Position numbers and translations under genes: made by a program. Shown piece after piece: positions 1 through 64,000 of a DNA stretch of 64,000 nucleotides. A model generated the notes under the pieces. That model was not told where the DNA came from. It saw only the letters and a program-made list of their open reading frames with translations, and did no database searches. The DNA comes from an uncultured Pelagibacteraceae bacterium. GTDB lineage: Bacteria; Pseudomonadota; Alphaproteobacteria; Pelagibacterales; Pelagibacteraceae. Every line of letters begins with the position of its first letter. Positions within the stretch are counted from its first letter, which is position 1. The DNA lies in NCBI GenBank assembly GCA_902606835.1, contig CACLHW010000002.1, forward strand, positions 1 through 64,000. Direction: 5' to 3'.

Positions 1-40
1 TATGTAATCATAATTTTAAGTTTAATATTATTTTTCTTAG

Positions 41-526
41 GTGGATAAATATATGTCTTTACTCGCAAAAAAAACTGTTAAAAAATTATCAAAAAAAAAA
101 TTTACAATGTCTACAGTAGAATCTTGTACGGGTGGATTACTTGCAAGTAATATTACTTCTGTAAGTGGATCTTCTAAAGTCTTCAATCTTGGTTTAGTTA
201 CTTACTCAAATCAATCAAAGATTAAAAATTTAGGAGTGTCAAAAAAACTTATAAAAAAATATGGCGCTGTAAGCCATCAAGTATGTTTGGCTATGGTTAA
301 AAATATTAATAAAATAGCCAAAAGTTATATTTCAATTTCTACAACAGGTATAGCAGGTCCTGATGGTGGTACTAAAAAAAAGCCAGTAGGCTTAGTTTAT
401 ATAGGTATAATGAGTGGTAAAAAAATTATTATAAATAAATATTTATTTAAAAACAAAGGGCGTTCTTATATTCAAAAAATTACTGTAAATAAATGTTTAA
501 AATTAATTTTAAATTTTCTTAAATAA
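41..526 (+). CDS. cinA: CinA C-terminal domain protein (nicotinamide-nucleotide amidase, PncC-like)
   Basis: STVESCTGGLLASNITSVSGSS and STTGIAGPDGGTKKKPVGLVYIG motifs; only the C-terminal amidase domain is present; GTG start at 41 or ATG at 53. Confidence 0.88.
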   Translation: MDKYMSLLAKKTVKKLSKKKFTMSTVESCTGGLLASNITSVSGSSKVFNLGLVTYSNQSKIKNLGVSKKLIKKYGAVSHQVCLAMVKNINKIAKSYISISTTGIAGPDGGTKKKPVGLVYIGIMSGKKIIINKYLFKNKGRSYIQKITVNKCLKLILNFLK

Positions 527-958
527 CTTATTTGCTCTCTTTTCAAAAGCCTCAGCTATTTTTTTTAAACCTATATCAAAAGATTTAATCATCAACATGT
601 TTAGAACTTTATTTTTCAATTCAAAATTAACATTGAACTCTACCTGGCTGTTTTCACCTTTTTGTTTAAAATACCATTTATTTTCAAGATGTTTTAACGG
701 ACCATCTATATTAGTAACATGAATTGATTCTGTTGATTTTTCGTAAATAACAAAACTTTTATAAGTTTCTTTAAAAAAGCTTTTTCCAATTGTTAAATCT
801 GCAGTAATTTCTACCTTATCACCTTTATCAACTTTACTATGAATTTTGCCCCCTAAACACCATGGTACAAATTCTGGATACTTCTCTATATCAAGAACCA
901 TATTGATTAAATTTTCTTTGGAACAGGGTATTTGTTTTATTATTGAAGCGGATGGCAC
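509..958 (-). CDS. RatA/Coq10 START-like ubiquinone-binding protein
   Basis: [32 protein letters not shown]... polyketide cyclase/START pattern; conserved position next to lipA. Confidence 0.85.
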
Positions 959-1878
959 TTAGATTGTTTTTCTCTCAATTTTTTCATTTCAGCAAAATCT
1001 TCATCTGCATGGTACGAAGATCTTGTTAGTGGAGATGAAGCTACTAATAAAAAGCCTTTTGATAGTGCTATCTCTTTGAGACTTTGAAACTCATCAGGAT
1101 GGACATATCGATTTATTGGATAATGTTTTTCGCTAGGCTGAAGATATTGTCCAATAGTTAAAAAATCCACATTCGCACATAGAAGATCATCCATAACTTG
1201 TAAAACTTCATCTTTTTTTTCTCCTAGTCCTAGCATTATACCTGATTTGGTAAATATTTTTTTATTTATCCCCTTAACTGATTTTAATAGATTTACTGAA
1301 GCAAAATAACGTGAGCCTGGCCTTACTTGCCTATATAAACTTGGAACAGTTTCTATATTATGATTAAAAACATCTGGGTTAGCCTTTACAACATTTCTAT
1401 ATGCATTTTTTTTTCTTAAAAAATCAGGAGTTAAAACTTCTATTGTAGTATTTTTATTCATTTTCCTTGTTTCGTAAATAACTTTAGAGAAATGATTTGC
1501 TCCACCATCATCAAGATCATCTCTATCAACTGAAGTTATTACTACATGTTTTAAATTTAATTCCTTTGTAGCTTGCGCTATTTTAATAGGTTCATCTGGA
1601 TCTAGAAAAGTTGGTTTACCTGTTTTTACATTACAGAATGCACACGCTCTTGTACAAGTATCTCCCATTATCATAAAAGTTGCGTGCTTTTTGCTCCAAC
1701 ATTCGGATATGTTAGGGCAGCTAGCTTCCTCACAAACTGTATGAAGCTTTTTTTTATTTATTAACTCTTTGGTTTGAAAGTAACTTTTTGTGTCTAAAAT
1801 TCTTGTTCTTATCCAACTAGGTTTTTTTTTGATTGGATTAATAGGTTTATTAATTTTTTCAGGGTGTCTTAGCTTCAT
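940..1878 (-). CDS. lipA: Lipoyl synthase
   Basis: [13 protein letters not shown] and [15 protein letters not shown] (two Fe-S cluster motifs), [16 protein letters not shown]-terminus. Confidence 0.97.
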
Positions 1879-1884
1879 TTAATA

Positions 1885-2178
1885 TTATTTAAGGTAAATT
1901 TTTTCACCTTTTTTACCTACCATAAATTTTGTTCTATATATCACTTCTAGATAATCAACATCGATATTCTTTGTTAATAAATTATTTTGTTTTTCTATAG
2001 ATTTAAGTTTCATCTCATTATTTTTTTTTTCTTCGGCAAGTTGATTAATTAATTTTTGCTTTTCATAGTAAGATATAAGTCCACGTTCTCCATCAAGTAG
2101 GTTTAAAATTAAATACAGAAACAAAAAAATACTAATTAGGGCAAATCGTTTTTTGCTAATAATTTCTAAAAATCTCAT
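1885..2178 (-). CDS. ftsB: Septum formation initiator FtsB/DivIC family protein
   Basis: Short protein with N-terminal TM helix plus coiled coil, next to eno. Confidence 0.75.
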   Translation of the reverse strand: MRFLEIISKKRFALISIFLFLYLILNLLDGERGLISYYEKQKLINQLAEEKKNNEMKLKSIEKQNNLLTKNIDVDYLEVIYRTKFMVGKKGEKIYLK

Positions 2179-2182
2179 ATAT

Positions 2183-3382
2183 TTAAACTTTAGCTATTTT
2201 TGCTGATTTTCCAAGCTCATCTTCTATCCTTAATAAACGATTGTATTTCGCCACTCTTTCAGATCTAGCTAATGATCCTGTTTTTATTTGAGAAGAATTT
2301 GTCGCTACCGCCAAATCACTAATAAAAGTATCTTCTGTATCTCCAGATCTATGTGAAATAATAGTTTTAAAACCATTTTTATGAGCAGAGTTTATTACGT
2401 TTATAGTTTCACTAACTGTACCAATTTGGTTTAATTTAACTAATATTGTATTAGCAGATTTTTCCTTAATACCTCTCTTTAGTCTTTTTATATTAGTAGC
2501 AAATAAATCATCTCCAACAATTTGAATATTTGTATTTTTTGTCAACTTTCCCCAAGACTCCCAATCATCCTCTGTAAATGGGTCCTCAATAGACTTGATG
2601 GGATAATCCTTTATTAATTTGGAATAATATTCTAATGTTTTTTGTTTATTTAGTTCGTTTGCAGCTACATCCAAACAAATTGATATATCTTCTCCTGGTT
2701 TAAAACCAGATTTTTCTATAGCTTTTATTATCATTTTAATTGCTTCTTCGTCACTTTTAAGGTTGGGAGCAAATCCTCCTTCATCACCAACATTTGTGTT
2801 ATCAAGCATAGATTTTAAATTTTGAATTACTAAAAAACTCATTCTCATAGACTCTGAAAATGACTTTGCTTTATCCGGACGTATCATAAACTCTTGAATA
2901 TCTAAATTATTTTTAGCATGAACGCCTCCATTTATAATATTCAAAAGTGGAACTGGTAATTGAGAACTTTTAGAATTTCCTAAATATTTAAATAAAGATA
3001 ATTTTTTTACACTTGCTGCAAGCTTACAAGCGGACATGGAAACTGCCAAAATTGAATTAGCACCGAGTTTTTTCTTTTCTTCAGTGCCATCTAAGTCTAC
3101 TAAAATTTTGTCTATTTCGGTCTGATCTTCTATATTTATATTTTTTATAGAATTTGCTATTGGTCCATTAATATTTTCAATTGCTTTAAAAACACTTTTG
3201 CCAAGATAACTCTTATTTTCTTTATCTCTTAATTCAAATGCTTCATAAGTTCCTGTGGATGCACCAGAGGGAACTATTGCTGAAGCTTTCAGACCACTAT
3301 CTGAATATACTTCGGCTTCTACTGTCGGATTTCCTCTACTATCAAAAACTTGCCGGCCTTTGATATTTTTAATTTTTACCAT
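2183..3382 (-). CDS. eno: Enolase
   Basis: [29 protein letters not shown]. Confidence 0.98.
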
Positions 3383-4202
3383 TCTTTATTAATTTATCAA
3401 TTTGAACAAGTTTACTTAACAAGCTATACATTTTAGATAATGGTACCATGTTTGGTCCATCAGATGGTGCATTGTCTGGATCAGGATGTGTTTCCATAAA
3501 AACTGCGGCAACGCCAACAGCAATGGCTGCTCTAGCAAGATGCTCAACGAATTCTCTTTGACCTCCGCTTTTATCCCCCATTCCTCCTGGTTGTTGTACT
3601 GAATGTGTAGCATCAAAAACAACTGGATAACCATTCTTTGCCATAATAGGTAAAGATCTCATATCAGACACTAAAGTATTGTAACCAAAGCTTGCGCCTC
3701 TTTCTGTAACCAAAATATTTTTATTTCCTGAGTCCTCAATTTTTTTTGTAACATTTACCATATCCCATGGAGCTAAAAACTGTCCTTTTTTTACATTTAT
3801 AACTTTTCCAGTTTTAGCTGCAGCTATAAGTAAATCTGTCTGTCGACATAAAAAAGCTGGTATCTGTAAAACGTCAACATGTTTTGAAACAATTTCACAT
3901 TGCTCAGGAGTGTGAACATCAGTTAAAACTGGCACTTCTAGATCTTTTCTAATTTTATCAAAAACCGGTAATGACTTTTCAAGACCTGCTCCTCTTTTTC
4001 CCATTAGACTGGTTCTATTAGCTTTATCAAATGATGTTTTATAAATAAGGCCTATACCTAACTTTTTAGTAATTTTTTTTAATTCACTAGCAACTTCTAA
4101 GGCATGTTTTTCGTTTTCTAATTGGCAAGGTCCAGCTATTAAAGTAAATGGATTTACATTTGAAATGTTTAACTTTCCACATTTTACAGATTTATTTTCC
4201 AT
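3369..4202 (-). CDS. kdsA: 3-deoxy-8-phosphooctulonate synthase
   Basis: [36 protein letters not shown]. Confidence 0.97.
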
Positions 4203-5827
4203 TAATTGTTTCTCCTATTTGTTTCCGCAGCTTTAATAAAGGAAGAAAATAAAGGATGTGGTGTAAAGGGTCTTGATTTAAATTCGGGATGAAATTGAAC
4301 ACCAACAAACCAAGGGTGATTATTTAATTCTATTATTTCGGGAAGCATGCCGTCTGGTGATAAAGCCGAAAAGATCAATCCTTTTTTTTCAAAATCTTCT
4401 TTATATTTAATATTTACCTCATATCTATGTCTATGTCTTTCTTTTATTTTTTTTTCAGAATATATTTTTGATATTAAAGAATTATTTTTCAAAACGGCAT
4501 CATATAAGCCTAATCTCATTGTTCCTCCTAAATTTTTCTCGCTTCCCTTAATTCTTTTTTTTCCTTTTTGCCATTCTTCTAACAAGCCAACTACAGGTAT
4601 ACAATTATTACCAAATTCACTTGTGGAGGCATTTTTAATATTTAACAAATTCCTTGCAGCTTCTATAACTGCCATTTGCATACCAAAGCAAATTCCGAGA
4701 AAAGGTATATTATTCAATCTTGCGTATTTTATGGCAGCTATTTTGCCTTCACTGCCTCTTTTTCCAAATCCACCTGGAATTAAAACTCCTGATACATTTT
4801 TTAATAAAATTTTAATTTTTTCTGGTTTTACACTCTCTGAATCAATCCTTTGTAAATTAACTTTTACATTATTTGATATTCCACCATGAATTAAAGCTTC
4901 ATCTAAAGATTTGTAAGCATCCTTAAGATTAACGTATTTGCCAATAATACCTATGTTTACATCTTTTCTTGGGTTTAAAACCTTAGAGGTAATACTTTTC
5001 CATTTACTAAGATTGGGTATTTTTTTACTTTTTATATTAAAGTATGAAAGAACTCTATCATCCAATTTTTCTTTATGAAAACTAATTGGAGCTTCATATA
5101 TAGTTTTTACGTCAACTGTTTCTATAACATTTTGTATAGGCACATTACAAAATAAAGATATTTTTTTTCTCTCTGCTGTTGGAATTTCCCTTTCTGATCT
5201 ACAAATTATAATATCCGGCTGAATTCCTAAGCTTCTTAACTCTTTAACAGAATGCTGGGTAGGTTTTGTTTTTAGTTCTCCTGACGCTTTAAGATATGGA
5301 ACTAAAGTTAAATGAATGAATAAACTTTTATTTTTTCCTATATCGTTAGAAAATTGTCTAATTGCTTCAAGAAAAGGTAAACTCTCAATATCACCTACTG
5401 TTCCTCCAATTTCACAAATAATAAAATCTTCATCTTTTACATTGGAGGATATAAATTTTTTTATACGATCTGTTACGTGTGGAACTACCTGAACTGTTCC
5501 ACCTAAAAAATCCCCTCTTCTTTCTTTTTTTATAATATCACTGTAAATTCCTCCCGTTGTAATATTGTCTGATTGAGTAGCTGAAATTCCAGTAAATCTT
5601 TCGTAATGACCTATATCCAAATCAGTTTCTGCTCCATCATCAGTAACAAAAACTTCCCCATGTTGAAAAGGATTCATTGTTCCTGGATCAACATTTAAAT
5701 ATGGATCTAATTTTCTGACTCTTACTTTAAATCCTCTTAATTGCAATAATGATGCTAGCGAAGCTGAAGAGAGACCTTTACCTAAGGATGAAACCACGCC
5801 GCCAGTGACAAATACATATCGCGCCAT
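4202..5827 (-). CDS. pyrG: CTP synthase
   Basis: [20 protein letters not shown], glutaminase [15 protein letters not shown]. Confidence 0.98.
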
Positions 5828-5873
5828 GGAAGAGTACTATAGTAAATTTTAATGAAAAAATAAAGATAAATTG

Positions 5874-6173
5874 TTAATCTGATTTTGGAATTTCAGGCTC
5901 AGAAGAACTGTTTTCCTCTTCAACAGATTCTAAAACTGATTTAGTAGGTAAATTTTCTTTGGACATAATAGTTAATGTAATACTAGTAATAATAAATAAT
6001 GTCGCAATTATTGCTGTTGCTTTAGTCAAAAAATTGCTTGCCGACCGAGAAGATATAAAACTATCTTGCGAGGCTCCTAGACCTAAAGCTCCACCTTCAG
6101 ATTTTTGCAAGAGCACAGTAACAACAAGTAATACAGCTAAAATTATGTTTATTACTAATACAAAATTTTCCAT
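5874..6173 (-). CDS. secG: Preprotein translocase subunit SecG
   Basis: LLVVTVLLQKSEGGALGLGASQDSF; two TM helices; between tpiA and pyrG. Confidence 0.93.
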   Translation of the reverse strand: MENFVLVINIILAVLLVVTVLLQKSEGGALGLGASQDSFISSRSASNFLTKATAIIATLFIITSITLTIMSKENLPTKSVLESVEEENSSSEPEIPKSD

Positions 6174-6178
6174 AAAGG

Positions 6179-6937
6179 TTATTTATAGTAATTTTTTATT
6201 ATATCAATAAATTTCTTTGAAGATTGAGAAGCAGATCCTATTAAAAATCCATCTATTTCATCAATTGAAGCTAGTAAGCTAATATTTTTGCTATTAACAG
6301 ATCCTCCATATAGAACTAGAGGTAATTTATTTATCTTAAATATTTGTCTAAAATCTTTCTTAATAAATCTTATTATTTTTTGTAATTCTTTTGCTTTGGG
6401 AATTTTGTTAGTACCAATAGACCAAACCGGTTCATAAGCAAAGATAATTTTTTTTAGATTCATTTTATTTTCTAATGAACCTTTTAATTGACTTCTTATA
6501 ACAGAAAAAGTTTTATTTGCACGTTTTTGTTTTAAAGTTTCACCAACACAAAATATAATATTTAATTTTTGAGAAAGAGCAGATTTAATTTTCTTCTTTA
6601 TTAATTTATTGGTTTCACCTTCTGATCTATTTTCTGAGTGTCCTAAAATTACAAAATTAGCTCCAACTTTTTTTAACATTAATGTGCTTATAGAACCTGT
6701 GAAGGGTCCATAGCCATGATAATGTTGACAGTTTTGGGCCCCAAATAAAATATTTCTGGTTTTAAGTTTTTCCCTAAAAAAATGTATTAAAGTATTAGGA
6801 ACGCATAAAACAATTTTTATATTCTTGGATTTTTTATTTCTAGAAATATATTGATTTATTTTATTGATGATTTTAAAAGAGCCAAAATCACCAAACATTT
6901 TCCAATTTCCTACAAAATACTTTAATTTATTTGTCAT
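6179..6937 (-). CDS. tpiA: Triosephosphate isomerase
   Basis: VGNWKM, ILGHSENR, FAYEPVWSIGT, LYGGSV. Confidence 0.96.
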   Translation of the reverse strand: MTNKLKYFVGNWKMFGDFGSFKIINKINQYISRNKKSKNIKIVLCVPNTLIHFFREKLKTRNILFGAQNCQHYHGYGPFTGSISTLMLKKVGANFVILGHSENRSEGETNKLIKKKIKSALSQKLNIIFCVGETLKQKRANKTFSVIRSQLKGSLENKMNLKKIIFAYEPVWSIGTNKIPKAKELQKIIRFIKKDFRQIFKINKLPLVLYGGSVNSKNISLLASIDEIDGFLIGSASQSSKKFIDIIKNYYK

Positions 6938-6998
6938 GATTTAAATTTTAATTTATAGAGTATCTGAATATATAACAATAAAATAATTATAATTAAAA

Positions 6999-8447
6999 AT
7001 GCTAAGCTCTATAAGAAATTTTTCTAAAACAATATATGCAAAAGTACTTTTAGGTATTGTTATAATTCCTTTTGTCTTTTGGGGAATGGGTAGTTCGTTA
7101 TCAGGCGGAAACAAAAACATTGTGGTGCAAATAGATAAAACAAAATATTCAACACAAGATTTTGCTTCTTATATTCAATCATTAGGAATACAAAAGCAGA
7201 AAATTGAACCTGAAGAAATTGAATTGATGCTTTCAAATTTTATTGGAGATAAATTGATTGAAAATGAATTTGAATATTTAAAAATAAAATTATCCGATTC
7301 ATCGTTAAGTAAATTAATAAAAAATCAAAAAGAATTTAAGAAAAATAATGAATTTTCGCGAACTGAATATGAAAAATTTCTAGTAACAAATAATTTAAAT
7401 TCTATTCTTTTTGAAAGTAGTTTAGCTAAAAGAGAGAAAAAAAATCAGTTATTAAATTTTATTGGCGGTGGAGTTTTGCCATCAGAGTTTTTGGTAAGCT
7501 CTACTTATAATAAAATTAATCAGAAAAGGAGTATCGAGCTAATTGATCTTAACGATATTTTTACAAAAGATTTTAATTTTACTGAGGAACAAATTAAATC
7601 CTTTTATGAAAAAAACAAAGAGCAATTTACTGAGTTATACAAATCAGTAAAAGTTTTGGAATTAAATTCTGAAAAATTAACAGGAAACAAAAACGTTAGC
7701 GATTTGTATTTTAAGAAAGTTGATGAAATAGATAATGATATTATTACAGGAAATAAAATAAACGATATAATTAGAAAATATAATTTAGGCCAAGAAACAA
7801 TTTATAAAATAAATAAATCAGGATTAAATATCAATTCAGAGACAATTAATGAATTGCCAGAGAATCTGAAAAAAAATATTTTTTCCCTAAGTATTCCTGA
7901 AGAAACCATCTTATTAGAAAGTATTGATAAATTTTTTGTTGTGGAATTTATAAAAGAGGAAACTGTTCTAAAAAAGATAAACGACAAAAATATTAGAAAC
8001 ATCATTAAAAGCGCCCTTGAGAATGAGACCAAAAGAAAACTTATGAGCGAAATTATTGCTAAAATTAACCAGAAAAAATTTAACAAATCTGATTTTGATA
8101 AATTATCTAAAGAAAAAAATGTTCTTATAAAAAAAATACTACTTAATAACAAAAATGATGACAAAATATTAAAAAGAGAGCTTCTTGATCAAATTTATTC
8201 TTTTCAAAAAAAGCAGGTAATAGTTGTTAATGATTTAGAACTTAAAGAAAATTTTTTAATTTATATTGATAAGATTGAAAATGTTATAATTGATGACAAG
8301 TCAGCAAAATATAAAAAGTATTTAGAGCTATCTGAAGTAGAAATTACAAATGAATTATTTACTACATATGATAATTATCTTAAACAAAAATATAAAATAG
8401 ATATAAATTATAAAGCTCTTAACACTGTCAAAAATTATTTTAATTAA
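6999..8447 (+). CDS. PpiD/SurA-N-like periplasmic chaperone (peptidyl-prolyl isomerase family)
   Basis: N-terminal SIRNFSKTIYAKVLLGIVIIPFVFWGMGSSLSGG TM anchor and SurA_N-like helical region; upstream of trpE as in other alphaproteobacteria. Confidence 0.75.
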   Translation: MLSSIRNFSKTIYAKVLLGIVIIPFVFWGMGSSLSGGNKNIVVQIDKTKYSTQDFASYIQSLGIQKQKIEPEEIELMLSNFIGDKLIENEFEYLKIKLSDSSLSKLIKNQKEFKKNNEFSRTEYEKFLVTNNLNSILFESSLAKREKKNQLLNFIGGGVLPSEFLVSSTYNKINQKRSIELIDLNDIFTKDFNFTEEQIKSFYEKNKEQFTELYKSVKVLELNSEKLTGNKNVSDLYFKKVDEIDNDIITGNKINDIIRKYNLGQETIYKINKSGLNINSETINELPENLKKNIFSLSIPEETILLESIDKFFVVEFIKEETVLKKINDKNIRNIIKSALENETKRKLMSEIIAKINQKKFNKSDFDKLSKEKNVLIKKILLNNKNDDKILKRELLDQIYSFQKKQVIVVNDLELKENFLIYIDKIENVIIDDKSAKYKKYLELSEVEITNELFTTYDNYLKQKYKIDINYKALNTVKNYFN

Positions 8448-9910
8448 TGAAAATAAATATAAACTTAACAAATTTTATTAAAAAACATAAAAATAAAAAA
8501 AATCAGATAATTTTTCACAAAACCAGTTGTAAAAATAATAAAATTATTGAAAATGTAATTAACAATTTTTTACTTAAAAAAAATAGTTTTATTTTTGAGT
8601 CAGTAGAAAAGAGAAAAATTAGGGGCAGATATACAATTATTGGCGCTGATCCTGATAAAATATGGGAATTTAATAAGAAAAAAATTTTATTAATTGAAAA
8701 TGGAAAAAGAAAAATTATTAAAGCTTCTCCGTATATCTTTTTAAAAAATCTTATAGAAAATTTTGATTTTCCTTCACCAAAAAATATTCCCCCTTTAAGC
8801 TCTCTTTTAGCTGGCTATTTTTCATATGATATTATTAGATATATAGAAAAAGTGCCCGATAACTGCGCTAATGATTTAAATATTCCTGATATTAAGTTGT
8901 TGCGTCCTAAAACAATTATTATTCACGATAATTTAAAAAAAAAAATTTACTTTATAATTAATTGTTATGCTGATGAAAAAATCACCAATTATAAAAAATA
9001 TTATTTAAATCAAGTACAAAATATATATTTTTTAAAAAACTTAATTTTTAATTATTCTTACAAAAAAACACCTAGGACAAAAAAGCATAAAAAAATTATT
9101 GTAAAATCAAACGTCTCAAAGAAAAAATTTAAAAATATGGTATTAAAGGCCAAAAAATATATTAAAAATGGTGATATTTTTCAGGTTGTCTTGAGTCAAA
9201 GATTTGAAACTAAGCTAACTAAATCTCCCTTGGAGATATATAAAAAATTGAGAATTAATAATCCTTCACCTTTTATGTTTTTTTTTAATTTTAATGATTT
9301 CCAAATTATAGGTAGCAGCCCTGAAATATTAGTTAGATTAAGAAAAAATAAAATAACTATTCGACCAATTGCAGGTACTCGACCAAGAGGTTTTAACAAG
9401 AAAAAAGATAAGATTTATGAAAAACAACTTTTAAATGACAAAAAAGAATTAGCTGAACATTTAATGTTGTTAGATTTAGGCAGAAATGATGTTGGAAAAG
9501 TTTCAAAAATTAATAGTGTAAAAGTTACTGAAAAATTTATGATAGAAAAATACTCGCATGTTATGCATATTGTTTCAAATGTTGAAGGTAATTTTGACCA
9601 AAAACAATCTATACTTGATACAATGTTTGCTGGTTTTCCAGCGGGAACAGTTACTGGAGCTCCCAAAATCAGAGCAATGGAAATCATTGATGAATTAGAA
9701 AAATCTAAAAGAAAAATGTACGCGGGTTCTATCGGATATTTTTCATCAAATAAAAACTTCGATACTTGTATTGCATTACGAACGGCTCTAATAAAAAATA
9801 ACAAATTTTATATTCAGTCGGGAGCAGGAATTGTTGCTGATAGTGTTCCTGAAAAAGAGTACTTTGAAACAATAAATAAGGCTAAAGCTTTAATAAGCTC
9901 ATTAAACTGA
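8447..9910 (+). CDS. trpE: Anthranilate synthase component I
   Basis: GSSPEILVRL, RPIAGTRPRG, FPAGTVTGAPKIRAMEIIDELE. Confidence 0.96.
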   Translation: MKININLTNFIKKHKNKKNQIIFHKTSCKNNKIIENVINNFLLKKNSFIFESVEKRKIRGRYTIIGADPDKIWEFNKKKILLIENGKRKIIKASPYIFLKNLIENFDFPSPKNIPPLSSLLAGYFSYDIIRYIEKVPDNCANDLNIPDIKLLRPKTIIIHDNLKKKIYFIINCYADEKITNYKKYYLNQVQNIYFLKNLIFNYSYKKTPRTKKHKKIIVKSNVSKKKFKNMVLKAKKYIKNGDIFQVVLSQRFETKLTKSPLEIYKKLRINNPSPFMFFFNFNDFQIIGSSPEILVRLRKNKITIRPIAGTRPRGFNKKKDKIYEKQLLNDKKELAEHLMLLDLGRNDVGKVSKINSVKVTEKFMIEKYSHVMHIVSNVEGNFDQKQSILDTMFAGFPAGTVTGAPKIRAMEIIDELEKSKRKMYAGSIGYFSSNKNFDTCIALRTALIKNNKFYIQSGAGIVADSVPEKEYFETINKAKALISSLN

Positions 9911-9912
9911 AA

Positions 9913-10482
9913 ATGAAAATTTTATTAATAGATAATTACGATAGTTTTACATACAATTTATTTCATTATTTCTCTTCACTTAAATGTAAAGTTGATGTTT
10001 ATAGAAATGATAAAATAGAAATACAAAAAATTAAAAAAAATAAATATAAAAAAATAGTAATATCACCAGGACCAGGAAATCCAACTCAAGCAGGAAATTG
10101 TATCAAAATAGTAAGACACTTTTATAAAACACTTCCTATATTGGGAGTGTGTCTAGGACACCAAATTATAGGACAGGTATTTAAATCTAAAATAATTGGT
10201 GCTAAAAATTTAATGCATGGAAAAACAAGTCTTATAAAACATAATGGAAAAGGTTTGTTTAAGGGTATAAAAAAGACAATTAATGCTACTAGATATCACA
10301 GTTTAATAATTGATAGAAAAACTCTTAGCAATGAATTGTTAATTACTGCGGAAACTAAAGATAAAATAATTATGGGCATAATGCATAAAAAATATAATTT
10401 ACATGGTGTTCAATTTCACCCAGAAAGCATTAAAACTCCTGAGGGAATGAAATTATTAAAAAATTTCTTAAATTATAAATAA
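9913..10482 (+). CDS. trpG: Anthranilate synthase component II (glutamine amidotransferase)
   Basis: IDNYDSFTYNL, LGVCLGHQIIGQ, HGVQFHPESIKTPEG. Confidence 0.96.
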   Translation: MKILLIDNYDSFTYNLFHYFSSLKCKVDVYRNDKIEIQKIKKNKYKKIVISPGPGNPTQAGNCIKIVRHFYKTLPILGVCLGHQIIGQVFKSKIIGAKNLMHGKTSLIKHNGKGLFKGIKKTINATRYHSLIIDRKTLSNELLITAETKDKIIMGIMHKKYNLHGVQFHPESIKTPEGMKLLKNFLNYK

Positions 10483-11474
10483 TGGATAAATTTTTAAAAA
10501 AATTAAAAAATAAAGAAAATCTAAATTTTGATGAAAGTAAAAATGCATTTGAAATTTTAATGAATGGCAAGGCCTCTGATGATGAAATATATAATTTTTT
10601 AACTCTACTATCGGATAAAGGTGAAGCATCTGACGAAATAGCTGGTGGAGTTTTTGTTTTGAGAAATAAATCAAAAAGAGTCATAATTGATAACTGTGTT
10701 GATACCTGCGGAACTGGTGGAGATGGAAAAAATACACTAAACATTTCAACTGCCTCGGCTTTATTACTTGCAAGTATGGGCATTAGAGTTGCAAAACATG
10801 GAAACAAGGCTGTTTCTTCAAAGTGTGGTTCTGGAGATGTTCTTGAGGCATTAAAAATAAAAATTGATTTAGAGCCTCAAGATATAGAAATACAAATAAA
10901 TAAGAATAATTTTGGTTTTATGTTTGCTCCTAATTATCATAGTGCAATGAAGCACGTTGGTCCTACAAGAAAAAAAATTGGCAAAAGAACAATATTTAAT
11001 ATGATTGGGCCGTTAAGTAGCCCCGCACTAGTTAAAAGGCAAGTTGTTGGAGTTTTCGATAAAAAATTATTAAAAATTTTTGCTGAAGCTTTAAATAATC
11101 TTGATATAAAATTTGCATGGATTGTAAATAGTGAAGATGGTCTAGACGAAATATCTCCTTACGCAAAGACTAATGTTTTTCAGTTAAAGGATAAAAAAAT
11201 AACAGAGATAGTTATTAATCCTAAGGAATTAAATGTAAATGCAGATAAATTTGACAATTTGGTTGGGGATGATTCTAAGTTTAATGCAAGTAAAATAATA
11301 GATATATTTAAAGGTAAAGATAATGATTTTTCTAAGGCGGTTTGTTTAAATGCTGCAGCTGGCCTTATTGTTTCAGAGAAATATTCAAAATTTATTGACG
11401 CATATAAAAATGCAAGAGAACAGATATTAAGCGGAAGATCATATGACCATTTAAAAAATATTCAAAATGTCTAA
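10482..11474 (+). CDS. trpD: Anthranilate phosphoribosyltransferase
   Basis: DTCGTGGDGKNTLNISTASA, KHGNKAVSSKCGSGDVLEAL. Confidence 0.96.
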   Translation: MDKFLKKLKNKENLNFDESKNAFEILMNGKASDDEIYNFLTLLSDKGEASDEIAGGVFVLRNKSKRVIIDNCVDTCGTGGDGKNTLNISTASALLLASMGIRVAKHGNKAVSSKCGSGDVLEALKIKIDLEPQDIEIQINKNNFGFMFAPNYHSAMKHVGPTRKKIGKRTIFNMIGPLSSPALVKRQVVGVFDKKLLKIFAEALNNLDIKFAWIVNSEDGLDEISPYAKTNVFQLKDKKITEIVINPKELNVNADKFDNLVGDDSKFNASKIIDIFKGKDNDFSKAVCLNAAAGLIVSEKYSKFIDAYKNAREQILSGRSYDHLKNIQNV

Positions 11475-12258
11475 TAATATACTTAAAGAAATAATTAACA
11501 AAAAAAAACAAAAGCTTAATAAACTAAAAAAAACAATTTCGATAGAATTGTTAAATGAAAATATAAATAAAAATAAAACTTACATCAATTTTAAAGAAAA
11601 AATAGAAAATAATATATCTGAAAATAAAATATCTATTATTGCTGAAATTAAAAAAGCAAGTCCTTCAGCTGGTATCATTGTTAAAAATTATGATCCTGTT
11701 GATATAGCAAAAAAGTATTTAAATAATAATGCTACTTGTTTGTCTGTGCTTACAGAGGAAGATTTTTTTCTAGGTAATCTTATCCATATGCATAAAATTA
11801 AACAAAAAATAAATTTACCTATACTATGTAAAGATTTTTTTATTGATCCATTTCAATTATATTTAGCTAAGAGTTATGGAGCTGATGCTATCTTAATAAT
11901 ACTTGCAGGAATAAATGAAAAATTAGCTGATGAATTATATGAAACTTCTTTAAAATTAAATATGTCTGTAATTGTAGAGGTTCACACAAAAGATGAAGCA
12001 AAAAGTTCTCTAAGATTTAAAAATGCATTAATTGGAATTAATAACAGAAATCTTAAAACATTAGAAACTAGTATGAATACAACCTTTGAAATTCATGATA
12101 TTTTAACTGATCATAAAGGTCCTTTGATTTCAGAGAGTGGAATAAAGACGAAAGAAGAGCTTTTAGAAATTACCAAGAGAACTAAAATCAAAACCTTTTT
12201 AATAGGTGAATCACTGTTAAAAAACATAGATAAAAATTCTATTTTTTCAGTTTTGTGA
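11467..12258 (+). CDS. trpC: Indole-3-glycerol phosphate synthase
   Basis: IIAEIKKASPSAG, LCKDFFIDPFQ, IGINNRNLKTLE. Confidence 0.96.
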   Translation: MSNNILKEIINKKKQKLNKLKKTISIELLNENINKNKTYINFKEKIENNISENKISIIAEIKKASPSAGIIVKNYDPVDIAKKYLNNNATCLSVLTEEDFFLGNLIHMHKIKQKINLPILCKDFFIDPFQLYLAKSYGADAILIILAGINEKLADELYETSLKLNMSVIVEVHTKDEAKSSLRFKNALIGINNRNLKTLETSMNTTFEIHDILTDHKGPLISESGIKTKEELLEITKRTKIKTFLIGESLLKNIDKNSIFSVL

Positions 12259-12306
12259 TAAAAAATCCCTGGTTTTATTGACTTTTAATGGGTTGTTAAA
12301 TCAAAA

Positions 12307-12321
12307 GAACTTTTATAGAAC
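12307..12321. promoter_or_regulatory. Alphaproteobacterial LexA (SOS) box, GAAC-N7-GAAC, i.e. GTTC-N7-GTTC on the minus strand
   Basis: Sequence gaacttttatagaac read directly; 23 bp upstream of the likely lexA ATG at 12345; matches the established alphaproteobacterial GTTCN7GTTC consensus. Confidence 0.85.
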
Positions 12322-12344
12322 AGTAAATGTACGTTATTTGTTCT

Positions 12345-13025
12345 ATGCTTACAAAAAAACAAAAAAACCTGCTTTTATATATAAATAAAAAAATTAGATC
12401 TACAGGTGTATCTCCTTCTTATGAAGAAATGAAAAACTCTTTAAATCTTAAGTCAAAATCTGGCATTCACAGACTTATATCTGCTCTTGAAGAAAGAGGA
12501 TTCATTAAAAGGCTGGCTCATAAGGCTAGAGCTCTAGAAGTATTAAAACTTCCAGAAACTGCAAGCGCAAATGACATTTATAACTCTTTTTCTCCTAGTG
12601 TAATCACAGGTGGCTTAGATTCTTCTAGTAAGAAAAAAAATATGGAAGAAGTGCCGGTATTAGGGAAAATTGCAGCAGGAACTCCTATTGAGGCAATACA
12701 AAATGAAGTTAGCAGAATAGTTCTACCTGAGGGATTAAATAAAAATGGTGAACATTTTGGTTTAAAAGTTTCAGGAGATTCAATGATCGAAGCTGGAATT
12801 AATGACGGCGATACAGTAATTGTAAAAAAATCTAATACTGCAAATAATGGAGATATAGTTGTTGCTTTGATTGATGATCATGAAGCAATGCTTAAAAGAT
12901 TAAGAAAAAAGGGAAAAGTTGTAGCTCTTGAAAGTGCGAATAAAAGATATGAAACCAAAATTTTTGGACCTGATAGGGTAAAAATTCAAGGTGTCTTAAT
13001 ATCTTTATATAGAAACTTCCAATAA
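12345..13025 (+). CDS. lexA: SOS repressor LexA (ORF track start 12327 is probably 6 codons too long)
   Basis: [17 protein letters not shown]...GVSPSYEEM w[11 protein letters not shown] cleavage site; [13 protein letters not shown] catalytic Ser; MLKRL catalytic Lys. Confidence 0.95.
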
Positions 13026-13044
13026 AATAGTCTAGTAATAATTT

Positions 13045-14433
13045 ATGAGTATAGTAGCAACAAGATTTGCTCCATCTCCTACTGGTCCACTGCACATTGG
13101 TGGTGTAAGAACTGCTCTTTTTAATTGGTTATTCTCAAAAAATAATAAAGGTAAATTTTATTTAAGAATCGAAGATACAGATAAAGAAAGATCTAAAGAG
13201 GAATATAAAAAACAAATTATAAACTCTCTTAATTGGATTGGGATTAACTATGATGACAAAGAATATATTCAATCAAAAAATATAAATAAACATAAGGAAA
13301 TTGCAGAAGAACTGTTAAAAAATGGTTTCGCTTACAAATGTTATTGTTCTGAAGAAGAAATTAAAGATCAAAAAGAAAAATGTAAAAAACAAGGAATAGC
13401 CTATGTTTATAATAGAAAATGGAGAGATCCAAAAAATCTTGAAATACCAAAAAACATCAAGCCTGTAATTAGATTTAAAAGTAAAATTTCTGGAAACTCA
13501 ATTGTTAAAGATCTTGTACAAGGTGAAATTAATATTGCAAATTCAATTATTGAAGATTTTGTTATATTAAGGCAAGATGGTTCACCAACTTATCAATTGT
13601 CTGCAGTCGTTGATGATCATCTAATGAAAATCACACATGTAATAAGAGGAGATGATCACAAAATAAATACTTTCAAACAAAAACAAATTTATGATGCTAT
13701 GAAATGGAATGTGCCTGAATTTGCACATATACCACTTATTCATAGCGAAAAAGGATCTAAACTTTCTAAAAGAGATAAAGCATCTACCATAGATGATTAT
13801 ATAAAGATTGGAATTTTGTCGGACGCTTTAAGGAATTACCTTCTACGTCTTGGGTGGGCTCATAAAGATAAAGAGATTTTTAACCTTCATGAAAGTATCG
13901 ATCTTTTTGACTTAAAAGGTGTAGGAAAGTCTCCATCAAAATTAGATATGTCTAGAATACTTTCTTTAAATGAACACTATATTAAACACATGGATGAAAA
14001 AGAATTGTTTAAATTTTTAAAGATTTATTCTCAAAAATTTAAAAAAAGTATTGATCAATCTAAAGAAAACTCCCTTATAAAATCTATGAATTTTTTAAAA
14101 AATAAAGCAAAAACCCTTGAGGATATTTACCAAAATTCACAGTACATTCTTCAAGATGAAATTAAGATATCCCCTGAAGATTCTAAGCTTTTAGATAATT
14201 CTTCTAAAAATATTATAAAAGACTTTCTTAATGAATTTGAAAAAATGTCAAAAATAACTAAAGAAAATCTCGAAAAAACTGTTAATGGATTGATTGATAA
14301 ACATAAAACAAATTTGAAAGGTGTGGGTCAACCCTTAAGAATAGTTTTAACAGGGTCTAGATTTGGGCCCGGCATCTATAATATTATTCTTTCACTTAAC
14401 AAGGATGTAGTTGTTAAAAGGCTAAAAAATTAA
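13045..14433 (+). CDS. gltX: Glutamyl-tRNA synthetase
   Basis: RFAPSPTGPLHIGGVRTALFN, KLSKRD, class I aaRS. Confidence 0.96.
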   Translation: MSIVATRFAPSPTGPLHIGGVRTALFNWLFSKNNKGKFYLRIEDTDKERSKEEYKKQIINSLNWIGINYDDKEYIQSKNINKHKEIAEELLKNGFAYKCYCSEEEIKDQKEKCKKQGIAYVYNRKWRDPKNLEIPKNIKPVIRFKSKISGNSIVKDLVQGEINIANSIIEDFVILRQDGSPTYQLSAVVDDHLMKITHVIRGDDHKINTFKQKQIYDAMKWNVPEFAHIPLIHSEKGSKLSKRDKASTIDDYIKIGILSDALRNYLLRLGWAHKDKEIFNLHESIDLFDLKGVGKSPSKLDMSRILSLNEHYIKHMDEKELFKFLKIYSQKFKKSIDQSKENSLIKSMNFLKNKAKTLEDIYQNSQYILQDEIKISPEDSKLLDNSSKNIIKDFLNEFEKMSKITKENLEKTVNGLIDKHKTNLKGVGQPLRIVLTGSRFGPGIYNIILSLNKDVVVKRLKN

Positions 14434-15557
14434 AAATAGCTTACTATAACTGAACTCGCTATTTCAGTAGATTTTTCAGTTTTAAAATTTCTAATTATTT
14501 CTTGAGATTTTGCTACTTGTTTTTCTATAGCTTTTTTATCACTTAAAAGTTTATCAACGGTATTGAAAATGTTAGTAGGGTTGCATCTGGATTGTAATAA
14601 TTCTGGAATTATTTCTTCATCAGCAGAAATATTAATAATGTTGGCAAATTTAACCTTTACCAACATTTTAACAATAAAAAAGTTAATTGTCCCCATTTTG
14701 TAAATAATTATTGATGGTATTCTAGAATTACAAATCTCTAATGATATAGTTCCAGACTTAGTTACCGCAAACATGGAAGATTTAAGTATATGAGATTTTA
14801 TTTTTTCGTCCGCTATAACATCACAATTTTTCAACCCTTCTTTTTGTAAGAGATTTTGAATTAACTGGATATGTTCAACTGTAGAATGGAAAACAAAAAA
14901 CAAATCTTTGTATTTTTCATTCATTTTTTTAACAAATTTAAATAAAATTGGAATTAAAACATTAATCTCGGATAATCTGCTGCCCGGGTAAATAGAAAAA
15001 ATCTTTTTGTTATCTTTAATGATTTGACTGATATCGACTTTACTTTTTCCTTGATCCTCCAACAAAGGATGTCCAGTAAAAGTAGATTGCATGCCCTCTT
15101 TATCAAAATATTTTTTCTCAAAAGGAAATAATAATAAAACGTGGTCCAAAAAAGATTTAAGTTGTTTAACTCTGTGTTCTCTCCAAACCCAAACCTGCGG
15201 AGCTACAAAATGAATTGTTTTTATATTTGGGTACTTTCTTTTTACTTCTTTTGCTATACGTAATGTGAAATCAGGACTATCTACCGAAAAAAGAATATCT
15301 GGTTTAAATTTAATAATTTCTTTTACAGTTTCATTGATTTTTTTTTTAATTTTAAAAAAATTTAATAAAACTTTTGTGAAACCCAGATACGTAACTTCTT
15401 TTAAATTATAAAGTGATTTAATACCTAAAGCTTTAAGGTGATCCCCACCAACAGACAAATACTCAATATCTGTTCTTGAATTTTTAAGTTTAGCAATAAC
15501 TTTTGATGCTAATTTATCACCTGATGGTTCACCCGTTAGAATAAATATTTTTTTCAT
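14430..15557 (-). CDS. lpxB: Lipid-A-disaccharide synthase
   Basis: ILTGEPSGDKLASKVI, HFVAPQVWVWREHRVKQ. Confidence 0.96.
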   Translation of the reverse strand: MKKIFILTGEPSGDKLASKVIAKLKNSRTDIEYLSVGGDHLKALGIKSLYNLKEVTYLGFTKVLLNFFKIKKKINETVKEIIKFKPDILFSVDSPDFTLRIAKEVKRKYPNIKTIHFVAPQVWVWREHRVKQLKSFLDHVLLLFPFEKKYFDKEGMQSTFTGHPLLEDQGKSKVDISQIIKDNKKIFSIYPGSRLSEINVLIPILFKFVKKMNEKYKDLFFVFHSTVEHIQLIQNLLQKEGLKNCDVIADEKIKSHILKSSMFAVTKSGTISLEICNSRIPSIIIYKMGTINFFIVKMLVKVKFANIINISADEEIIPELLQSRCNPTNIFNTVDKLLSDKKAIEKQVAKSQEIIRNFKTEKSTEIASSVIVSYF

Positions 15558-16618
15558 TTATGAATTCTCCAGAGTTCACCGTTATCAGACAGCATATAAA
15601 GTTCACCTGTTTCTTTATGTATCTTTATATCTCTGATTCTTCCAATTTTACCTTTAAAAATAGTTTCTTCACTAATAAATTCATTATCTTTAAATTTAAT
15701 TTTTCTTAGAGACTGGTCTTTAAGTGATGTGATTAAAGCATTGCCGTTCCATTCTTTGAATGCTTCACCTTTATAAATGGTCATAGCGCTTACAGCTATT
15801 GAGGGCACCCAGTATTTAATTGCTTTTGTAAAGCCAGGTTTCCATTTAGGTCCTATTTTTGTGCCCGAGTAATTTGTTCCTCCCCATCCTAAAATTTTCC
15901 ACCCATAATTTTCTCCATAATTTGCAGTTCCAAACCAATCACCACCTTTTGCTCCATGGTTAGTCATGTAAATTTTATTATCAAATGGTGATAAAGCCAT
16001 TCCTTGAGGATTTCTAACTCCTATTTGAAAAATTTCAGGTAGCCATTTTTTTTTATTTTTAAACTTTGGATTGTTTTTTGGAATAGATCCATCAAGATTT
16101 ATTCTTATTATGCTACCGGGATGTTTTGATGCATCTTGTGCAATCATTCCCTTACCTCTTTCACCTGCTGTTATATACAGATGTTTATCTTTAATCACTA
16201 AACGTGAACCAAAATGATACATAGAGTCTATCGGCGGCTCGGCTCTAAAGATATTGTTAAATTTGATATTCTTTTGGTTAAATCTACCTTTAGCGACTGA
16301 AGTGCTTGTTTTCCAATTACCTCTATTTTCCGTATATGAAATGTAGATTTCTTGATCTTTATATAAAACATCAAGCAATCCACCTTGACCGTATTCTTTA
16401 ACATTAAGATTGTGATCAATTTTAGAAATTTTTTTATTTTTTAAATTAAGGGTATATAAATTTCCTGATTTTTCTGTAAATACAATATTTTCATTGTCTA
16501 TAAACGTTAGACTCCAGGGATTATTTAACTCATGAGCTATTTTTTCAAATTTGATGTCTGACGCATATAAATGTATGGAGAAAAAATAAAATATTAAAGA
16601 AATAAATATTTTTTTCAT
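15554..16618 (-). CDS. Secreted PQQ-dependent sugar (glucose/sorbosone-type) dehydrogenase family beta-propeller protein
   Basis: Signal peptide MKKIFISLIFYFFSIHLYAS; NPWSLTFIDN, GGLLDVLY, YHFGSRLVI, GVRNPQGMALSP, GRIRDIKI - GSDH/YliI-like pattern. Confidence 0.88.
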   Translation of the reverse strand: MKKIFISLIFYFFSIHLYASDIKFEKIAHELNNPWSLTFIDNENIVFTEKSGNLYTLNLKNKKISKIDHNLNVKEYGQGGLLDVLYKDQEIYISYTENRGNWKTSTSVAKGRFNQKNIKFNNIFRAEPPIDSMYHFGSRLVIKDKHLYITAGERGKGMIAQDASKHPGSIIRINLDGSIPKNNPKFKNKKKWLPEIFQIGVRNPQGMALSPFDNKIYMTNHGAKGGDWFGTANYGENYGWKILGWGGTNYSGTKIGPKWKPGFTKAIKYWVPSIAVSAMTIYKGEAFKEWNGNALITSLKDQSLRKIKFKDNEFISEETIFKGKIGRIRDIKIHKETGELYMLSDNGELWRIHK

Positions 16619-17406
16619 TTTACAGTAATGAACATTTTATTTTTATTAGCAAAACTAATGCATTTCTTTTGTTCTAAAAAAACATTTTGCATACTTTTTA
16701 AAACAACCCCTTTAAGTCCAGCGTATTTACATTGAGTTAAAGTTTTAAAACCAATAGTAGGCAGATCTATTCTGAGATCCTGTTTTTTCTTTGGAAATTT
16801 AACTAAAACGCCCCTGTTTTTAAATTTTTTACTTTTGCTTCTTTTTAGCATTGCTTTAGTGCCACCAATACTTTCAATCGCAATCACTTTTCCATTTCTT
16901 ACGACTGTACCTTGACTAAAATTATATTTGCCCAATCTGTTTAATGTTTTAATTGCTTTCATAATATCAATTTTATCATCCTTATTAGGTTTAATTTTGG
17001 AATAGTTTCCCTTTTTTAAAGTTAACTCAGGATTAAAAGTTAATGAACTTATAGTTCTAATTTTCTCTTTTTCAAATATTTTTATAATTTCTTTTAGTAT
17101 AGCAGCATCGCCAAGCTTTGAACTTTTTATAATCCTCGGTATATAATATAAACCTTTGAGATCCAATCTAATTTTAGCAAAATTTGGCCTTTTTACTTTA
17201 CCTGCAAATAAGACCTTTTTACATTTATTTTTTTTAAGTATATTAATTATTTTTCCGAATTGGCCAATTGAAATTTTATACGAATGTTTATCCTTTTTAA
17301 ATTTTCCATTTGTTAAATCAATTATTAAATATTTTAGACTTTTTTCTTTTACTTTATTTAAAATTTGTGTTGGAAAGTTTGACTCTCCAAAAATTAAACC
17401 AATCAT
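16615..17406 (-). CDS. lpxI: UDP-2,3-diacylglucosamine pyrophosphatase LpxI (DUF1009)
   Basis: MIGLIFGESNFP..., LGKYNFSQGTVVRNGKVIAIESIGGTKAML; start re-set to internal ATG overlapping the lpxA stop (TAATG). Confidence 0.9.
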   Translation of the reverse strand: MIGLIFGESNFPTQILNKVKEKSLKYLIIDLTNGKFKKDKHSYKISIGQFGKIINILKKNKCKKVLFAGKVKRPNFAKIRLDLKGLYYIPRIIKSSKLGDAAILKEIIKIFEKEKIRTISSLTFNPELTLKKGNYSKIKPNKDDKIDIMKAIKTLNRLGKYNFSQGTVVRNGKVIAIESIGGTKAMLKRSKSKKFKNRGVLVKFPKKKQDLRIDLPTIGFKTLTQCKYAGLKGVVLKSMQNVFLEQKKCISFANKNKMFITVK

Positions 17407-18188
17407 TATTCTGAATTCGGTGTACAAATAGGTCTTTTTTTATCTTTTGATATAAAATTTATAACCTCTTTGACTAAATCATTTCCTTTATATTCACCAT
17501 TAATTTCATTTAAATTTTCGTGTAAATTCTTAGAGTTAAATATTTTTTTAAAAGCAGCATCAAGTTCCATTATTTTTTTATTATCATATTTCTTTCTTTT
17601 TAAACCAATTAGATTTATGCCTCTTAAATAATTTCTGTTTCCAAAGGATAGACCAAATGGTATTACATCTTTTAAAACACCAGTCATTCCTCCAATCATT
17701 GCCAATCTTCCAATTCTCGTAAATTGTTGAACTGCTGAGTTTCCTCCAATTACAACTGAGTCTTCTATGGTTACATGTCCACCTAAAGGTACGTTGTTTG
17801 CAATAACAACATCATTTCCAATATGGCAATCATGAGCTACGTGAGATGATATCATTAGCAAACAATTGTTTCCTATAATAGTTTTTCCTCCGCCACCTTC
17901 AGTTCCAGGGTTTATAGTAACATATTCTCTTATTATATTGTTTTCTCCTATTTCAAGGCTGTTGGACTCACCTTTATATTTTAAATCTTGAGGTTCAGTA
18001 CCTATGCTAGCAAAAGGAAAAATTTTTGTTTTTTTTCCTATTTTAGTATTTCCTTCAATATGAACATTGGAAATTAGTTCTACTTCATCTTCAAGCCGTA
18101 CTTTGGGCCCTACAGAACAAAAAGGACCAATTTTTACGTTTTTTCCTATTTTTGCTTCTTTATTTATTACACTCGATTTATCAATCAT
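17406..18188 (-). CDS. lpxA: UDP-N-acetylglucosamine O-acyltransferase
   Basis: Hexapeptide repeats, SSHVAHDCHIGNDVVIANNVPLGGHV. Confidence 0.96.
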   Translation of the reverse strand: MIDKSSVINKEAKIGKNVKIGPFCSVGPKVRLEDEVELISNVHIEGNTKIGKKTKIFPFASIGTEPQDLKYKGESNSLEIGENNIIREYVTINPGTEGGGGKTIIGNNCLLMISSHVAHDCHIGNDVVIANNVPLGGHVTIEDSVVIGGNSAVQQFTRIGRLAMIGGMTGVLKDVIPFGLSFGNRNYLRGINLIGLKRKKYDNKKIMELDAAFKKIFNSKNLHENLNEINGEYKGNDLVKEVINFISKDKKRPICTPNSE

Positions 18189-18661
18189 TTATTTTTATCT
18201 ACAATTGTTGCTGACCATTCGGCATCAGCCATTTTTTTTTCATTTACTTTAGCTACACCTTTATATTTCCAAACACGCCCGTGAGATCTTATAGCTTCAA
18301 TTTCTAAATGAAGTTCACAATCAGGTAGCACTGGATTTCTGAATCTGGCTTTTTCAACACTCATTAAATAAACTAATTTGTTTTCGTATTCTTTTGGATC
18401 TATACCGTATGCAGTTAATGCAGCAGCAGCTTGGCCAAATGCTTCAACAATAAGTACTCCTGGCATAACAGGTTGGCCTGGAAAGTGTCCATTAACAAAA
18501 AAAGAGTCTTTCCTTACCTTGACTATTGCTGTTGCTGATTTTAGATGAACAATATTTATCAATTTATCAATTAACAACATAGGTTCTCTATGTGGTAATA
18601 AGCTTTTAATTTTATTCTTATCTATTGAATTACTGCTCATTTTTTTTTCTCTGTTTGACAA
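18185..18661 (-). CDS. fabZ: 3-hydroxyacyl-ACP dehydratase
   Basis: LLPHREPMLLIDKL, NGHFPGQPVMPGVLIVEAFGQA. Confidence 0.97.
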   Translation of the reverse strand: MSNREKKMSSNSIDKNKIKSLLPHREPMLLIDKLINIVHLKSATAIVKVRKDSFFVNGHFPGQPVMPGVLIVEAFGQAAAALTAYGIDPKEYENKLVYLMSVEKARFRNPVLPDCELHLEIEAIRSHGRVWKYKGVAKVNEKKMADAEWSATIVDKNK

Positions 18662-19628
18662 ATTCTTTTAATGGAACAGCTGGGTATCCCATTACCTGAC
18701 AATTGTCTGGAATATTATTAATTACTCCACTTCCCCCACCTATTTTGACGTTATTACCAATTTTTAAATGACCCGATACACCTGCTTGACCACCTATAAC
18801 AACATTATTTCCTATTGTTGTGCTTCCAGCAAAACCAACTTGACCTGCTATCATACAATTTTTTCCTATTTGAACATTGTGCGCTACATGTACTTGGTTA
18901 TCTAAAAAAGTATTTTTTCCTATAATCGTATCAGCTAAAGAACCTCTATCTATAGTACAATTAGCTCCTATTTCAACTCCATCTTCTAATATAACTTTTC
19001 CTATATGTGGGGTCCTGATATTTTTATCTTTTAAAGGTATAAATCCAAAACCTTTTACACCAATTTTTGAACCATCTTGAATATGGACATCATTGGAAAT
19101 TAACGAATTTCTTAATGTAACAAAAGATCCTATTATACAATTTTCACCAATAGTTACATTGCTTTCAATAATACTGTTGCTTCCTATACAAGAATTTTTA
19201 CCTATAACAACATTTTTACCTATAAGAACGTTCTCACCAAATTTTACATTTTTGTAAATTTTTATAAATTTTTTAGAATTTTTTAAATTTTTATCTATAG
19301 AATCTATATCAGCTTCCGGGTAAAACATTTTTGAAGCTTTAGTAACAGCAAATAAAACATTCTTAACATCAAGTTTAATACACTTTTCTGGTAAAAACTT
19401 AGATAGATTTGATGATGTAATACAAACTGCAGCTTTGGTTTTTAATGATATATTTTTATATTTGCTTGAATTTAAAAAAGTCATATCGTTTTTTGTTGCA
19501 TTATTTAATGATTCAAAACCATAAATTTTAAAATTATTATCTGAAAACTTGCCTGTATAACCTATTGCTTTAATTATTTCTTTTAAAGGGAAAGGACCCT
19601 TTTTTTCATAGAATTGATTTTTTGACAT
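18630..19628 (-). CDS. lpxD: UDP-3-O-acylglucosamine N-acyltransferase
   Basis: Hexapeptide repeats; QVHVAHNVQIGKNCMIAGQVGFAGSTTIGN. Confidence 0.96.
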   Translation of the reverse strand: MSKNQFYEKKGPFPLKEIIKAIGYTGKFSDNNFKIYGFESLNNATKNDMTFLNSSKYKNISLKTKAAVCITSSNLSKFLPEKCIKLDVKNVLFAVTKASKMFYPEADIDSIDKNLKNSKKFIKIYKNVKFGENVLIGKNVVIGKNSCIGSNSIIESNVTIGENCIIGSFVTLRNSLISNDVHIQDGSKIGVKGFGFIPLKDKNIRTPHIGKVILEDGVEIGANCTIDRGSLADTIIGKNTFLDNQVHVAHNVQIGKNCMIAGQVGFAGSTTIGNNVVIGGQAGVSGHLKIGNNVKIGGGSGVINNIPDNCQVMGYPAVPLKEFVKQRKKNEQ

Positions 19629-20153
19629 TTACTTTAAATTTAGTGATGGAAGGGCCTTATTTAATTTTTCTACTATAATTTTAGTTATATCATTTTCAGG
19701 ACTTCCTCCTAATGTATTTTTTTTATCAACAACTAAAGAAATATTATTTTCCTTTATATAAGTTTCTAATATTGGATCTATAGCTTTAAGAAGTTGATCT
19801 CTTGATTCAGCCCTTTGTGTTGCAAGTTTATCTATTGAAGCTCTTCTCTGAGATTGAAAATCTATTACCTTCTTTCTTAGATTGTCAGTTTTTTTTGTAT
19901 ATTCTTCTTTGCTCAAAACTGTCTTTTTGGTTAACAAGTCTTGTTCTTCTTTTTTTAGTGACGCTTCCATATCATTAAATCTTTTTGCATTATCGTTAAA
20001 TGTTTTTTTTAAATAATCCTGTGCACCTTTACCAGGTTTGCTATTATTTAAAACGTATTTCAAATCTAAAACCACTATTTTTTGTTCAGCTTGTACACCT
20101 GTACAAAGAAATAGAAAAAAAGTAACTACAAAATATTTTACAAATTGTTTCAT
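19629..20153 (-). CDS. OmpH/Skp-like periplasmic chaperone
   Basis: Signal peptide, IVVLDLKYVLNNSKPGK..., coiled-coil middle; next to bamA. Confidence 0.9.
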   Translation of the reverse strand: MKQFVKYFVVTFFLFLCTGVQAEQKIVVLDLKYVLNNSKPGKGAQDYLKKTFNDNAKRFNDMEASLKKEEQDLLTKKTVLSKEEYTKKTDNLRKKVIDFQSQRRASIDKLATQRAESRDQLLKAIDPILETYIKENNISLVVDKKNTLGGSPENDITKIIVEKLNKALPSLNLK

Positions 20154-22393
20154 TAGAAAGAAGTTCCTAATCTAAAGTTAAATGTTTCGGTTTCATCATT
20201 AGTAGCTTTAGATAAATCTTGTGCCAGTGTAAAGCTAAGTGGTCCAATTGTTGTGAAAACATTGGCGCTTAATCCAACGGAAGACCTAATTTTATTCGTT
20301 TCATCTAACGATGTATAATCTACTCCCCAAATGTTTGCTGTATCTAGAAATAAGCTGAAATCAGTTCTATAAGATTCGGGTAAAAGATTTGGTAGTTGAG
20401 CTTCAGCGCTTAATGCGCTTGTGTAATTTCCACCTATATAATCATCCCCATCTTTAGGTCCAGTTTTCCACGTATTAAATCCACGTAGTCTTGTTCTAGG
20501 TATATATAGTCTATCAGTTAATCTAACATCACTATCAATTCCGTTAATTGATCTCGCATGAAATTTTAATGATCCTATCAAATCTTCGGAAAAATCGTGG
20601 TAGGCATTTATATCTAATCCATTTAAAATTGAAGACTGATCTTGAATTAATGGTAAACTCTGTCTGAATGAAACCTGATGACCTTGTGTTGGTTTAAATG
20701 ATTGATTTCTTTTATCAGAAGTTATTGTATAACCAAAATCACTATTAAAAAAATTTCCTTCCATATTTTTCACAGCATCAGATGCTTCTTCATCAACTTC
20801 AATATCTTCAAAAGCTAAGGTTAAAGAGGGAGCAATATAAAAATTTTCATATTGCTCAAATGATGTACCTAATTTAAATCCTGTTCTTGAACTTTGAAAA
20901 CCAGAAGTTGTTGATCTGTCAGTAGAAGAAACATCCATAGCTGCACTCACTGCATTTCCAGTATAATTATAATTTGGATTATTTAGTAAAATATTTCCAC
21001 TAACTTTTGCCTCAGATACATTTAGAGAAGATTCTAGCTTAACACCTCTTCCTAACCAATTATTTTCTTTTATAGAAAACATAATACTAGTACCTTCTGT
21101 ACCAACTCCAGCTCCAGCCATAATTTCTCCTGTGGCTTTTTCTTCAACAGATATTTTTAAAACTTTAAGATCATCAGATGAACCTGGTAAAACTTCATGC
21201 TCAACTTTGCCAAATATATTTTTAGCTTTAATTTTATTTATAGATTTGTTTACAAGTAGAGTGCTAAATGGATCTCCTTCATCAACAATAAGGGCACTCC
21301 TAATCACAGAATCATTTGTAACAGAATTACCTACAATATTTATTCTTTCAATTATAACCTTGTCTCCTTCATAAATATTAATTTTAACCTCTACACCAGA
21401 ATCATCTAAAGTTTCAAGAACACTATGATTTATAAATTGTAATTCTTTTAGCTCACTTAATTTATCAATTTTATCCAACACAGATTTTAGTTTTTGTTGT
21501 GAATAATAATCTCCTACTAATTTATTAAAATCTTTTTCTAAAGTAAGAAAAGCTTCTTGATCTAATGTATCAGCAACATCTGCAAAGATTTTTTTAAACT
21601 TATATCTTTTCCCTGCATTGATATTGTAAGTTAAAACAAAACCTTCCCCTTCTGCATATTCAACATTAGTAGATTTTACATTAACTTCATAATATCCTTT
21701 GTTTCTATAAAAATTTTTAAGTAATCTTTTGTCAAGTTCAACTCTTTCCTTATTAAGATAAACGTTTCTTGAAATAAATTTCCAAAACTGAGCTTCTTGC
21801 GAGGTAATAACATCTCTTAATTTTTTTTCTCTAACCTTTTTCTCACCTAAAAAATATATTTTAGCAATTTTAGCTTTATCACCCTTTTCAATAATATAAG
21901 AAACATTAACTCTATTATTATCTAATCGAGCTATCTCTGCATCAATCTTAACAAAATAAAAACCTAAGCTTCTATAAAACTCTTTAATCAAATTTATATC
22001 ATGTTTTATACTATTTTCAGTAAACGCCCCATTCTCTCTAAGTAACAAAAGTTCTTTTATTGCTTCTTTATATTTGGTAGCTTTTTCTCCTTCGAATACA
22101 ATTGAATTTATAATTGGATTTTCTTTTACTGTAATAAATAAAATATTATTTTTTAATTGAACCGATACATCAGAAAAAAAAGTTGTGTTGTATAGTTTTT
22201 TAATTAGGGAATTAACATCAGAAGACTCATAATTTTTCCCAATCGCAATATCTCCGAATACCATTATAGTTTCGGGTGAAATTCTATCATTTCCCTTAAT
22301 TTCTATTTTTTTGACAGTCTCTGAATAAGAGTGCGAGCTTAAAGAAATAAGAAATATAAAAATAAAAATGAATATTTTTTTTAAATTCAGCAT
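20153..22393 (-). CDS. bamA: Outer membrane protein assembly factor BamA
   Basis: Signal peptide MLNLKKIFIFIFIFLISLSSHSYS, POTRA repeats, C-terminal Omp85 barrel ending NFRLGTSF; ORF track start 22411 precedes the signal peptide. Confidence 0.95.
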   Translation of the reverse strand: MLNLKKIFIFIFIFLISLSSHSYSETVKKIEIKGNDRISPETIMVFGDIAIGKNYESSDVNSLIKKLYNTTFFSDVSVQLKNNILFITVKENPIINSIVFEGEKATKYKEAIKELLLLRENGAFTENSIKHDINLIKEFYRSLGFYFVKIDAEIARLDNNRVNVSYIIEKGDKAKIAKIYFLGEKKVREKKLRDVITSQEAQFWKFISRNVYLNKERVELDKRLLKNFYRNKGYYEVNVKSTNVEYAEGEGFVLTYNINAGKRYKFKKIFADVADTLDQEAFLTLEKDFNKLVGDYYSQQKLKSVLDKIDKLSELKELQFINHSVLETLDDSGVEVKINIYEGDKVIIERINIVGNSVTNDSVIRSALIVDEGDPFSTLLVNKSINKIKAKNIFGKVEHEVLPGSSDDLKVLKISVEEKATGEIMAGAGVGTEGTSIMFSIKENNWLGRGVKLESSLNVSEAKVSGNILLNNPNYNYTGNAVSAAMDVSSTDRSTTSGFQSSRTGFKLGTSFEQYENFYIAPSLTLAFEDIEVDEEASDAVKNMEGNFFNSDFGYTITSDKRNQSFKPTQGHQVSFRQSLPLIQDQSSILNGLDINAYHDFSEDLIGSLKFHARSINGIDSDVRLTDRLYIPRTRLRGFNTWKTGPKDGDDYIGGNYTSALSAEAQLPNLLPESYRTDFSLFLDTANIWGVDYTSLDETNKIRSSVGLSANVFTTIGPLSFTLAQDLSKATNDETETFNFRLGTSF

Positions 22394-22398
22394 AAAAT

Positions 22399-23565
22399 TT
22401 ATCTTACACACATATCTATAGTTTTCAATCTAGCCCAATTATCTGCAATTTTTATATCATTTATTGAGCTTGGTTTTCTTTTAGCATATTTCTTAAAATC
22501 TTTACCCTTTAAAATTTTATTAATCGTTTCAACTATGTCTAAAAAATCGATTTTTCCTCTTAAAAAGAGATCTACCAAGACCTCATTTGCCGCATTAATT
22601 ATTATTGGTGTCGAAAACCCCTTAGTAAAACATTTTTTTATTAATTTTACAGAAGGAAAAATTTTGGAGTTAACCTTTTGAAAACTCAATTTATTTAATT
22701 GATCAATTTTAATATTAGGAACATTGAGATTAATATTTTTATTCTCATAAATAATATTAGAAATAGGAATTTTCATATCTGCATTGTACAAAATCATTTT
22801 TATTATGCCGTTCTTGAAACGTATAATAGAATGAACGTAAGATTGAGGATGAATCATTATTTTATATTTTGATTTATCAAAATTGAAAAGTTTATTTGCC
22901 TCTATAACCTCTAAAACTTTATTCATCAAATTTGCAGAATCAACCGAAATTTTTTTTCCCATGTTCCAGTTTGGATGTTTAATAGCTTGGTACGGTTTAA
23001 CTCTTTTTAATTGTCTCATTGAAGAATTTAAAAATGGTCCACCTGAGGCTGTAATTATTATTTCTTCAACTTCATTATTACTAATATTTTTTGTTAATTC
23101 CATTATTGAGAAATGTTCAGAATCTACTGGATAAATTTTTGTTTTATATTTTCTAATAATTTTTGACAAAATGTGCCAACCACAAATGATAGTTTCTTTA
23201 TTAGCAATCGCTACTGTCCTGCTGTTTTTTATTACGTCAATCGTTGGTTGTAACCCCGCAATACCAACAACGGCTGACATTGCAAAATCTAATTTTTTTT
23301 TAACAATTTTTTTAACTGGAGTATCAGCGGTGTATACTTTTATTTTGGTATTTTTTAGTAAACTAATAACTTTTTTATATAATTTTTTATTCATTATCTG
23401 AATATTTTTAGCTTTAAATTCTTTAGCCTGTTTAATAAGTTTTTTGTAGTTATTATTTGCTGTTAATAGGACAACTTGAAAATTTTTTTTATCTTTTCTA
23501 ATAATGTCTAATGTAGATCTACCAATCGAACCAGTTGATCCAAGAATTGCAATTTGTTTTTTCAT
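22399..23565 (-). CDS. dxr: 1-deoxy-D-xylulose 5-phosphate reductoisomerase
   Basis: AILGSTGSIGRSTLDII, PVDSEHFSIMEL, HPNWNMGKKISVDSANLMNKVLEVIEA. Confidence 0.97.
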   Translation of the reverse strand: MKKQIAILGSTGSIGRSTLDIIRKDKKNFQVVLLTANNNYKKLIKQAKEFKAKNIQIMNKKLYKKVISLLKNTKIKVYTADTPVKKIVKKKLDFAMSAVVGIAGLQPTIDVIKNSRTVAIANKETIICGWHILSKIIRKYKTKIYPVDSEHFSIMELTKNISNNEVEEIIITASGGPFLNSSMRQLKRVKPYQAIKHPNWNMGKKISVDSANLMNKVLEVIEANKLFNFDKSKYKIMIHPQSYVHSIIRFKNGIIKMILYNADMKIPISNIIYENKNINLNVPNIKIDQLNKLSFQKVNSKIFPSVKLIKKCFTKGFSTPIIINAANEVLVDLFLRGKIDFLDIVETINKILKGKDFKKYAKRKPSSINDIKIADNWARLKTIDMCVR

Positions 23566-24224
23566 TATGGAATAATATGAAATTTATACAAAACAAAGGT
23601 TATAATAACTACAAACATTAAACCATCTATTCTATCAAAAATACCGCCGTGTCCTGGTAAAATTTTTCCACTATCCTTAATTTTTTCTAATCTTTTAAAA
23701 TAAGAAATTGTTATGTCTCCTGCTTGGGCAATTAATGAAAAAATTATAGCTAAAAAGAAAAATTTAGCTTCCAAAAAATTTATTAATGGTGTTGTGTCAT
23801 ATCTTGTTAAAATTGCAGTAATAATAAAAATAGAAAGTAAAGAAAATATGAATGATCCAAAAACGCCTGACAAAGTTTTTTTTGGACTAATCTTAGTTAA
23901 CTTTTTCCATTTAAAAATCTTTCCAAATACATATCCTCCTATATCTGAACATATACATAGTATTACAACCCATAATAAAAGATAAAATGATACTCCGCTT
24001 TGATGTTGAGCAAGATAATAAATTGAAAAAAGAGATAAGATTAATACTAAATCAAGAAATAATATCGTTGTTATTTTGTTAAAAACCGAAAATAGTTCAT
24101 AATTTGCTACAAAAAATACTGACATTAAAAAAAATAATAAAAAATACCCACCTTTAATAATGAAAAAAAATGATAAAGGCAGGATGATAATGGATGTTAA
24201 AATTCTTTTTTGCAAATTGTTCAT
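23565..24224 (-). CDS. cdsA: Phosphatidate cytidylyltransferase
   Basis: DIGGYVFGKIFK, SPKKTLSG, PGHGGIFDRIDGL. Confidence 0.95.
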   Translation of the reverse strand: MNNLQKRILTSIIILPLSFFFIIKGGYFLLFFLMSVFFVANYELFSVFNKITTILFLDLVLILSLFSIYYLAQHQSGVSFYLLLWVVILCICSDIGGYVFGKIFKWKKLTKISPKKTLSGVFGSFIFSLLSIFIITAILTRYDTTPLINFLEAKFFFLAIIFSLIAQAGDITISYFKRLEKIKDSGKILPGHGGIFDRIDGLMFVVIITFVLYKFHIIP

Positions 24225-24901
24225 ATTTTTCCAAAATTTCTTTTTATTTTATAAAATCGCTCCACAATTTCATTAAAATCTTTCTCTTTAAAATCTGGCC
24301 ATAGTTTATCAACAAAAAATATCTCTGTGTATGCTATTTGCCATAAAAGAAAGTTGCTTAGCCTTTTTGTTCCACCTGTTCTTATTAAAATATCTGGATC
24401 TGGTATATTATTAGTATAAAGATTTTTAGCAAAGTTTTTTACGTTTATAGATTTTTCTTTATTTATTATTAGCTTTTTACAGGCATTAACAATTTCCTCC
24501 TTGGATCCATAGTTAAGTGCAAGATTTAATGTAATTCTTTTATTTTTAGATGTTTTATTTTTAATAAACTTAATCGTTTTTTTTATATCACTAGGTAATC
24601 CAATGCTTTTTCCTATAACATTTATCTTGATACTTTGTTTTGTAATAGTTTTTAACTTCTTTTTTAAAGACTTCCTAATTAAATCAAAAAGAAAATTTAT
24701 TTCGTTTTGAGGCCTCTGCCAATTTTCAGTTGAAAATGTAAAAAGAGTTAAAAATGGAATTTTTTCTTTAATTGATGCTTTAATAACTGTTTCAACAGTT
24801 TTTATACCCTGCAAATGACCGTAATTCCTTGATCCCCTTTTTTTTAAACCCCATCGCCCATTTCCATCCATAATTATAGCGACATGATTTAACTTATTCA
24901 T
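24221..24901 (-). CDS. uppS: Undecaprenyl diphosphate synthase (cis-prenyltransferase)
   Basis: HVAIIMDGNGRWG, DILIRTGGTKRLSNFLLWQIAYTE. Confidence 0.96.
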   Translation of the reverse strand: MNKLNHVAIIMDGNGRWGLKKRGSRNYGHLQGIKTVETVIKASIKEKIPFLTLFTFSTENWQRPQNEINFLFDLIRKSLKKKLKTITKQSIKINVIGKSIGLPSDIKKTIKFIKNKTSKNKRITLNLALNYGSKEEIVNACKKLIINKEKSINVKNFAKNLYTNNIPDPDILIRTGGTKRLSNFLLWQIAYTEIFFVDKLWPDFKEKDFNEIVERFYKIKRNFGKI

Positions 24902-25458
24902 ACTGTCATTATTTCTTTTTCTTTTTCTTTAAGTTTTTTTTCAAGTTGGTCAATTTGTTGATCTGTTAAATTTTGTATTTTTTTTTCTGAGTTTTTGCTT
25001 TCATCTTCCCCTATTTTTTTATCTTTAAGGTCCTTCTTTAACTTATCATTTGCCTCTCTTCTTATATTTCTAATTGACACCTTGGCTTTTTCTCCTAATC
25101 CACCCATTATTTTTTTTAATTCATTTCTTCTTTCCTCATTAAGACTTGGAATTGGAATTCTCATTAATTGACCATCGATTTGTGGATTTATACCCAAATT
25201 TGATTTCTTAATTGCTGAATCTATCAAAGAAACATTGTTTTGATCCCAAACTTGAACATTAATGAGTCTTGCTTCTGGTGTCGTTATAGTAGCAAGTTGG
25301 CTTATGGACATTTTTTGTCCATAAACATCAACCTTTATAATATCTAACATTGAAGCATTTGCTCTACCCGTTCTTAAAGAAGCTAATTCATGATTAAAAA
25401 CATCAAATGCTTTTTTCATTTTTTGGGTACAATTACTTATTATATCATCAGAAGACAT
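24898..25458 (-). CDS. frr: Ribosome recycling factor
   Basis: HELASLRTGRANASMLD, RIPIPSLNEERRNEL, RNIRREANDKLKK. Confidence 0.97.
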   Translation of the reverse strand: MSSDDIISNCTQKMKKAFDVFNHELASLRTGRANASMLDIIKVDVYGQKMSISQLATITTPEARLINVQVWDQNNVSLIDSAIKKSNLGINPQIDGQLMRIPIPSLNEERRNELKKIMGGLGEKAKVSIRNIRREANDKLKKDLKDKKIGEDESKNSEKKIQNLTDQQIDQLEKKLKEKEKEIMTV

Positions 25459-25463
25459 TTTAT

Positions 25464-26333
25464 TTAAACACCTTCACCAACTTTAAATCTTACAAATTTT
25501 TTTACTGTTAATTTATTTTTTCCAGCAATTTCTTTTATTATATCTTTCACTTTCTTTTTAGGCTCCATAATCCATTCTTGATTTAATAATGTATTATCTG
25601 AAACAAATTTATTTAATTTGCCCACAGCAATCTTATCAATAATTTTGTCGTCTTTACCACTATTTTTTAATTCTTCTTTAATAATTTCCTTTTCTTTTTT
25701 AACCAAATTTTGTTCTAGATCATCTTTATCTATAGATAATGGTGACGATGCCGCTATATGCATAGCTAATTGTTTTCCAAACTCAATTAATTTTTCTTTT
25801 TTTATTTCAGTTTGTAAACTTAATAAAACACCTATTTTACCCATATTTTTTTTAACTGGTAAATGCATGTATGAAAAATTTATAAATTTTCCTGACTCAA
25901 TATAATCGGATCTTCTAATTGTAATTTTTTCCCCAATTTTAGAAATAATTGTAATTAAATTTTCTTTAACACTTTTTTTATTACCCATTTGAGCATCTAA
26001 AATTTTATCTATTTTGCCTAAATTTAATAATGATAAATTAGAAACTTCTTCGACAAATTTAATAAATTCTTCATTTTTGGCTACAAAATCGGTTTCGCTA
26101 TTTACTTCCAAAATTGAAAAATTATCCTTATTTTCTGAAATAGAAATTAAGCCATCAGCAGCTACCCTCTCCATTTTTTTATTTGCCTTAGCTATTCCCT
26201 TTTTTCTTAAATATTCAATTGATTTATCTATATCTCCATTATTTTCATCTATTGCAAGCTTGCAATCTTTAAATCCAACACCTGTTAATTCTCTTAATTG
26301 TTTTACTTTTTCTAATATATTTTCTTGGGACAT
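25464..26333 (-). CDS. tsf: Translation elongation factor Ts
   Basis: VKQLRELTGVGFKDCKLAI, NSETDFVAKNEEF, MHIAASSPL. Confidence 0.97.
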   Translation of the reverse strand: MSQENILEKVKQLRELTGVGFKDCKLAIDENNGDIDKSIEYLRKKGIAKANKKMERVAADGLISISENKDNFSILEVNSETDFVAKNEEFIKFVEEVSNLSLLNLGKIDKILDAQMGNKKSVKENLITIISKIGEKITIRRSDYIESGKFINFSYMHLPVKKNMGKIGVLLSLQTEIKKEKLIEFGKQLAMHIAASSPLSIDKDDLEQNLVKKEKEIIKEELKNSGKDDKIIDKIAVGKLNKFVSDNTLLNQEWIMEPKKKVKDIIKEIAGKNKLTVKKFVRFKVGEGV

Positions 26334-26344
26334 TACTTGAAATA

Positions 26345-27226
26345 TTAATTTTCTTTTTTAGAAGTAAATGATTTTACTTTGGCTAAAATCGATTTAGATA
26401 TTTTTTTTACTGCTTTAACTTTTTCCTTTTTTTTAACTACTTCTTTTTTAGGTTTCTTTTTATTTTTTTCTTCAATGCTTGTTGTAATATTTTTTTCAGC
26501 ATCATGAATTTTTTTAACATCATCAAATTTTTCTTGGACTATATTTGATTGAGCATCTATTATAGTTTGTTTAATTAATTCACAATATAAATTGATTGCT
26601 CTTCTTGCATCGTCATTGCCTGGTATCGGATAATTTATACCTTCAGGATCTGAATTTGTATCCAAAACAGCTACTATAGGAATATTTAATTTTAAAGCTT
26701 CCTTAACTGCTAATTCTTCTATATTTGTGTCAATTATAAAAATCATATCAGGAATTTTTGTCATATCAGATATACCGCCAAGAGATCTTTCTAATTTATC
26801 TCTCTGCATTCCCATTTTAAGAATCTCTTTTTTTGTAAAACCTGTATTTTCTTTTTTTAATTGCACAGTGAGAGTTTTGTATCTTTTTATAGAATTAGAT
26901 ATTGTTTTCCAATTTGTAAGCATACCACCAAGCCATCTATGATTTACATAAAATTGCGAGGTATCCTTGGCTAAAGCTGCTATTGAATCAGCGGCTTGTT
27001 TTTTTGTTGAAACAAATAAAATTTTCCCACCACTAGCTATACAATTATGAATTTTTTGAAGCGCGGCATTAATTAACTCTAATGTCTGTACAAGATCTAT
27101 GATGTGTATAGAATTTTTTGATCCAAAAATAAATTTACTCATTTTCGGATTCCAACGGAATGTTTTATGGCCTAAATGTACTCCCGCTTCTAATAAGTTT
27201 TTTATTGTTACACTTGGTAATTTCAT
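26345..27226 (-). CDS. rpsB: 30S ribosomal protein S2 with Lys-rich C-terminal tail
   Basis: IKNLLEAGVHLGHKTFRWNPKMSKFIFG, VNHRWLGGMLTNWKTI; true start MKLPSVTI at 27226 rather than 27283. Confidence 0.96.
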   Translation of the reverse strand: MKLPSVTIKNLLEAGVHLGHKTFRWNPKMSKFIFGSKNSIHIIDLVQTLELINAALQKIHNCIASGGKILFVSTKKQAADSIAALAKDTSQFYVNHRWLGGMLTNWKTISNSIKRYKTLTVQLKKENTGFTKKEILKMGMQRDKLERSLGGISDMTKIPDMIFIIDTNIEELAVKEALKLNIPIVAVLDTNSDPEGINYPIPGNDDARRAINLYCELIKQTIIDAQSNIVQEKFDDVKKIHDAEKNITTSIEEKNKKKPKKEVVKKKEKVKAVKKISKSILAKVKSFTSKKEN

Positions 27227-27227
27227 A

Positions 27228-27290
27228 ATTTCCCGGTTATTCCACCACAATTTTTTTCCATTTAAGGACCGGAGGTTTTTCAACCAAAAA
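27228..27290 (-). promoter_or_regulatory. Structured 5' leader of rpsB (candidate S2 autoregulatory RNA element)
   Basis: Minus strand reads GGTTGAAAAACC (27285-27274: 4-bp stem with GAAA tetraloop), then CCGGT...ACCGG (27272-27268 with 27237-27233) ending just upstream of the GGGAAATT-ATG start; locally GC-rich for this genome. A cis-regulatory RNA preceding S2 has been described in Ca. Pelagibacter ubique (Meyer et al. 2009, BMC Genomics). Confidence 0.65.
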
Positions 27291-27347
27291 CTGTGTGCGT
27301 ATTTTGCATGAAGTTCTACAATTTTAATTAGTAGATTTCAATATGAA

Positions 27348-30300
27348 TTAAAGATTTATTTTCTTTATATAATGCTCTTTATTTAGGTGTTTTAAAGTTT
27401 GGTAATCAAATTTTCTTTTTCCCTTTAATTCAAATAAATAATTTCTGTCTTTTTCTTTAATACAAATATGAATTTTAGAATTACCTTCTTGTTTTATAAT
27501 TTCGTTTAATTTCTTTAGATTTTCCTCTTCCAAATTACTAACTTGTATCTCAACATTTTCATATTTAAGTTGTGCGACTTGATCTAAACTGACTATTTTT
27601 CTAACATTAATTCTTCTAAATCTATTTTCTTGGTTCTCTTTATCTTTAATAACAGTCAATAAAAAAGACTTTCCTTCTACTAAAAATTTTCTATTTGATT
27701 CAAGAACTTCTGAAAAAAGAAAAAGCTCATATACTTTACTTAAATCACTAAATTTAACTATAGCAAAAGAATTTCCTTTTATTGTTTTTTTTTCTTTTAT
27801 TGACATCAGAGTTCCAGAAATAAACGCTTCAGATTCAACAGCATTTTCAAACTCTTTAAAAGATTTAACTTTGTGTTGTCCTAAGATTGCTTCATAATTT
27901 TTTAATGGATGATTTGATATATAAAATCCAACTGATTCAAATTCTTTTGATAATGTTTCATTCGTTTCCCAGTCTAAATTGTCTTTATCTTGCATCAAGT
28001 AAGAAATCTTTTGGGTGTCTTCAGAAAATAAACTTGTCTGATTCTGAACCTTGTTATCAAATATTGTTTTAGAATTTTGAATAATATTTGGAATATTATT
28101 GTAAAGAACCTTTCTATTTTTAAATATATTATCAAAAGTGCCGGCTTTAACTAAACCCTCAAGTTGAAGTTTATTAATATTTTTTGGATTAACTCGATTA
28201 ACAAAATCACTTATAGAAGTAAATTTTCCATTTTTTTTTCTTTCTTCTACTAATTGGAAAATCGCATCATGACCTACATTTTTAATAGCGGCTAAAGCAT
28301 AATATAATGTACCTTCTGATGGTATAAAATCAGCAAAGCATTCATTTATGCAAGGTTTTTTAACTTCTATTTTTAATCTTTTTAATTCTTCAAAAAATTC
28401 ACTTAGTTTATCTGTATTGGAAAGTTCGTTTGACATAGAAGCTGCTATAAATTCATTTGGGTAATAAGTTTTTAGATAGGCTGTTTGGTAGGCAATCATA
28501 GCATATGCAGCTGCGTGACTTTTATTAAAACCGTATTCCGCAAATGGTTCAATTTTTCTAAATATAAAAATAGCAGTTTCTTTTGTTATACCATTCTTAA
28601 TAGCACCGTTAACAAATCTTTCTTTTTGTTTTTCTAATTCTTTTCTTTTCTTTTTTCCCATTGCTCGTCTTAAAATATCAGCTTCACCAGCTGTAAATCC
28701 CGATAGAACTTGTGCTATTTGCATAACTTGTTCTTGATAAATAATTACACCGTAAGTTGGTTCTAAAATTTTTTTTATTTTTGGATGTAAATAATCTGGT
28801 TCTCTATCTCCATGTTTACATTGATTATAAATTGGTATGTTTGCCATTGGACCTGGTCTATATAAAGCTACTAATGCAATAATATCTTCAAACTTATTAG
28901 GCTTCATATTTACTAAAGCATCTCGCATGCCAGCACTTTCCAACTGAAATAAACCAACAGTGTGTCCAGAACTTAAAAGTTTGAAAATTTCTGGATCATC
29001 AAGCTTAATTTTTCTAATATCTAATTTAATATTTTTTTCTTTTAAAAAAGTTAGAGTTTTATTTATAACGGTCAAAGTTTTTAAACCAAGTAAATCAAAT
29101 TTAACCAGACCTGCACTTTCCGAGGCATACATATCAAATTGTGTTGATGGCAAAAGTGAATTAGATGATGAGTCTTTATATAAAGGAACAAATTCTGCTA
29201 AATTTTCTTCTGGAATTACGACTCCGGCAGCATGAGTAGCCATGTTTCTGTTTAAATTTTCCAATTTTTTAGATATTTCTACAAGTTTTTTTACCCTAGG
29301 ATCTTTATCTTCTTCTTTTCTAATTCTAGGCTCTTGAGCAATTGCCTTTTCTAAATCTAATGGACGTGATGGATCAAAGGGAATCATTTTGCAAAGTGTA
29401 TCAACATACCCGTAAGGCAAACCCAAAACTCTACCAATATCACGAAAGGCCATTCTAGCTTTAAGCTTACCGAATGTAATTATATGGGCTACACCTTTTC
29501 CATACTTCTCTTTTAAATATTTAAATACTTTATCTCTTTTCTCTTCACAAAAATCTATATCAAAATCTGGCATAGAAATTCGATCAGGATTTAAAAATCT
29601 TTCAAAAATTAAATCAAATTTTATTGGGTCAATATCTGTAATTGATAAAGCCCAAGCAACTAAAGATCCAGCTCCTGAGCCTCTTCCTGGACCAACTGGA
29701 ATATTATTTTTTTTTGCCCATTTTATATAATCTGAGACTATAAGAAAATAACTTGAATATTTCATTTTAGAAATAATATTTATTTCATGATTAAGTCTTT
29801 CTGTATAAATTTTTTTAATATCACTTAAATTTTTTTCCTTTTTTTCTGGAAAAACATAATCTTCTAGCCTTTCTTTTAATCCAGACATAGATTCTTTTGC
29901 TAATAGTTCATCAACATTTTTAATTTTACTAGTTTGTATATTAGGCAAAACTGGTGCAGAACTAGTTGGTCTATAAGAAATCCTTAAAGGAAAATTCTCA
30001 TTATTTTTTAAAGCGTCTGGTAAATCTTTAAATAAATTGTACATCTCATCAGAACTTTTTAAGTAGTGTTGGTCAGAATATTTTCTTCTATCTTTTACAT
30101 TTACATAAGTTTTTTCACCAACACACAGGTATGCGTCATGCGCCTCGAACATATCTTGGTCAAGGTAAAAGACTTCGTGTGTAGCAATTGTTGGGATTTC
30201 TAGTTTAGATGATGCATTAAGCAGGAAATTTTCAAATAATTTCTCTCCTTTATCATTATGTCTTTGAATTTCTAAATAAAAGTTATCTTTGAAAATTGAT

Positions 30301-30776
30301 TTTATATTATTAAACAGTAAAAAGATTTCATCTGTAAGATTTTTAAAAAATAATCTTCCAAACAAGCCATCAAATGATCCTGATAATAAAATAAGTCCTT
30401 TATAATTTTTTTCTATATCTTCTATTTTGCAATGTGGTTCTTCATCATTTTTTATTTCTAAAAAAGATTTTGAGGAAAGTTTTACTAAATTTTTATAACC
30501 AATCAGATCTTTAGCAAATAATGGTATTTTGCCCATATGATCTTTATACTTAATGTTTATTTGTGTACCAATTATTGGTTGCGTTTTTGATTTAGCCAAC
30601 GATTCAGAAAATTCTAAAGCGCCACACAAATTATTTGAATCACATAAACCAACTGCCTTTATTTTATTATCTTTACAGTAAGAAGCTAAATCAGCAGTTC
30701 TCAAAGCTCCTTCGCAAATTGAGTATTGTGTATGAATTTTTAAATGATTAAACTCTTTTTTAAGAACTTCGTTCAT
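27348..30776 (-). CDS. dnaE: DNA polymerase III subunit alpha
   Basis: PHP N-terminus, VGPGRGSGAGSLVAW, PDFDIDFCEEKRD, YRPGPMANIP, GFNKSHAAAYAMIAYQTAYLK. Confidence 0.97.
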   Translation of the reverse strand: MNEVLKKEFNHLKIHTQYSICEGALRTADLASYCKDNKIKAVGLCDSNNLCGALEFSESLAKSKTQPIIGTQINIKYKDHMGKIPLFAKDLIGYKNLVKLSSKSFLEIKNDEEPHCKIEDIEKNYKGLILLSGSFDGLFGRLFFKNLTDEIFLLFNNIKSIFKDNFYLEIQRHNDKGEKLFENFLLNASSKLEIPTIATHEVFYLDQDMFEAHDAYLCVGEKTYVNVKDRRKYSDQHYLKSSDEMYNLFKDLPDALKNNENFPLRISYRPTSSAPVLPNIQTSKIKNVDELLAKESMSGLKERLEDYVFPEKKEKNLSDIKKIYTERLNHEINIISKMKYSSYFLIVSDYIKWAKKNNIPVGPGRGSGAGSLVAWALSITDIDPIKFDLIFERFLNPDRISMPDFDIDFCEEKRDKVFKYLKEKYGKGVAHIITFGKLKARMAFRDIGRVLGLPYGYVDTLCKMIPFDPSRPLDLEKAIAQEPRIRKEEDKDPRVKKLVEISKKLENLNRNMATHAAGVVIPEENLAEFVPLYKDSSSNSLLPSTQFDMYASESAGLVKFDLLGLKTLTVINKTLTFLKEKNIKLDIRKIKLDDPEIFKLLSSGHTVGLFQLESAGMRDALVNMKPNKFEDIIALVALYRPGPMANIPIYNQCKHGDREPDYLHPKIKKILEPTYGVIIYQEQVMQIAQVLSGFTAGEADILRRAMGKKKRKELEKQKERFVNGAIKNGITKETAIFIFRKIEPFAEYGFNKSHAAAYAMIAYQTAYLKTYYPNEFIAASMSNELSNTDKLSEFFEELKRLKIEVKKPCINECFADFIPSEGTLYYALAAIKNVGHDAIFQLVEERKKNGKFTSISDFVNRVNPKNINKLQLEGLVKAGTFDNIFKNRKVLYNNIPNIIQNSKTIFDNKVQNQTSLFSEDTQKISYLMQDKDNLDWETNETLSKEFESVGFYISNHPLKNYEAILGQHKVKSFKEFENAVESEAFISGTLMSIKEKKTIKGNSFAIVKFSDLSKVYELFLFSEVLESNRKFLVEGKSFLLTVIKDKENQENRFRRINVRKIVSLDQVAQLKYENVEIQVSNLEEENLKKLNEIIKQEGNSKIHICIKEKDRNYLFELKGKRKFDYQTLKHLNKEHYIKKINL

Positions 30777-31452
30777 TTTTTTTTACTACATTACCATCTA
30801 AAATATTTAACTTATAGTCTGCTCTATTTGATAATTCTCTATTATGAGTTGCATATAATATTGCATGTTTTTTCGATTTAAGTTTTAAAAATAATGAAAA
30901 TATTTCATTTGCTGTTTTTCTATCTAAACTACCAGTTGGCTCATCTGCTAAAATTAATTGTGGTTCAGTAATCAATGCCCTCGCTATTGCAACTCTTTGT
31001 TGTTCTCCGCCTGATAATTCACTGGGGAAATGATTAATTCGATTTGATAAGTTTACTAAAGTTAAAATGTTTGTGGCCTTTTTTGAAGACTCTAACCATG
31101 AATATCCGTTGTTAACTAATGGGATAATTACATTTTCTAATGCTGTGAAATCGCTTAATAAATTATTTTGCTGATATATAATTGAAATTCCTTTCTTCCT
31201 AACAAAATCTCGTCCCTCGTCATTAGATTTGGAAAAGTTATTTTTGTTAAAGTAAACTTCACCTGTGGTAGGTTGATCAAGCAGAGCAATTATATGTAAC
31301 AAAGTAGATTTACCTGACCCTGAAGGTCCCGTTAAAGAAATTAACTCCCCGGCGTTAATTTTTAAATTAATATTTTTTAAAACAACAATATCTTTGTTTG
31401 CCCTGATATATTTTTTTGATATTTTAGATAGTCTAATAACTTCTTTATTCAT
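30760..31452 (-). CDS. lolD: Lipoprotein-releasing ABC transporter ATP-binding protein
   Basis: GPSGSGKST Walker A, LSGGEQQRVAIARAL signature, LILADEPTGSLD. Confidence 0.93.
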   Translation of the reverse strand: MNKEVIRLSKISKKYIRANKDIVVLKNINLKINAGELISLTGPSGSGKSTLLHIIALLDQPTTGEVYFNKNNFSKSNDEGRDFVRKKGISIIYQQNNLLSDFTALENVIIPLVNNGYSWLESSKKATNILTLVNLSNRINHFPSELSGGEQQRVAIARALITEPQLILADEPTGSLDRKTANEIFSLFLKLKSKKHAILYATHNRELSNRADYKLNILDGNVVKKNERSS

Positions 31453-32680
31453 ATTTTAAGGCCTCTATTGGATCAAGTTTTGCTGCAGATAATGAGGGAA
31501 AAATTGTAGCAAAAAAAGTAATTAACAATGAAAAAAATGAGATAACAAAAATATAACCTAAGTTAATCTCAGAAGGTATTTGGCTTAAAAAATATATTTC
31601 TTCTGGAAATAATTTAATATCAAAAATTGAAGTAATTAAAACTCTAATTTCTTCTACATAATAAGAAAACAAAACTCCAATGATTACGCCTGTTATAGTT
31701 GCTAACATACCTATTGAAAAACCTGTAAGAAAAAAAATTTTTGCGATAGATTTTTTACTAACACCTATAGTCCTTAATATAGCTATCTCTTTTGTTTTAT
31801 TTTTTACTAAAATTGTTAATCCTGAAATTATGTTAAACGCTGCTACTATTATAATTAAAGTTAAAATTATAAACATAACATTTCTTTCTACTTTAAGAGC
31901 GCCAAAAAAAGATTTGTTTAGATCTGCCCATGAATAAACATAATAATCATTAAATATTTTTTGTATTTCTTCTTTTATTGGTTCAACTTTACCTGGTTTT
32001 TTCAGAAATATTTCTAAATTTAAATCTTTATCAGTTAGTTCAAACAAAGAATTAGCATCTTTGAATGACATAAAAATAACATTTTGATCAAATTCGGCTA
32101 AACCTGTGCTGTATACCGATGAAATCATAAATTTTTCTTGTAAAGGAAGATTTCCAAATGGCGTTTGAAGGTTAGATGTAGACATTAAAGTAATTTCATC
32201 TCCAACTACTAAATTTAAAGATATAGCTAGCTCCTTGCCTATGGATATAGTTTTCTCTTTAAAGTTAGATAATGAGCCGTCTATAATACCATCTCTTATC
32301 AAAGAGATTTTATGAATATCATTTTCAAGATAAGATCTTACAAGTATTCCGGTTGTATATTCTTTATTAATTAAAATTCCCTGGCCACTAAAAGTAAATG
32401 TTGTTCGTGTTATATTCTCATTTAGGATATTAAGTTTACTTAAATCATTTTTTTCAATTTTTCTTTCATACGGTTTGACTATTATATGAGGATTAAAACC
32501 CAATATTTTGCTAATTAATTCAGCTCTAAACCCATCCATAACTGACATCACTATAATTAAAATAGCTACACCTAGAGCTATACCTGTAAAAGAAAATATG
32601 GAAATTACTTTTAAAAAACCTTCTTTTTTTTTAGGTCTTAAGTATCTAAATGCTATTGTTCGTTCAATTTTTGAAATCAA
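31445..32680 (-). CDS. lolC: Lipoprotein-releasing ABC transporter permease (LolC/LolE)
   Basis: IAFRYLRPKKKEGFLKVISIFSFTGIALGVAILIIVMSVMDGFR; C-terminal FtsX domain. Confidence 0.92.
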   Translation of the reverse strand: MISKIERTIAFRYLRPKKKEGFLKVISIFSFTGIALGVAILIIVMSVMDGFRAELISKILGFNPHIIVKPYERKIEKNDLSKLNILNENITRTTFTFSGQGILINKEYTTGILVRSYLENDIHKISLIRDGIIDGSLSNFKEKTISIGKELAISLNLVVGDEITLMSTSNLQTPFGNLPLQEKFMISSVYSTGLAEFDQNVIFMSFKDANSLFELTDKDLNLEIFLKKPGKVEPIKEEIQKIFNDYYVYSWADLNKSFFGALKVERNVMFIILTLIIIVAAFNIISGLTILVKNKTKEIAILRTIGVSKKSIAKIFFLTGFSIGMLATITGVIIGVLFSYYVEEIRVLITSIFDIKLFPEEIYFLSQIPSEINLGYIFVISFFSLLITFFATIFPSLSAAKLDPIEALKYE

Positions 32681-34005
32681 TTTAAATTTCTTTTTTTAAG
32701 TAATTTATCTTTAATTTCACTCAAAGATAAGGTTTCCGTTTTGCCATTAACTTCTTTAAATTCAAATTTATCATTAGTCGATTTTGTTCCTATAATTATT
32801 TGATAAGGAATTCCTATTAAATCAAATTTTTTAAATTTTGCTGATAAGTGTTCGTCTGTATCATCTATCAAAACATCTATGTTACTCTCTTTTAATGATT
32901 TGTATATTTTCTCAGCCTTTAATAAATTTGATTTATCATTTTTTTGTAAACTAGGGATTAAAGCAACATCAAAAGGTGAAACTGATTCTGGCCATTTCAT
33001 TATATTATTATTAAATTTAGCTTCAATAATAGCTCCAACTAGCCTTGAAACTCCAATTCCATAAGATCCCATTTTTACGTCGATCTTTTTTCCATCCTGT
33101 AAATCAACTGAACATTTTAGCGGCTTTGAATATTTGTCTCCAAAATAAAAAATATGGCCTACCTCTATTCCTTTTGTCATTAATTGATTTTCTTTCTTTA
33201 CTTTTTTTTCAAAATCTTCTTTTCTAAATTTATCATCAGTAACAGCATAGTATTCATCATATTTTTTTCTTAAATCTTTAATTGATTTTTCAGAATCATT
33301 ATGACTTGTAATATCAATATCAAATATTCTTTTGTCAGAATAAATTTTACTCTCTCCCGTATCAGCTAAAATTACAAACTCGTGCGAAAGATCTCCTCCA
33401 ATTGGTCCGGTTTCAGCTGCCATTGGGATTGCTGTTAACCCCAGTCTTTTAAATGTATTTAAATAAGCAAAAAACATTTTATTATATGATATTTTTGCTT
33501 TTTCATCGCTCAAATCAAAAGAGTAGGCATCTTTCATAAAAAATTCTTTACATCTCATAACACCAAATCTTGGTCTAAGTTCGTCACGAAATTTCCATTG
33601 TATATGATATAATATTTGAGGCAGTGACTTGTAAGATTTTATACTAGCTCTAAAAATTTCAGTTATTAGTTCTTCGTTAGTGGGTCCATAAAGCAATTCT
33701 TTTCCTTGGCGGTCTTTTATTCTTAACATTTCTTCACCATAATCTTCATATCTTCCACTTTCTTTCCATATTTCTGCTGATTGTATAGTTGGCATCAATA
33801 ATTCTTGGGCACCTATCTTGTCTTGTTCTTCTCTAACAATTTGTTCTATTTTTTTCATAATTTTAAATCCAAGCGGAAGCCATGAATAGATTCCTGTAGA
33901 TGATTGCTTGATCATCCCGGCTCTAAGCATTAACTGATGAGATTTTATCTTAGCCTCTGAAGGTGTTTCTTTTAACAGTGGTATAAATAGTTTTGAAATA
34001 TGCAT
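32677..34005 (-). CDS. proS: Prolyl-tRNA synthetase, short alphaproteobacterial form
   Basis: LLKETPSEAKIKSHQLMLRAGMIKQSSTGIYSWLPLG, GPTNEELITEIFR; 442 aa without a large editing insertion. Confidence 0.96.
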   Translation of the reverse strand: MHISKLFIPLLKETPSEAKIKSHQLMLRAGMIKQSSTGIYSWLPLGFKIMKKIEQIVREEQDKIGAQELLMPTIQSAEIWKESGRYEDYGEEMLRIKDRQGKELLYGPTNEELITEIFRASIKSYKSLPQILYHIQWKFRDELRPRFGVMRCKEFFMKDAYSFDLSDEKAKISYNKMFFAYLNTFKRLGLTAIPMAAETGPIGGDLSHEFVILADTGESKIYSDKRIFDIDITSHNDSEKSIKDLRKKYDEYYAVTDDKFRKEDFEKKVKKENQLMTKGIEVGHIFYFGDKYSKPLKCSVDLQDGKKIDVKMGSYGIGVSRLVGAIIEAKFNNNIMKWPESVSPFDVALIPSLQKNDKSNLLKAEKIYKSLKESNIDVLIDDTDEHLSAKFKKFDLIGIPYQIIIGTKSTNDKFEFKEVNGKTETLSLSEIKDKLLKKRNLN

Positions 34006-34012
34006 ATTTATT

Positions 34013-35677
34013 TTAAATTTTTACTAAATTTACGTTTGTGTATGGCCTTTTTCCAGTTTTTTCTTTTACAGTTTTTCTACAATTGGTTTTTAATGCATCT
34101 ATTAAATTTTGTTCTTGGTTTGGGTTTTTTAAAGAAAATGTTTTACATACATCTTGAATTTTATCTTCTAAATCAAAAATAAAATCACTATTTTCTCCAT
34201 TATTAGGAATGCCTTTAAAAGAAATAATTGGTTTTTTTACTATTGTGCCAATATCATTCACAATTATTGTAATTTCTAAAAATCCGTTATGAGATAAATT
34301 TCTTCTATCTTTAATTGATTGAGATTCTTCTCCAACTCCAATATTACCATCCACATAAATTCTGCCAGAAGGTGCTTTGTCGATTATTTGTGGTTTTTCA
34401 CCTGGATACAATTGCACTATATCTCCATTTTCTACTTTAACAGGATACGGAACCTGCATCTCTTTTGCAAAATTAATGTGCTCCAGCATATGTCTATGTT
34501 CACCGTGTACAGGAATAATAGATTTTGGTTTAATCCAATTATACATGTCCTTTAAATCATCTCTATTAGGATGGCCTGATACATGTACAAATTCACTTTC
34601 TTCTGAAATGACATCAATACCATTTTTAACCAATTGATTATGTAATTTATATAACTTTTTCTCATTACCAGGTATAATTTTAGATGAAAAAATTACTGTA
34701 TCACCTGATTCAATAAAAACATCTGGGTGTATATAATTCGAAATACGCATCATTGCACCACTTGGTTCTCCCTGACTTCCGGTGCAGAGATAAACAATTT
34801 TATTTTTTGAAATTTTTTTTGCTTCCCGAGGATCGATTGGTTCAATTAGATTATTTAGATAGCCACATTGTCTAGCAGCTTTATAAATTCTATGCATAGA
34901 TCTACCTACTAATGATATTTTTCTTCCTATTTTTTCAGCACAATAAAAAATACTTTCCATTCTTGCGACATTTGAAGCAAAGGACGTTACTATTATTCTT
35001 TTTTGTTTATTTTCCATTATTTTTAATAAGCTATTTCTAACATCTAGCTCAGAACCAGCCCTACCAGGACTAAATACATTAGTTGAATCACAAATCATTG
35101 CTAATACTCCTTGTTCACCGATCTGTTTCAATTTTTTTTGATTTATTGCTTCACCAATTAAAGGGTTAGGATCAATTTTCCAATCACCCGTGTGCAAAAC
35201 AGTACCGACTGGAGTTTCTATTTTTAAACCATTAGGTTCTAGTATTGAATGTGTGAGAGTTACAAATTCAATTTTGAAAGGTCCCAATTCCACTTTCCCA
35301 TTTAATTCAACAATTTTTAATTTATTCCCTATATCAATTTTTTTTTCCTTAAATTTTTCTTGAATTAAAACACTTGTGAAAGGAGTAGCATAAATATTAC
35401 AAAGTAGCTTTGGCCATATATGTGCAATAGCTCCTATATGATCTTCATGAGCATGTGTAAGCACTAATCCAATTAAATCATTTTTTTTATCAACTATAAA
35501 CCCAGGATCAGGATAAATTAAATCTATACCTGGAATAGTATCATCTGCAAATGTAACTCCAATATCAACTATAATCCATTTTCTATTTTCAGGTTTACCA
35601 TAGGCAAATAAGTTCATGTTCATTCCTATTTCACCAGAACCTCCTAATGGACAAAAAATAAATTCTTCTTTTTTCAT
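34013..35677 (-). CDS. rnj: Ribonuclease J (metallo-beta-lactamase/beta-CASP)
   Basis: PLGGSGEIGMNMNLF, LTHAHEDHIGAI, SGHPNRDDLKDMY. Confidence 0.95.
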   Translation of the reverse strand: MKKEEFIFCPLGGSGEIGMNMNLFAYGKPENRKWIIVDIGVTFADDTIPGIDLIYPDPGFIVDKKNDLIGLVLTHAHEDHIGAIAHIWPKLLCNIYATPFTSVLIQEKFKEKKIDIGNKLKIVELNGKVELGPFKIEFVTLTHSILEPNGLKIETPVGTVLHTGDWKIDPNPLIGEAINQKKLKQIGEQGVLAMICDSTNVFSPGRAGSELDVRNSLLKIMENKQKRIIVTSFASNVARMESIFYCAEKIGRKISLVGRSMHRIYKAARQCGYLNNLIEPIDPREAKKISKNKIVYLCTGSQGEPSGAMMRISNYIHPDVFIESGDTVIFSSKIIPGNEKKLYKLHNQLVKNGIDVISEESEFVHVSGHPNRDDLKDMYNWIKPKSIIPVHGEHRHMLEHINFAKEMQVPYPVKVENGDIVQLYPGEKPQIIDKAPSGRIYVDGNIGVGEESQSIKDRRNLSHNGFLEITIIVNDIGTIVKKPIISFKGIPNNGENSDFIFDLEDKIQDVCKTFSLKNPNQEQNLIDALKTNCRKTVKEKTGKRPYTNVNLVKI

Positions 35678-36453
35678 TTAATTAAATATCTTTGATTTTT
35701 TTTAAAAATTTCAATTATACCTTTTATTGTAATATTCTTATCTATCTTAAAAGACCTCATAATAGTAGTTTTAAATAAGTCAGCATAACCGCCTGTAAAA
35801 ATAATTTTATATTTTTTTGAAGTTTCTTTCTCAATTTTAGAAATAATATTATTTATTAAGCCAGTATAGCCCCAGAAAAAACCTGAACGTAAAGCTTCTA
35901 TCGTATTTTTTCCTACAATTTTTTTCGGTTTTTTCAATGAAAAAACAGGTATTTGATCTGCTGACTTTACTAAACTATTTAACGAAAGGCTAACTCCAGG
36001 AGCTATTATTCCCCCATTATAAATTCCTTCCTTTGTAATAACATCAAAAGTTGTAGCTGTACCAAAGTCTAAAACAATACAATTAGATTTATAAATTTTA
36101 AATACTCCTACAGCATTTGCTATTCTATCAGATCCAACTTGTTTTTTATTTTTTATATTAATTTTTATTACTTTATTTATCTTGTTTTCTTTAATTTCTC
36201 TCAATTTAATTTTATAAAATTTTTTTAGGAAATTTTTTATTATATATTTGTATTTTGGAACTACGCTAGAAAATAAGGCAACTCTTTTAATGGGATGCTT
36301 TTTAATCATTTTTTTTAAAATTTTTTTTAAAAAAATATTTGATAAAATTTTTTTACTTTTAAAATATATTAATTTCTTTATTTTGAATGATTTATATTCA
36401 ATCAAACATAATTTTGTACTTGTATTGCCTATATCTCCAATTAAAATATTCAT
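35674..36453 (-). CDS. coaX: Type III pantothenate kinase
   Basis: IGDIGNTSTKLCL, VLDFGTATTFDVI, GGIIAPGVSLSLNSL. Confidence 0.93.
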   Translation of the reverse strand: MNILIGDIGNTSTKLCLIEYKSFKIKKLIYFKSKKILSNIFLKKILKKMIKKHPIKRVALFSSVVPKYKYIIKNFLKKFYKIKLREIKENKINKVIKINIKNKKQVGSDRIANAVGVFKIYKSNCIVLDFGTATTFDVITKEGIYNGGIIAPGVSLSLNSLVKSADQIPVFSLKKPKKIVGKNTIEALRSGFFWGYTGLINNIISKIEKETSKKYKIIFTGGYADLFKTTIMRSFKIDKNITIKGIIEIFKKNQRYLIK

Positions 36454-36458
36454 ATGTT

Positions 36459-37040
36459 TTATTTTATTGACATTAGTTCAATTTTATTTTTATAGCTTTT
36501 AAAATTGTATGTTTCTAAATTATTAAAAAAATTTTCGTAAGCATTAACTAGTTGACTTATTAATTCCTTTACTTCTAATTTTTTATCAGTTTCATGTAAA
36601 ATACTTGTGGTTTTATAAAAATTATTAACTTTAGGATTCGAGATTATATTAACTCCTATTCCTATTATCAAAAATTTATTACTATCATGTGAAATTACTT
36701 CTTGTAAAATCCCACAGATTTTTTTTTTATTCATGAATATATCGTTTGGGTACTTAAATGATATTTCTTTATTACAATTTTTTTTAATTACTTCGGAAAT
36801 AATAACTGGATTAACCATGGAAAACTCATTAAATGGTGGATATTTAGTTCTCAACTGAAAAAAAATTGTTCCAAATAAATTTCCTAATTCTGAAATCCAT
36901 TCTCTACCTTTAGATCCTCTTCCTTTGGTTTGCAAATCCGCGTATATACATCCAGATAATTTTTTTTTTTCTTTAATTAAATTGACTGCAATATCATTTG
37001 TGCTTGTTACGCTTTTAAACTTTAAAATTTCAAATTTCAT
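36459..37040 (-). CDS. birA: Biotin-[acetyl-CoA-carboxylase] ligase (short BirA)
   Basis: SVTSTNDIA, QTKGRGSKGREWISELGNLFGTI, FKYPNDIFMNKKKICGIL. Confidence 0.92.
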   Translation of the reverse strand: MKFEILKFKSVTSTNDIAVNLIKEKKKLSGCIYADLQTKGRGSKGREWISELGNLFGTIFFQLRTKYPPFNEFSMVNPVIISEVIKKNCNKEISFKYPNDIFMNKKKICGILQEVISHDSNKFLIIGIGVNIISNPKVNNFYKTTSILHETDKKLEVKELISQLVNAYENFFNNLETYNFKSYKNKIELMSIK

Positions 37041-38452
37041 TAGTAAATTATAATTGCAGAGACCGCGTTGGTTAGTATTGATGGATAAATAAAATATATC
37101 AAAACTAGTATGCTGGATAAAATTAACGAACTTTTAAGACCCCAATCATAACTTGTATCAAAAGGTTTTTTAGATTTGTCAAAATATATTATTTTTATAA
37201 TTCGTAAATAATAAAAAGCTGATATGACTGTTGTGATAAGTCCAATAATTGCCAGCGCATACATTTCTGCCTCTATAACTGACATAAATATATAAAACTT
37301 AGCAAAAAAACCTGCTAATGGAGGTATCCCAGCCAAGGAAAAAAGTATAATCAAAAAACTAAAAGCCAACATAGGATGATTCTTGGATAAGCCAGATAAA
37401 TCATTAATATTCTCATAAAAAACATTTTCTCTTTTCATCATGAAAATGCAGCTAAATGCCCCGAGGTTCATTGCTAAATAAATAGTTAAGTAAATAATTG
37501 TGCTTTGAATCCCCTGATTTGTGCCTACCGCTAAACCTGCCAAAGCATAACCCATATGTCCTATAGTGCTATACGCCATCAACCTCTTAATATTAGTTTG
37601 TCCTATTGCAGCAACTGCTCCTAAAATCATTGAGGCTATAGATAAAAACAAAATTATTATTTGCCACTGGTCAATTAAATTTACAAAAGGCACATACATA
37701 AATCTTATAAAAACAGTAATAGCGGCAATTTTAGGAATTAATGCAAAAAAACTAGTAACTGAAGTTGGCGCTCCTTCATATACATCGGGTGTCCACATGT
37801 GGAAAGGAACAAGAGAAACTTTAAAAGCTAAACCAACAATAATAAAAACAATTCCGAAGACAGCACCTACTTGCGCTTCTTTAAGATTTGCAGCAATAAC
37901 CTCAAAGTTTGTAGATCCTGTAAATCCATATATTAATGAAGAACCATAAAGTAAAAGTCCAGAAGCAAGTGCACTTAAAACAAAATATTTTAAACCCGCT
38001 TCATTTGATTTTGCATCTTCTCTGTTAAATGCTGCCAAAATATATAAACTTAATGATTGCAATTCTAAACCAAGATAAAAAATTATTAAATCATATGAGC
38101 TGATCATTAAAAACATACCAAGAGTTGATGTTAAAATAATTATGGGATATTCCATTTTATCTATATTTGTATTTTTAACGTAATCTCTAGATGCCAATAG
38201 AACAAAAAAGCAAAATATTAAAGTTAGAACTTTCATAAAAATTGACAAATTATCTATTATATAGCTTCCATTAAAAATTTTAATTGTTGTATCGGATTGA
38301 TTTAATATTAGTGCAATTAAAAGAATTAAACTTAATATTGAAAATAAATTTACTATTTTGGAACCTTTTTTTACAAACACTCCTACCATTAATAAAGACA
38401 TAATTGCTAAAGATAAAAATAGTTCTGGTAATATATATATTATTGTCTGCAT
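37040..38452 (-). CDS. nuoN: NADH-quinone oxidoreductase subunit N
   Basis: Antiporter-like multi-TM protein, FHMWTPDVYEGAPTSVTSF; operon position. Confidence 0.95.
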   Translation of the reverse strand: MQTIIYILPELFLSLAIMSLLMVGVFVKKGSKIVNLFSILSLILLIALILNQSDTTIKIFNGSYIIDNLSIFMKVLTLIFCFFVLLASRDYVKNTNIDKMEYPIIILTSTLGMFLMISSYDLIIFYLGLELQSLSLYILAAFNREDAKSNEAGLKYFVLSALASGLLLYGSSLIYGFTGSTNFEVIAANLKEAQVGAVFGIVFIIVGLAFKVSLVPFHMWTPDVYEGAPTSVTSFFALIPKIAAITVFIRFMYVPFVNLIDQWQIIILFLSIASMILGAVAAIGQTNIKRLMAYSTIGHMGYALAGLAVGTNQGIQSTIIYLTIYLAMNLGAFSCIFMMKRENVFYENINDLSGLSKNHPMLAFSFLIILFSLAGIPPLAGFFAKFYIFMSVIEAEMYALAIIGLITTVISAFYYLRIIKIIYFDKSKKPFDTSYDWGLKSSLILSSILVLIYFIYPSILTNAVSAIIIY

Positions 38453-39955
38453 TTAATTGTTTTTGAGAGCTAAATGAAAATTTAAATTATCTTGATAATT
38501 AGTAATTAGATTATTTACTGAAATATTAACTGTTTCAAATAATGGTTCGGGATATACGCCAAAAAAAAGAATTAAAAAGGCTAGCGAAGCAAAAACATAA
38601 ATTTCTGTTGTATTTAAATCTTTCATCTCTTTAATTTCTGCACTTGCTAATTTACCAAAAATTACCCTACGATATAACCAAAGCATATAAGCGGCCGCTA
38701 ATATGACTCCTAAACTCGCTAAAATAGCTACCAAAACATTAATTTGAAATATACCAACCAATACTAAAAACTCTCCCACAAAACCACTTGTTCCAGGTAA
38801 TCCCAAAGCTGCTAAAGTAAAAATCATAAATACTAGAGCATATTTTGGCATTATATTGACTAGACCCCCATAAGATGAAATCATTCGTGAGTGATATCTG
38901 TCATAAACAACCCCGACGCACAAAAATAACGCCGCTGATATTAGACCATGACTTATCATCTGAATTATACTTCCTTCTAATCCTTGCTTGGTTAATGAAA
39001 AAATACCTATTGTAACAAATCCCATATGAGCAACAGAGGAATAAGCAATTAATTTTTTCATATCATCCTGCATAAGAGCTACTAGCGATGTGTAAATTAT
39101 TGCTACAATGCTTAATGTAAAAATAAGTGGTGCAAAATAGTCTGATGCTACAGGGAATAAGCCTAATGAAAAGCGAATAAAACCATATCCCGCCATCTTT
39201 AAAAGTATTGCGGCTAATATAACTGATCCTGCCGTAGGTGCTTCTACATGTGCATCAGGCAACCATGTATGAACAGGCCACATAGGCAATTTAACAGCAA
39301 ATGAACTAAAAAAAGCTAACCAAAGTAAATATTGATATTCTTGAATAATTTTTGAATCCAATAATTTAATTACATCAGTTGTTCCCGTAATCCAATAAAT
39401 AGAGATAATTGCAATTAACATTAATACTGAACCAAGTAACGTAAACAAGAAAAATTTAAAGGCCGAATACACTCTTTTAGGTCCGCCCCAAATACCAATA
39501 ATCAAAAACATCGGTATAAGCCCACCTTCAAAAAATAAATAAAAAATTACAAGATCTAGTGAACAAAATACTCCTAGCATTAAAGTTTCCATTACAAGTA
39601 TTGCAATTAAGAATTCTTTTAACTTAAATTTAATGCTTTGAATTCCAGAGAAAATACATATGGGTGCTATAAAGGTAGTTAACAATATAAATAAAATAGA
39701 AATGCCATCTATCCCTAATTGAAAATTTATAAATCCTTCCATCCATATTTTTTTTTCAACAAATTGAAAATTTGAAGTTGTCATATCAAAAGAAAACCAA
39801 AGAAAAACTGAAAGTAAAAAATTTGTTAATGAAGAAAAAATTGCAACATATTTAGAATTTTTTTCAACATTTTTTTGCGAACCTCTAGTAATAAAAATAA
39901 AAAGAGCGCCTATTAAAGGAATAAATATTATTGCGGATAAAATAGGAAAATTCAT
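38453..39955 (-). CDS. nuoM: NADH-quinone oxidoreductase subunit M
   Basis: MWPVHTWLPDAHVEAPTAGSV, multi-TM; operon position. Confidence 0.96.
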   Translation of the reverse strand: MNFPILSAIIFIPLIGALFIFITRGSQKNVEKNSKYVAIFSSLTNFLLSVFLWFSFDMTTSNFQFVEKKIWMEGFINFQLGIDGISILFILLTTFIAPICIFSGIQSIKFKLKEFLIAILVMETLMLGVFCSLDLVIFYLFFEGGLIPMFLIIGIWGGPKRVYSAFKFFLFTLLGSVLMLIAIISIYWITGTTDVIKLLDSKIIQEYQYLLWLAFFSSFAVKLPMWPVHTWLPDAHVEAPTAGSVILAAILLKMAGYGFIRFSLGLFPVASDYFAPLIFTLSIVAIIYTSLVALMQDDMKKLIAYSSVAHMGFVTIGIFSLTKQGLEGSIIQMISHGLISAALFLCVGVVYDRYHSRMISSYGGLVNIMPKYALVFMIFTLAALGLPGTSGFVGEFLVLVGIFQINVLVAILASLGVILAAAYMLWLYRRVIFGKLASAEIKEMKDLNTTEIYVFASLAFLILFFGVYPEPLFETVNISVNNLITNYQDNLNFHLALKNN

Positions 39956-41863
39956 TTAGTATAAAATTAGGTAAGTAAGTAATACAGAAAAACCGATAAG
40001 CATCACAAAAGCATAATGATATAGGTAGCCGGTCTGAAAATTAACAGCTTTATCAGATATAATTTTAACTATTTTTGAAAGTCCATCTGGACCATAACGA
40101 TCTATTATATTAACATCTCCTCTTTTCCAAAAAAATAATCCTACTTTTTTTGCAGGTTCAACGAAAATAAAATTATATAATTCATCAAAGTACCATTTGT
40201 TTATTAAAAAATTATATAAAAATTGATTTTTTTGAATAAAAATTCTCAAAATCAATAAATTTTTTATAAATAGATAATAAGCCAATGGAATTGCAGAAAT
40301 AACAAGTAATGGTGTTAATGTGATCAGCCAAGTTGGTGGATGTTCGTGAGTAATTAAATTTAAAAATAAAATTGAATTTCCCCAAAATAATGTGTCGTTA
40401 CCAATAAATATTTCTTTAAATATAACTCCTGATAAAATAGCTCCTATAGCTAACAGACAAGAAGGTATTATCATTATTAGCGAGGACTCTTTAATTGAAC
40501 TAAACTGATTTTTCTTATTATTATATTTTCCGTGAAATGTTTTAAATATTAACCTCCAAGAATATACAGCCGTAAGCAATGCAGTTAAAATTCCTACACC
40601 AGCAACATAGTAACCAATGGTACTGCCTTTCAAATAAGCAAATTCAATAATAGCATCCTTTGAATAATATCCTGATAAAAATGGAAACCCTGTTAGAGCT
40701 AAAGTCCCTATTAACATTAATGCATAGGTCATTGGTATTTTTTTCCAAACTCCTCCCATTGATCTAATATCCTGTTCATCGTTAAATGAATGGATTACAC
40801 ACCCAGAACCAAGAAATAATAAAGCTTTAAAAAAAGCATGTGTAAAAAGGTGAAATATAGCTACATGATAAGCGCCTATTCCTGCAGCAAAAAACATATA
40901 GCCTAATTGACTGCAAGTTGAATAAGCAACAATTTTTTTAATATCATTTTGAACTAGTGCTACAGTTGCAGCAAAAAATGCTGTAACCATTCCTATAATA
41001 GCTACAACATTAAGAGCAACTTCAGAATACTCAAATAAAGGTGAACATCTTACCACTAAAAAAACCCCAGCAGTTACCATTGTTGCAGCATGAATTAAAG
41101 CTGAAACTGGTGTTGGTCCTTCCATAGCATCGGGCAGCCATGTATGTAATAAAATTTGAGCAGATTTTCCCATAGCTCCGATAAAAAGCAACAGGCATAT
41201 TAATGTGATTAAATTAACTTCTATACCTAAAAAAATAATTTCTTTTTCTTTTAAAAGTCCGGTTTGATCAAAAACTTCATTGTAATTAACTGTGCCGTAA
41301 TAAAAGAAAATTAAAAAGATACCTATAGCAAAACCAAAATCTCCTACTCTATTTACTATAAATGCTTTAATCGCAGCGGCATTTGCTGCAGGTTTTTTAT
41401 ACCAAAAGCCTATTAATAAATATGAGCACAACCCTACTCCTTCCCATCCAAAAAATAATTGTAGAAAATTGTCAGCTGTTATTAAAGTTAACATCGCAAA
41501 AGTAAATAATGACAAATAGGCCATAAACCTTGGTTTATGCTTGTCATGAGACATGTAACCAATTGAATATACGTGAATAATTGTTGATATTAAACTTACA
41601 ACAACTAACATAACTGAAGTTAATGGATCTATATTAATGGACCAATTAACATGAAAGTTACCAGAACTAATCCATGTATAAATTGACTTATTGTTTGAAT
41701 AGTTCTGAGTTAGCACCTCATAAAAAATAAATAATGATAAAATTGCTGAAATTCCAACAAATAAACTAGTGAGGATTTGACTATAATTATCACCCAATTT
41801 TTTTCCAAAAAAACCAGAGATAATTGAACCTATTAAAGGTAGAAATATAATTGCATATTCCAT
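39956..41863 (-). CDS. nuoL: NADH-quinone oxidoreductase subunit L
   Basis: FFGWEGVGLCSYLLIGFW, HTWLPDAMEGPTPVSALIHAATMV. Confidence 0.97.
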   Translation of the reverse strand: MEYAIIFLPLIGSIISGFFGKKLGDNYSQILTSLFVGISAILSLFIFYEVLTQNYSNNKSIYTWISSGNFHVNWSINIDPLTSVMLVVVSLISTIIHVYSIGYMSHDKHKPRFMAYLSLFTFAMLTLITADNFLQLFFGWEGVGLCSYLLIGFWYKKPAANAAAIKAFIVNRVGDFGFAIGIFLIFFYYGTVNYNEVFDQTGLLKEKEIIFLGIEVNLITLICLLLFIGAMGKSAQILLHTWLPDAMEGPTPVSALIHAATMVTAGVFLVVRCSPLFEYSEVALNVVAIIGMVTAFFAATVALVQNDIKKIVAYSTCSQLGYMFFAAGIGAYHVAIFHLFTHAFFKALLFLGSGCVIHSFNDEQDIRSMGGVWKKIPMTYALMLIGTLALTGFPFLSGYYSKDAIIEFAYLKGSTIGYYVAGVGILTALLTAVYSWRLIFKTFHGKYNNKKNQFSSIKESSLIMIIPSCLLAIGAILSGVIFKEIFIGNDTLFWGNSILFLNLITHEHPPTWLITLTPLLVISAIPLAYYLFIKNLLILRIFIQKNQFLYNFLINKWYFDELYNFIFVEPAKKVGLFFWKRGDVNIIDRYGPDGLSKIVKIISDKAVNFQTGYLYHYAFVMLIGFSVLLTYLILY

Positions 41864-41864
41864 A

Positions 41865-42176
41865 TTAACCTTTCAAAGAACTAATTTGTTCCACGTTAAT
41901 TGATCCTTTATTTTTGTAATATATAACAATTATTGCTAAACCCACTGAGGCCTCTGCTGCAGCGACGGTCAAAATAAACATTGTAAATACTTGCCCAACC
42001 AAATCTTGTAAATAAATCGAAAAAGAAACTAAATTTATATTTACTGCCAAAAGAATAAGTTCTATGGACATTAAAATAATAATAACATTTTTTCTGTTCA
42101 AAAATATTCCAAGTATTCCAAGAGAAAAGATGATGGCTGCCAAAGTTAAATAATGTCCTAAACTTATTTCAGTCAT
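41865..42176 (-). CDS. nuoK: NADH-quinone oxidoreductase subunit K
   Basis: [34 protein letters not shown]. Confidence 0.96.
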
Positions 42177-42801
42177 CTAATTTCACTCCTTTATCACTTT
42201 CAACATCTACTAAAGAAACTGCACTTGATTTTTCTCTTTGTATCTGTTCAGTATAACTTTGCCTTTTTACGTTGGGTTTTTTTTGGAAAGTAAGTGTTAT
42301 AGCACCAATCATTGCAACTAACAGAATCATTCCGGCTACTTGAAAAAGGTAAATATAATCTGTGTACAAAATATTACCTAACTGTTGAGTATTACTTATT
42401 TCTAAATAATTTTTATCCATTGATAGCGGAATAAAACCACCTTTATATTTCCAACCACCTATTGCGACTAATAGTTCTAAAAATATAATTCCTCCAACAA
42501 TAGCTCCTACAGATATGTTGTTAATGAAACCTTTTCTGCTTGGCCGTTTTATTACTTGTTCAACTATATTTAACATCATTACAACAAACAAAAATAGAAC
42601 TGCAACTGCTCCTACATAAACTATGAGCATAATCATTCCTAAAAATTCAGCCCCTATCATTATAAAAAGTACTGACACAGTTACAAAAACTAATATGAGA
42701 AAAAATACTGAATAAACTGTATTTCTAGAGAAAATAACCATAACAGCAGATAGTACAGTTATTGTTGAAAAAAAATAAAAAAACAAAGAATGAGCCAACA
42801 T
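42169..42801 (-). CDS. nuoJ: NADH-quinone oxidoreductase subunit J
   Basis: [28 protein letters not shown]. Confidence 0.96.
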
Positions 42802-43287
42802 TTATCTAAAAGGTAAGTCTGCTTTAATATTTTCAGCTAAAGCAGTTTCCCACCTGTCTCCATTTTCTAAAAGTTTTTGTTTATTGTAGTAAAGTTCTTC
42901 TCTAGTTTCCGTAGAAAATTCAAAATTAGGCCCTTGAACTATGGCATCTACAGGACAAGACTCTTCGCAAAGGCCGCAGTAAATGCATTTTAGCATGTCT
43001 ATATCATATCTTGTAGTTTTTCTGCTACCATCGTCTCTAATTTCAGATTCAATAGTAATTGCTTGAGCGGGACAGACTGCTTCGCAAAGTTTGCATGCAA
43101 TACATCTTTCTTCTCCATTTGGATATCTTCTAAGAGCATGCTCTCCTCTAAATCTTGGACTTATTTTACCCTTTTCAAATGGATAATTTATTGTTTTTTT
43201 TGATTGAAATATTTTTCGTATAGCAATCATTAAACCTGTTGCAAAATCTACCATAAATATTGTTTTGATAATTCTGTTAAATTTCAT
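42802..43287 (-). CDS. nuoI: NADH-quinone oxidoreductase subunit I
   Basis: Two 4Fe-4S motifs [12 protein letters not shown] and [12 protein letters not shown]. Confidence 0.97.
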
Positions 43288-43294
43288 TTACAAT

Positions 43295-44296
43295 TTATCC
43301 CTTTGTTGGCAACATATCGAAAAAAAATAAAAAACTTGAAGTAAAAACAACCCAAATTAATGACAAAGGAAGAAAAATTTTCCATCCTAATCTCATGAGT
43401 TGATCAAAACGATATCTGGGTACAATTGCCTTCACCAAAGAAAATAATATAAAAAGTATTAGTATTTTAAATATCATCCAAATTGCCCCTGGAAAAACAT
43501 TAAAAGGATAAATATCAATCGGACTTAACCATCCTCCTAAAAAAAGAATTGATCCTAAAGCGCACAAAAGTAAAATATTTGCATATTCTCCTAGCCAAAA
43601 CATTGCATACATCATGCCTGAATATTCAGTCTGATACCCTGCTACTAATTCAGATTCAGCCTCTGGTAAATCAAAAGGTGGTCGATTTGTTTCTGCGAGA
43701 GCAGAAATAAAAAAAATAACAAACATTGGAAAAAGCGGAAAAATAAACCAAACTTTTTCCTGAGCAATTATAATATCATTTAAATTAAGAGATCCTACGC
43801 AAACTAAAACATTTATTATTATTATACCAATTGATACCTCATATGAAACCATTTGAGCTGCAGATCTAATTGCTCCAAGAAAAGGGTATTTAGAATTAGA
43901 AGCCCACCCACCCATAATTATTCCATAGACGCTCAATGATGAAATAGCAAATAAATATAGTATGCCTACATTTATATCTGCCAAGACAAGTTCTTCACTA
44001 AATGGAATAACTGCCCAAGCTATTAGAGCTAATGTAAGAGTAATTATTGGAGCCAAAATGAATATTATTTTATCTGCACTAGCAGGAATAATTATTTCTT
44101 TAAAAATATATTTTAAAGCGTCTGCCATAGTTTGCAGCAAACCAAAAGGACCTACAACGTTTGGGCCTCTTCTTTTTTGAACAAAAGCCCAAACTCTTCT
44201 ATCTAGCCATACTATTAAAGCAACAGAAACCAAAACTGGCAATAATAAAAAAATTATTTTATAAATCTCATTAAAAAAAGTAGTTAAATAAGTCAT
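43295..44296 (-). CDS. nuoH: NADH-quinone oxidoreductase subunit H
   Basis: [47 protein letters not shown]. Confidence 0.97.
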
Positions 44297-46335
44297 TAAT
44301 TTATCTTTTCAATTCCAGTAAACAAAAACTTTTTGGATATTTGTCTGCACTCACTCATGATTTTGGAAGATCTGGCAATAGAATTTGTGTAGTAATAATC
44401 AATAGGTTTAACTAAAATATTATCATCAATAAATTCAATTTTATTATTTTTACCCTCTTTAAAATTAAGTCTTGTTTGCATCTTTTTTTTAATTAGTTCA
44501 TGTAATTGTTTAATATTATTGAAACCAAAAGGTTTTTTCATCATATTCGCCAAATTTTTAAAAATAATCCAATCTTCACGTGCATCTCCAGGGGGGTAAG
44601 AAGCTTTGTAGGCAGTTTGTAATTTACCTTCTAAATTTACAAACAAACCATTTTTTTCTGTATAAGCTGCTCCCGGCAAAACAATATCTGCCATTTCAGC
44701 TCCTTTATCACCATGACTACCTTGATAAACAACAAATTTATCTTTTTTTTCAAAATTAAAATTGTCAGCTCCAAGAAGATATATAAATTTTAATTCATCG
44801 TTATCTAGTTTGTCAAAAAATGAAAAATTTTCTTCTTCATTTATACTGTATGCGCCTATATCCATTGCACCAACTCTAGAAGCATGCTGTGTTAAAACAT
44901 TTAAAGCATTCCAATCTTTTTTAATAAAATTGTTTATAAGTAAAAAATTTTTTAGTGTTTCAAAAATGTATTGGCCCTTTTTTCCATGTAAAGCTGATTC
45001 TCCTATGATTACTATTGGTTTTTTTGATTTTTTAATTTTATTAGAAATTTCATGTGAACCTGCAACAATTTCCTTAATTGTATTAGTGTTCGCTTCTAAT
45101 TTTTGGTACGGATAAGTTAAATCTCCAGGATCTCCTATTGAAAAAATTTTTAATTTATTTTTTATGTATGCTTTTCTAATCCTTGCATTAAGGATTGTAG
45201 CTTCTAGTCTTGGATTTGTTCCTACTAAAAGAATAAAATCAGAATCTTCAATTCCATTAATTGTAGAATTAAATATATAGTTTATTCTTTCATAAGGATT
45301 AATATAAGTTCTATCCTGTCTGCATTCTATATTTTTTGATCCTATGCATGTTTCAAAAAATAATTTAAAACTATAAATCATTTCTAAATCAGCTAAATCT
45401 CCAATTAAACCACCAATCTCATTTGGATTAAGTAACTTAAATTTATTAATTAAGATTTTTAAAGCCTTGTCCCATGAAGTTTTTATTAGTCTTCCATTTT
45501 CTCTTAAGTAAGGTGTATCTAACCTTTGTTTTAAAAGACCGTCACAAGCATATCTAGTTTTATCAGATATCCATTCTTCGTTTATATCTTCATTTATTCT
45601 TGGCAAAATTCTTTTGACTTCCCAGCCATAGGTATCAACTCTAATATTAGAACCTACAGCATCCATTACATCAATTGTCTCTGTTTTTTTTAAATCCCAT
45701 GGGCGCGCCTCAAATGCATAAGGTCTTGAAGTTAATGCTCCTACTGGGCAAAGATCTATTACATTAGCTGACAGTTCAGACTCCATGGATTTTTCAAGAT
45801 AAGTTGTAATCTCCATATCTTCACCCCTACCAATGGCGCCTAATTCAGGTATTCCCGCAACTTCAGTTGCAAATCTTATACACCTTGTGCAATGGATACA
45901 TCTTGTCATTTGGGTTTTGATTAATGGCCCCATATATTTTTCTTTAACTTGTCTTTTGTTTTCTGTGTACCTAGAACTATCAAATCCATAGAAAAGAGAT
46001 TGGTCTTGTAAATCACATTCTCCTCCCTGGTCACAAACAGGACAGTCTAATGGATGATTTGCTAATAAAAATTCCATTACACCTTTTCTCGCTTTTTCGA
46101 CAAAAGCAGTATTGGTTTTAATTTTCATTCCATCTGCCGCAGGCATAGCACAAGAAGCTATTGGTTTTGGTGATTTCTCCATTTCTACTAAACACATTCT
46201 ACAGTTACCTGCTATCGAAAGTTTTTCATGATAACAAAATCTTGGTATTTCAGCTCCCGCTAACTCACATGCTTGGAGAACTGTCGTTCCTTCTTCAAAT
46301 TCTATTTCTTTATTGTTTATAGTAATTTTAGGCAC
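44296..46335 (-). CDS. nuoG: NADH-quinone oxidoreductase subunit G
   Basis: 2Fe-2S ferredoxin domain [32 protein letters not shown]; likely GTG start at 46335 (GGAGAAAGATA-GTG) rather than the upstream in-frame ATG at 46362. Confidence 0.93.
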
Positions 46336-47659
46336 TATCTTTCTCCAATAAATGTTGGTCAATAAGATAAGGTATATTAGATTTCTTTTTTATTAACGGT
46401 TCTTCATGGCATCTTTTAATTATTTCTTTTTTAAAATGACGAAGTAATCCCTGAACTGGCCAAGCAGAACCTTCTCCAAAAGCACAAATGGTATGACCTT
46501 CAATTTGTTTAGTTACATCATGCAAAAGATCTACTTCTTTGTATGTGGCTTCTCCATTAACCATTCTGTCTAACATTCTGCGCATCCATCCTGTACCTTC
46601 TCTACATGGAGTGCATTGACCACAACTTTCATGTTGATAAAATTTTGCGATTCTGGCCATACATTTAATGATATCTTGATCATTATTAATCACAACTATA
46701 CCTGCAGTTCCTAAACCGCTTTTTACTTTAATTAATGAATCGAAATCCATCGTAATAGTTTCGCAAATGTTTTTTGGCAGAAGAGGCATGGAAGATCCTC
46801 CTGGTATCACTGCTTGAAGATTATTCCATCCACCAATTACACCTCCTGCATGTTTTTCTATTAAATCTTTAAGTGGAATGCCCATTTCTTCTTCAACATT
46901 GCATGGATTATTAACATTTCCAGATATGCAAAAAATTTTGGTGCCAGTATTTTTTGGTTTACCTAAAGATGAAAACCACTTAGCTCCTCTTTTAAGAATA
47001 GAAGGAATAACAGCTATAGTTTCTACATTATTAACTATGGTTGGACATCCATAAAGACCAACAAGAGCGGGAAAAGGTGGTTTAAGTCTTGGTAAACCTT
47101 TTTTTCCCTCTAAGCTTTCTAATAAAGCAGTCTCTTCTCCACAAATGTATGCGCCGGCACCATAATGTATATAAATATCTAAATCCCAACCAGACCCACA
47201 AGCATTTTTTCCCAAAAAATTTTTTTCATAAGCTTGATTTATAGCTTTTTGTAACTGCTGGCCTTCTCTTATATATTCTCCTCTTATATAAATATAGCAA
47301 GTGTGCGCACTTATAGCATAACTTGATACTAAACATCCTTCTATTAATTTTTGAGGTTCGAATCTTAATATATCTCTATCTTTACAAGTTCCAGGTTCTG
47401 ATTCATCTGCATTGATAACTAGATAGTGAGGTCTTGATCCAACATTCTTTGGAGCAAAAGAAAGTTTTAATCCTGTTGGAAAACCAGCTCCTCCTCTACC
47501 ACGTAATTCAGAGTCTTTAATTTCTTTTATTATCCAGTCTTTTCCTTTTGATATAAAATTTTTCGTTTGTTCCCAATCTCCACGTTTTATAGCAGACTCT
47601 ATATCCCATCCAAGATCATTGTATAAATTTTTAAAAATTCTATCTTCGTCTTTAAGCAT
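46328..47659 (-). CDS. nuoF: NADH-quinone oxidoreductase subunit F
   Basis: [43 protein letters not shown]. Confidence 0.97.
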
Positions 47660-48257
47660 TTTTAACCTCTAAAAGTGTTGTTTTTCCGTTTTCTGGAGAA
47701 GTATTTTTTCTATTTTTTACAGAACCTGGTGAAGGCAATTTATCATTAAGTAATGACTGAATTATTTTTTCTGTTTCATTTTCATTTAAATCTTCATAAT
47801 AATCTTCATTTACTTGCATAACAGGAGCGTTTACACATGCCCCTAAACATTCGACTTCCATCCATGAACATAATTTATTTTCTGATAATTCGTTCTGGTT
47901 TTTAGAAATATGTTGTCTACACAAATTTTTAATTTTTTGGGATCCTCTAATCATACATGGAGTTGTTGTACAAACTTGTACAAAGTACTTTCCTACAGGA
48001 GATAAGTTGAACATTGAGTAAAATGTTGCAACTTCATAAACTTGTATATAGGGTAAATTTAATAGCTTAGCTACATACTTTACTGCTGGCAAAGGTATCC
48101 AGTTTTCATTTTGTTTTTGGACTAAGTATAGCAATGCTATTACCGCACTTCCTTTTTTATCTTTTGGATATTTTTTCATTTCATTCTTTGCTTCTAATAA
48201 ATTAGCCTCTGAAAATTCAAAAGATTCTGGCTGAAATTTAGATATTTTTTTAATCAT
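47652..48257 (-). CDS. nuoE: NADH-quinone oxidoreductase subunit E
   Basis: [46 protein letters not shown]. Confidence 0.96.
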
Positions 48258-49429
48258 CTATCTACTTCTCCAAAAACTATATCTAATGACCCTAGTACAG
48301 CTGGAACATCTGCTAACATGTGACCTTTTAATAAATAGTCCATTGCTTGTAAGTGAGAAAAACCTGGTGCTCTAATCTTGCATTTATATGGTTTATTTGT
48401 GCCGTCAGAAATAAGATAAACTCCGAATTCTCCCTTTGGTGCTTCAACTGCAGTATATATTTCACCTTTGGGAACCCTAAAACCTTCTGAAAATAATTTA
48501 AAATGGTGTATTAAAGCTTCCATAGAATTTTTTAGTTCCTCTTTTTTTGGTGGAGATATTTTTCCATCAATAGATTTAACGGGTCCCGATGGCATTTTTT
48601 TTATACATTCTTTAATAATTTTTACGCTTTCTCTCATTTCTTCCATTCGGCAAAGATAACGATCATAGCAATCTCCATTTTTGCCGATGGGTATTTTGAA
48701 ATCAAAATCTCTGTAACATTCATAAGGTTGAGACTTTCGCAAATCCCAAGCAACTCCGGAACCCCTTAGCATAACGCCTGAAAAGCTGTGATCTAATGCT
48801 TCTTGTTTAGTTACTATACCAATATCAACATTTCTTTGTTTGAAAATTCTATTATCAGTTAAAAGAGTTTCAAGATCATCTATTACTTTTGGAAAATTAT
48901 CGCAAAATAAAATTATATCATCTGTTAATCCCCTAGGTAAATCTTTGTGAACTCCCCCCGGTCTAAAATAATTTGCATGAAGTCTAGAACCAGAAACTCT
49001 TTCATAAAAAGTCATTAAAGTTTCTCTTTCTTCAAATCCCCAGAGTGAAGGGGTTAATGCGCCTACATCTAATGCCTGTGTAGTAATATTTAACAAATGA
49101 CTTAATATTCTACCAATTTCACAAAATAAAATTCTTATGAACTGACCTCTTATAGGAACTTCAATGTTTAAAAGTTTTTCGATTGCTAACGCAAAAGCAT
49201 GCTCTTGATTCATTGGAGCTACATAATCAAGTCTATCAAAGTAAGGAACTGCCTGAGTATAAGTTTTATGTTCAATAAGTTTTTCAGTTCCTCTGTGCAG
49301 CAAACCTATGTGGGGATCAATTTTTTCTACAATTTCACCATCAAGTTCTAAAATTAATCTAAGCACACCATGGGCAGCTGGATGTTGCGGTCCAAAATTT
49401 AAGTTCATGGTTTTTGTTTGTTTAGCCAT
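48254..49429 (-). CDS. nuoD: NADH-quinone oxidoreductase subunit D
   Basis: [32 protein letters not shown]. Confidence 0.97.
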
Positions 49430-50040
49430 TATTTATTCTTATCTTTATTCTTGTTTACTTCTTCTTTTAAATATTTTGTGCCCTCCCAGGGGCTTTCAAA
49501 ATCAAAGTTACGATATTCTTGATCTAATTTAACTGGTTCAGAGATTACCTTTTTCTTGACTTCACTATAGCGAACTTCTGTATGACCAGTTAAAGGAAAG
49601 TCTTTTCTAAGAGGATGTCCTTCAAAACCATAATCAGTAAGTATTCTTCTTAAATCGGGATGATCTTTAAAAGTAATACCATACATGTCAAAAACTTCTC
49701 TTTCCATCCAATTAGCAGAGGGAAAAATTTTTGTAATTGAAGGTGGTTTAATTTTTTCATTTATATTTGTATTAATTAATATTCTCAAATTATTTTCATG
49801 ACTTAATAAAAAATAAACTAAACGAAATCTTTTTTCATTTTTAGGAAAATCTACAGCAGTAATATCAATTAATTGTCTAAATTTACATTTTTCATTAGTT
49901 TTCAAAAATAAAATTACCGAAATAAGATTTTCAACGTCAACATCAATAAAAAGTTGATTAAACTTAACTTCAGATTTTTTAATTGTAGTTGTTAATGCAG
50001 AATTTACACTCTTTTCAATATCATTTACTGTAATTGTCAT
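49429..50040 (-). CDS. nuoC: NADH-quinone oxidoreductase subunit C
   Basis: [44 protein letters not shown]. Confidence 0.97.
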
Positions 50041-50041
50041 T

Positions 50042-50566
50042 TTATCTTTCTAAATTACCTTCTCGTCTAATTTTTTTTTGTAATTGTAAAATTCCGTAAA
50101 GCAATGCTTCAGCTGAAGGTGGACAACCTGGTACATAAATATCTACAGGAACAATACGATCGCATCCTCTTACAACGGAATAAGAGTAGTGGTAATACCC
50201 TCCTCCATTGGCACAACTGCCCATAGATATTACATATCGAGGTTCTGGCATTTGATCATAAACTTTTCGCAAAGGTGCAGCCATTTTATTTGTTAAAGTT
50301 CCAGCTACGATCATAACATCAGATTGTCTTGGAGATGCTCTTGGGGCAGCTCCAAATCTTTCTAGATCATACCTAGGCATTGATGTTTGCATCATTTCAA
50401 CAGCACAACATGCCAAACCAAAAGTCATCCAATGTAACGAACCAGTTCGTGCCCAATTAATCAAGTTATCAGTCGAAGTTGTTATAAATCCTTTTTCACT
50501 AAAATCTTTAGCAATTTTTTTAAATTCCTCAGGTATATTTTTTTCTTTTTCATTAAAACTAATCAT
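50042..50566 (-). CDS. nuoB: NADH-quinone oxidoreductase subunit B
   Basis: [32 protein letters not shown]-like, [35 protein letters not shown]. Confidence 0.97.
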
Positions 50567-50567
50567 A

Positions 50568-50936
50568 TTAATCCCAATCTAAGGCTCCTTTTTTCCACTC
50601 ATAAACAAAACCAACTGTTAAGACAGCTAAAAAAATCATCATAGACCAAAAACCTAAAGCTCCTATATTTCCTAATGATATAGCCCAAGGAAATAGGAAA
50701 GCTATTTCTAAATCAAAAATTATAAACAAAATTGCTACTAAATAAAATCTAACATCGAATTCCATTCTTGAATCACTAAATGCTTCAAAACCACATTCAT
50801 ATGCAGAAAGCTTTTCAGGATCTGGATTTTTTGGGGAAAATAAAAAATTTAATACTATAAAACCTACACTCATAACTAGAGCAACGAATATAAAAATTAT
50901 AATAGATAAGTAATCTTTTAAAAAATCTGTAAGCAT
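50568..50936 (-). CDS. nuoA: NADH-quinone oxidoreductase subunit A
   Basis: [43 protein letters not shown]; start at MLTDFLKDY, since the ORF track N-terminus to 51089 reads through antisense tRNA. Confidence 0.95.
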
Positions 50937-51027
50937 TAATTTGTTGATTATATAACTTTTTTTTTCACACTTGTAGCAGCGAGATTGCCACAAATAAATT
51001 ACTAACAACCTAAAAACAGGGGGAAAC

Positions 51028-51104
51028 TGGCGGGAGTGACGGGACTCGAACCCGCGACCTCCTGCGTGACAGGCAGGCGCTCTAACCAACTGAGCTACAC
51101 CCCC
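51028..51104 (-). tRNA. tRNA-Asp (anticodon GTC)
   Basis: Reverse complement GGGGGTGTAGCTCAGTTGGTTAGAGCGCCTGCCTGTCACGCAGGAGGTCGCGGGTTCGAGTCCCGTCACTCCCGCCA; cloverleaf, encoded CCA, G discriminator. Confidence 0.97.
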
Positions 51105-51108
51105 AAAA

Positions 51109-51184
51109 TGGTGGGCGCTGAAGGACTCGAACCTACGACCCTCTCGGTGTAAACGAGATGCTCTACCAACTGAGCTAAGCGCCC
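51109..51184 (-). tRNA. tRNA-Val (anticodon TAC)
   Basis: Reverse complement GGGCGCTTAGCTCAGTTGGTAGAGCATCTCGTTTACACCGAGAGGGTCGTAGGTTCGAGTCCTTCAGCGCCCACCA; cloverleaf with encoded CCA. Confidence 0.97.
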
Positions 51185-51229
51185 TATAATCTTTTCAAGC
51201 TTTTACAATACGCTAATGGTAAAGTAAAT

Positions 51230-53776
51230 TTAATTCTCTAAATCTTTAATGCTTACAAATTTATGAGCTAAATCACTATTTTTTTTTTTAATTTCTTCAA
51301 AAAAATTCCATGCTAATACTAAAGCATAATCAGGTTTTGATTTTACTTTATCTTTTGAAACAATAGGAATTTTCATACCAGGTAAATATTTTCCATGTTT
51401 TAAACTATTATCTTCAACTATACATCCTATTTCATTTGATATTCCAAAAAAGTTTAAAGCCGTTGTTGCTTTAGCTGGTGAACCGTAACCAATTATTTTA
51501 TTTTTATTTTTTTTAAGTTCCATAATATTTTTTCTAATATTATCTCTAATTTTGTATACTTTTTTAGCAAAATCTTGGTAAGTTTTAAATTTTTTAATTC
51601 CAAATTTTTCTTCTTCATTAATTAATTCTTTAACACTTTTTTCAATTTTAACTTTTTTATCTCTTTTAATATAAACGCGTATTGATCCTCCGTGTGTATT
51701 TATTCTTTCTGCTCTATAAATTTTAGCTTCAAATTGATTAAAAAAATTAATTAAAGAAGTTAATGACCAATAATTATAATGTTCGTGATATATATTATCA
51801 AAAGTTAAATCTTTTAATGTGTTTAACAAGTATTGAACTTCTATAATTATTGTTCCATTTTTGCTTAATAGTTTAAACATACATTCTGCCATTTCTTTTA
51901 GTTTATCAGAATGAGCAAAAACGTTTGATGCTAAAATTAAATTAGAATTTTTTTTAATTTTACTCAAACTTTTTTTATTTAAAAAACCATTGAATGTTTT
52001 GATTTTATTTTTATTAGCTAATTTTGCCAAATTTTTAGCTGGTTCTATTCCAAGTATTTTTTTAAATCCTAAATCTTTGAACGGTTTTAAGGCTACGCCA
52101 TCATTACTTCCTACATCAATTATATAAGAGTTATTTTTATTCAATTTAAATTCTTTAATATATTTTTTGGCTGCATTTATAAAATGTTCTCTAAATGATT
52201 TAGATGTTGAAGATGTATATAAATAGTTTGAAAACATTTTTTTAGGATTAACGGAAACAGATAATTGACAATTATGACATTTGTTACAATAATTTACTTC
52301 TAAAGGATATAATTCACATTTCTCATCTTTTTTATTTAACAAATTATTTGCTAAAGGTTGATATCCTAAAGAAATTGCTCTTTGAAGTTTTGTATTTCCG
52401 CATGATCTACATTCAAACTTGTAGCAACTTAATAATAAATCTTTTTCTTCGTCTTCTACCAATACATGTCTTACAGTATGTGTTACACCATAATTTTCAT
52501 GCTCTCTTTCTCCTCTTACTAAATTTAAAAAAACTGTGTCTTTAGAAAAAACCATAGCATGCGCTGTATTTGGTTTAGTTACTATCAGTTGACCTTCATC
52601 AACTACATGTGTGACTTTTGGTGAATTTTTATTTAATAAGTCTTGATACACACTTATAAATTGACCTTTGGTTACAATACATTTTTGTTCTTGTATTGGA
52701 TGATAATGGTTAGCACGAGTTGTACCTTTTTTAGAATCTATTAGTCCTATTAAATTTACTGGTTCAGGTAATTCGTGATTACTAATTTTACCTCTTTTAT
52801 CTATAAATTCTTTCTCGCCATCTCTAACATGTTCTAAATCTCTTGTTATGTTTAGTTTAGACCATTTAAAAACCATTTCTTTAATACTCTCATCTAAATT
52901 GTACAAAAATTTAAAACCTGTTTTTAAAACCTTTTTATTTGATAAAGAAAATCCTAAATTGGGAACTTCATCATTAGTTTCTTTTAAAAGAATTTTTGGA
53001 TTATGTTTTTTACAAATTTCAGCAACTTCTTTTACTGTTACGGTATCTTTGGTTAAATTAAATATCTCTGAAGAAATATCGTTTCTTTCTTCCATATATT
53101 TAAAACATCTTGCTACATCTACAAGAGGTACTAGACTTTTTATTTGCCTGCCTCCCGCAAAAAGTTTTAAAGTTCCATTTTGAGAAGTGATTTTTGAAAA
53201 AAGATTCGGCATTATATCAATACGCGCTGTATCAGTAGAGTATCCATAAACTGAACCTAATCTCAAAATTATATAATTCTTTCCCGAATTTTTTAATTGT
53301 TTTTCATTATTTGCTTTTGAACTTGAATAGGAAAGTATTGGCTTTGTGTCTTCTCCTTCAAGGATATCATTTTTGATATTTTCTATTCCCTCATAAACCA
53401 CATGCGTTGAGGGGAAAATTATTTTACATTTATCACTTACAGCATCTATTATATTTTGCGTACCTTCTTCAGCTACCAGTCTGATTTTCTCATCCTTGTG
53501 ATCGCTACTCTCACTTTTAACTCTAGGTACATCGGTTATTCCAGCAAGATGATGAACAACATCTGCATCTTTACAATATTTGTTAACCAGATTTTTATTT
53601 AATATATCTACATTAACAAAATCGATATTCCAATTTCTTAATTGATTAACTCTTTCAGATATAAATCTATTATCTATTACTAAAATTTGATTATTCCAGC
53701 TTACTCCTGAATATATCTTACAAAGTTCTGTCCCTATATAGCCCAGGCCACCAGTTATAACGATCTTTTTACGCAT
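51230..53776 (-). CDS. Trifunctional fusion: NAD-dependent epimerase/dehydratase (aa ~1-305) + cupin/WxcM-like domain (aa ~312-440) + NovU/TylCIII-type C-methyltransferase with Zn-binding N-domain (aa ~453-848)
   Basis: GGLGYIGTELC Rossmann and YSSSK SDR motifs; NHYHPIQEQKCIVTKGQF cupin His motif; CRSCGNTKL...CNKCHNCQ zinc-binding domain, VGSNDGVALKPF SAM motif, GYGSPAKATTALNFFGI C-terminal methyltransferase domain. Confidence 0.85.
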   Translation of the reverse strand: MRKKIVITGGLGYIGTELCKIYSGVSWNNQILVIDNRFISERVNQLRNWNIDFVNVDILNKNLVNKYCKDADVVHHLAGITDVPRVKSESSDHKDEKIRLVAEEGTQNIIDAVSDKCKIIFPSTHVVYEGIENIKNDILEGEDTKPILSYSSSKANNEKQLKNSGKNYIILRLGSVYGYSTDTARIDIMPNLFSKITSQNGTLKLFAGGRQIKSLVPLVDVARCFKYMEERNDISSEIFNLTKDTVTVKEVAEICKKHNPKILLKETNDEVPNLGFSLSNKKVLKTGFKFLYNLDESIKEMVFKWSKLNITRDLEHVRDGEKEFIDKRGKISNHELPEPVNLIGLIDSKKGTTRANHYHPIQEQKCIVTKGQFISVYQDLLNKNSPKVTHVVDEGQLIVTKPNTAHAMVFSKDTVFLNLVRGEREHENYGVTHTVRHVLVEDEEKDLLLSCYKFECRSCGNTKLQRAISLGYQPLANNLLNKKDEKCELYPLEVNYCNKCHNCQLSVSVNPKKMFSNYLYTSSTSKSFREHFINAAKKYIKEFKLNKNNSYIIDVGSNDGVALKPFKDLGFKKILGIEPAKNLAKLANKNKIKTFNGFLNKKSLSKIKKNSNLILASNVFAHSDKLKEMAECMFKLLSKNGTIIIEVQYLLNTLKDLTFDNIYHEHYNYWSLTSLINFFNQFEAKIYRAERINTHGGSIRVYIKRDKKVKIEKSVKELINEEEKFGIKKFKTYQDFAKKVYKIRDNIRKNIMELKKNKNKIIGYGSPAKATTALNFFGISNEIGCIVEDNSLKHGKYLPGMKIPIVSKDKVKSKPDYALVLAWNFFEEIKKKNSDLAHKFVSIKDLEN

Positions 53777-53864
53777 AATTATTATTGTTCTTTATTAAAA
53801 TTAGATCTTTATGTTATTAGTATGGCAAAGGCTTATATTATATAAATTTAAATTTCAATTATAT

Positions 53865-54761
53865 ATGAAAATCTACGATTGTTTTCAGTTTTTTGATGAA
53901 GAGATGCTTTTAGATCTCAGATTAAACGTAATGAACAAATATATTAGCAAGTTTGTGATTACTGAAGCTACCTATATGCATAATGGAAAACCTAAAAAAC
54001 TTAATTTTGATATTAAAAAATATTCAAAATTTAAAGATAAAATTATTTATATTGTTGTTGACAAGCAGCCTCCCGATCTTTTCGAAATTTACGAAAGTGA
54101 TAAAAATAAAGATGATTTAAGAGGTCAAAAATTAGTTTTAAATGGTTATAAAAGAGATAATTATCAGAGACAGATGGCTGCAAGTTTTTTAAAAGATGCC
54201 GAGCCAGAAGATTGGATAATAATAAACGATATTGATGAAATACCTAACCTAGAAAATATTAACTTTAAAAATGCAGAAAATAAAATTGTTATTTTTAAAC
54301 AGCAGATGTTTTATTATAAATTTAATTTACTTTATCCGGAAATTAATTGGTATGGTTCTAAAGCCTGTAAAAAAAAGGAATTTATTTCACCTCAATGGTT
54401 AAGAGATTTAAAACATAAAAAATATCCTTTTTGGCGATTAGACACGCTCTTTTCAAAGAAAAAATATAATAATATTATCCATATAAATAGTGGTGGATGG
54501 CATTTTACAAATATTAAATCTGCTGAGGATATTGAAAAAAAACTGTTAAATTATACACATCATTACGAATTTGAGCAAAGTGGCTTAAATATAAAAGATT
54601 TAAAAAAAAAAATTACAGAGAAAAAAATTATATATGATCACGGAGTAGATCAAAAAAGACCTAAATGGAAATCTGAAAAAACTTTAACTAAGATAGATTT
54701 AAAAAATATGCCTACTTATCTGAGGGAAAATTATAAAAAATACTCTAATTGGTTAGAGTAG
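53865..54761 (+). CDS. GT17-like glycosyltransferase (beta-1,4-N-acetylglucosaminyltransferase family fold)
   Basis: MKIYDCFQFFDEEMLLDLRLNVMNKYISKFVITEATYMHNGKPKKLNF; NDIDEIPN DxD-like motif; INSGGWHFTNI; start re-set to the internal ATG at 53865. Confidence 0.82.
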   Translation: MKIYDCFQFFDEEMLLDLRLNVMNKYISKFVITEATYMHNGKPKKLNFDIKKYSKFKDKIIYIVVDKQPPDLFEIYESDKNKDDLRGQKLVLNGYKRDNYQRQMAASFLKDAEPEDWIIINDIDEIPNLENINFKNAENKIVIFKQQMFYYKFNLLYPEINWYGSKACKKKEFISPQWLRDLKHKKYPFWRLDTLFSKKKYNNIIHINSGGWHFTNIKSAEDIEKKLLNYTHHYEFEQSGLNIKDLKKKITEKKIIYDHGVDQKRPKWKSEKTLTKIDLKNMPTYLRENYKKYSNWLE

Positions 54762-57138
54762 ATGTTTTTTCATCACTTTTAGACTTTGTTAAATTTTCAA
54801 CCTCGATCCATTCAACTGGCTTTAAATCTTTGGTAAGTGCCATTTTTAAAACTTCATCAACAGTTTTAACAGTAACAATTTCTATATTATCTAAAATATT
54901 TTTTGGTATCTCTACCAAATCTTTTTTATTTTCTTCGGGAATTATAACTTTCGATATTCTTGCTCTATGAGCTGCCAAAAGTTTTTCTTTTAGACCGCCT
55001 ATTTGTAAGACATGTCCTCTTAATGTAACTTCCCCTGTCATAGCAATATTTTTATCAACGGGTATACCAGTTATTGATGATACTATTGATGTAACCATAG
55101 CTATACCAGCAGAAGGGCCATCTTTCGGCGTTGCTCCTTCAGGTACATGAATATGAAAATCCTTTTTTTCAAAAACTGGAGGTATGATTCCAAATTCTAA
55201 AGATTTTGATCTAACATATGATTTAGCAGCTTTAACTGATTCTTGCATAACATCTCCTAACTTACCTGTAATTTGCATTTTTCCTTTTCCAGGCATCATT
55301 GCAGACTCTATCTTTAAGATTTCTCCCCCATATTCAGTCCATGCAAGACCAGTAACAATACCAACTTTATTTTCAGATTCTATTTCACCATATTTAAATT
55401 TTTGCACTCCTAAAAAATCAGGTAAATTTTTTGTACTAATTTTTTTATTAGTATTCGCATCAACTAAAATATTTTTTACAGTTTTCCTTGCAAGTTTTGA
55501 AATTTCTCTTTCTAAATTTCTCACCCCTGATTCCTTGGTATAACTTCTTATAACATCTTTAAGGATTTCTTGATCTAAAGATAATTCTTTATCTTTAAGT
55601 CCATTTTCTTTAATTTGTTTTGGTATAAGATAATTAGTAGCTATATTAATTTTTTCATCTTCAGTATATCCAGGAATTCTAATTACTTCTAATCTATCTA
55701 ATAATGGTGGTAAAATATTAAGTGTGTTTGCTGTTGTTACAAACATTACGTCAGATAAATCATAGTCTACTTCTAAATAATGATCATTAAAGTTTACATT
55801 CTGCTCTGGATCTAAAGCTTCTAATAATGCTGAAGAAGGATCTCCTCTGTAGTCAGAACCAACTTTATCTATTTCATCAAGTAAAAAAAGAGGATTTTTT
55901 GTTCCAGCTTTTTTCATCTGCTGAATAATTTTACCTGGTAGAGATCCTATATAGGTTCTTCTATGACCTCTTATTTCTGCTTCATCTCTTATCCCACCCA
56001 AAGACATACGAACAAATTTTCTACCTGTAGATCTTGCAATGGATTTTCCTAAAGAAGTTTTTCCAACGCCAGGAGGGCCTACTAGACATAGTATTGCACC
56101 TTTAATCTTTCCTACTCTTTTTTGAACGGCTAAATACTCAAGTATTCTTTCTTTTACTTTATCTAAACCATAATGGTCTTCATCTAAAATTTTCTTAGCA
56201 TCATTAATATCAACGCTGTCCAATTTTTTTGATTTATTGTACCAAGGAAGCTCTATCATCCAATCGAGATAATTTCTAACAACAGTAGCCTCTGCGGACA
56301 TTGCGCTCATTGTTTTTAATTTTTTTAATTCAGAGAAACATTTTTTTGAAGCTTCCTTTGTCATTTTTGCTTTAATAATTGCTTTTTGAAGATTGGCTAT
56401 TTCATCTTTTCCATCCTCTATTTCTCCCAATTCTTTTTGTATAGCCTTCATTTGTTCATTTAAATAATATTCTCTTTGTGTTTTTTCCATTTGATTCTTT
56501 ACTCTTCCTCTTATTCTTTTCTCAACACCAATAACATTTATTTCGTTATTTATATGATCCATTAATTTTTCTAATCTTTCCTTTAAATCAAATGTCTCCA
56601 GCAATTTTTGCTTTTCTGGAATTGATATATTTAATTGACCCGAAATATGGTCTGCTATTGTAGTAGGATCCCTTTTTTCTTTTAAACTAGTTAATAATTC
56701 AGATGAAATTTTTTTATTTAAATTAGTTAATTTTTCTAATTTTCTTACCATTGCTATTGAAAAAGAAAGTAAATCAGCTTTAGGATCTATTTTATCCTTG
56801 ATCACCTCTGTCGAAGTTCTTAAAAATTCTTTTTCATTATTACATTCTAAAATTTTTACCCTATCTATACCTTCAACTAAAACTTTTACGGTTCCGTCGG
56901 GTAATTTTAATAGTTGTAATATTTTGCTTTCACATCCAAAAGAATAAAGATTTTCTTCGTTGGGGTCGTCTATTTCTGCATTTTTTTGAGTAACTAAAAT
57001 TATCTTTTTATTAGTTTTCATTACCTCGTTTAATGCTTTTATTGATTTTTCACGGCCAACAAACAAAGGTACTATCATTGCTGGAAAAACAACTATATCC
57101 CTTAAGGGCAAACATGGAAAAAACTCAGTTTTTGTCAT
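54745..57138 (-). CDS. lon: ATP-dependent Lon protease
   Basis: CLPLRDIVVFPAMIVPLFVGR, GPPGVGKTSLGKSIA, PEGATPKDGPSAGIAM (catalytic Ser). Confidence 0.97.
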   Translation of the reverse strand: MTKTEFFPCLPLRDIVVFPAMIVPLFVGREKSIKALNEVMKTNKKIILVTQKNAEIDDPNEENLYSFGCESKILQLLKLPDGTVKVLVEGIDRVKILECNNEKEFLRTSTEVIKDKIDPKADLLSFSIAMVRKLEKLTNLNKKISSELLTSLKEKRDPTTIADHISGQLNISIPEKQKLLETFDLKERLEKLMDHINNEINVIGVEKRIRGRVKNQMEKTQREYYLNEQMKAIQKELGEIEDGKDEIANLQKAIIKAKMTKEASKKCFSELKKLKTMSAMSAEATVVRNYLDWMIELPWYNKSKKLDSVDINDAKKILDEDHYGLDKVKERILEYLAVQKRVGKIKGAILCLVGPPGVGKTSLGKSIARSTGRKFVRMSLGGIRDEAEIRGHRRTYIGSLPGKIIQQMKKAGTKNPLFLLDEIDKVGSDYRGDPSSALLEALDPEQNVNFNDHYLEVDYDLSDVMFVTTANTLNILPPLLDRLEVIRIPGYTEDEKINIATNYLIPKQIKENGLKDKELSLDQEILKDVIRSYTKESGVRNLEREISKLARKTVKNILVDANTNKKISTKNLPDFLGVQKFKYGEIESENKVGIVTGLAWTEYGGEILKIESAMMPGKGKMQITGKLGDVMQESVKAAKSYVRSKSLEFGIIPPVFEKKDFHIHVPEGATPKDGPSAGIAMVTSIVSSITGIPVDKNIAMTGEVTLRGHVLQIGGLKEKLLAAHRARISKVIIPEENKKDLVEIPKNILDNIEIVTVKTVDEVLKMALTKDLKPVEWIEVENLTKSKSDEKTSTLTN

Positions 57139-57181
57139 AAAGCAGTATATGGGTATTATTAGAAATATATCAAGAAATATT

Positions 57182-58435
57182 TTAGGCTGCGGTAATTTTT
57201 TTGTTCTTGGTATGAGTAATTATAGGCTCAATGTTATTTTTAACAACAGATGCATTTATAATAACTTCATTTACATCTTCTAATGCTGGAAGCTTAAACA
57301 TGGTTTTTAACAACAACGACTCAATGATCGATCTTAGACCTCTTGCACCAGTCTTTTTGGTTATTGCTTTTTTTGCAATTTCTAAAATTGCTTCATCTTT
57401 AAAGATTAATTTAACATTCTCAAATTCAAAAAGTCTTTTGTATTGTTTTATAAGAGAATTTTTTGGTTCTTTCAAAATTTTTACTAAAGAATTTTCATCA
57501 AGCTCATTAAGTGTAGCTAAAATTGGCATTCTACCAACAAATTCTGGTATTAACCCATATTTAATTAAATCTTCAGGTTCCAAATTTTTAAGCAACTCTC
57601 CTGATTGTTGATCTTGAAAATGTTTCACTTTAGCTCCAAATCCAATTGATGTTTCTGAACCTCTTTTTGCAATAACTTTATCTAGTCCTGCAAAAGCTCC
57701 TCCACAAATAAATAAAATATTTGTTGTATCCACTTGTAAAAATTCTTGTTGCGGATGTTTTCTTCCACCTTGAGGAGGAACGCTTGCTATAGTTCCTTCC
57801 ATTATTTTTAATAAAGCTTGTTGTACACCTTCACCTGACACATCTCTGGTAATGGATGGATTTTCTGATTTTCTACTTATTTTATCAACTTCATCTATAT
57901 AAACTATTCCACGTTGTGCTTTCTCCACATTATAATCTGCGGCCTGTAGTAATTTTAAAATTATATTTTCAACATCTTCACCAACATATCCAGCCTCGGT
58001 TAATGTTGTAGCATCAGCCATTGTAAATGGAACATCTATAATTCTAGCTAATGTTTGAGCTAACAACGTTTTTCCACACCCAGTAGGTCCTACTAAAAGA
58101 ATATTTGATTTTGATAATTCCACATCTTTATTACTCTTAGTCTCATAATTTAATCTTTTATAATGATTGTGTACGGCTACTGACAAAACTTCTTTTGCAT
58201 AAGTTTGTCCAATTACATAGTCGTCTAACACCTTACAAATTTCTTGTGGGGTAGGAACTCCTTCCTGATTGTTTGTAAATGAATCTTTATTTTCTTCTTT
58301 AATTATATCCATGCAAAGTTCTACGCATTCATCACAAATGAATACTGTAGGGCCTGCTATCAATTTTCTTACTTCGTGCTGACTTTTTCCGCAAAAAGAG
58401 CAATACAATATATTTTTTTTATTTTTTTCAGACAT
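57182..58435 (-). CDS. clpX: ATP-dependent Clp protease ATP-binding subunit ClpX
   Basis: C4 zinc finger [11 protein letters not shown]...[33 protein letters not shown]. Confidence 0.97.
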
Positions 58436-58523
58436 AATTTGTTAAACGAATCAGTTGAATCAAAATTAAACTAATATCTAAAGTTATCAAGTTTAAGTTA
58501 TTATTATTACTAAATCTTGTGTA

Positions 58524-59135
58524 TCAAGTTCTTTTTTCCACAACTTCGTCGATTAAACCAAAATCTTTTGCTTCTGATGGTGTCATAAAATTATCCCTCT
58601 CCAGAGCCTTTTTAATTTCTGACTCATTTTTTTTTGTGTGTTTAGAATAAATTTTATTTAATCTATCTTTCAGTGCTAATATCTCTTTTGCATGTATTTC
58701 AATATCAGTTGCTTGCCCTTGGTAGCCGGCTGATGGTTGATGAACCATAATTCTTGAATTAGGTAATGAAAATCTTTTGCCCTTTTCGCCAGCAGCTAAT
58801 AAAAAAGATCCCATAGATGATGCTTGCCCAATACATAATGTAGAAACTGGTGGTTTAATATATTGCATAGTATCATAAATACCCAAACCAGAAGTTACTA
58901 ACCCGCCAGGACTATTTATATAAAAAGATATTTCTTTTTTTGGGTTTTCTGATTCAAGAAATAATAATTGTGCAGTTACTAAAGTAGAAACATTGTCATT
59001 TACTGGACCTACCAAAAAAATTATACGTTCTTTTAATAATCTAGAGTATATGTCATAGGCTCTCTCTCCCCTATTTGATTGTTCAACAACCATTGGGATT
59101 AAGTTATTCATATGTTCTTCAATTTTATCATTCAT
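58524..59135 (-). CDS. clpP: ATP-dependent Clp protease proteolytic subunit
   Basis: [34 protein letters not shown]. Confidence 0.97.
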
Positions 59136-59170
59136 AACGAATCAGCAAATTGAAGTTATACAACTAATGG

Positions 59171-60550
59171 TTACTTTTTTCTAATTTTTTTCGTTTTTTT
59201 AGGAGATTTAACTGTTTTTTTTGGTTTTTTAGACTCTTCCTCTTTAAAGTGATCATGTGCTTTATGATGATCTTCCATTAATTTTTCAGCTTCTTGGATT
59301 GAGATGATTTTCTTAGTTTTTTTCGATTTTTCTTTTATTAAATTAATAATTTTTTCTTCATATATAGATCCTCTTAAACTTGCAGCCGCAGAAGGATTTT
59401 TTTGATAGTACTCTAAAACTTGCTTTTGTTGGCCTGGCATAGACTGTATTTGTTTTTGTATTTCATTTTTAATTTCTTGCTCCTCAACCTTTAAATTATT
59501 TTTCTCTCCAAGCTCATTTAAAATAAGACCTAATTTTATTCTTTTTTTTGCGATTTTTTCACTTTCTTTTTTATTTTTTTCTATATCTTCGCTTTTTAAT
59601 CCTTGTGTAATTAATGATAATTCTTGCTGAACTAGATTATCTGGTAAATCAATTGAGTGCAGTTGTTCAATTTGATTTAGAACGTTTTCTTTTGATAAAG
59701 AATCTAAATTCATTTTATATTGACTCTGAATTTGTTTAGATATTAATAATTTTAAATCTTTTAAATCTTTGGCACCAAGATTTTTAGCAAATTGATCATC
59801 TACTTTAATAGGTTCAGGTTTTTTTACATTTAAAATTTTACATTTAAAAATTGCTTTTTTGTTTGCAAATTCTTTTTTAGGATAATTTTCGGGCAAGGTA
59901 ACAGTTACATGTTTTTCTTGGTTTTTCTTTATATTTAATAATTGATCATCAAAACCTTTTATAAATAAATCTTTTCCTAAAATAATTTGTGTATTTTTTC
60001 CTTCTCCTCCATCAAATTTTTTATTTTCAATAGTTGCACTATAATCAAAAGCTACCATATCTCCCTTTTTTGAAAACTCAGTTTCATTTTTATCTTTAAA
60101 ATTATTTTGATTTTTAGCTATATTATCTATTCTTTTTTTAATTTCATCTTCTTGAACTTCGATTTCATAGTCTGTGTATTTAATATTATCTAAAGATTTA
60201 AGTTTAACAGAAGGAAGCTCATCAATTTCTAAAGTATAATTTAAATCTTTACCTTCGCCATATGATTTAAGATCAAGTTTTGGTTGCCCTGCTGCTTTAA
60301 TTTTTTTTTCTTCTAAAGCTTTTGTTGAAGTTTCTTTTAAAATTTTTTCCAAAACTTCGCCGTAAATTGCTTTACCAAATTGTCTTTTCAAGACATCTAC
60401 GGGTACTTTTCCAGGTCTAAAACCTTTAATATTTACTGTTTTACTCAACTCATTTAATCTTTCACTAAGTTCTTTTTCTATAGTTTTTTTATCTACAAAA
60501 ACTTTAAGATTAGTTTTTAATCCTTTTTTGGAATCGACAGTTACTTTCAT
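59171..60550 (-). CDS. tig: Trigger factor
   Basis: NIKGFRPGKVPVDVLKRQFGKAIYGEVLE; FKBP-like middle domain; upstream of clpP; Lys-rich C-terminal tail. Confidence 0.95.
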   Translation of the reverse strand: MKVTVDSKKGLKTNLKVFVDKKTIEKELSERLNELSKTVNIKGFRPGKVPVDVLKRQFGKAIYGEVLEKILKETSTKALEEKKIKAAGQPKLDLKSYGEGKDLNYTLEIDELPSVKLKSLDNIKYTDYEIEVQEDEIKKRIDNIAKNQNNFKDKNETEFSKKGDMVAFDYSATIENKKFDGGEGKNTQIILGKDLFIKGFDDQLLNIKKNQEKHVTVTLPENYPKKEFANKKAIFKCKILNVKKPEPIKVDDQFAKNLGAKDLKDLKLLISKQIQSQYKMNLDSLSKENVLNQIEQLHSIDLPDNLVQQELSLITQGLKSEDIEKNKKESEKIAKKRIKLGLILNELGEKNNLKVEEQEIKNEIQKQIQSMPGQQKQVLEYYQKNPSAAASLRGSIYEEKIINLIKEKSKKTKKIISIQEAEKLMEDHHKAHDHFKEEESKKPKKTVKSPKKTKKIRKK

Positions 60551-60560
60551 ATATATAACT

Positions 60561-60645
60561 TGGTGGGCAAGAAGAGACTCGAACTCTTAAACCTTTCGGT
60601 ACTAGTTCCTAAGACTAGCGCGTATACCAATTCCGCCACTTGCCC
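60561..60645 (-). tRNA. tRNA-Leu (anticodon TAG)
   Basis: Reverse complement GGGCAAGTGGCGGAATTGGTATACGCGCTAGTCTTAGGAACTAGTACCGAAAGGTTTAAGAGTTCGAGTCTCTTCTTGCCCACCA; class II variable arm, encoded CCA. Confidence 0.96.
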
Positions 60646-60696
60646 GCGATCAATCTATTATCAAATTAAAATATAATATCAAATGCAATTTAGATA

Positions 60697-61584
60697 TTAC
60701 ACAAGTTTTATTTTAGTTCCTTTTTTTACAAAATAAATTCCAATTATAACAGTAATCAATGCGATAATTACCTTTGATGTTATTACTTCATTTAAAATTA
60801 AAAAACCTAAAATTACTCCAAATATCGGTATTAAATATGCGACTTGAGCTTGAAAGACTAATCCGTTGTGTTTTAAAATATAAAACCTTAATAACCATGC
60901 TGCGCCTGTTGAAAAAATACCTAAATAAATTAAAGAAAGTGTTGAATCTAATCTGGGATCTAAATTCCAAGGTTTTTCTAAAAATAAGGAAATTGGCATT
61001 AAAACAATTGTTCCCCATATTAAAATTGAGGCGGTAACATTTTCATTTTCTTTATTACTTATTTTTAAAGTAAGCAAACCACCTATTACGTAAAAACAAG
61101 ATCCTATAAAAATTGAAAAAACAGAAAAAATATTATTTTCATTAATTAAAATGTTATCAGAAAATAAAAAAACAATCCCAGAGAATCCAACTAATAATCC
61201 GATGGACTTTGTTATATTAATTTTTTCATTTTTAGTAAAAAAATGAGCCAGAGCAGAAGCTGTTAGAGGTGTACTTGCCATTAATATAGCTGCTAAGTTG
61301 CTTTGTACCTTTTGCACACCGTAAGCAATTAAAAAAAAAGGTATAACTAAATTTATTATTCCAATAGCTGCAAACCAATACCAATCTTTTGAAAAGGCCT
61401 CTATTTTAATTTTTTTAAAATAACATAATAAGATAACTGGAATTGCTCCTAAAAAAATTCTTAAAAATGCAATAGTAAGTGGACCATATGAATATGTTGC
61501 TATTTTAATATTAAAAAAAGCTGAAGCCCAAATTAATGCTAAAACAGTGAGTAAAAAATAATCAAAAGATCTTGTTTCTCTCAT
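60697..61584 (-). CDS. EamA/DMT-family membrane transporter
   Basis: About 10 TM helices in two EamA repeats; ALIWASAFFNIKIA; NLAAILMASTPLTASALAHFF. Confidence 0.88.
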   Translation of the reverse strand: MRETRSFDYFLLTVLALIWASAFFNIKIATYSYGPLTIAFLRIFLGAIPVILLCYFKKIKIEAFSKDWYWFAAIGIINLVIPFFLIAYGVQKVQSNLAAILMASTPLTASALAHFFTKNEKINITKSIGLLVGFSGIVFLFSDNILINENNIFSVFSIFIGSCFYVIGGLLTLKISNKENENVTASILIWGTIVLMPISLFLEKPWNLDPRLDSTLSLIYLGIFSTGAAWLLRFYILKHNGLVFQAQVAYLIPIFGVILGFLILNEVITSKVIIALITVIIGIYFVKKGTKIKLV

Positions 61585-62063
61585 TCAGATATTTCTTTCT
61601 CGTGTCCTTTGGTTATTTCAATTAGTTTACTATATGTAATTTTAAATACACAGTTCGGGTGTCCTGCTGCAGCAAATATATATTGAAATCTATTTAAAGA
61701 TTTATCAATTAAAATTTCTAAATTTGAAATATGAGCTACTGGTGAAACGCCTCCTATTGAAAAACCAGTTTTTTTTTTAACCTCTTCAGCATTTGCCATT
61801 GAAACATCTTTTTTTTGTAAAATTTTTTTTAATTTATTTAAAGAGCATTTCTTATCTCCTGCAATCAAACAAATCAAGAAACTATCTTCGGCTTTAAATA
61901 ATAAACTTTTAACAATTGCTCCTACTTCGCATTTTAAAGAGTTTGCTGCATCTTGTGCTGTTCTTGCGGTAGTGTTCAAAGCTAAAATTTCAAGTTTGGG
62001 ATCGAACTTCTTTATAAATTCATGAACTCTTTTTACTGATTCTTTATTTAGCAAATTTTCCAT
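61581..62063 (-). CDS. YbaK/EbsC-type aminoacyl-tRNA deacylase
   Basis: TARTAQDAANSLKCEVGAIVKSLLFK, GGVSPVAHISNLEILID, FAAAGHPNCVFKIT. Confidence 0.88.
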   Translation of the reverse strand: MENLLNKESVKRVHEFIKKFDPKLEILALNTTARTAQDAANSLKCEVGAIVKSLLFKAEDSFLICLIAGDKKCSLNKLKKILQKKDVSMANAEEVKKKTGFSIGGVSPVAHISNLEILIDKSLNRFQYIFAAAGHPNCVFKITYSKLIEITKGHEKEISE

Positions 62064-62922
62064 ATTTTAATCTTTTAAGTGCTCCTGGTATACCTTCAAC
62101 AATATCTTCTGCTATTAATCCTTTACCATATTTTTTACCAATATCACCATGTAACCAAGTTGCAGCACAACTAGCTGAAAAAGGCTTCATTTTATTTTTT
62201 CCTATCAAACTAACAATAATGCCACTTAAAACATCTCCGGATCCTATTACCGCTAATTCAGCTGAGGAATGTTTATTTACAACAATTTTTTTATTAGGAG
62301 AAAGAATAGTTGTATTTGGACCTTTGAGAACAATATTTGATTTAATTAATTTTCTTGCCGCTATAACTTTTTCAATATTACTAATATTTTTCTTTATCTT
62401 TGGAAAAATCTTATGAAATTCAACTATATGAGGAGTAATAATTTTATTTTTATCTAACAAGGAATATAATGATTTTAGATCATTTTTGAAACAAGTTAAT
62501 GCATCAGCATCTAAAACAACATATTTAATTTTTTTAAGAATTAATTTCGTAATTTCTTTTATTTTTCTATTAGAGCCTGCGCCTGGTCCTATAAGAATTG
62601 CTGTAATCTTTTCTTTTTTAAGGAATTTTTTTAATTCGTGAATACTATTAATTTCTCCCTTCAAAACAGACGGAAATTTTACAGAATAAGTATGTATACT
62701 TTGCTTTGAACATATAATCTTAACTGAACCTGTCCCTGTTCTTAAAGCAGCTAAAGAAGATAAAATTGTAGCTCCAATAAACTCTCTTTTCCCTCCATAT
62801 ACAACCACTCTACCTCTACTATATTTGTGACCTAAATGGCTTTTCCATGGAAAGTTTCTTATCCATAAATCTGGGGAATTTTTTAATACTTTGTACCTAT
62901 GTGTGTTTTGCATAACTGACAT
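62044..62922 (-). CDS. nnrD: ADP-dependent NAD(P)H-hydrate dehydratase (NnrD domain only)
   Basis: GRVVVYGGKREFIGATILSSLAALRTGTGSV, ILIGPGAGSN, VLDADALT, IGSGDVLSGII; no N-terminal NnrE epimerase domain. Confidence 0.9.
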   Translation of the reverse strand: MSVMQNTHRYKVLKNSPDLWIRNFPWKSHLGHKYSRGRVVVYGGKREFIGATILSSLAALRTGTGSVKIICSKQSIHTYSVKFPSVLKGEINSIHELKKFLKKEKITAILIGPGAGSNRKIKEITKLILKKIKYVVLDADALTCFKNDLKSLYSLLDKNKIITPHIVEFHKIFPKIKKNISNIEKVIAARKLIKSNIVLKGPNTTILSPNKKIVVNKHSSAELAVIGSGDVLSGIIVSLIGKNKMKPFSASCAATWLHGDIGKKYGKGLIAEDIVEGIPGALKRLKYGKFAK

Positions 62923-63022
62923 ATAATAAAATCAATTCATTAAAACATCTAGATCAGTATAGATACAACCTTAAAGTTTATTAAATGGTTACACGTGAAA
63001 TTTTAAAAAAAAGTGAATAAAA

Positions 63023-64000
63023 ATGAGTGCTAGTAAAGTTTTAAAGTTAATGAAAGAAAAAGAGGTAGAGTACGTCGATCTTCGATTTACTGACCCTAGA
63101 GGAAAACTTCAACATTTAACTATGGATGGAAGCATGGTTGATGAAGAAATGTTAAACGATGGAGTTTTCTTTGATGGTTCTTCAATAGCTGGTTGGAAAG
63201 CTATTAATGAATCCGACATGATTTTAAAACCTGATCTTGATAGACAGGTTATTGATCCTTTTACTTCCCATAACACACTTATCTTGTTTTGCGATGTATT
63301 AGATGCTGTAAAGAAAGATCCTTACGAAAGAGATCCTAGAAGTATAGCAAAAAAAGCTGAGGCTTATCTTAAAAAAACAGGCATTGGAGATAAAGCATAT
63401 TTTGGCCCAGAGGCAGAATTTTTTGTATTTGATGATGTAAAATTTAAAAATGATATGAACGAAACCGGATTTAAAATTGATAGCTCAGAAGGACCTTACA
63501 ATACGGGAAAGGACTACGAAAATGGAAATATGGGACATAGACCGGGTATCAAAGGTGGTTACTTTCCCGTTCCCCCTGTTGATAGCGCTCAAGATATGAG
63601 AGGAGAATTTTTAAAAGCTTTAAAAGATATGGGAATTAAAGTTGAAAAGCATCACCATGAAGTAGCTCCAAGCCAACATGAGCTTGGTATGTATTTTGGA
63701 ACCTTGACTGATCAAGCTGACAACATGCAGCTTTATAAATACGGCGTTCAAATGGTAGCTCATTCATTTGGAAAGACAGCAACATTTATGCCTAAACCAG
63801 TTAAAGGAGACAATGGTTCAGGTATGCACACACATCAATCATTATGGAAAGGAAGCACAGCATTATTTTCTGGTAATAAATATGCCGGTTTATCTGATAC
63901 AGCTTTATATTATATAGGTGGAATTTTAAAACATGCAAAAGCGATAAATGCTTTTTCTAATTCAACTACTAATAGTTACAAAAGATTAATACCTGGTTTT
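63023..64000 (+). CDS. glnA: Glutamine synthetase type I (partial, runs off window; missing from ORF track)
   Basis: Translation MSASKVLKLMKEKEVEYVDLRFTDPRGKLQHLTM...FFDGSSIAGW...FGPEAEFFVFD...VEKHHHEVAPSQHELG. Confidence 0.96.
   Translation, partial: MSASKVLKLMKEKEVEYVDLRFTDPRGKLQHLTMDGSMVDEEMLNDGVFFDGSSIAGWKAINESDMILKPDLDRQVIDPFTSHNTLILFCDVLDAVKKDPYERDPRSIAKKAEAYLKKTGIGDKAYFGPEAEFFVFDDVKFKNDMNETGFKIDSSEGPYNTGKDYENGNMGHRPGIKGGYFPVPPVDSAQDMRGEFLKALKDMGIKVEKHHHEVAPSQHELGMYFGTLTDQADNMQLYKYGVQMVAHSFGKTATFMPKPVKGDNGSGMHTHQSLWKGSTALFSGNKYAGLSDTALYYIGGILKHAKAINAFSNSTTNSYKRLIPGF

Follow-up and report, generated by a model that had tools for sequence, protein, structure and literature searches.

Three enzyme modules appear to lie in one reading frame of a SAR11 genome, and the locus raises the question of whether they form a single functional protein and, if so, what that protein would make. 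The window (the whole 64,000-nucleotide stretch of DNA analysed here) comes from a Pelagibacteraceae (SAR11) genome, and the frame is flanked by a glycosyltransferase gene, by tRNA genes and by lon. The parts of the encoded protein are of known kinds; as far as checked, it is new that they are fused, that the fusion is conserved and that phages share it. The features to which the text refers are as follows.

51230..53776, minus strand: SDR-cupin-C-methyltransferase fusion gene, 848 aa (open reading frame; orthologues open and full length in SAR11 and phages)
52847..53776, minus strand: SDR domain, residues 1-310 (Pfam Epimerase 6e-22; Cj1427 best solved relative)
52427..52846, minus strand: cupin domain, residues 311-450, with putative metal ligands H357, H359, E363 and H406 (homology to unfused cupins; Cap5F and FdtA/QdtA profile matches)
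51233..52426, minus strand: predicted sugar 3-C-methyltransferase, residues 451-848 (phmmer match to D-mycarose 3-C-methyltransferase 4rv9, 6.5e-65)
52232..52411, minus strand: zinc-binding N-terminal part of the methyltransferase (PF08421), Cys 456, 459, 497 and 500, plus 503 (Pfam)
53865..54761, plus strand: GT17 glycosyltransferase, divergent, from the MKIYDCFQ start; a longer ORF runs from 53811 (PF04724, 4e-12)
54745..57138, minus strand: lon, other boundary of the variable site (ORF list; loci of relatives)
51109..51184, minus strand: tRNA-Val(tac), insertion-site boundary (uninterrupted site in G045)
51028..51104, minus strand: tRNA-Asp(gtc), insertion-site boundary (uninterrupted site in G045)

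The frame and its locus

From ATG to stop, the window translation gives 848 amino acids with no internal stop, which confirms the single frame at 51230-53776 described in an earlier note and places it on the minus strand, a point that the note had left unstated; every motif quoted from the protein is also present in the translation. Pfam recognises Epimerase, Methyltransf_13, Methyltransf_23 and Methyltransf_14 in the protein, all above gathering. The earlier note had named a sequencing frameshift at the join as a possible source of the fusion, and frameshifts do occur in two SAG copies (L078 and L080), but more than 60 other, independent sequences, bacterial and viral, have the frame open over its full length, which rules out a sequencing or assembly frameshift and leaves an artefact of any kind, annotation included, with a negligible probability. 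When the gene is compared with those of four relatives, dN/dS is 0.05-0.12 in the SDR, cupin and methyltransferase thirds alike (NG86; some pairs show partial saturation at synonymous sites), and these low values in every third indicate that all three parts of the fusion are maintained by purifying selection.

The surroundings in the window comprise nuo genes, lon, clpX, clpP and tig, and the usual site of the fusion in the SAR11 loci read is between lon and tRNA-Val/tRNA-Asp/nuoA. This tRNA-adjacent position is a small site of variable content: lon, tRNA-Val, tRNA-Asp and nuoA stand without any insertion in one complete relative (G045), and other relatives carry unrelated genes there. In L115 and L116, the stretch from lon to nuoA has no insertion in one relative and holds many small unknown ORFs in another. 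The site was not found among the four hypervariable regions given for HTCC1062 (PMC2217521), a comparison made with the list of regions. The nuoA ORF as listed (50568-51089) runs through tRNA-Asp from a TTG, and its start is probably ~50 codons further in (the protein has 122 aa in relatives).

The GT17 gene lies 88 bp from the fusion and is divergently transcribed. It adjoins the fusion in most genus-mates, in 13 viral loci (homologues within 3 kb, redundant contigs among them) and in the huge-phage genome LR756502. Its listed start at 53811 is probably too early, and the MKIYDCFQ start at 53865 agrees with homologues.

Three predicted enzyme domains

Pfam Epimerase covers residues 5-241 (E 6e-22), and the domain, an SDR of the extended type, contains the GGLGYIG NAD-binding loop (GxxGxxG), S123/T124, the Y150xxxK154 pair and an invariant D35 after beta-2. 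Its nearest solved relative by sequence is the GDP-heptose C4-dehydrogenase Cj1427 (PDB 6vo6; 8e-23, ~27% identity), which was also the best match in a fold search (E 1.2e-23, TM 0.85 of target), so that sequence, structure and the NAD-type Asp35 agree on a Cj1427-type domain. The invariant Asp35 suggests that the cofactor is NAD(H). Cj1427 is a C4-dehydrogenase with tightly bound NADH that acts before a C3/C5-epimerase and a C4-reductase (PMC10680097). The domain had earlier been described as an NAD-dependent epimerase/dehydratase, and of this description the SDR fold stands. The Asp-Glu pair of 4,6-dehydratases is absent, the window reads PSTHVV at that place (S123, H125 and V126 are invariant), and the score against the dTDP-glucose dehydratase model falls far short of its cut-off, which together rule out an NDP-sugar 4,6-dehydratase. 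CapF, considered as the closest relative of this half, was absent among the best matches listed for the SDR-cupin profile and model. Both the direction of the SDR reaction and an epimerase activity of the fusion are what we infer by homology.

On its own, the middle third matches Pfam Cupin_2 (residues 349-413) with an E of 0.005, below gathering, and PF14667 at only 0.019. Unfused cupin homologues with ~35% identity to the fused domain match PF14667 (the CapF C-terminal family; three of four above the cut-off) or Cupin_2 above gathering, and one of them matches FdtA (PF05523) at 7e-6, a family that the fused domain itself does not match. A profile matched Cap5F (PDB 3st7) at 3.6e-5 and FdtA/QdtA at 3e-4 to 1e-3; oxalate decarboxylases scored slightly higher over shorter stretches. 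AlphaFold modelled SDR and cupin poorly when the whole protein was given with a SAR11-only alignment, and the addition of phage sequences (47 sequences in all) produced a good model of the SDR-cupin part, with a mean pLDDT of 90 and several short strands in succession across the cupin. Because unfused homologues pass gathering and the SDR-cupin model shows these strands, the middle segment is, on homology and modelling, a real cupin despite its sub-threshold Pfam score. The homologues, the profile matches and the model rule out a mere linker, the other outcome against which the earlier note had asked for a check. The note's cupin assignment therefore survives, and the nearest kind appears to be the CapF-C/FdtA-type sugar-nucleotide cupins instead of WxcM in particular.

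The cupin motif G(x5)HxH(x3)E with a later His is present, and both HxH histidines, the glutamate and the later histidine are invariant in 21 of 21 SAR11 copies; the putative ligand positions are kept in all fused copies, with E363 replaced by Q in four phage copies. The CapF cupin domain is a Zn-dependent epimerase domain (PMC5393024), and an epimerase is the role proposed below. FdtA and QdtA also match the profile, so the cupin could instead be a ketoisomerase, or it could be structural. Two cupin alleles occur in SAR11 (ISVYQDLLN...THVV and IIEVFQDI.NP...TQVV) and their distribution is partly uncoupled from that of the remaining protein; this points to internal recombination within the SAR11 fusion, or, as an alternative reading of the two alleles, specificity switching.

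The C-terminal third contains Methyltransf_13 at residues 456-515 (4e-16), Methyltransf_23 at 534-682 (7e-14) and Methyltransf_14 at 694-837 (3e-45), so PF08421, PF13489 and PF08484 follow one another in the TylC3/TcaB9 order, each above gathering. The phmmer alignment with 4rv9 extends over the third and includes the FAH and IYHEH motifs of TylC3, and this active-site region is invariant in SAR11 and phage copies. The 6.5e-65 match and the aligned catalytic motifs bear out the earlier proposal of a NovU/TylCIII-like C-methyltransferase, and this third is predicted to be a complete sugar 3-C-methyltransferase of the TylC3/TcaB9 type. The earlier reading of three modules holds up: by sequence, the fusion consists of three complete enzyme domains with invariant catalytic residues, held together by selection in SAR11 and phages.

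Distribution in bacteria and phages

The fusion was found in 51 of 297 sampled Pelagibacterales genomes, nearly always full length and at 61-77% identity, and all carriers belong to one family (4 of 11 genera). More than 20 of 100 relatives searched also carry it at full length without stops (66-89% identity). Among 399 phylum (Pseudomonadota) and 385 class genomes sampled, no full fusion was present except in the genome of the window, and a plasmid search returned none; a contig scan beyond these samples used patterns suited to close relatives, which carriers at 50-60% identity in other phyla could escape. The earlier note had asked whether the architecture is common and already characterised: it is common in one SAR11 family and in phages, it is absent from ~780 other sampled genomes, and no description of it was found in the literature.

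The same enzymes occur unfused elsewhere. For example, in two Pseudomonadota genomes (G212 and G148) three neighbouring genes encode an SDR, a RANHYH cupin and a C-methyltransferase separately, cupin-methyltransferase pairs are found elsewhere in SAR11 itself, and a homologous free-standing cupin gene beside a C-methyltransferase is named 'dTDP-4-dehydrorhamnose 3,5-epimerase family' by NCBI. On Brachyspira plasmids (H11-H15), a cupin (named RfbC family) lies next to a C-methyltransferase, with 32% identity to residues 347-834. In another SAR11 genome (G017, L150:7311-11236), a likely CDP-branched-sugar operon consists of rfbG, the gene for CDP-glucose 4,6-dehydratase, a free C-methyltransferase paralogue, an rfbF-like cytidylyltransferase just under its curated cut-off and then an SDR. 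Of 16 family members with the fusion, 13 have rfbG, as against 4 of 19 without it (Fisher p 6e-4, confounded by genus structure and incomplete genomes). The genome of the window has rfbG, away from the fusion locus, an rfbF-like gene and rmlB.

Phages carry the fusion as well. An IMG/VR scan with the single protein recovered full fusions on contigs of up to 166 kb, and a scan with a host-plus-phage alignment recovered 54 loci with 40 full-length ORFs, 34 of them distinct and ~48-58% identical; SDR, cupin and methyltransferase catalytic positions are kept in all 34. Annotated phage records yielded one full fusion: it follows a GT17 gene immediately in LR756502, a huge phage of 642 kb. T4-type Gp23 is encoded in LR756502 and contig G503 and is above cut-off in 12 of 35 further contigs, terminase is encoded in two fusion-bearing contigs, and in one phage group UvsX, a DnaB-like helicase, ribonucleotide reductase, SSB and dUTPase flank the fusion. 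By gene content, many of these contigs are true phages. Most phage copies lie amid other glycan genes; in one T4-like contig group the fusion lies amid genes of nucleotide metabolism such as nrdA, thioredoxin and dUTPase, with no other sugar gene nearby. No model in PHROGs v4 spans the fusion (the SDR part is matched well and the methyltransferase only weakly), and a BFVD fold search listed no close match (best 12-22% identity).

Several variant forms were observed. Two to four zinc cysteines of the methyltransferase are lost in L158, L163, L164, L168, L183, L186 and L191, with catalytic residues kept; a 1124-aa phage protein (L189:3001-6366) joins an FkbM methyltransferase domain to the three-domain fusion; and four phage loci (L196, L199, L200 and L204) have a two-domain SDR-cupin with a separate methyltransferase nearby, very divergent in three. 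A 588-aa protein that contains an NAD synthase (L173:6308-8074) lies near one phage fusion, and related ORFs are found in 11 viral loci.

Methyltransferase and SDR-cupin trees, each with a weak backbone, place the SAR11 copies in one clade (100/100), with the phage copies more diverse. Fused methyltransferases group together against free ones (100/100) with two exceptions that lie inside, a SAR11 copy broken by a frameshift and the free methyltransferase that accompanies one two-domain phage form, and the two-domain SDR-cupin forms do not form one clade. A single origin of the fusion is the simplest reading of these trees. The greater diversity of the phage copies favours one transfer from phage to SAR11 without proving it, and most likely the fused gene entered SAR11 once and has been retained at the lon/tRNA-Val site. 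The pattern suggests a surface-sugar tool that moves between phages and bacteria. A standalone SDR in G029 (63% identical) was considered as an ancestor and set aside; it lies among fused copies in the SDR tree and is read as a remnant. The SDR tree with free SDRs has very long branches and was not used for rooting.

Predicted function and known systems

The fusion is probably a trifunctional nucleotide-sugar tailoring enzyme that yields a 3-C-methyl-branched sugar for a surface glycan, a setting already proposed in the earlier note that holds up here. We infer that all three domains act around one 4-keto NDP-hexose (or heptose), and the substrate and the order of steps are likewise read from sequence. 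The SDR would form the 4-ketone or take it away by redox at C4, the metal-binding cupin would epimerise C3 and/or C5 beside the ketone, and the TylC3-type domain would methylate C3. The adjacent GT17 is the best candidate for the glycosyltransferase that uses the branched sugar. In phages, the enzyme may be expressed during infection and would then either change the surface of the host, for example as a block to superinfection, or decorate components of the phage.

How the 4-keto sugar would arise can be read in more than one way. It is a serious possibility, a little short of an even chance, that the fusion forms the end of a classical deoxysugar pathway, in which a host 4,6-dehydratase acting on CDP-glucose or dTDP-glucose supplies the 4-keto-6-deoxy sugar and 3-C-methylation, C5 (or C3) epimerisation and 4-ketoreduction take place on the fusion. 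The enzyme classes and their order agree with the C-methylation, epimerisation and 4-ketoreduction proposed as last steps of virenose synthesis (PMC3539893), and the rfbG, rfbF-like and rmlB genes of the window genome, with the frequency of rfbG among fusion-positive genomes, are in keeping with such a supply. However, known 4-ketoreductases are not close relatives of the SDR, Asp35 points to NAD(H), and a dehydratase gene is absent at the fusion locus.

A self-contained synthase seems unlikely, if worth considering: here a Cj1427-like SDR with bound NAD would oxidise C4 of a common NDP-sugar, the cupin and methyltransferase would act on the ketone and the same SDR would re-reduce it, so that a separate 4,6-dehydratase or reductase would not be needed. 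The tightly bound NADH of Cj1427, the N-to-C order of the domains (which fits oxidation, epimerisation and methylation) and the T4-like contig group without a nearby sugar gene are consistent with this scheme, whereas the identity to Cj1427 is low, Cj1427 itself requires alpha-ketoglutarate for NADH recycling (PMC10680097) and most phage copies have glycan genes around them. Extended to evolution, the scheme becomes a long shot: a phage-borne three-step synthase would convert a host NDP-sugar to a 3-C-methyl-branched sugar, recycling the hydride in its own SDR, to remodel host glycan in infection, and SAR11 would have captured it once from a phage for use with GT17 at the lon/tRNA-Val site. 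More improbable still is that the domains serve different sugars and that fusion merely couples their expression; the phage SDR-cupin forms beside separate methyltransferases imply that the methyltransferase is replaceable, but the three-domain form is intact across SAR11 and very diverse phages, and the separate genes are neighbours in other bacteria.

The preferred reading, a trifunctional tailoring enzyme, would provide a specific candidate route to a branched surface sugar in SAR11, whose members are among the most abundant marine bacteria. With the gene common to SAR11 and many phages, including one of 642 kb, an old question, how surface glycans are traded and reshaped between phages and SAR11, becomes testable with one expressible protein. 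In addition, the fusion offers a three-step sugar-branching biocatalyst and a marker gene outside PHROGs v4.

Each part of the fusion resembles a known system and departs from it. Like TylC3 and TcaB9 (PDB 4rv9 and 3ndi), the methyltransferase third has a zinc domain, a SAM domain with SNDG, IYHEH and a C-terminal domain, but those enzymes are free-standing, whereas in the fusion the methyltransferase follows an SDR and a cupin, and one phage subgroup is without the zinc cysteines. CapF (Cap5F) likewise has an SDR and then a cupin in one chain, with a sequence-related cupin of the metal-type HxH kind; it lacks a methyltransferase, its substrate is a UDP-amino sugar, and the fusion SDR is nearer Cj1427 than CapF. 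Cj1427, the closest solved structure to the SDR in sequence and fold, is free-standing and ~27% identical to it. The gene trios of G212 and G148 encode the three enzyme classes of the fusion, RANHYH cupin included, but as separate genes, and the G212 SDR is only ~23% identical to that of the fusion. Finally, the LPS/O-antigen modification genes of pelagimyophages are also phage-carried glycan genes, believed to change the surface of the host (PMC7029224); that paper nowhere uses the words epimerase, cupin or methyltransferase, and a trifunctional enzyme of the kind shared by SAR11 and phages is not described in it.
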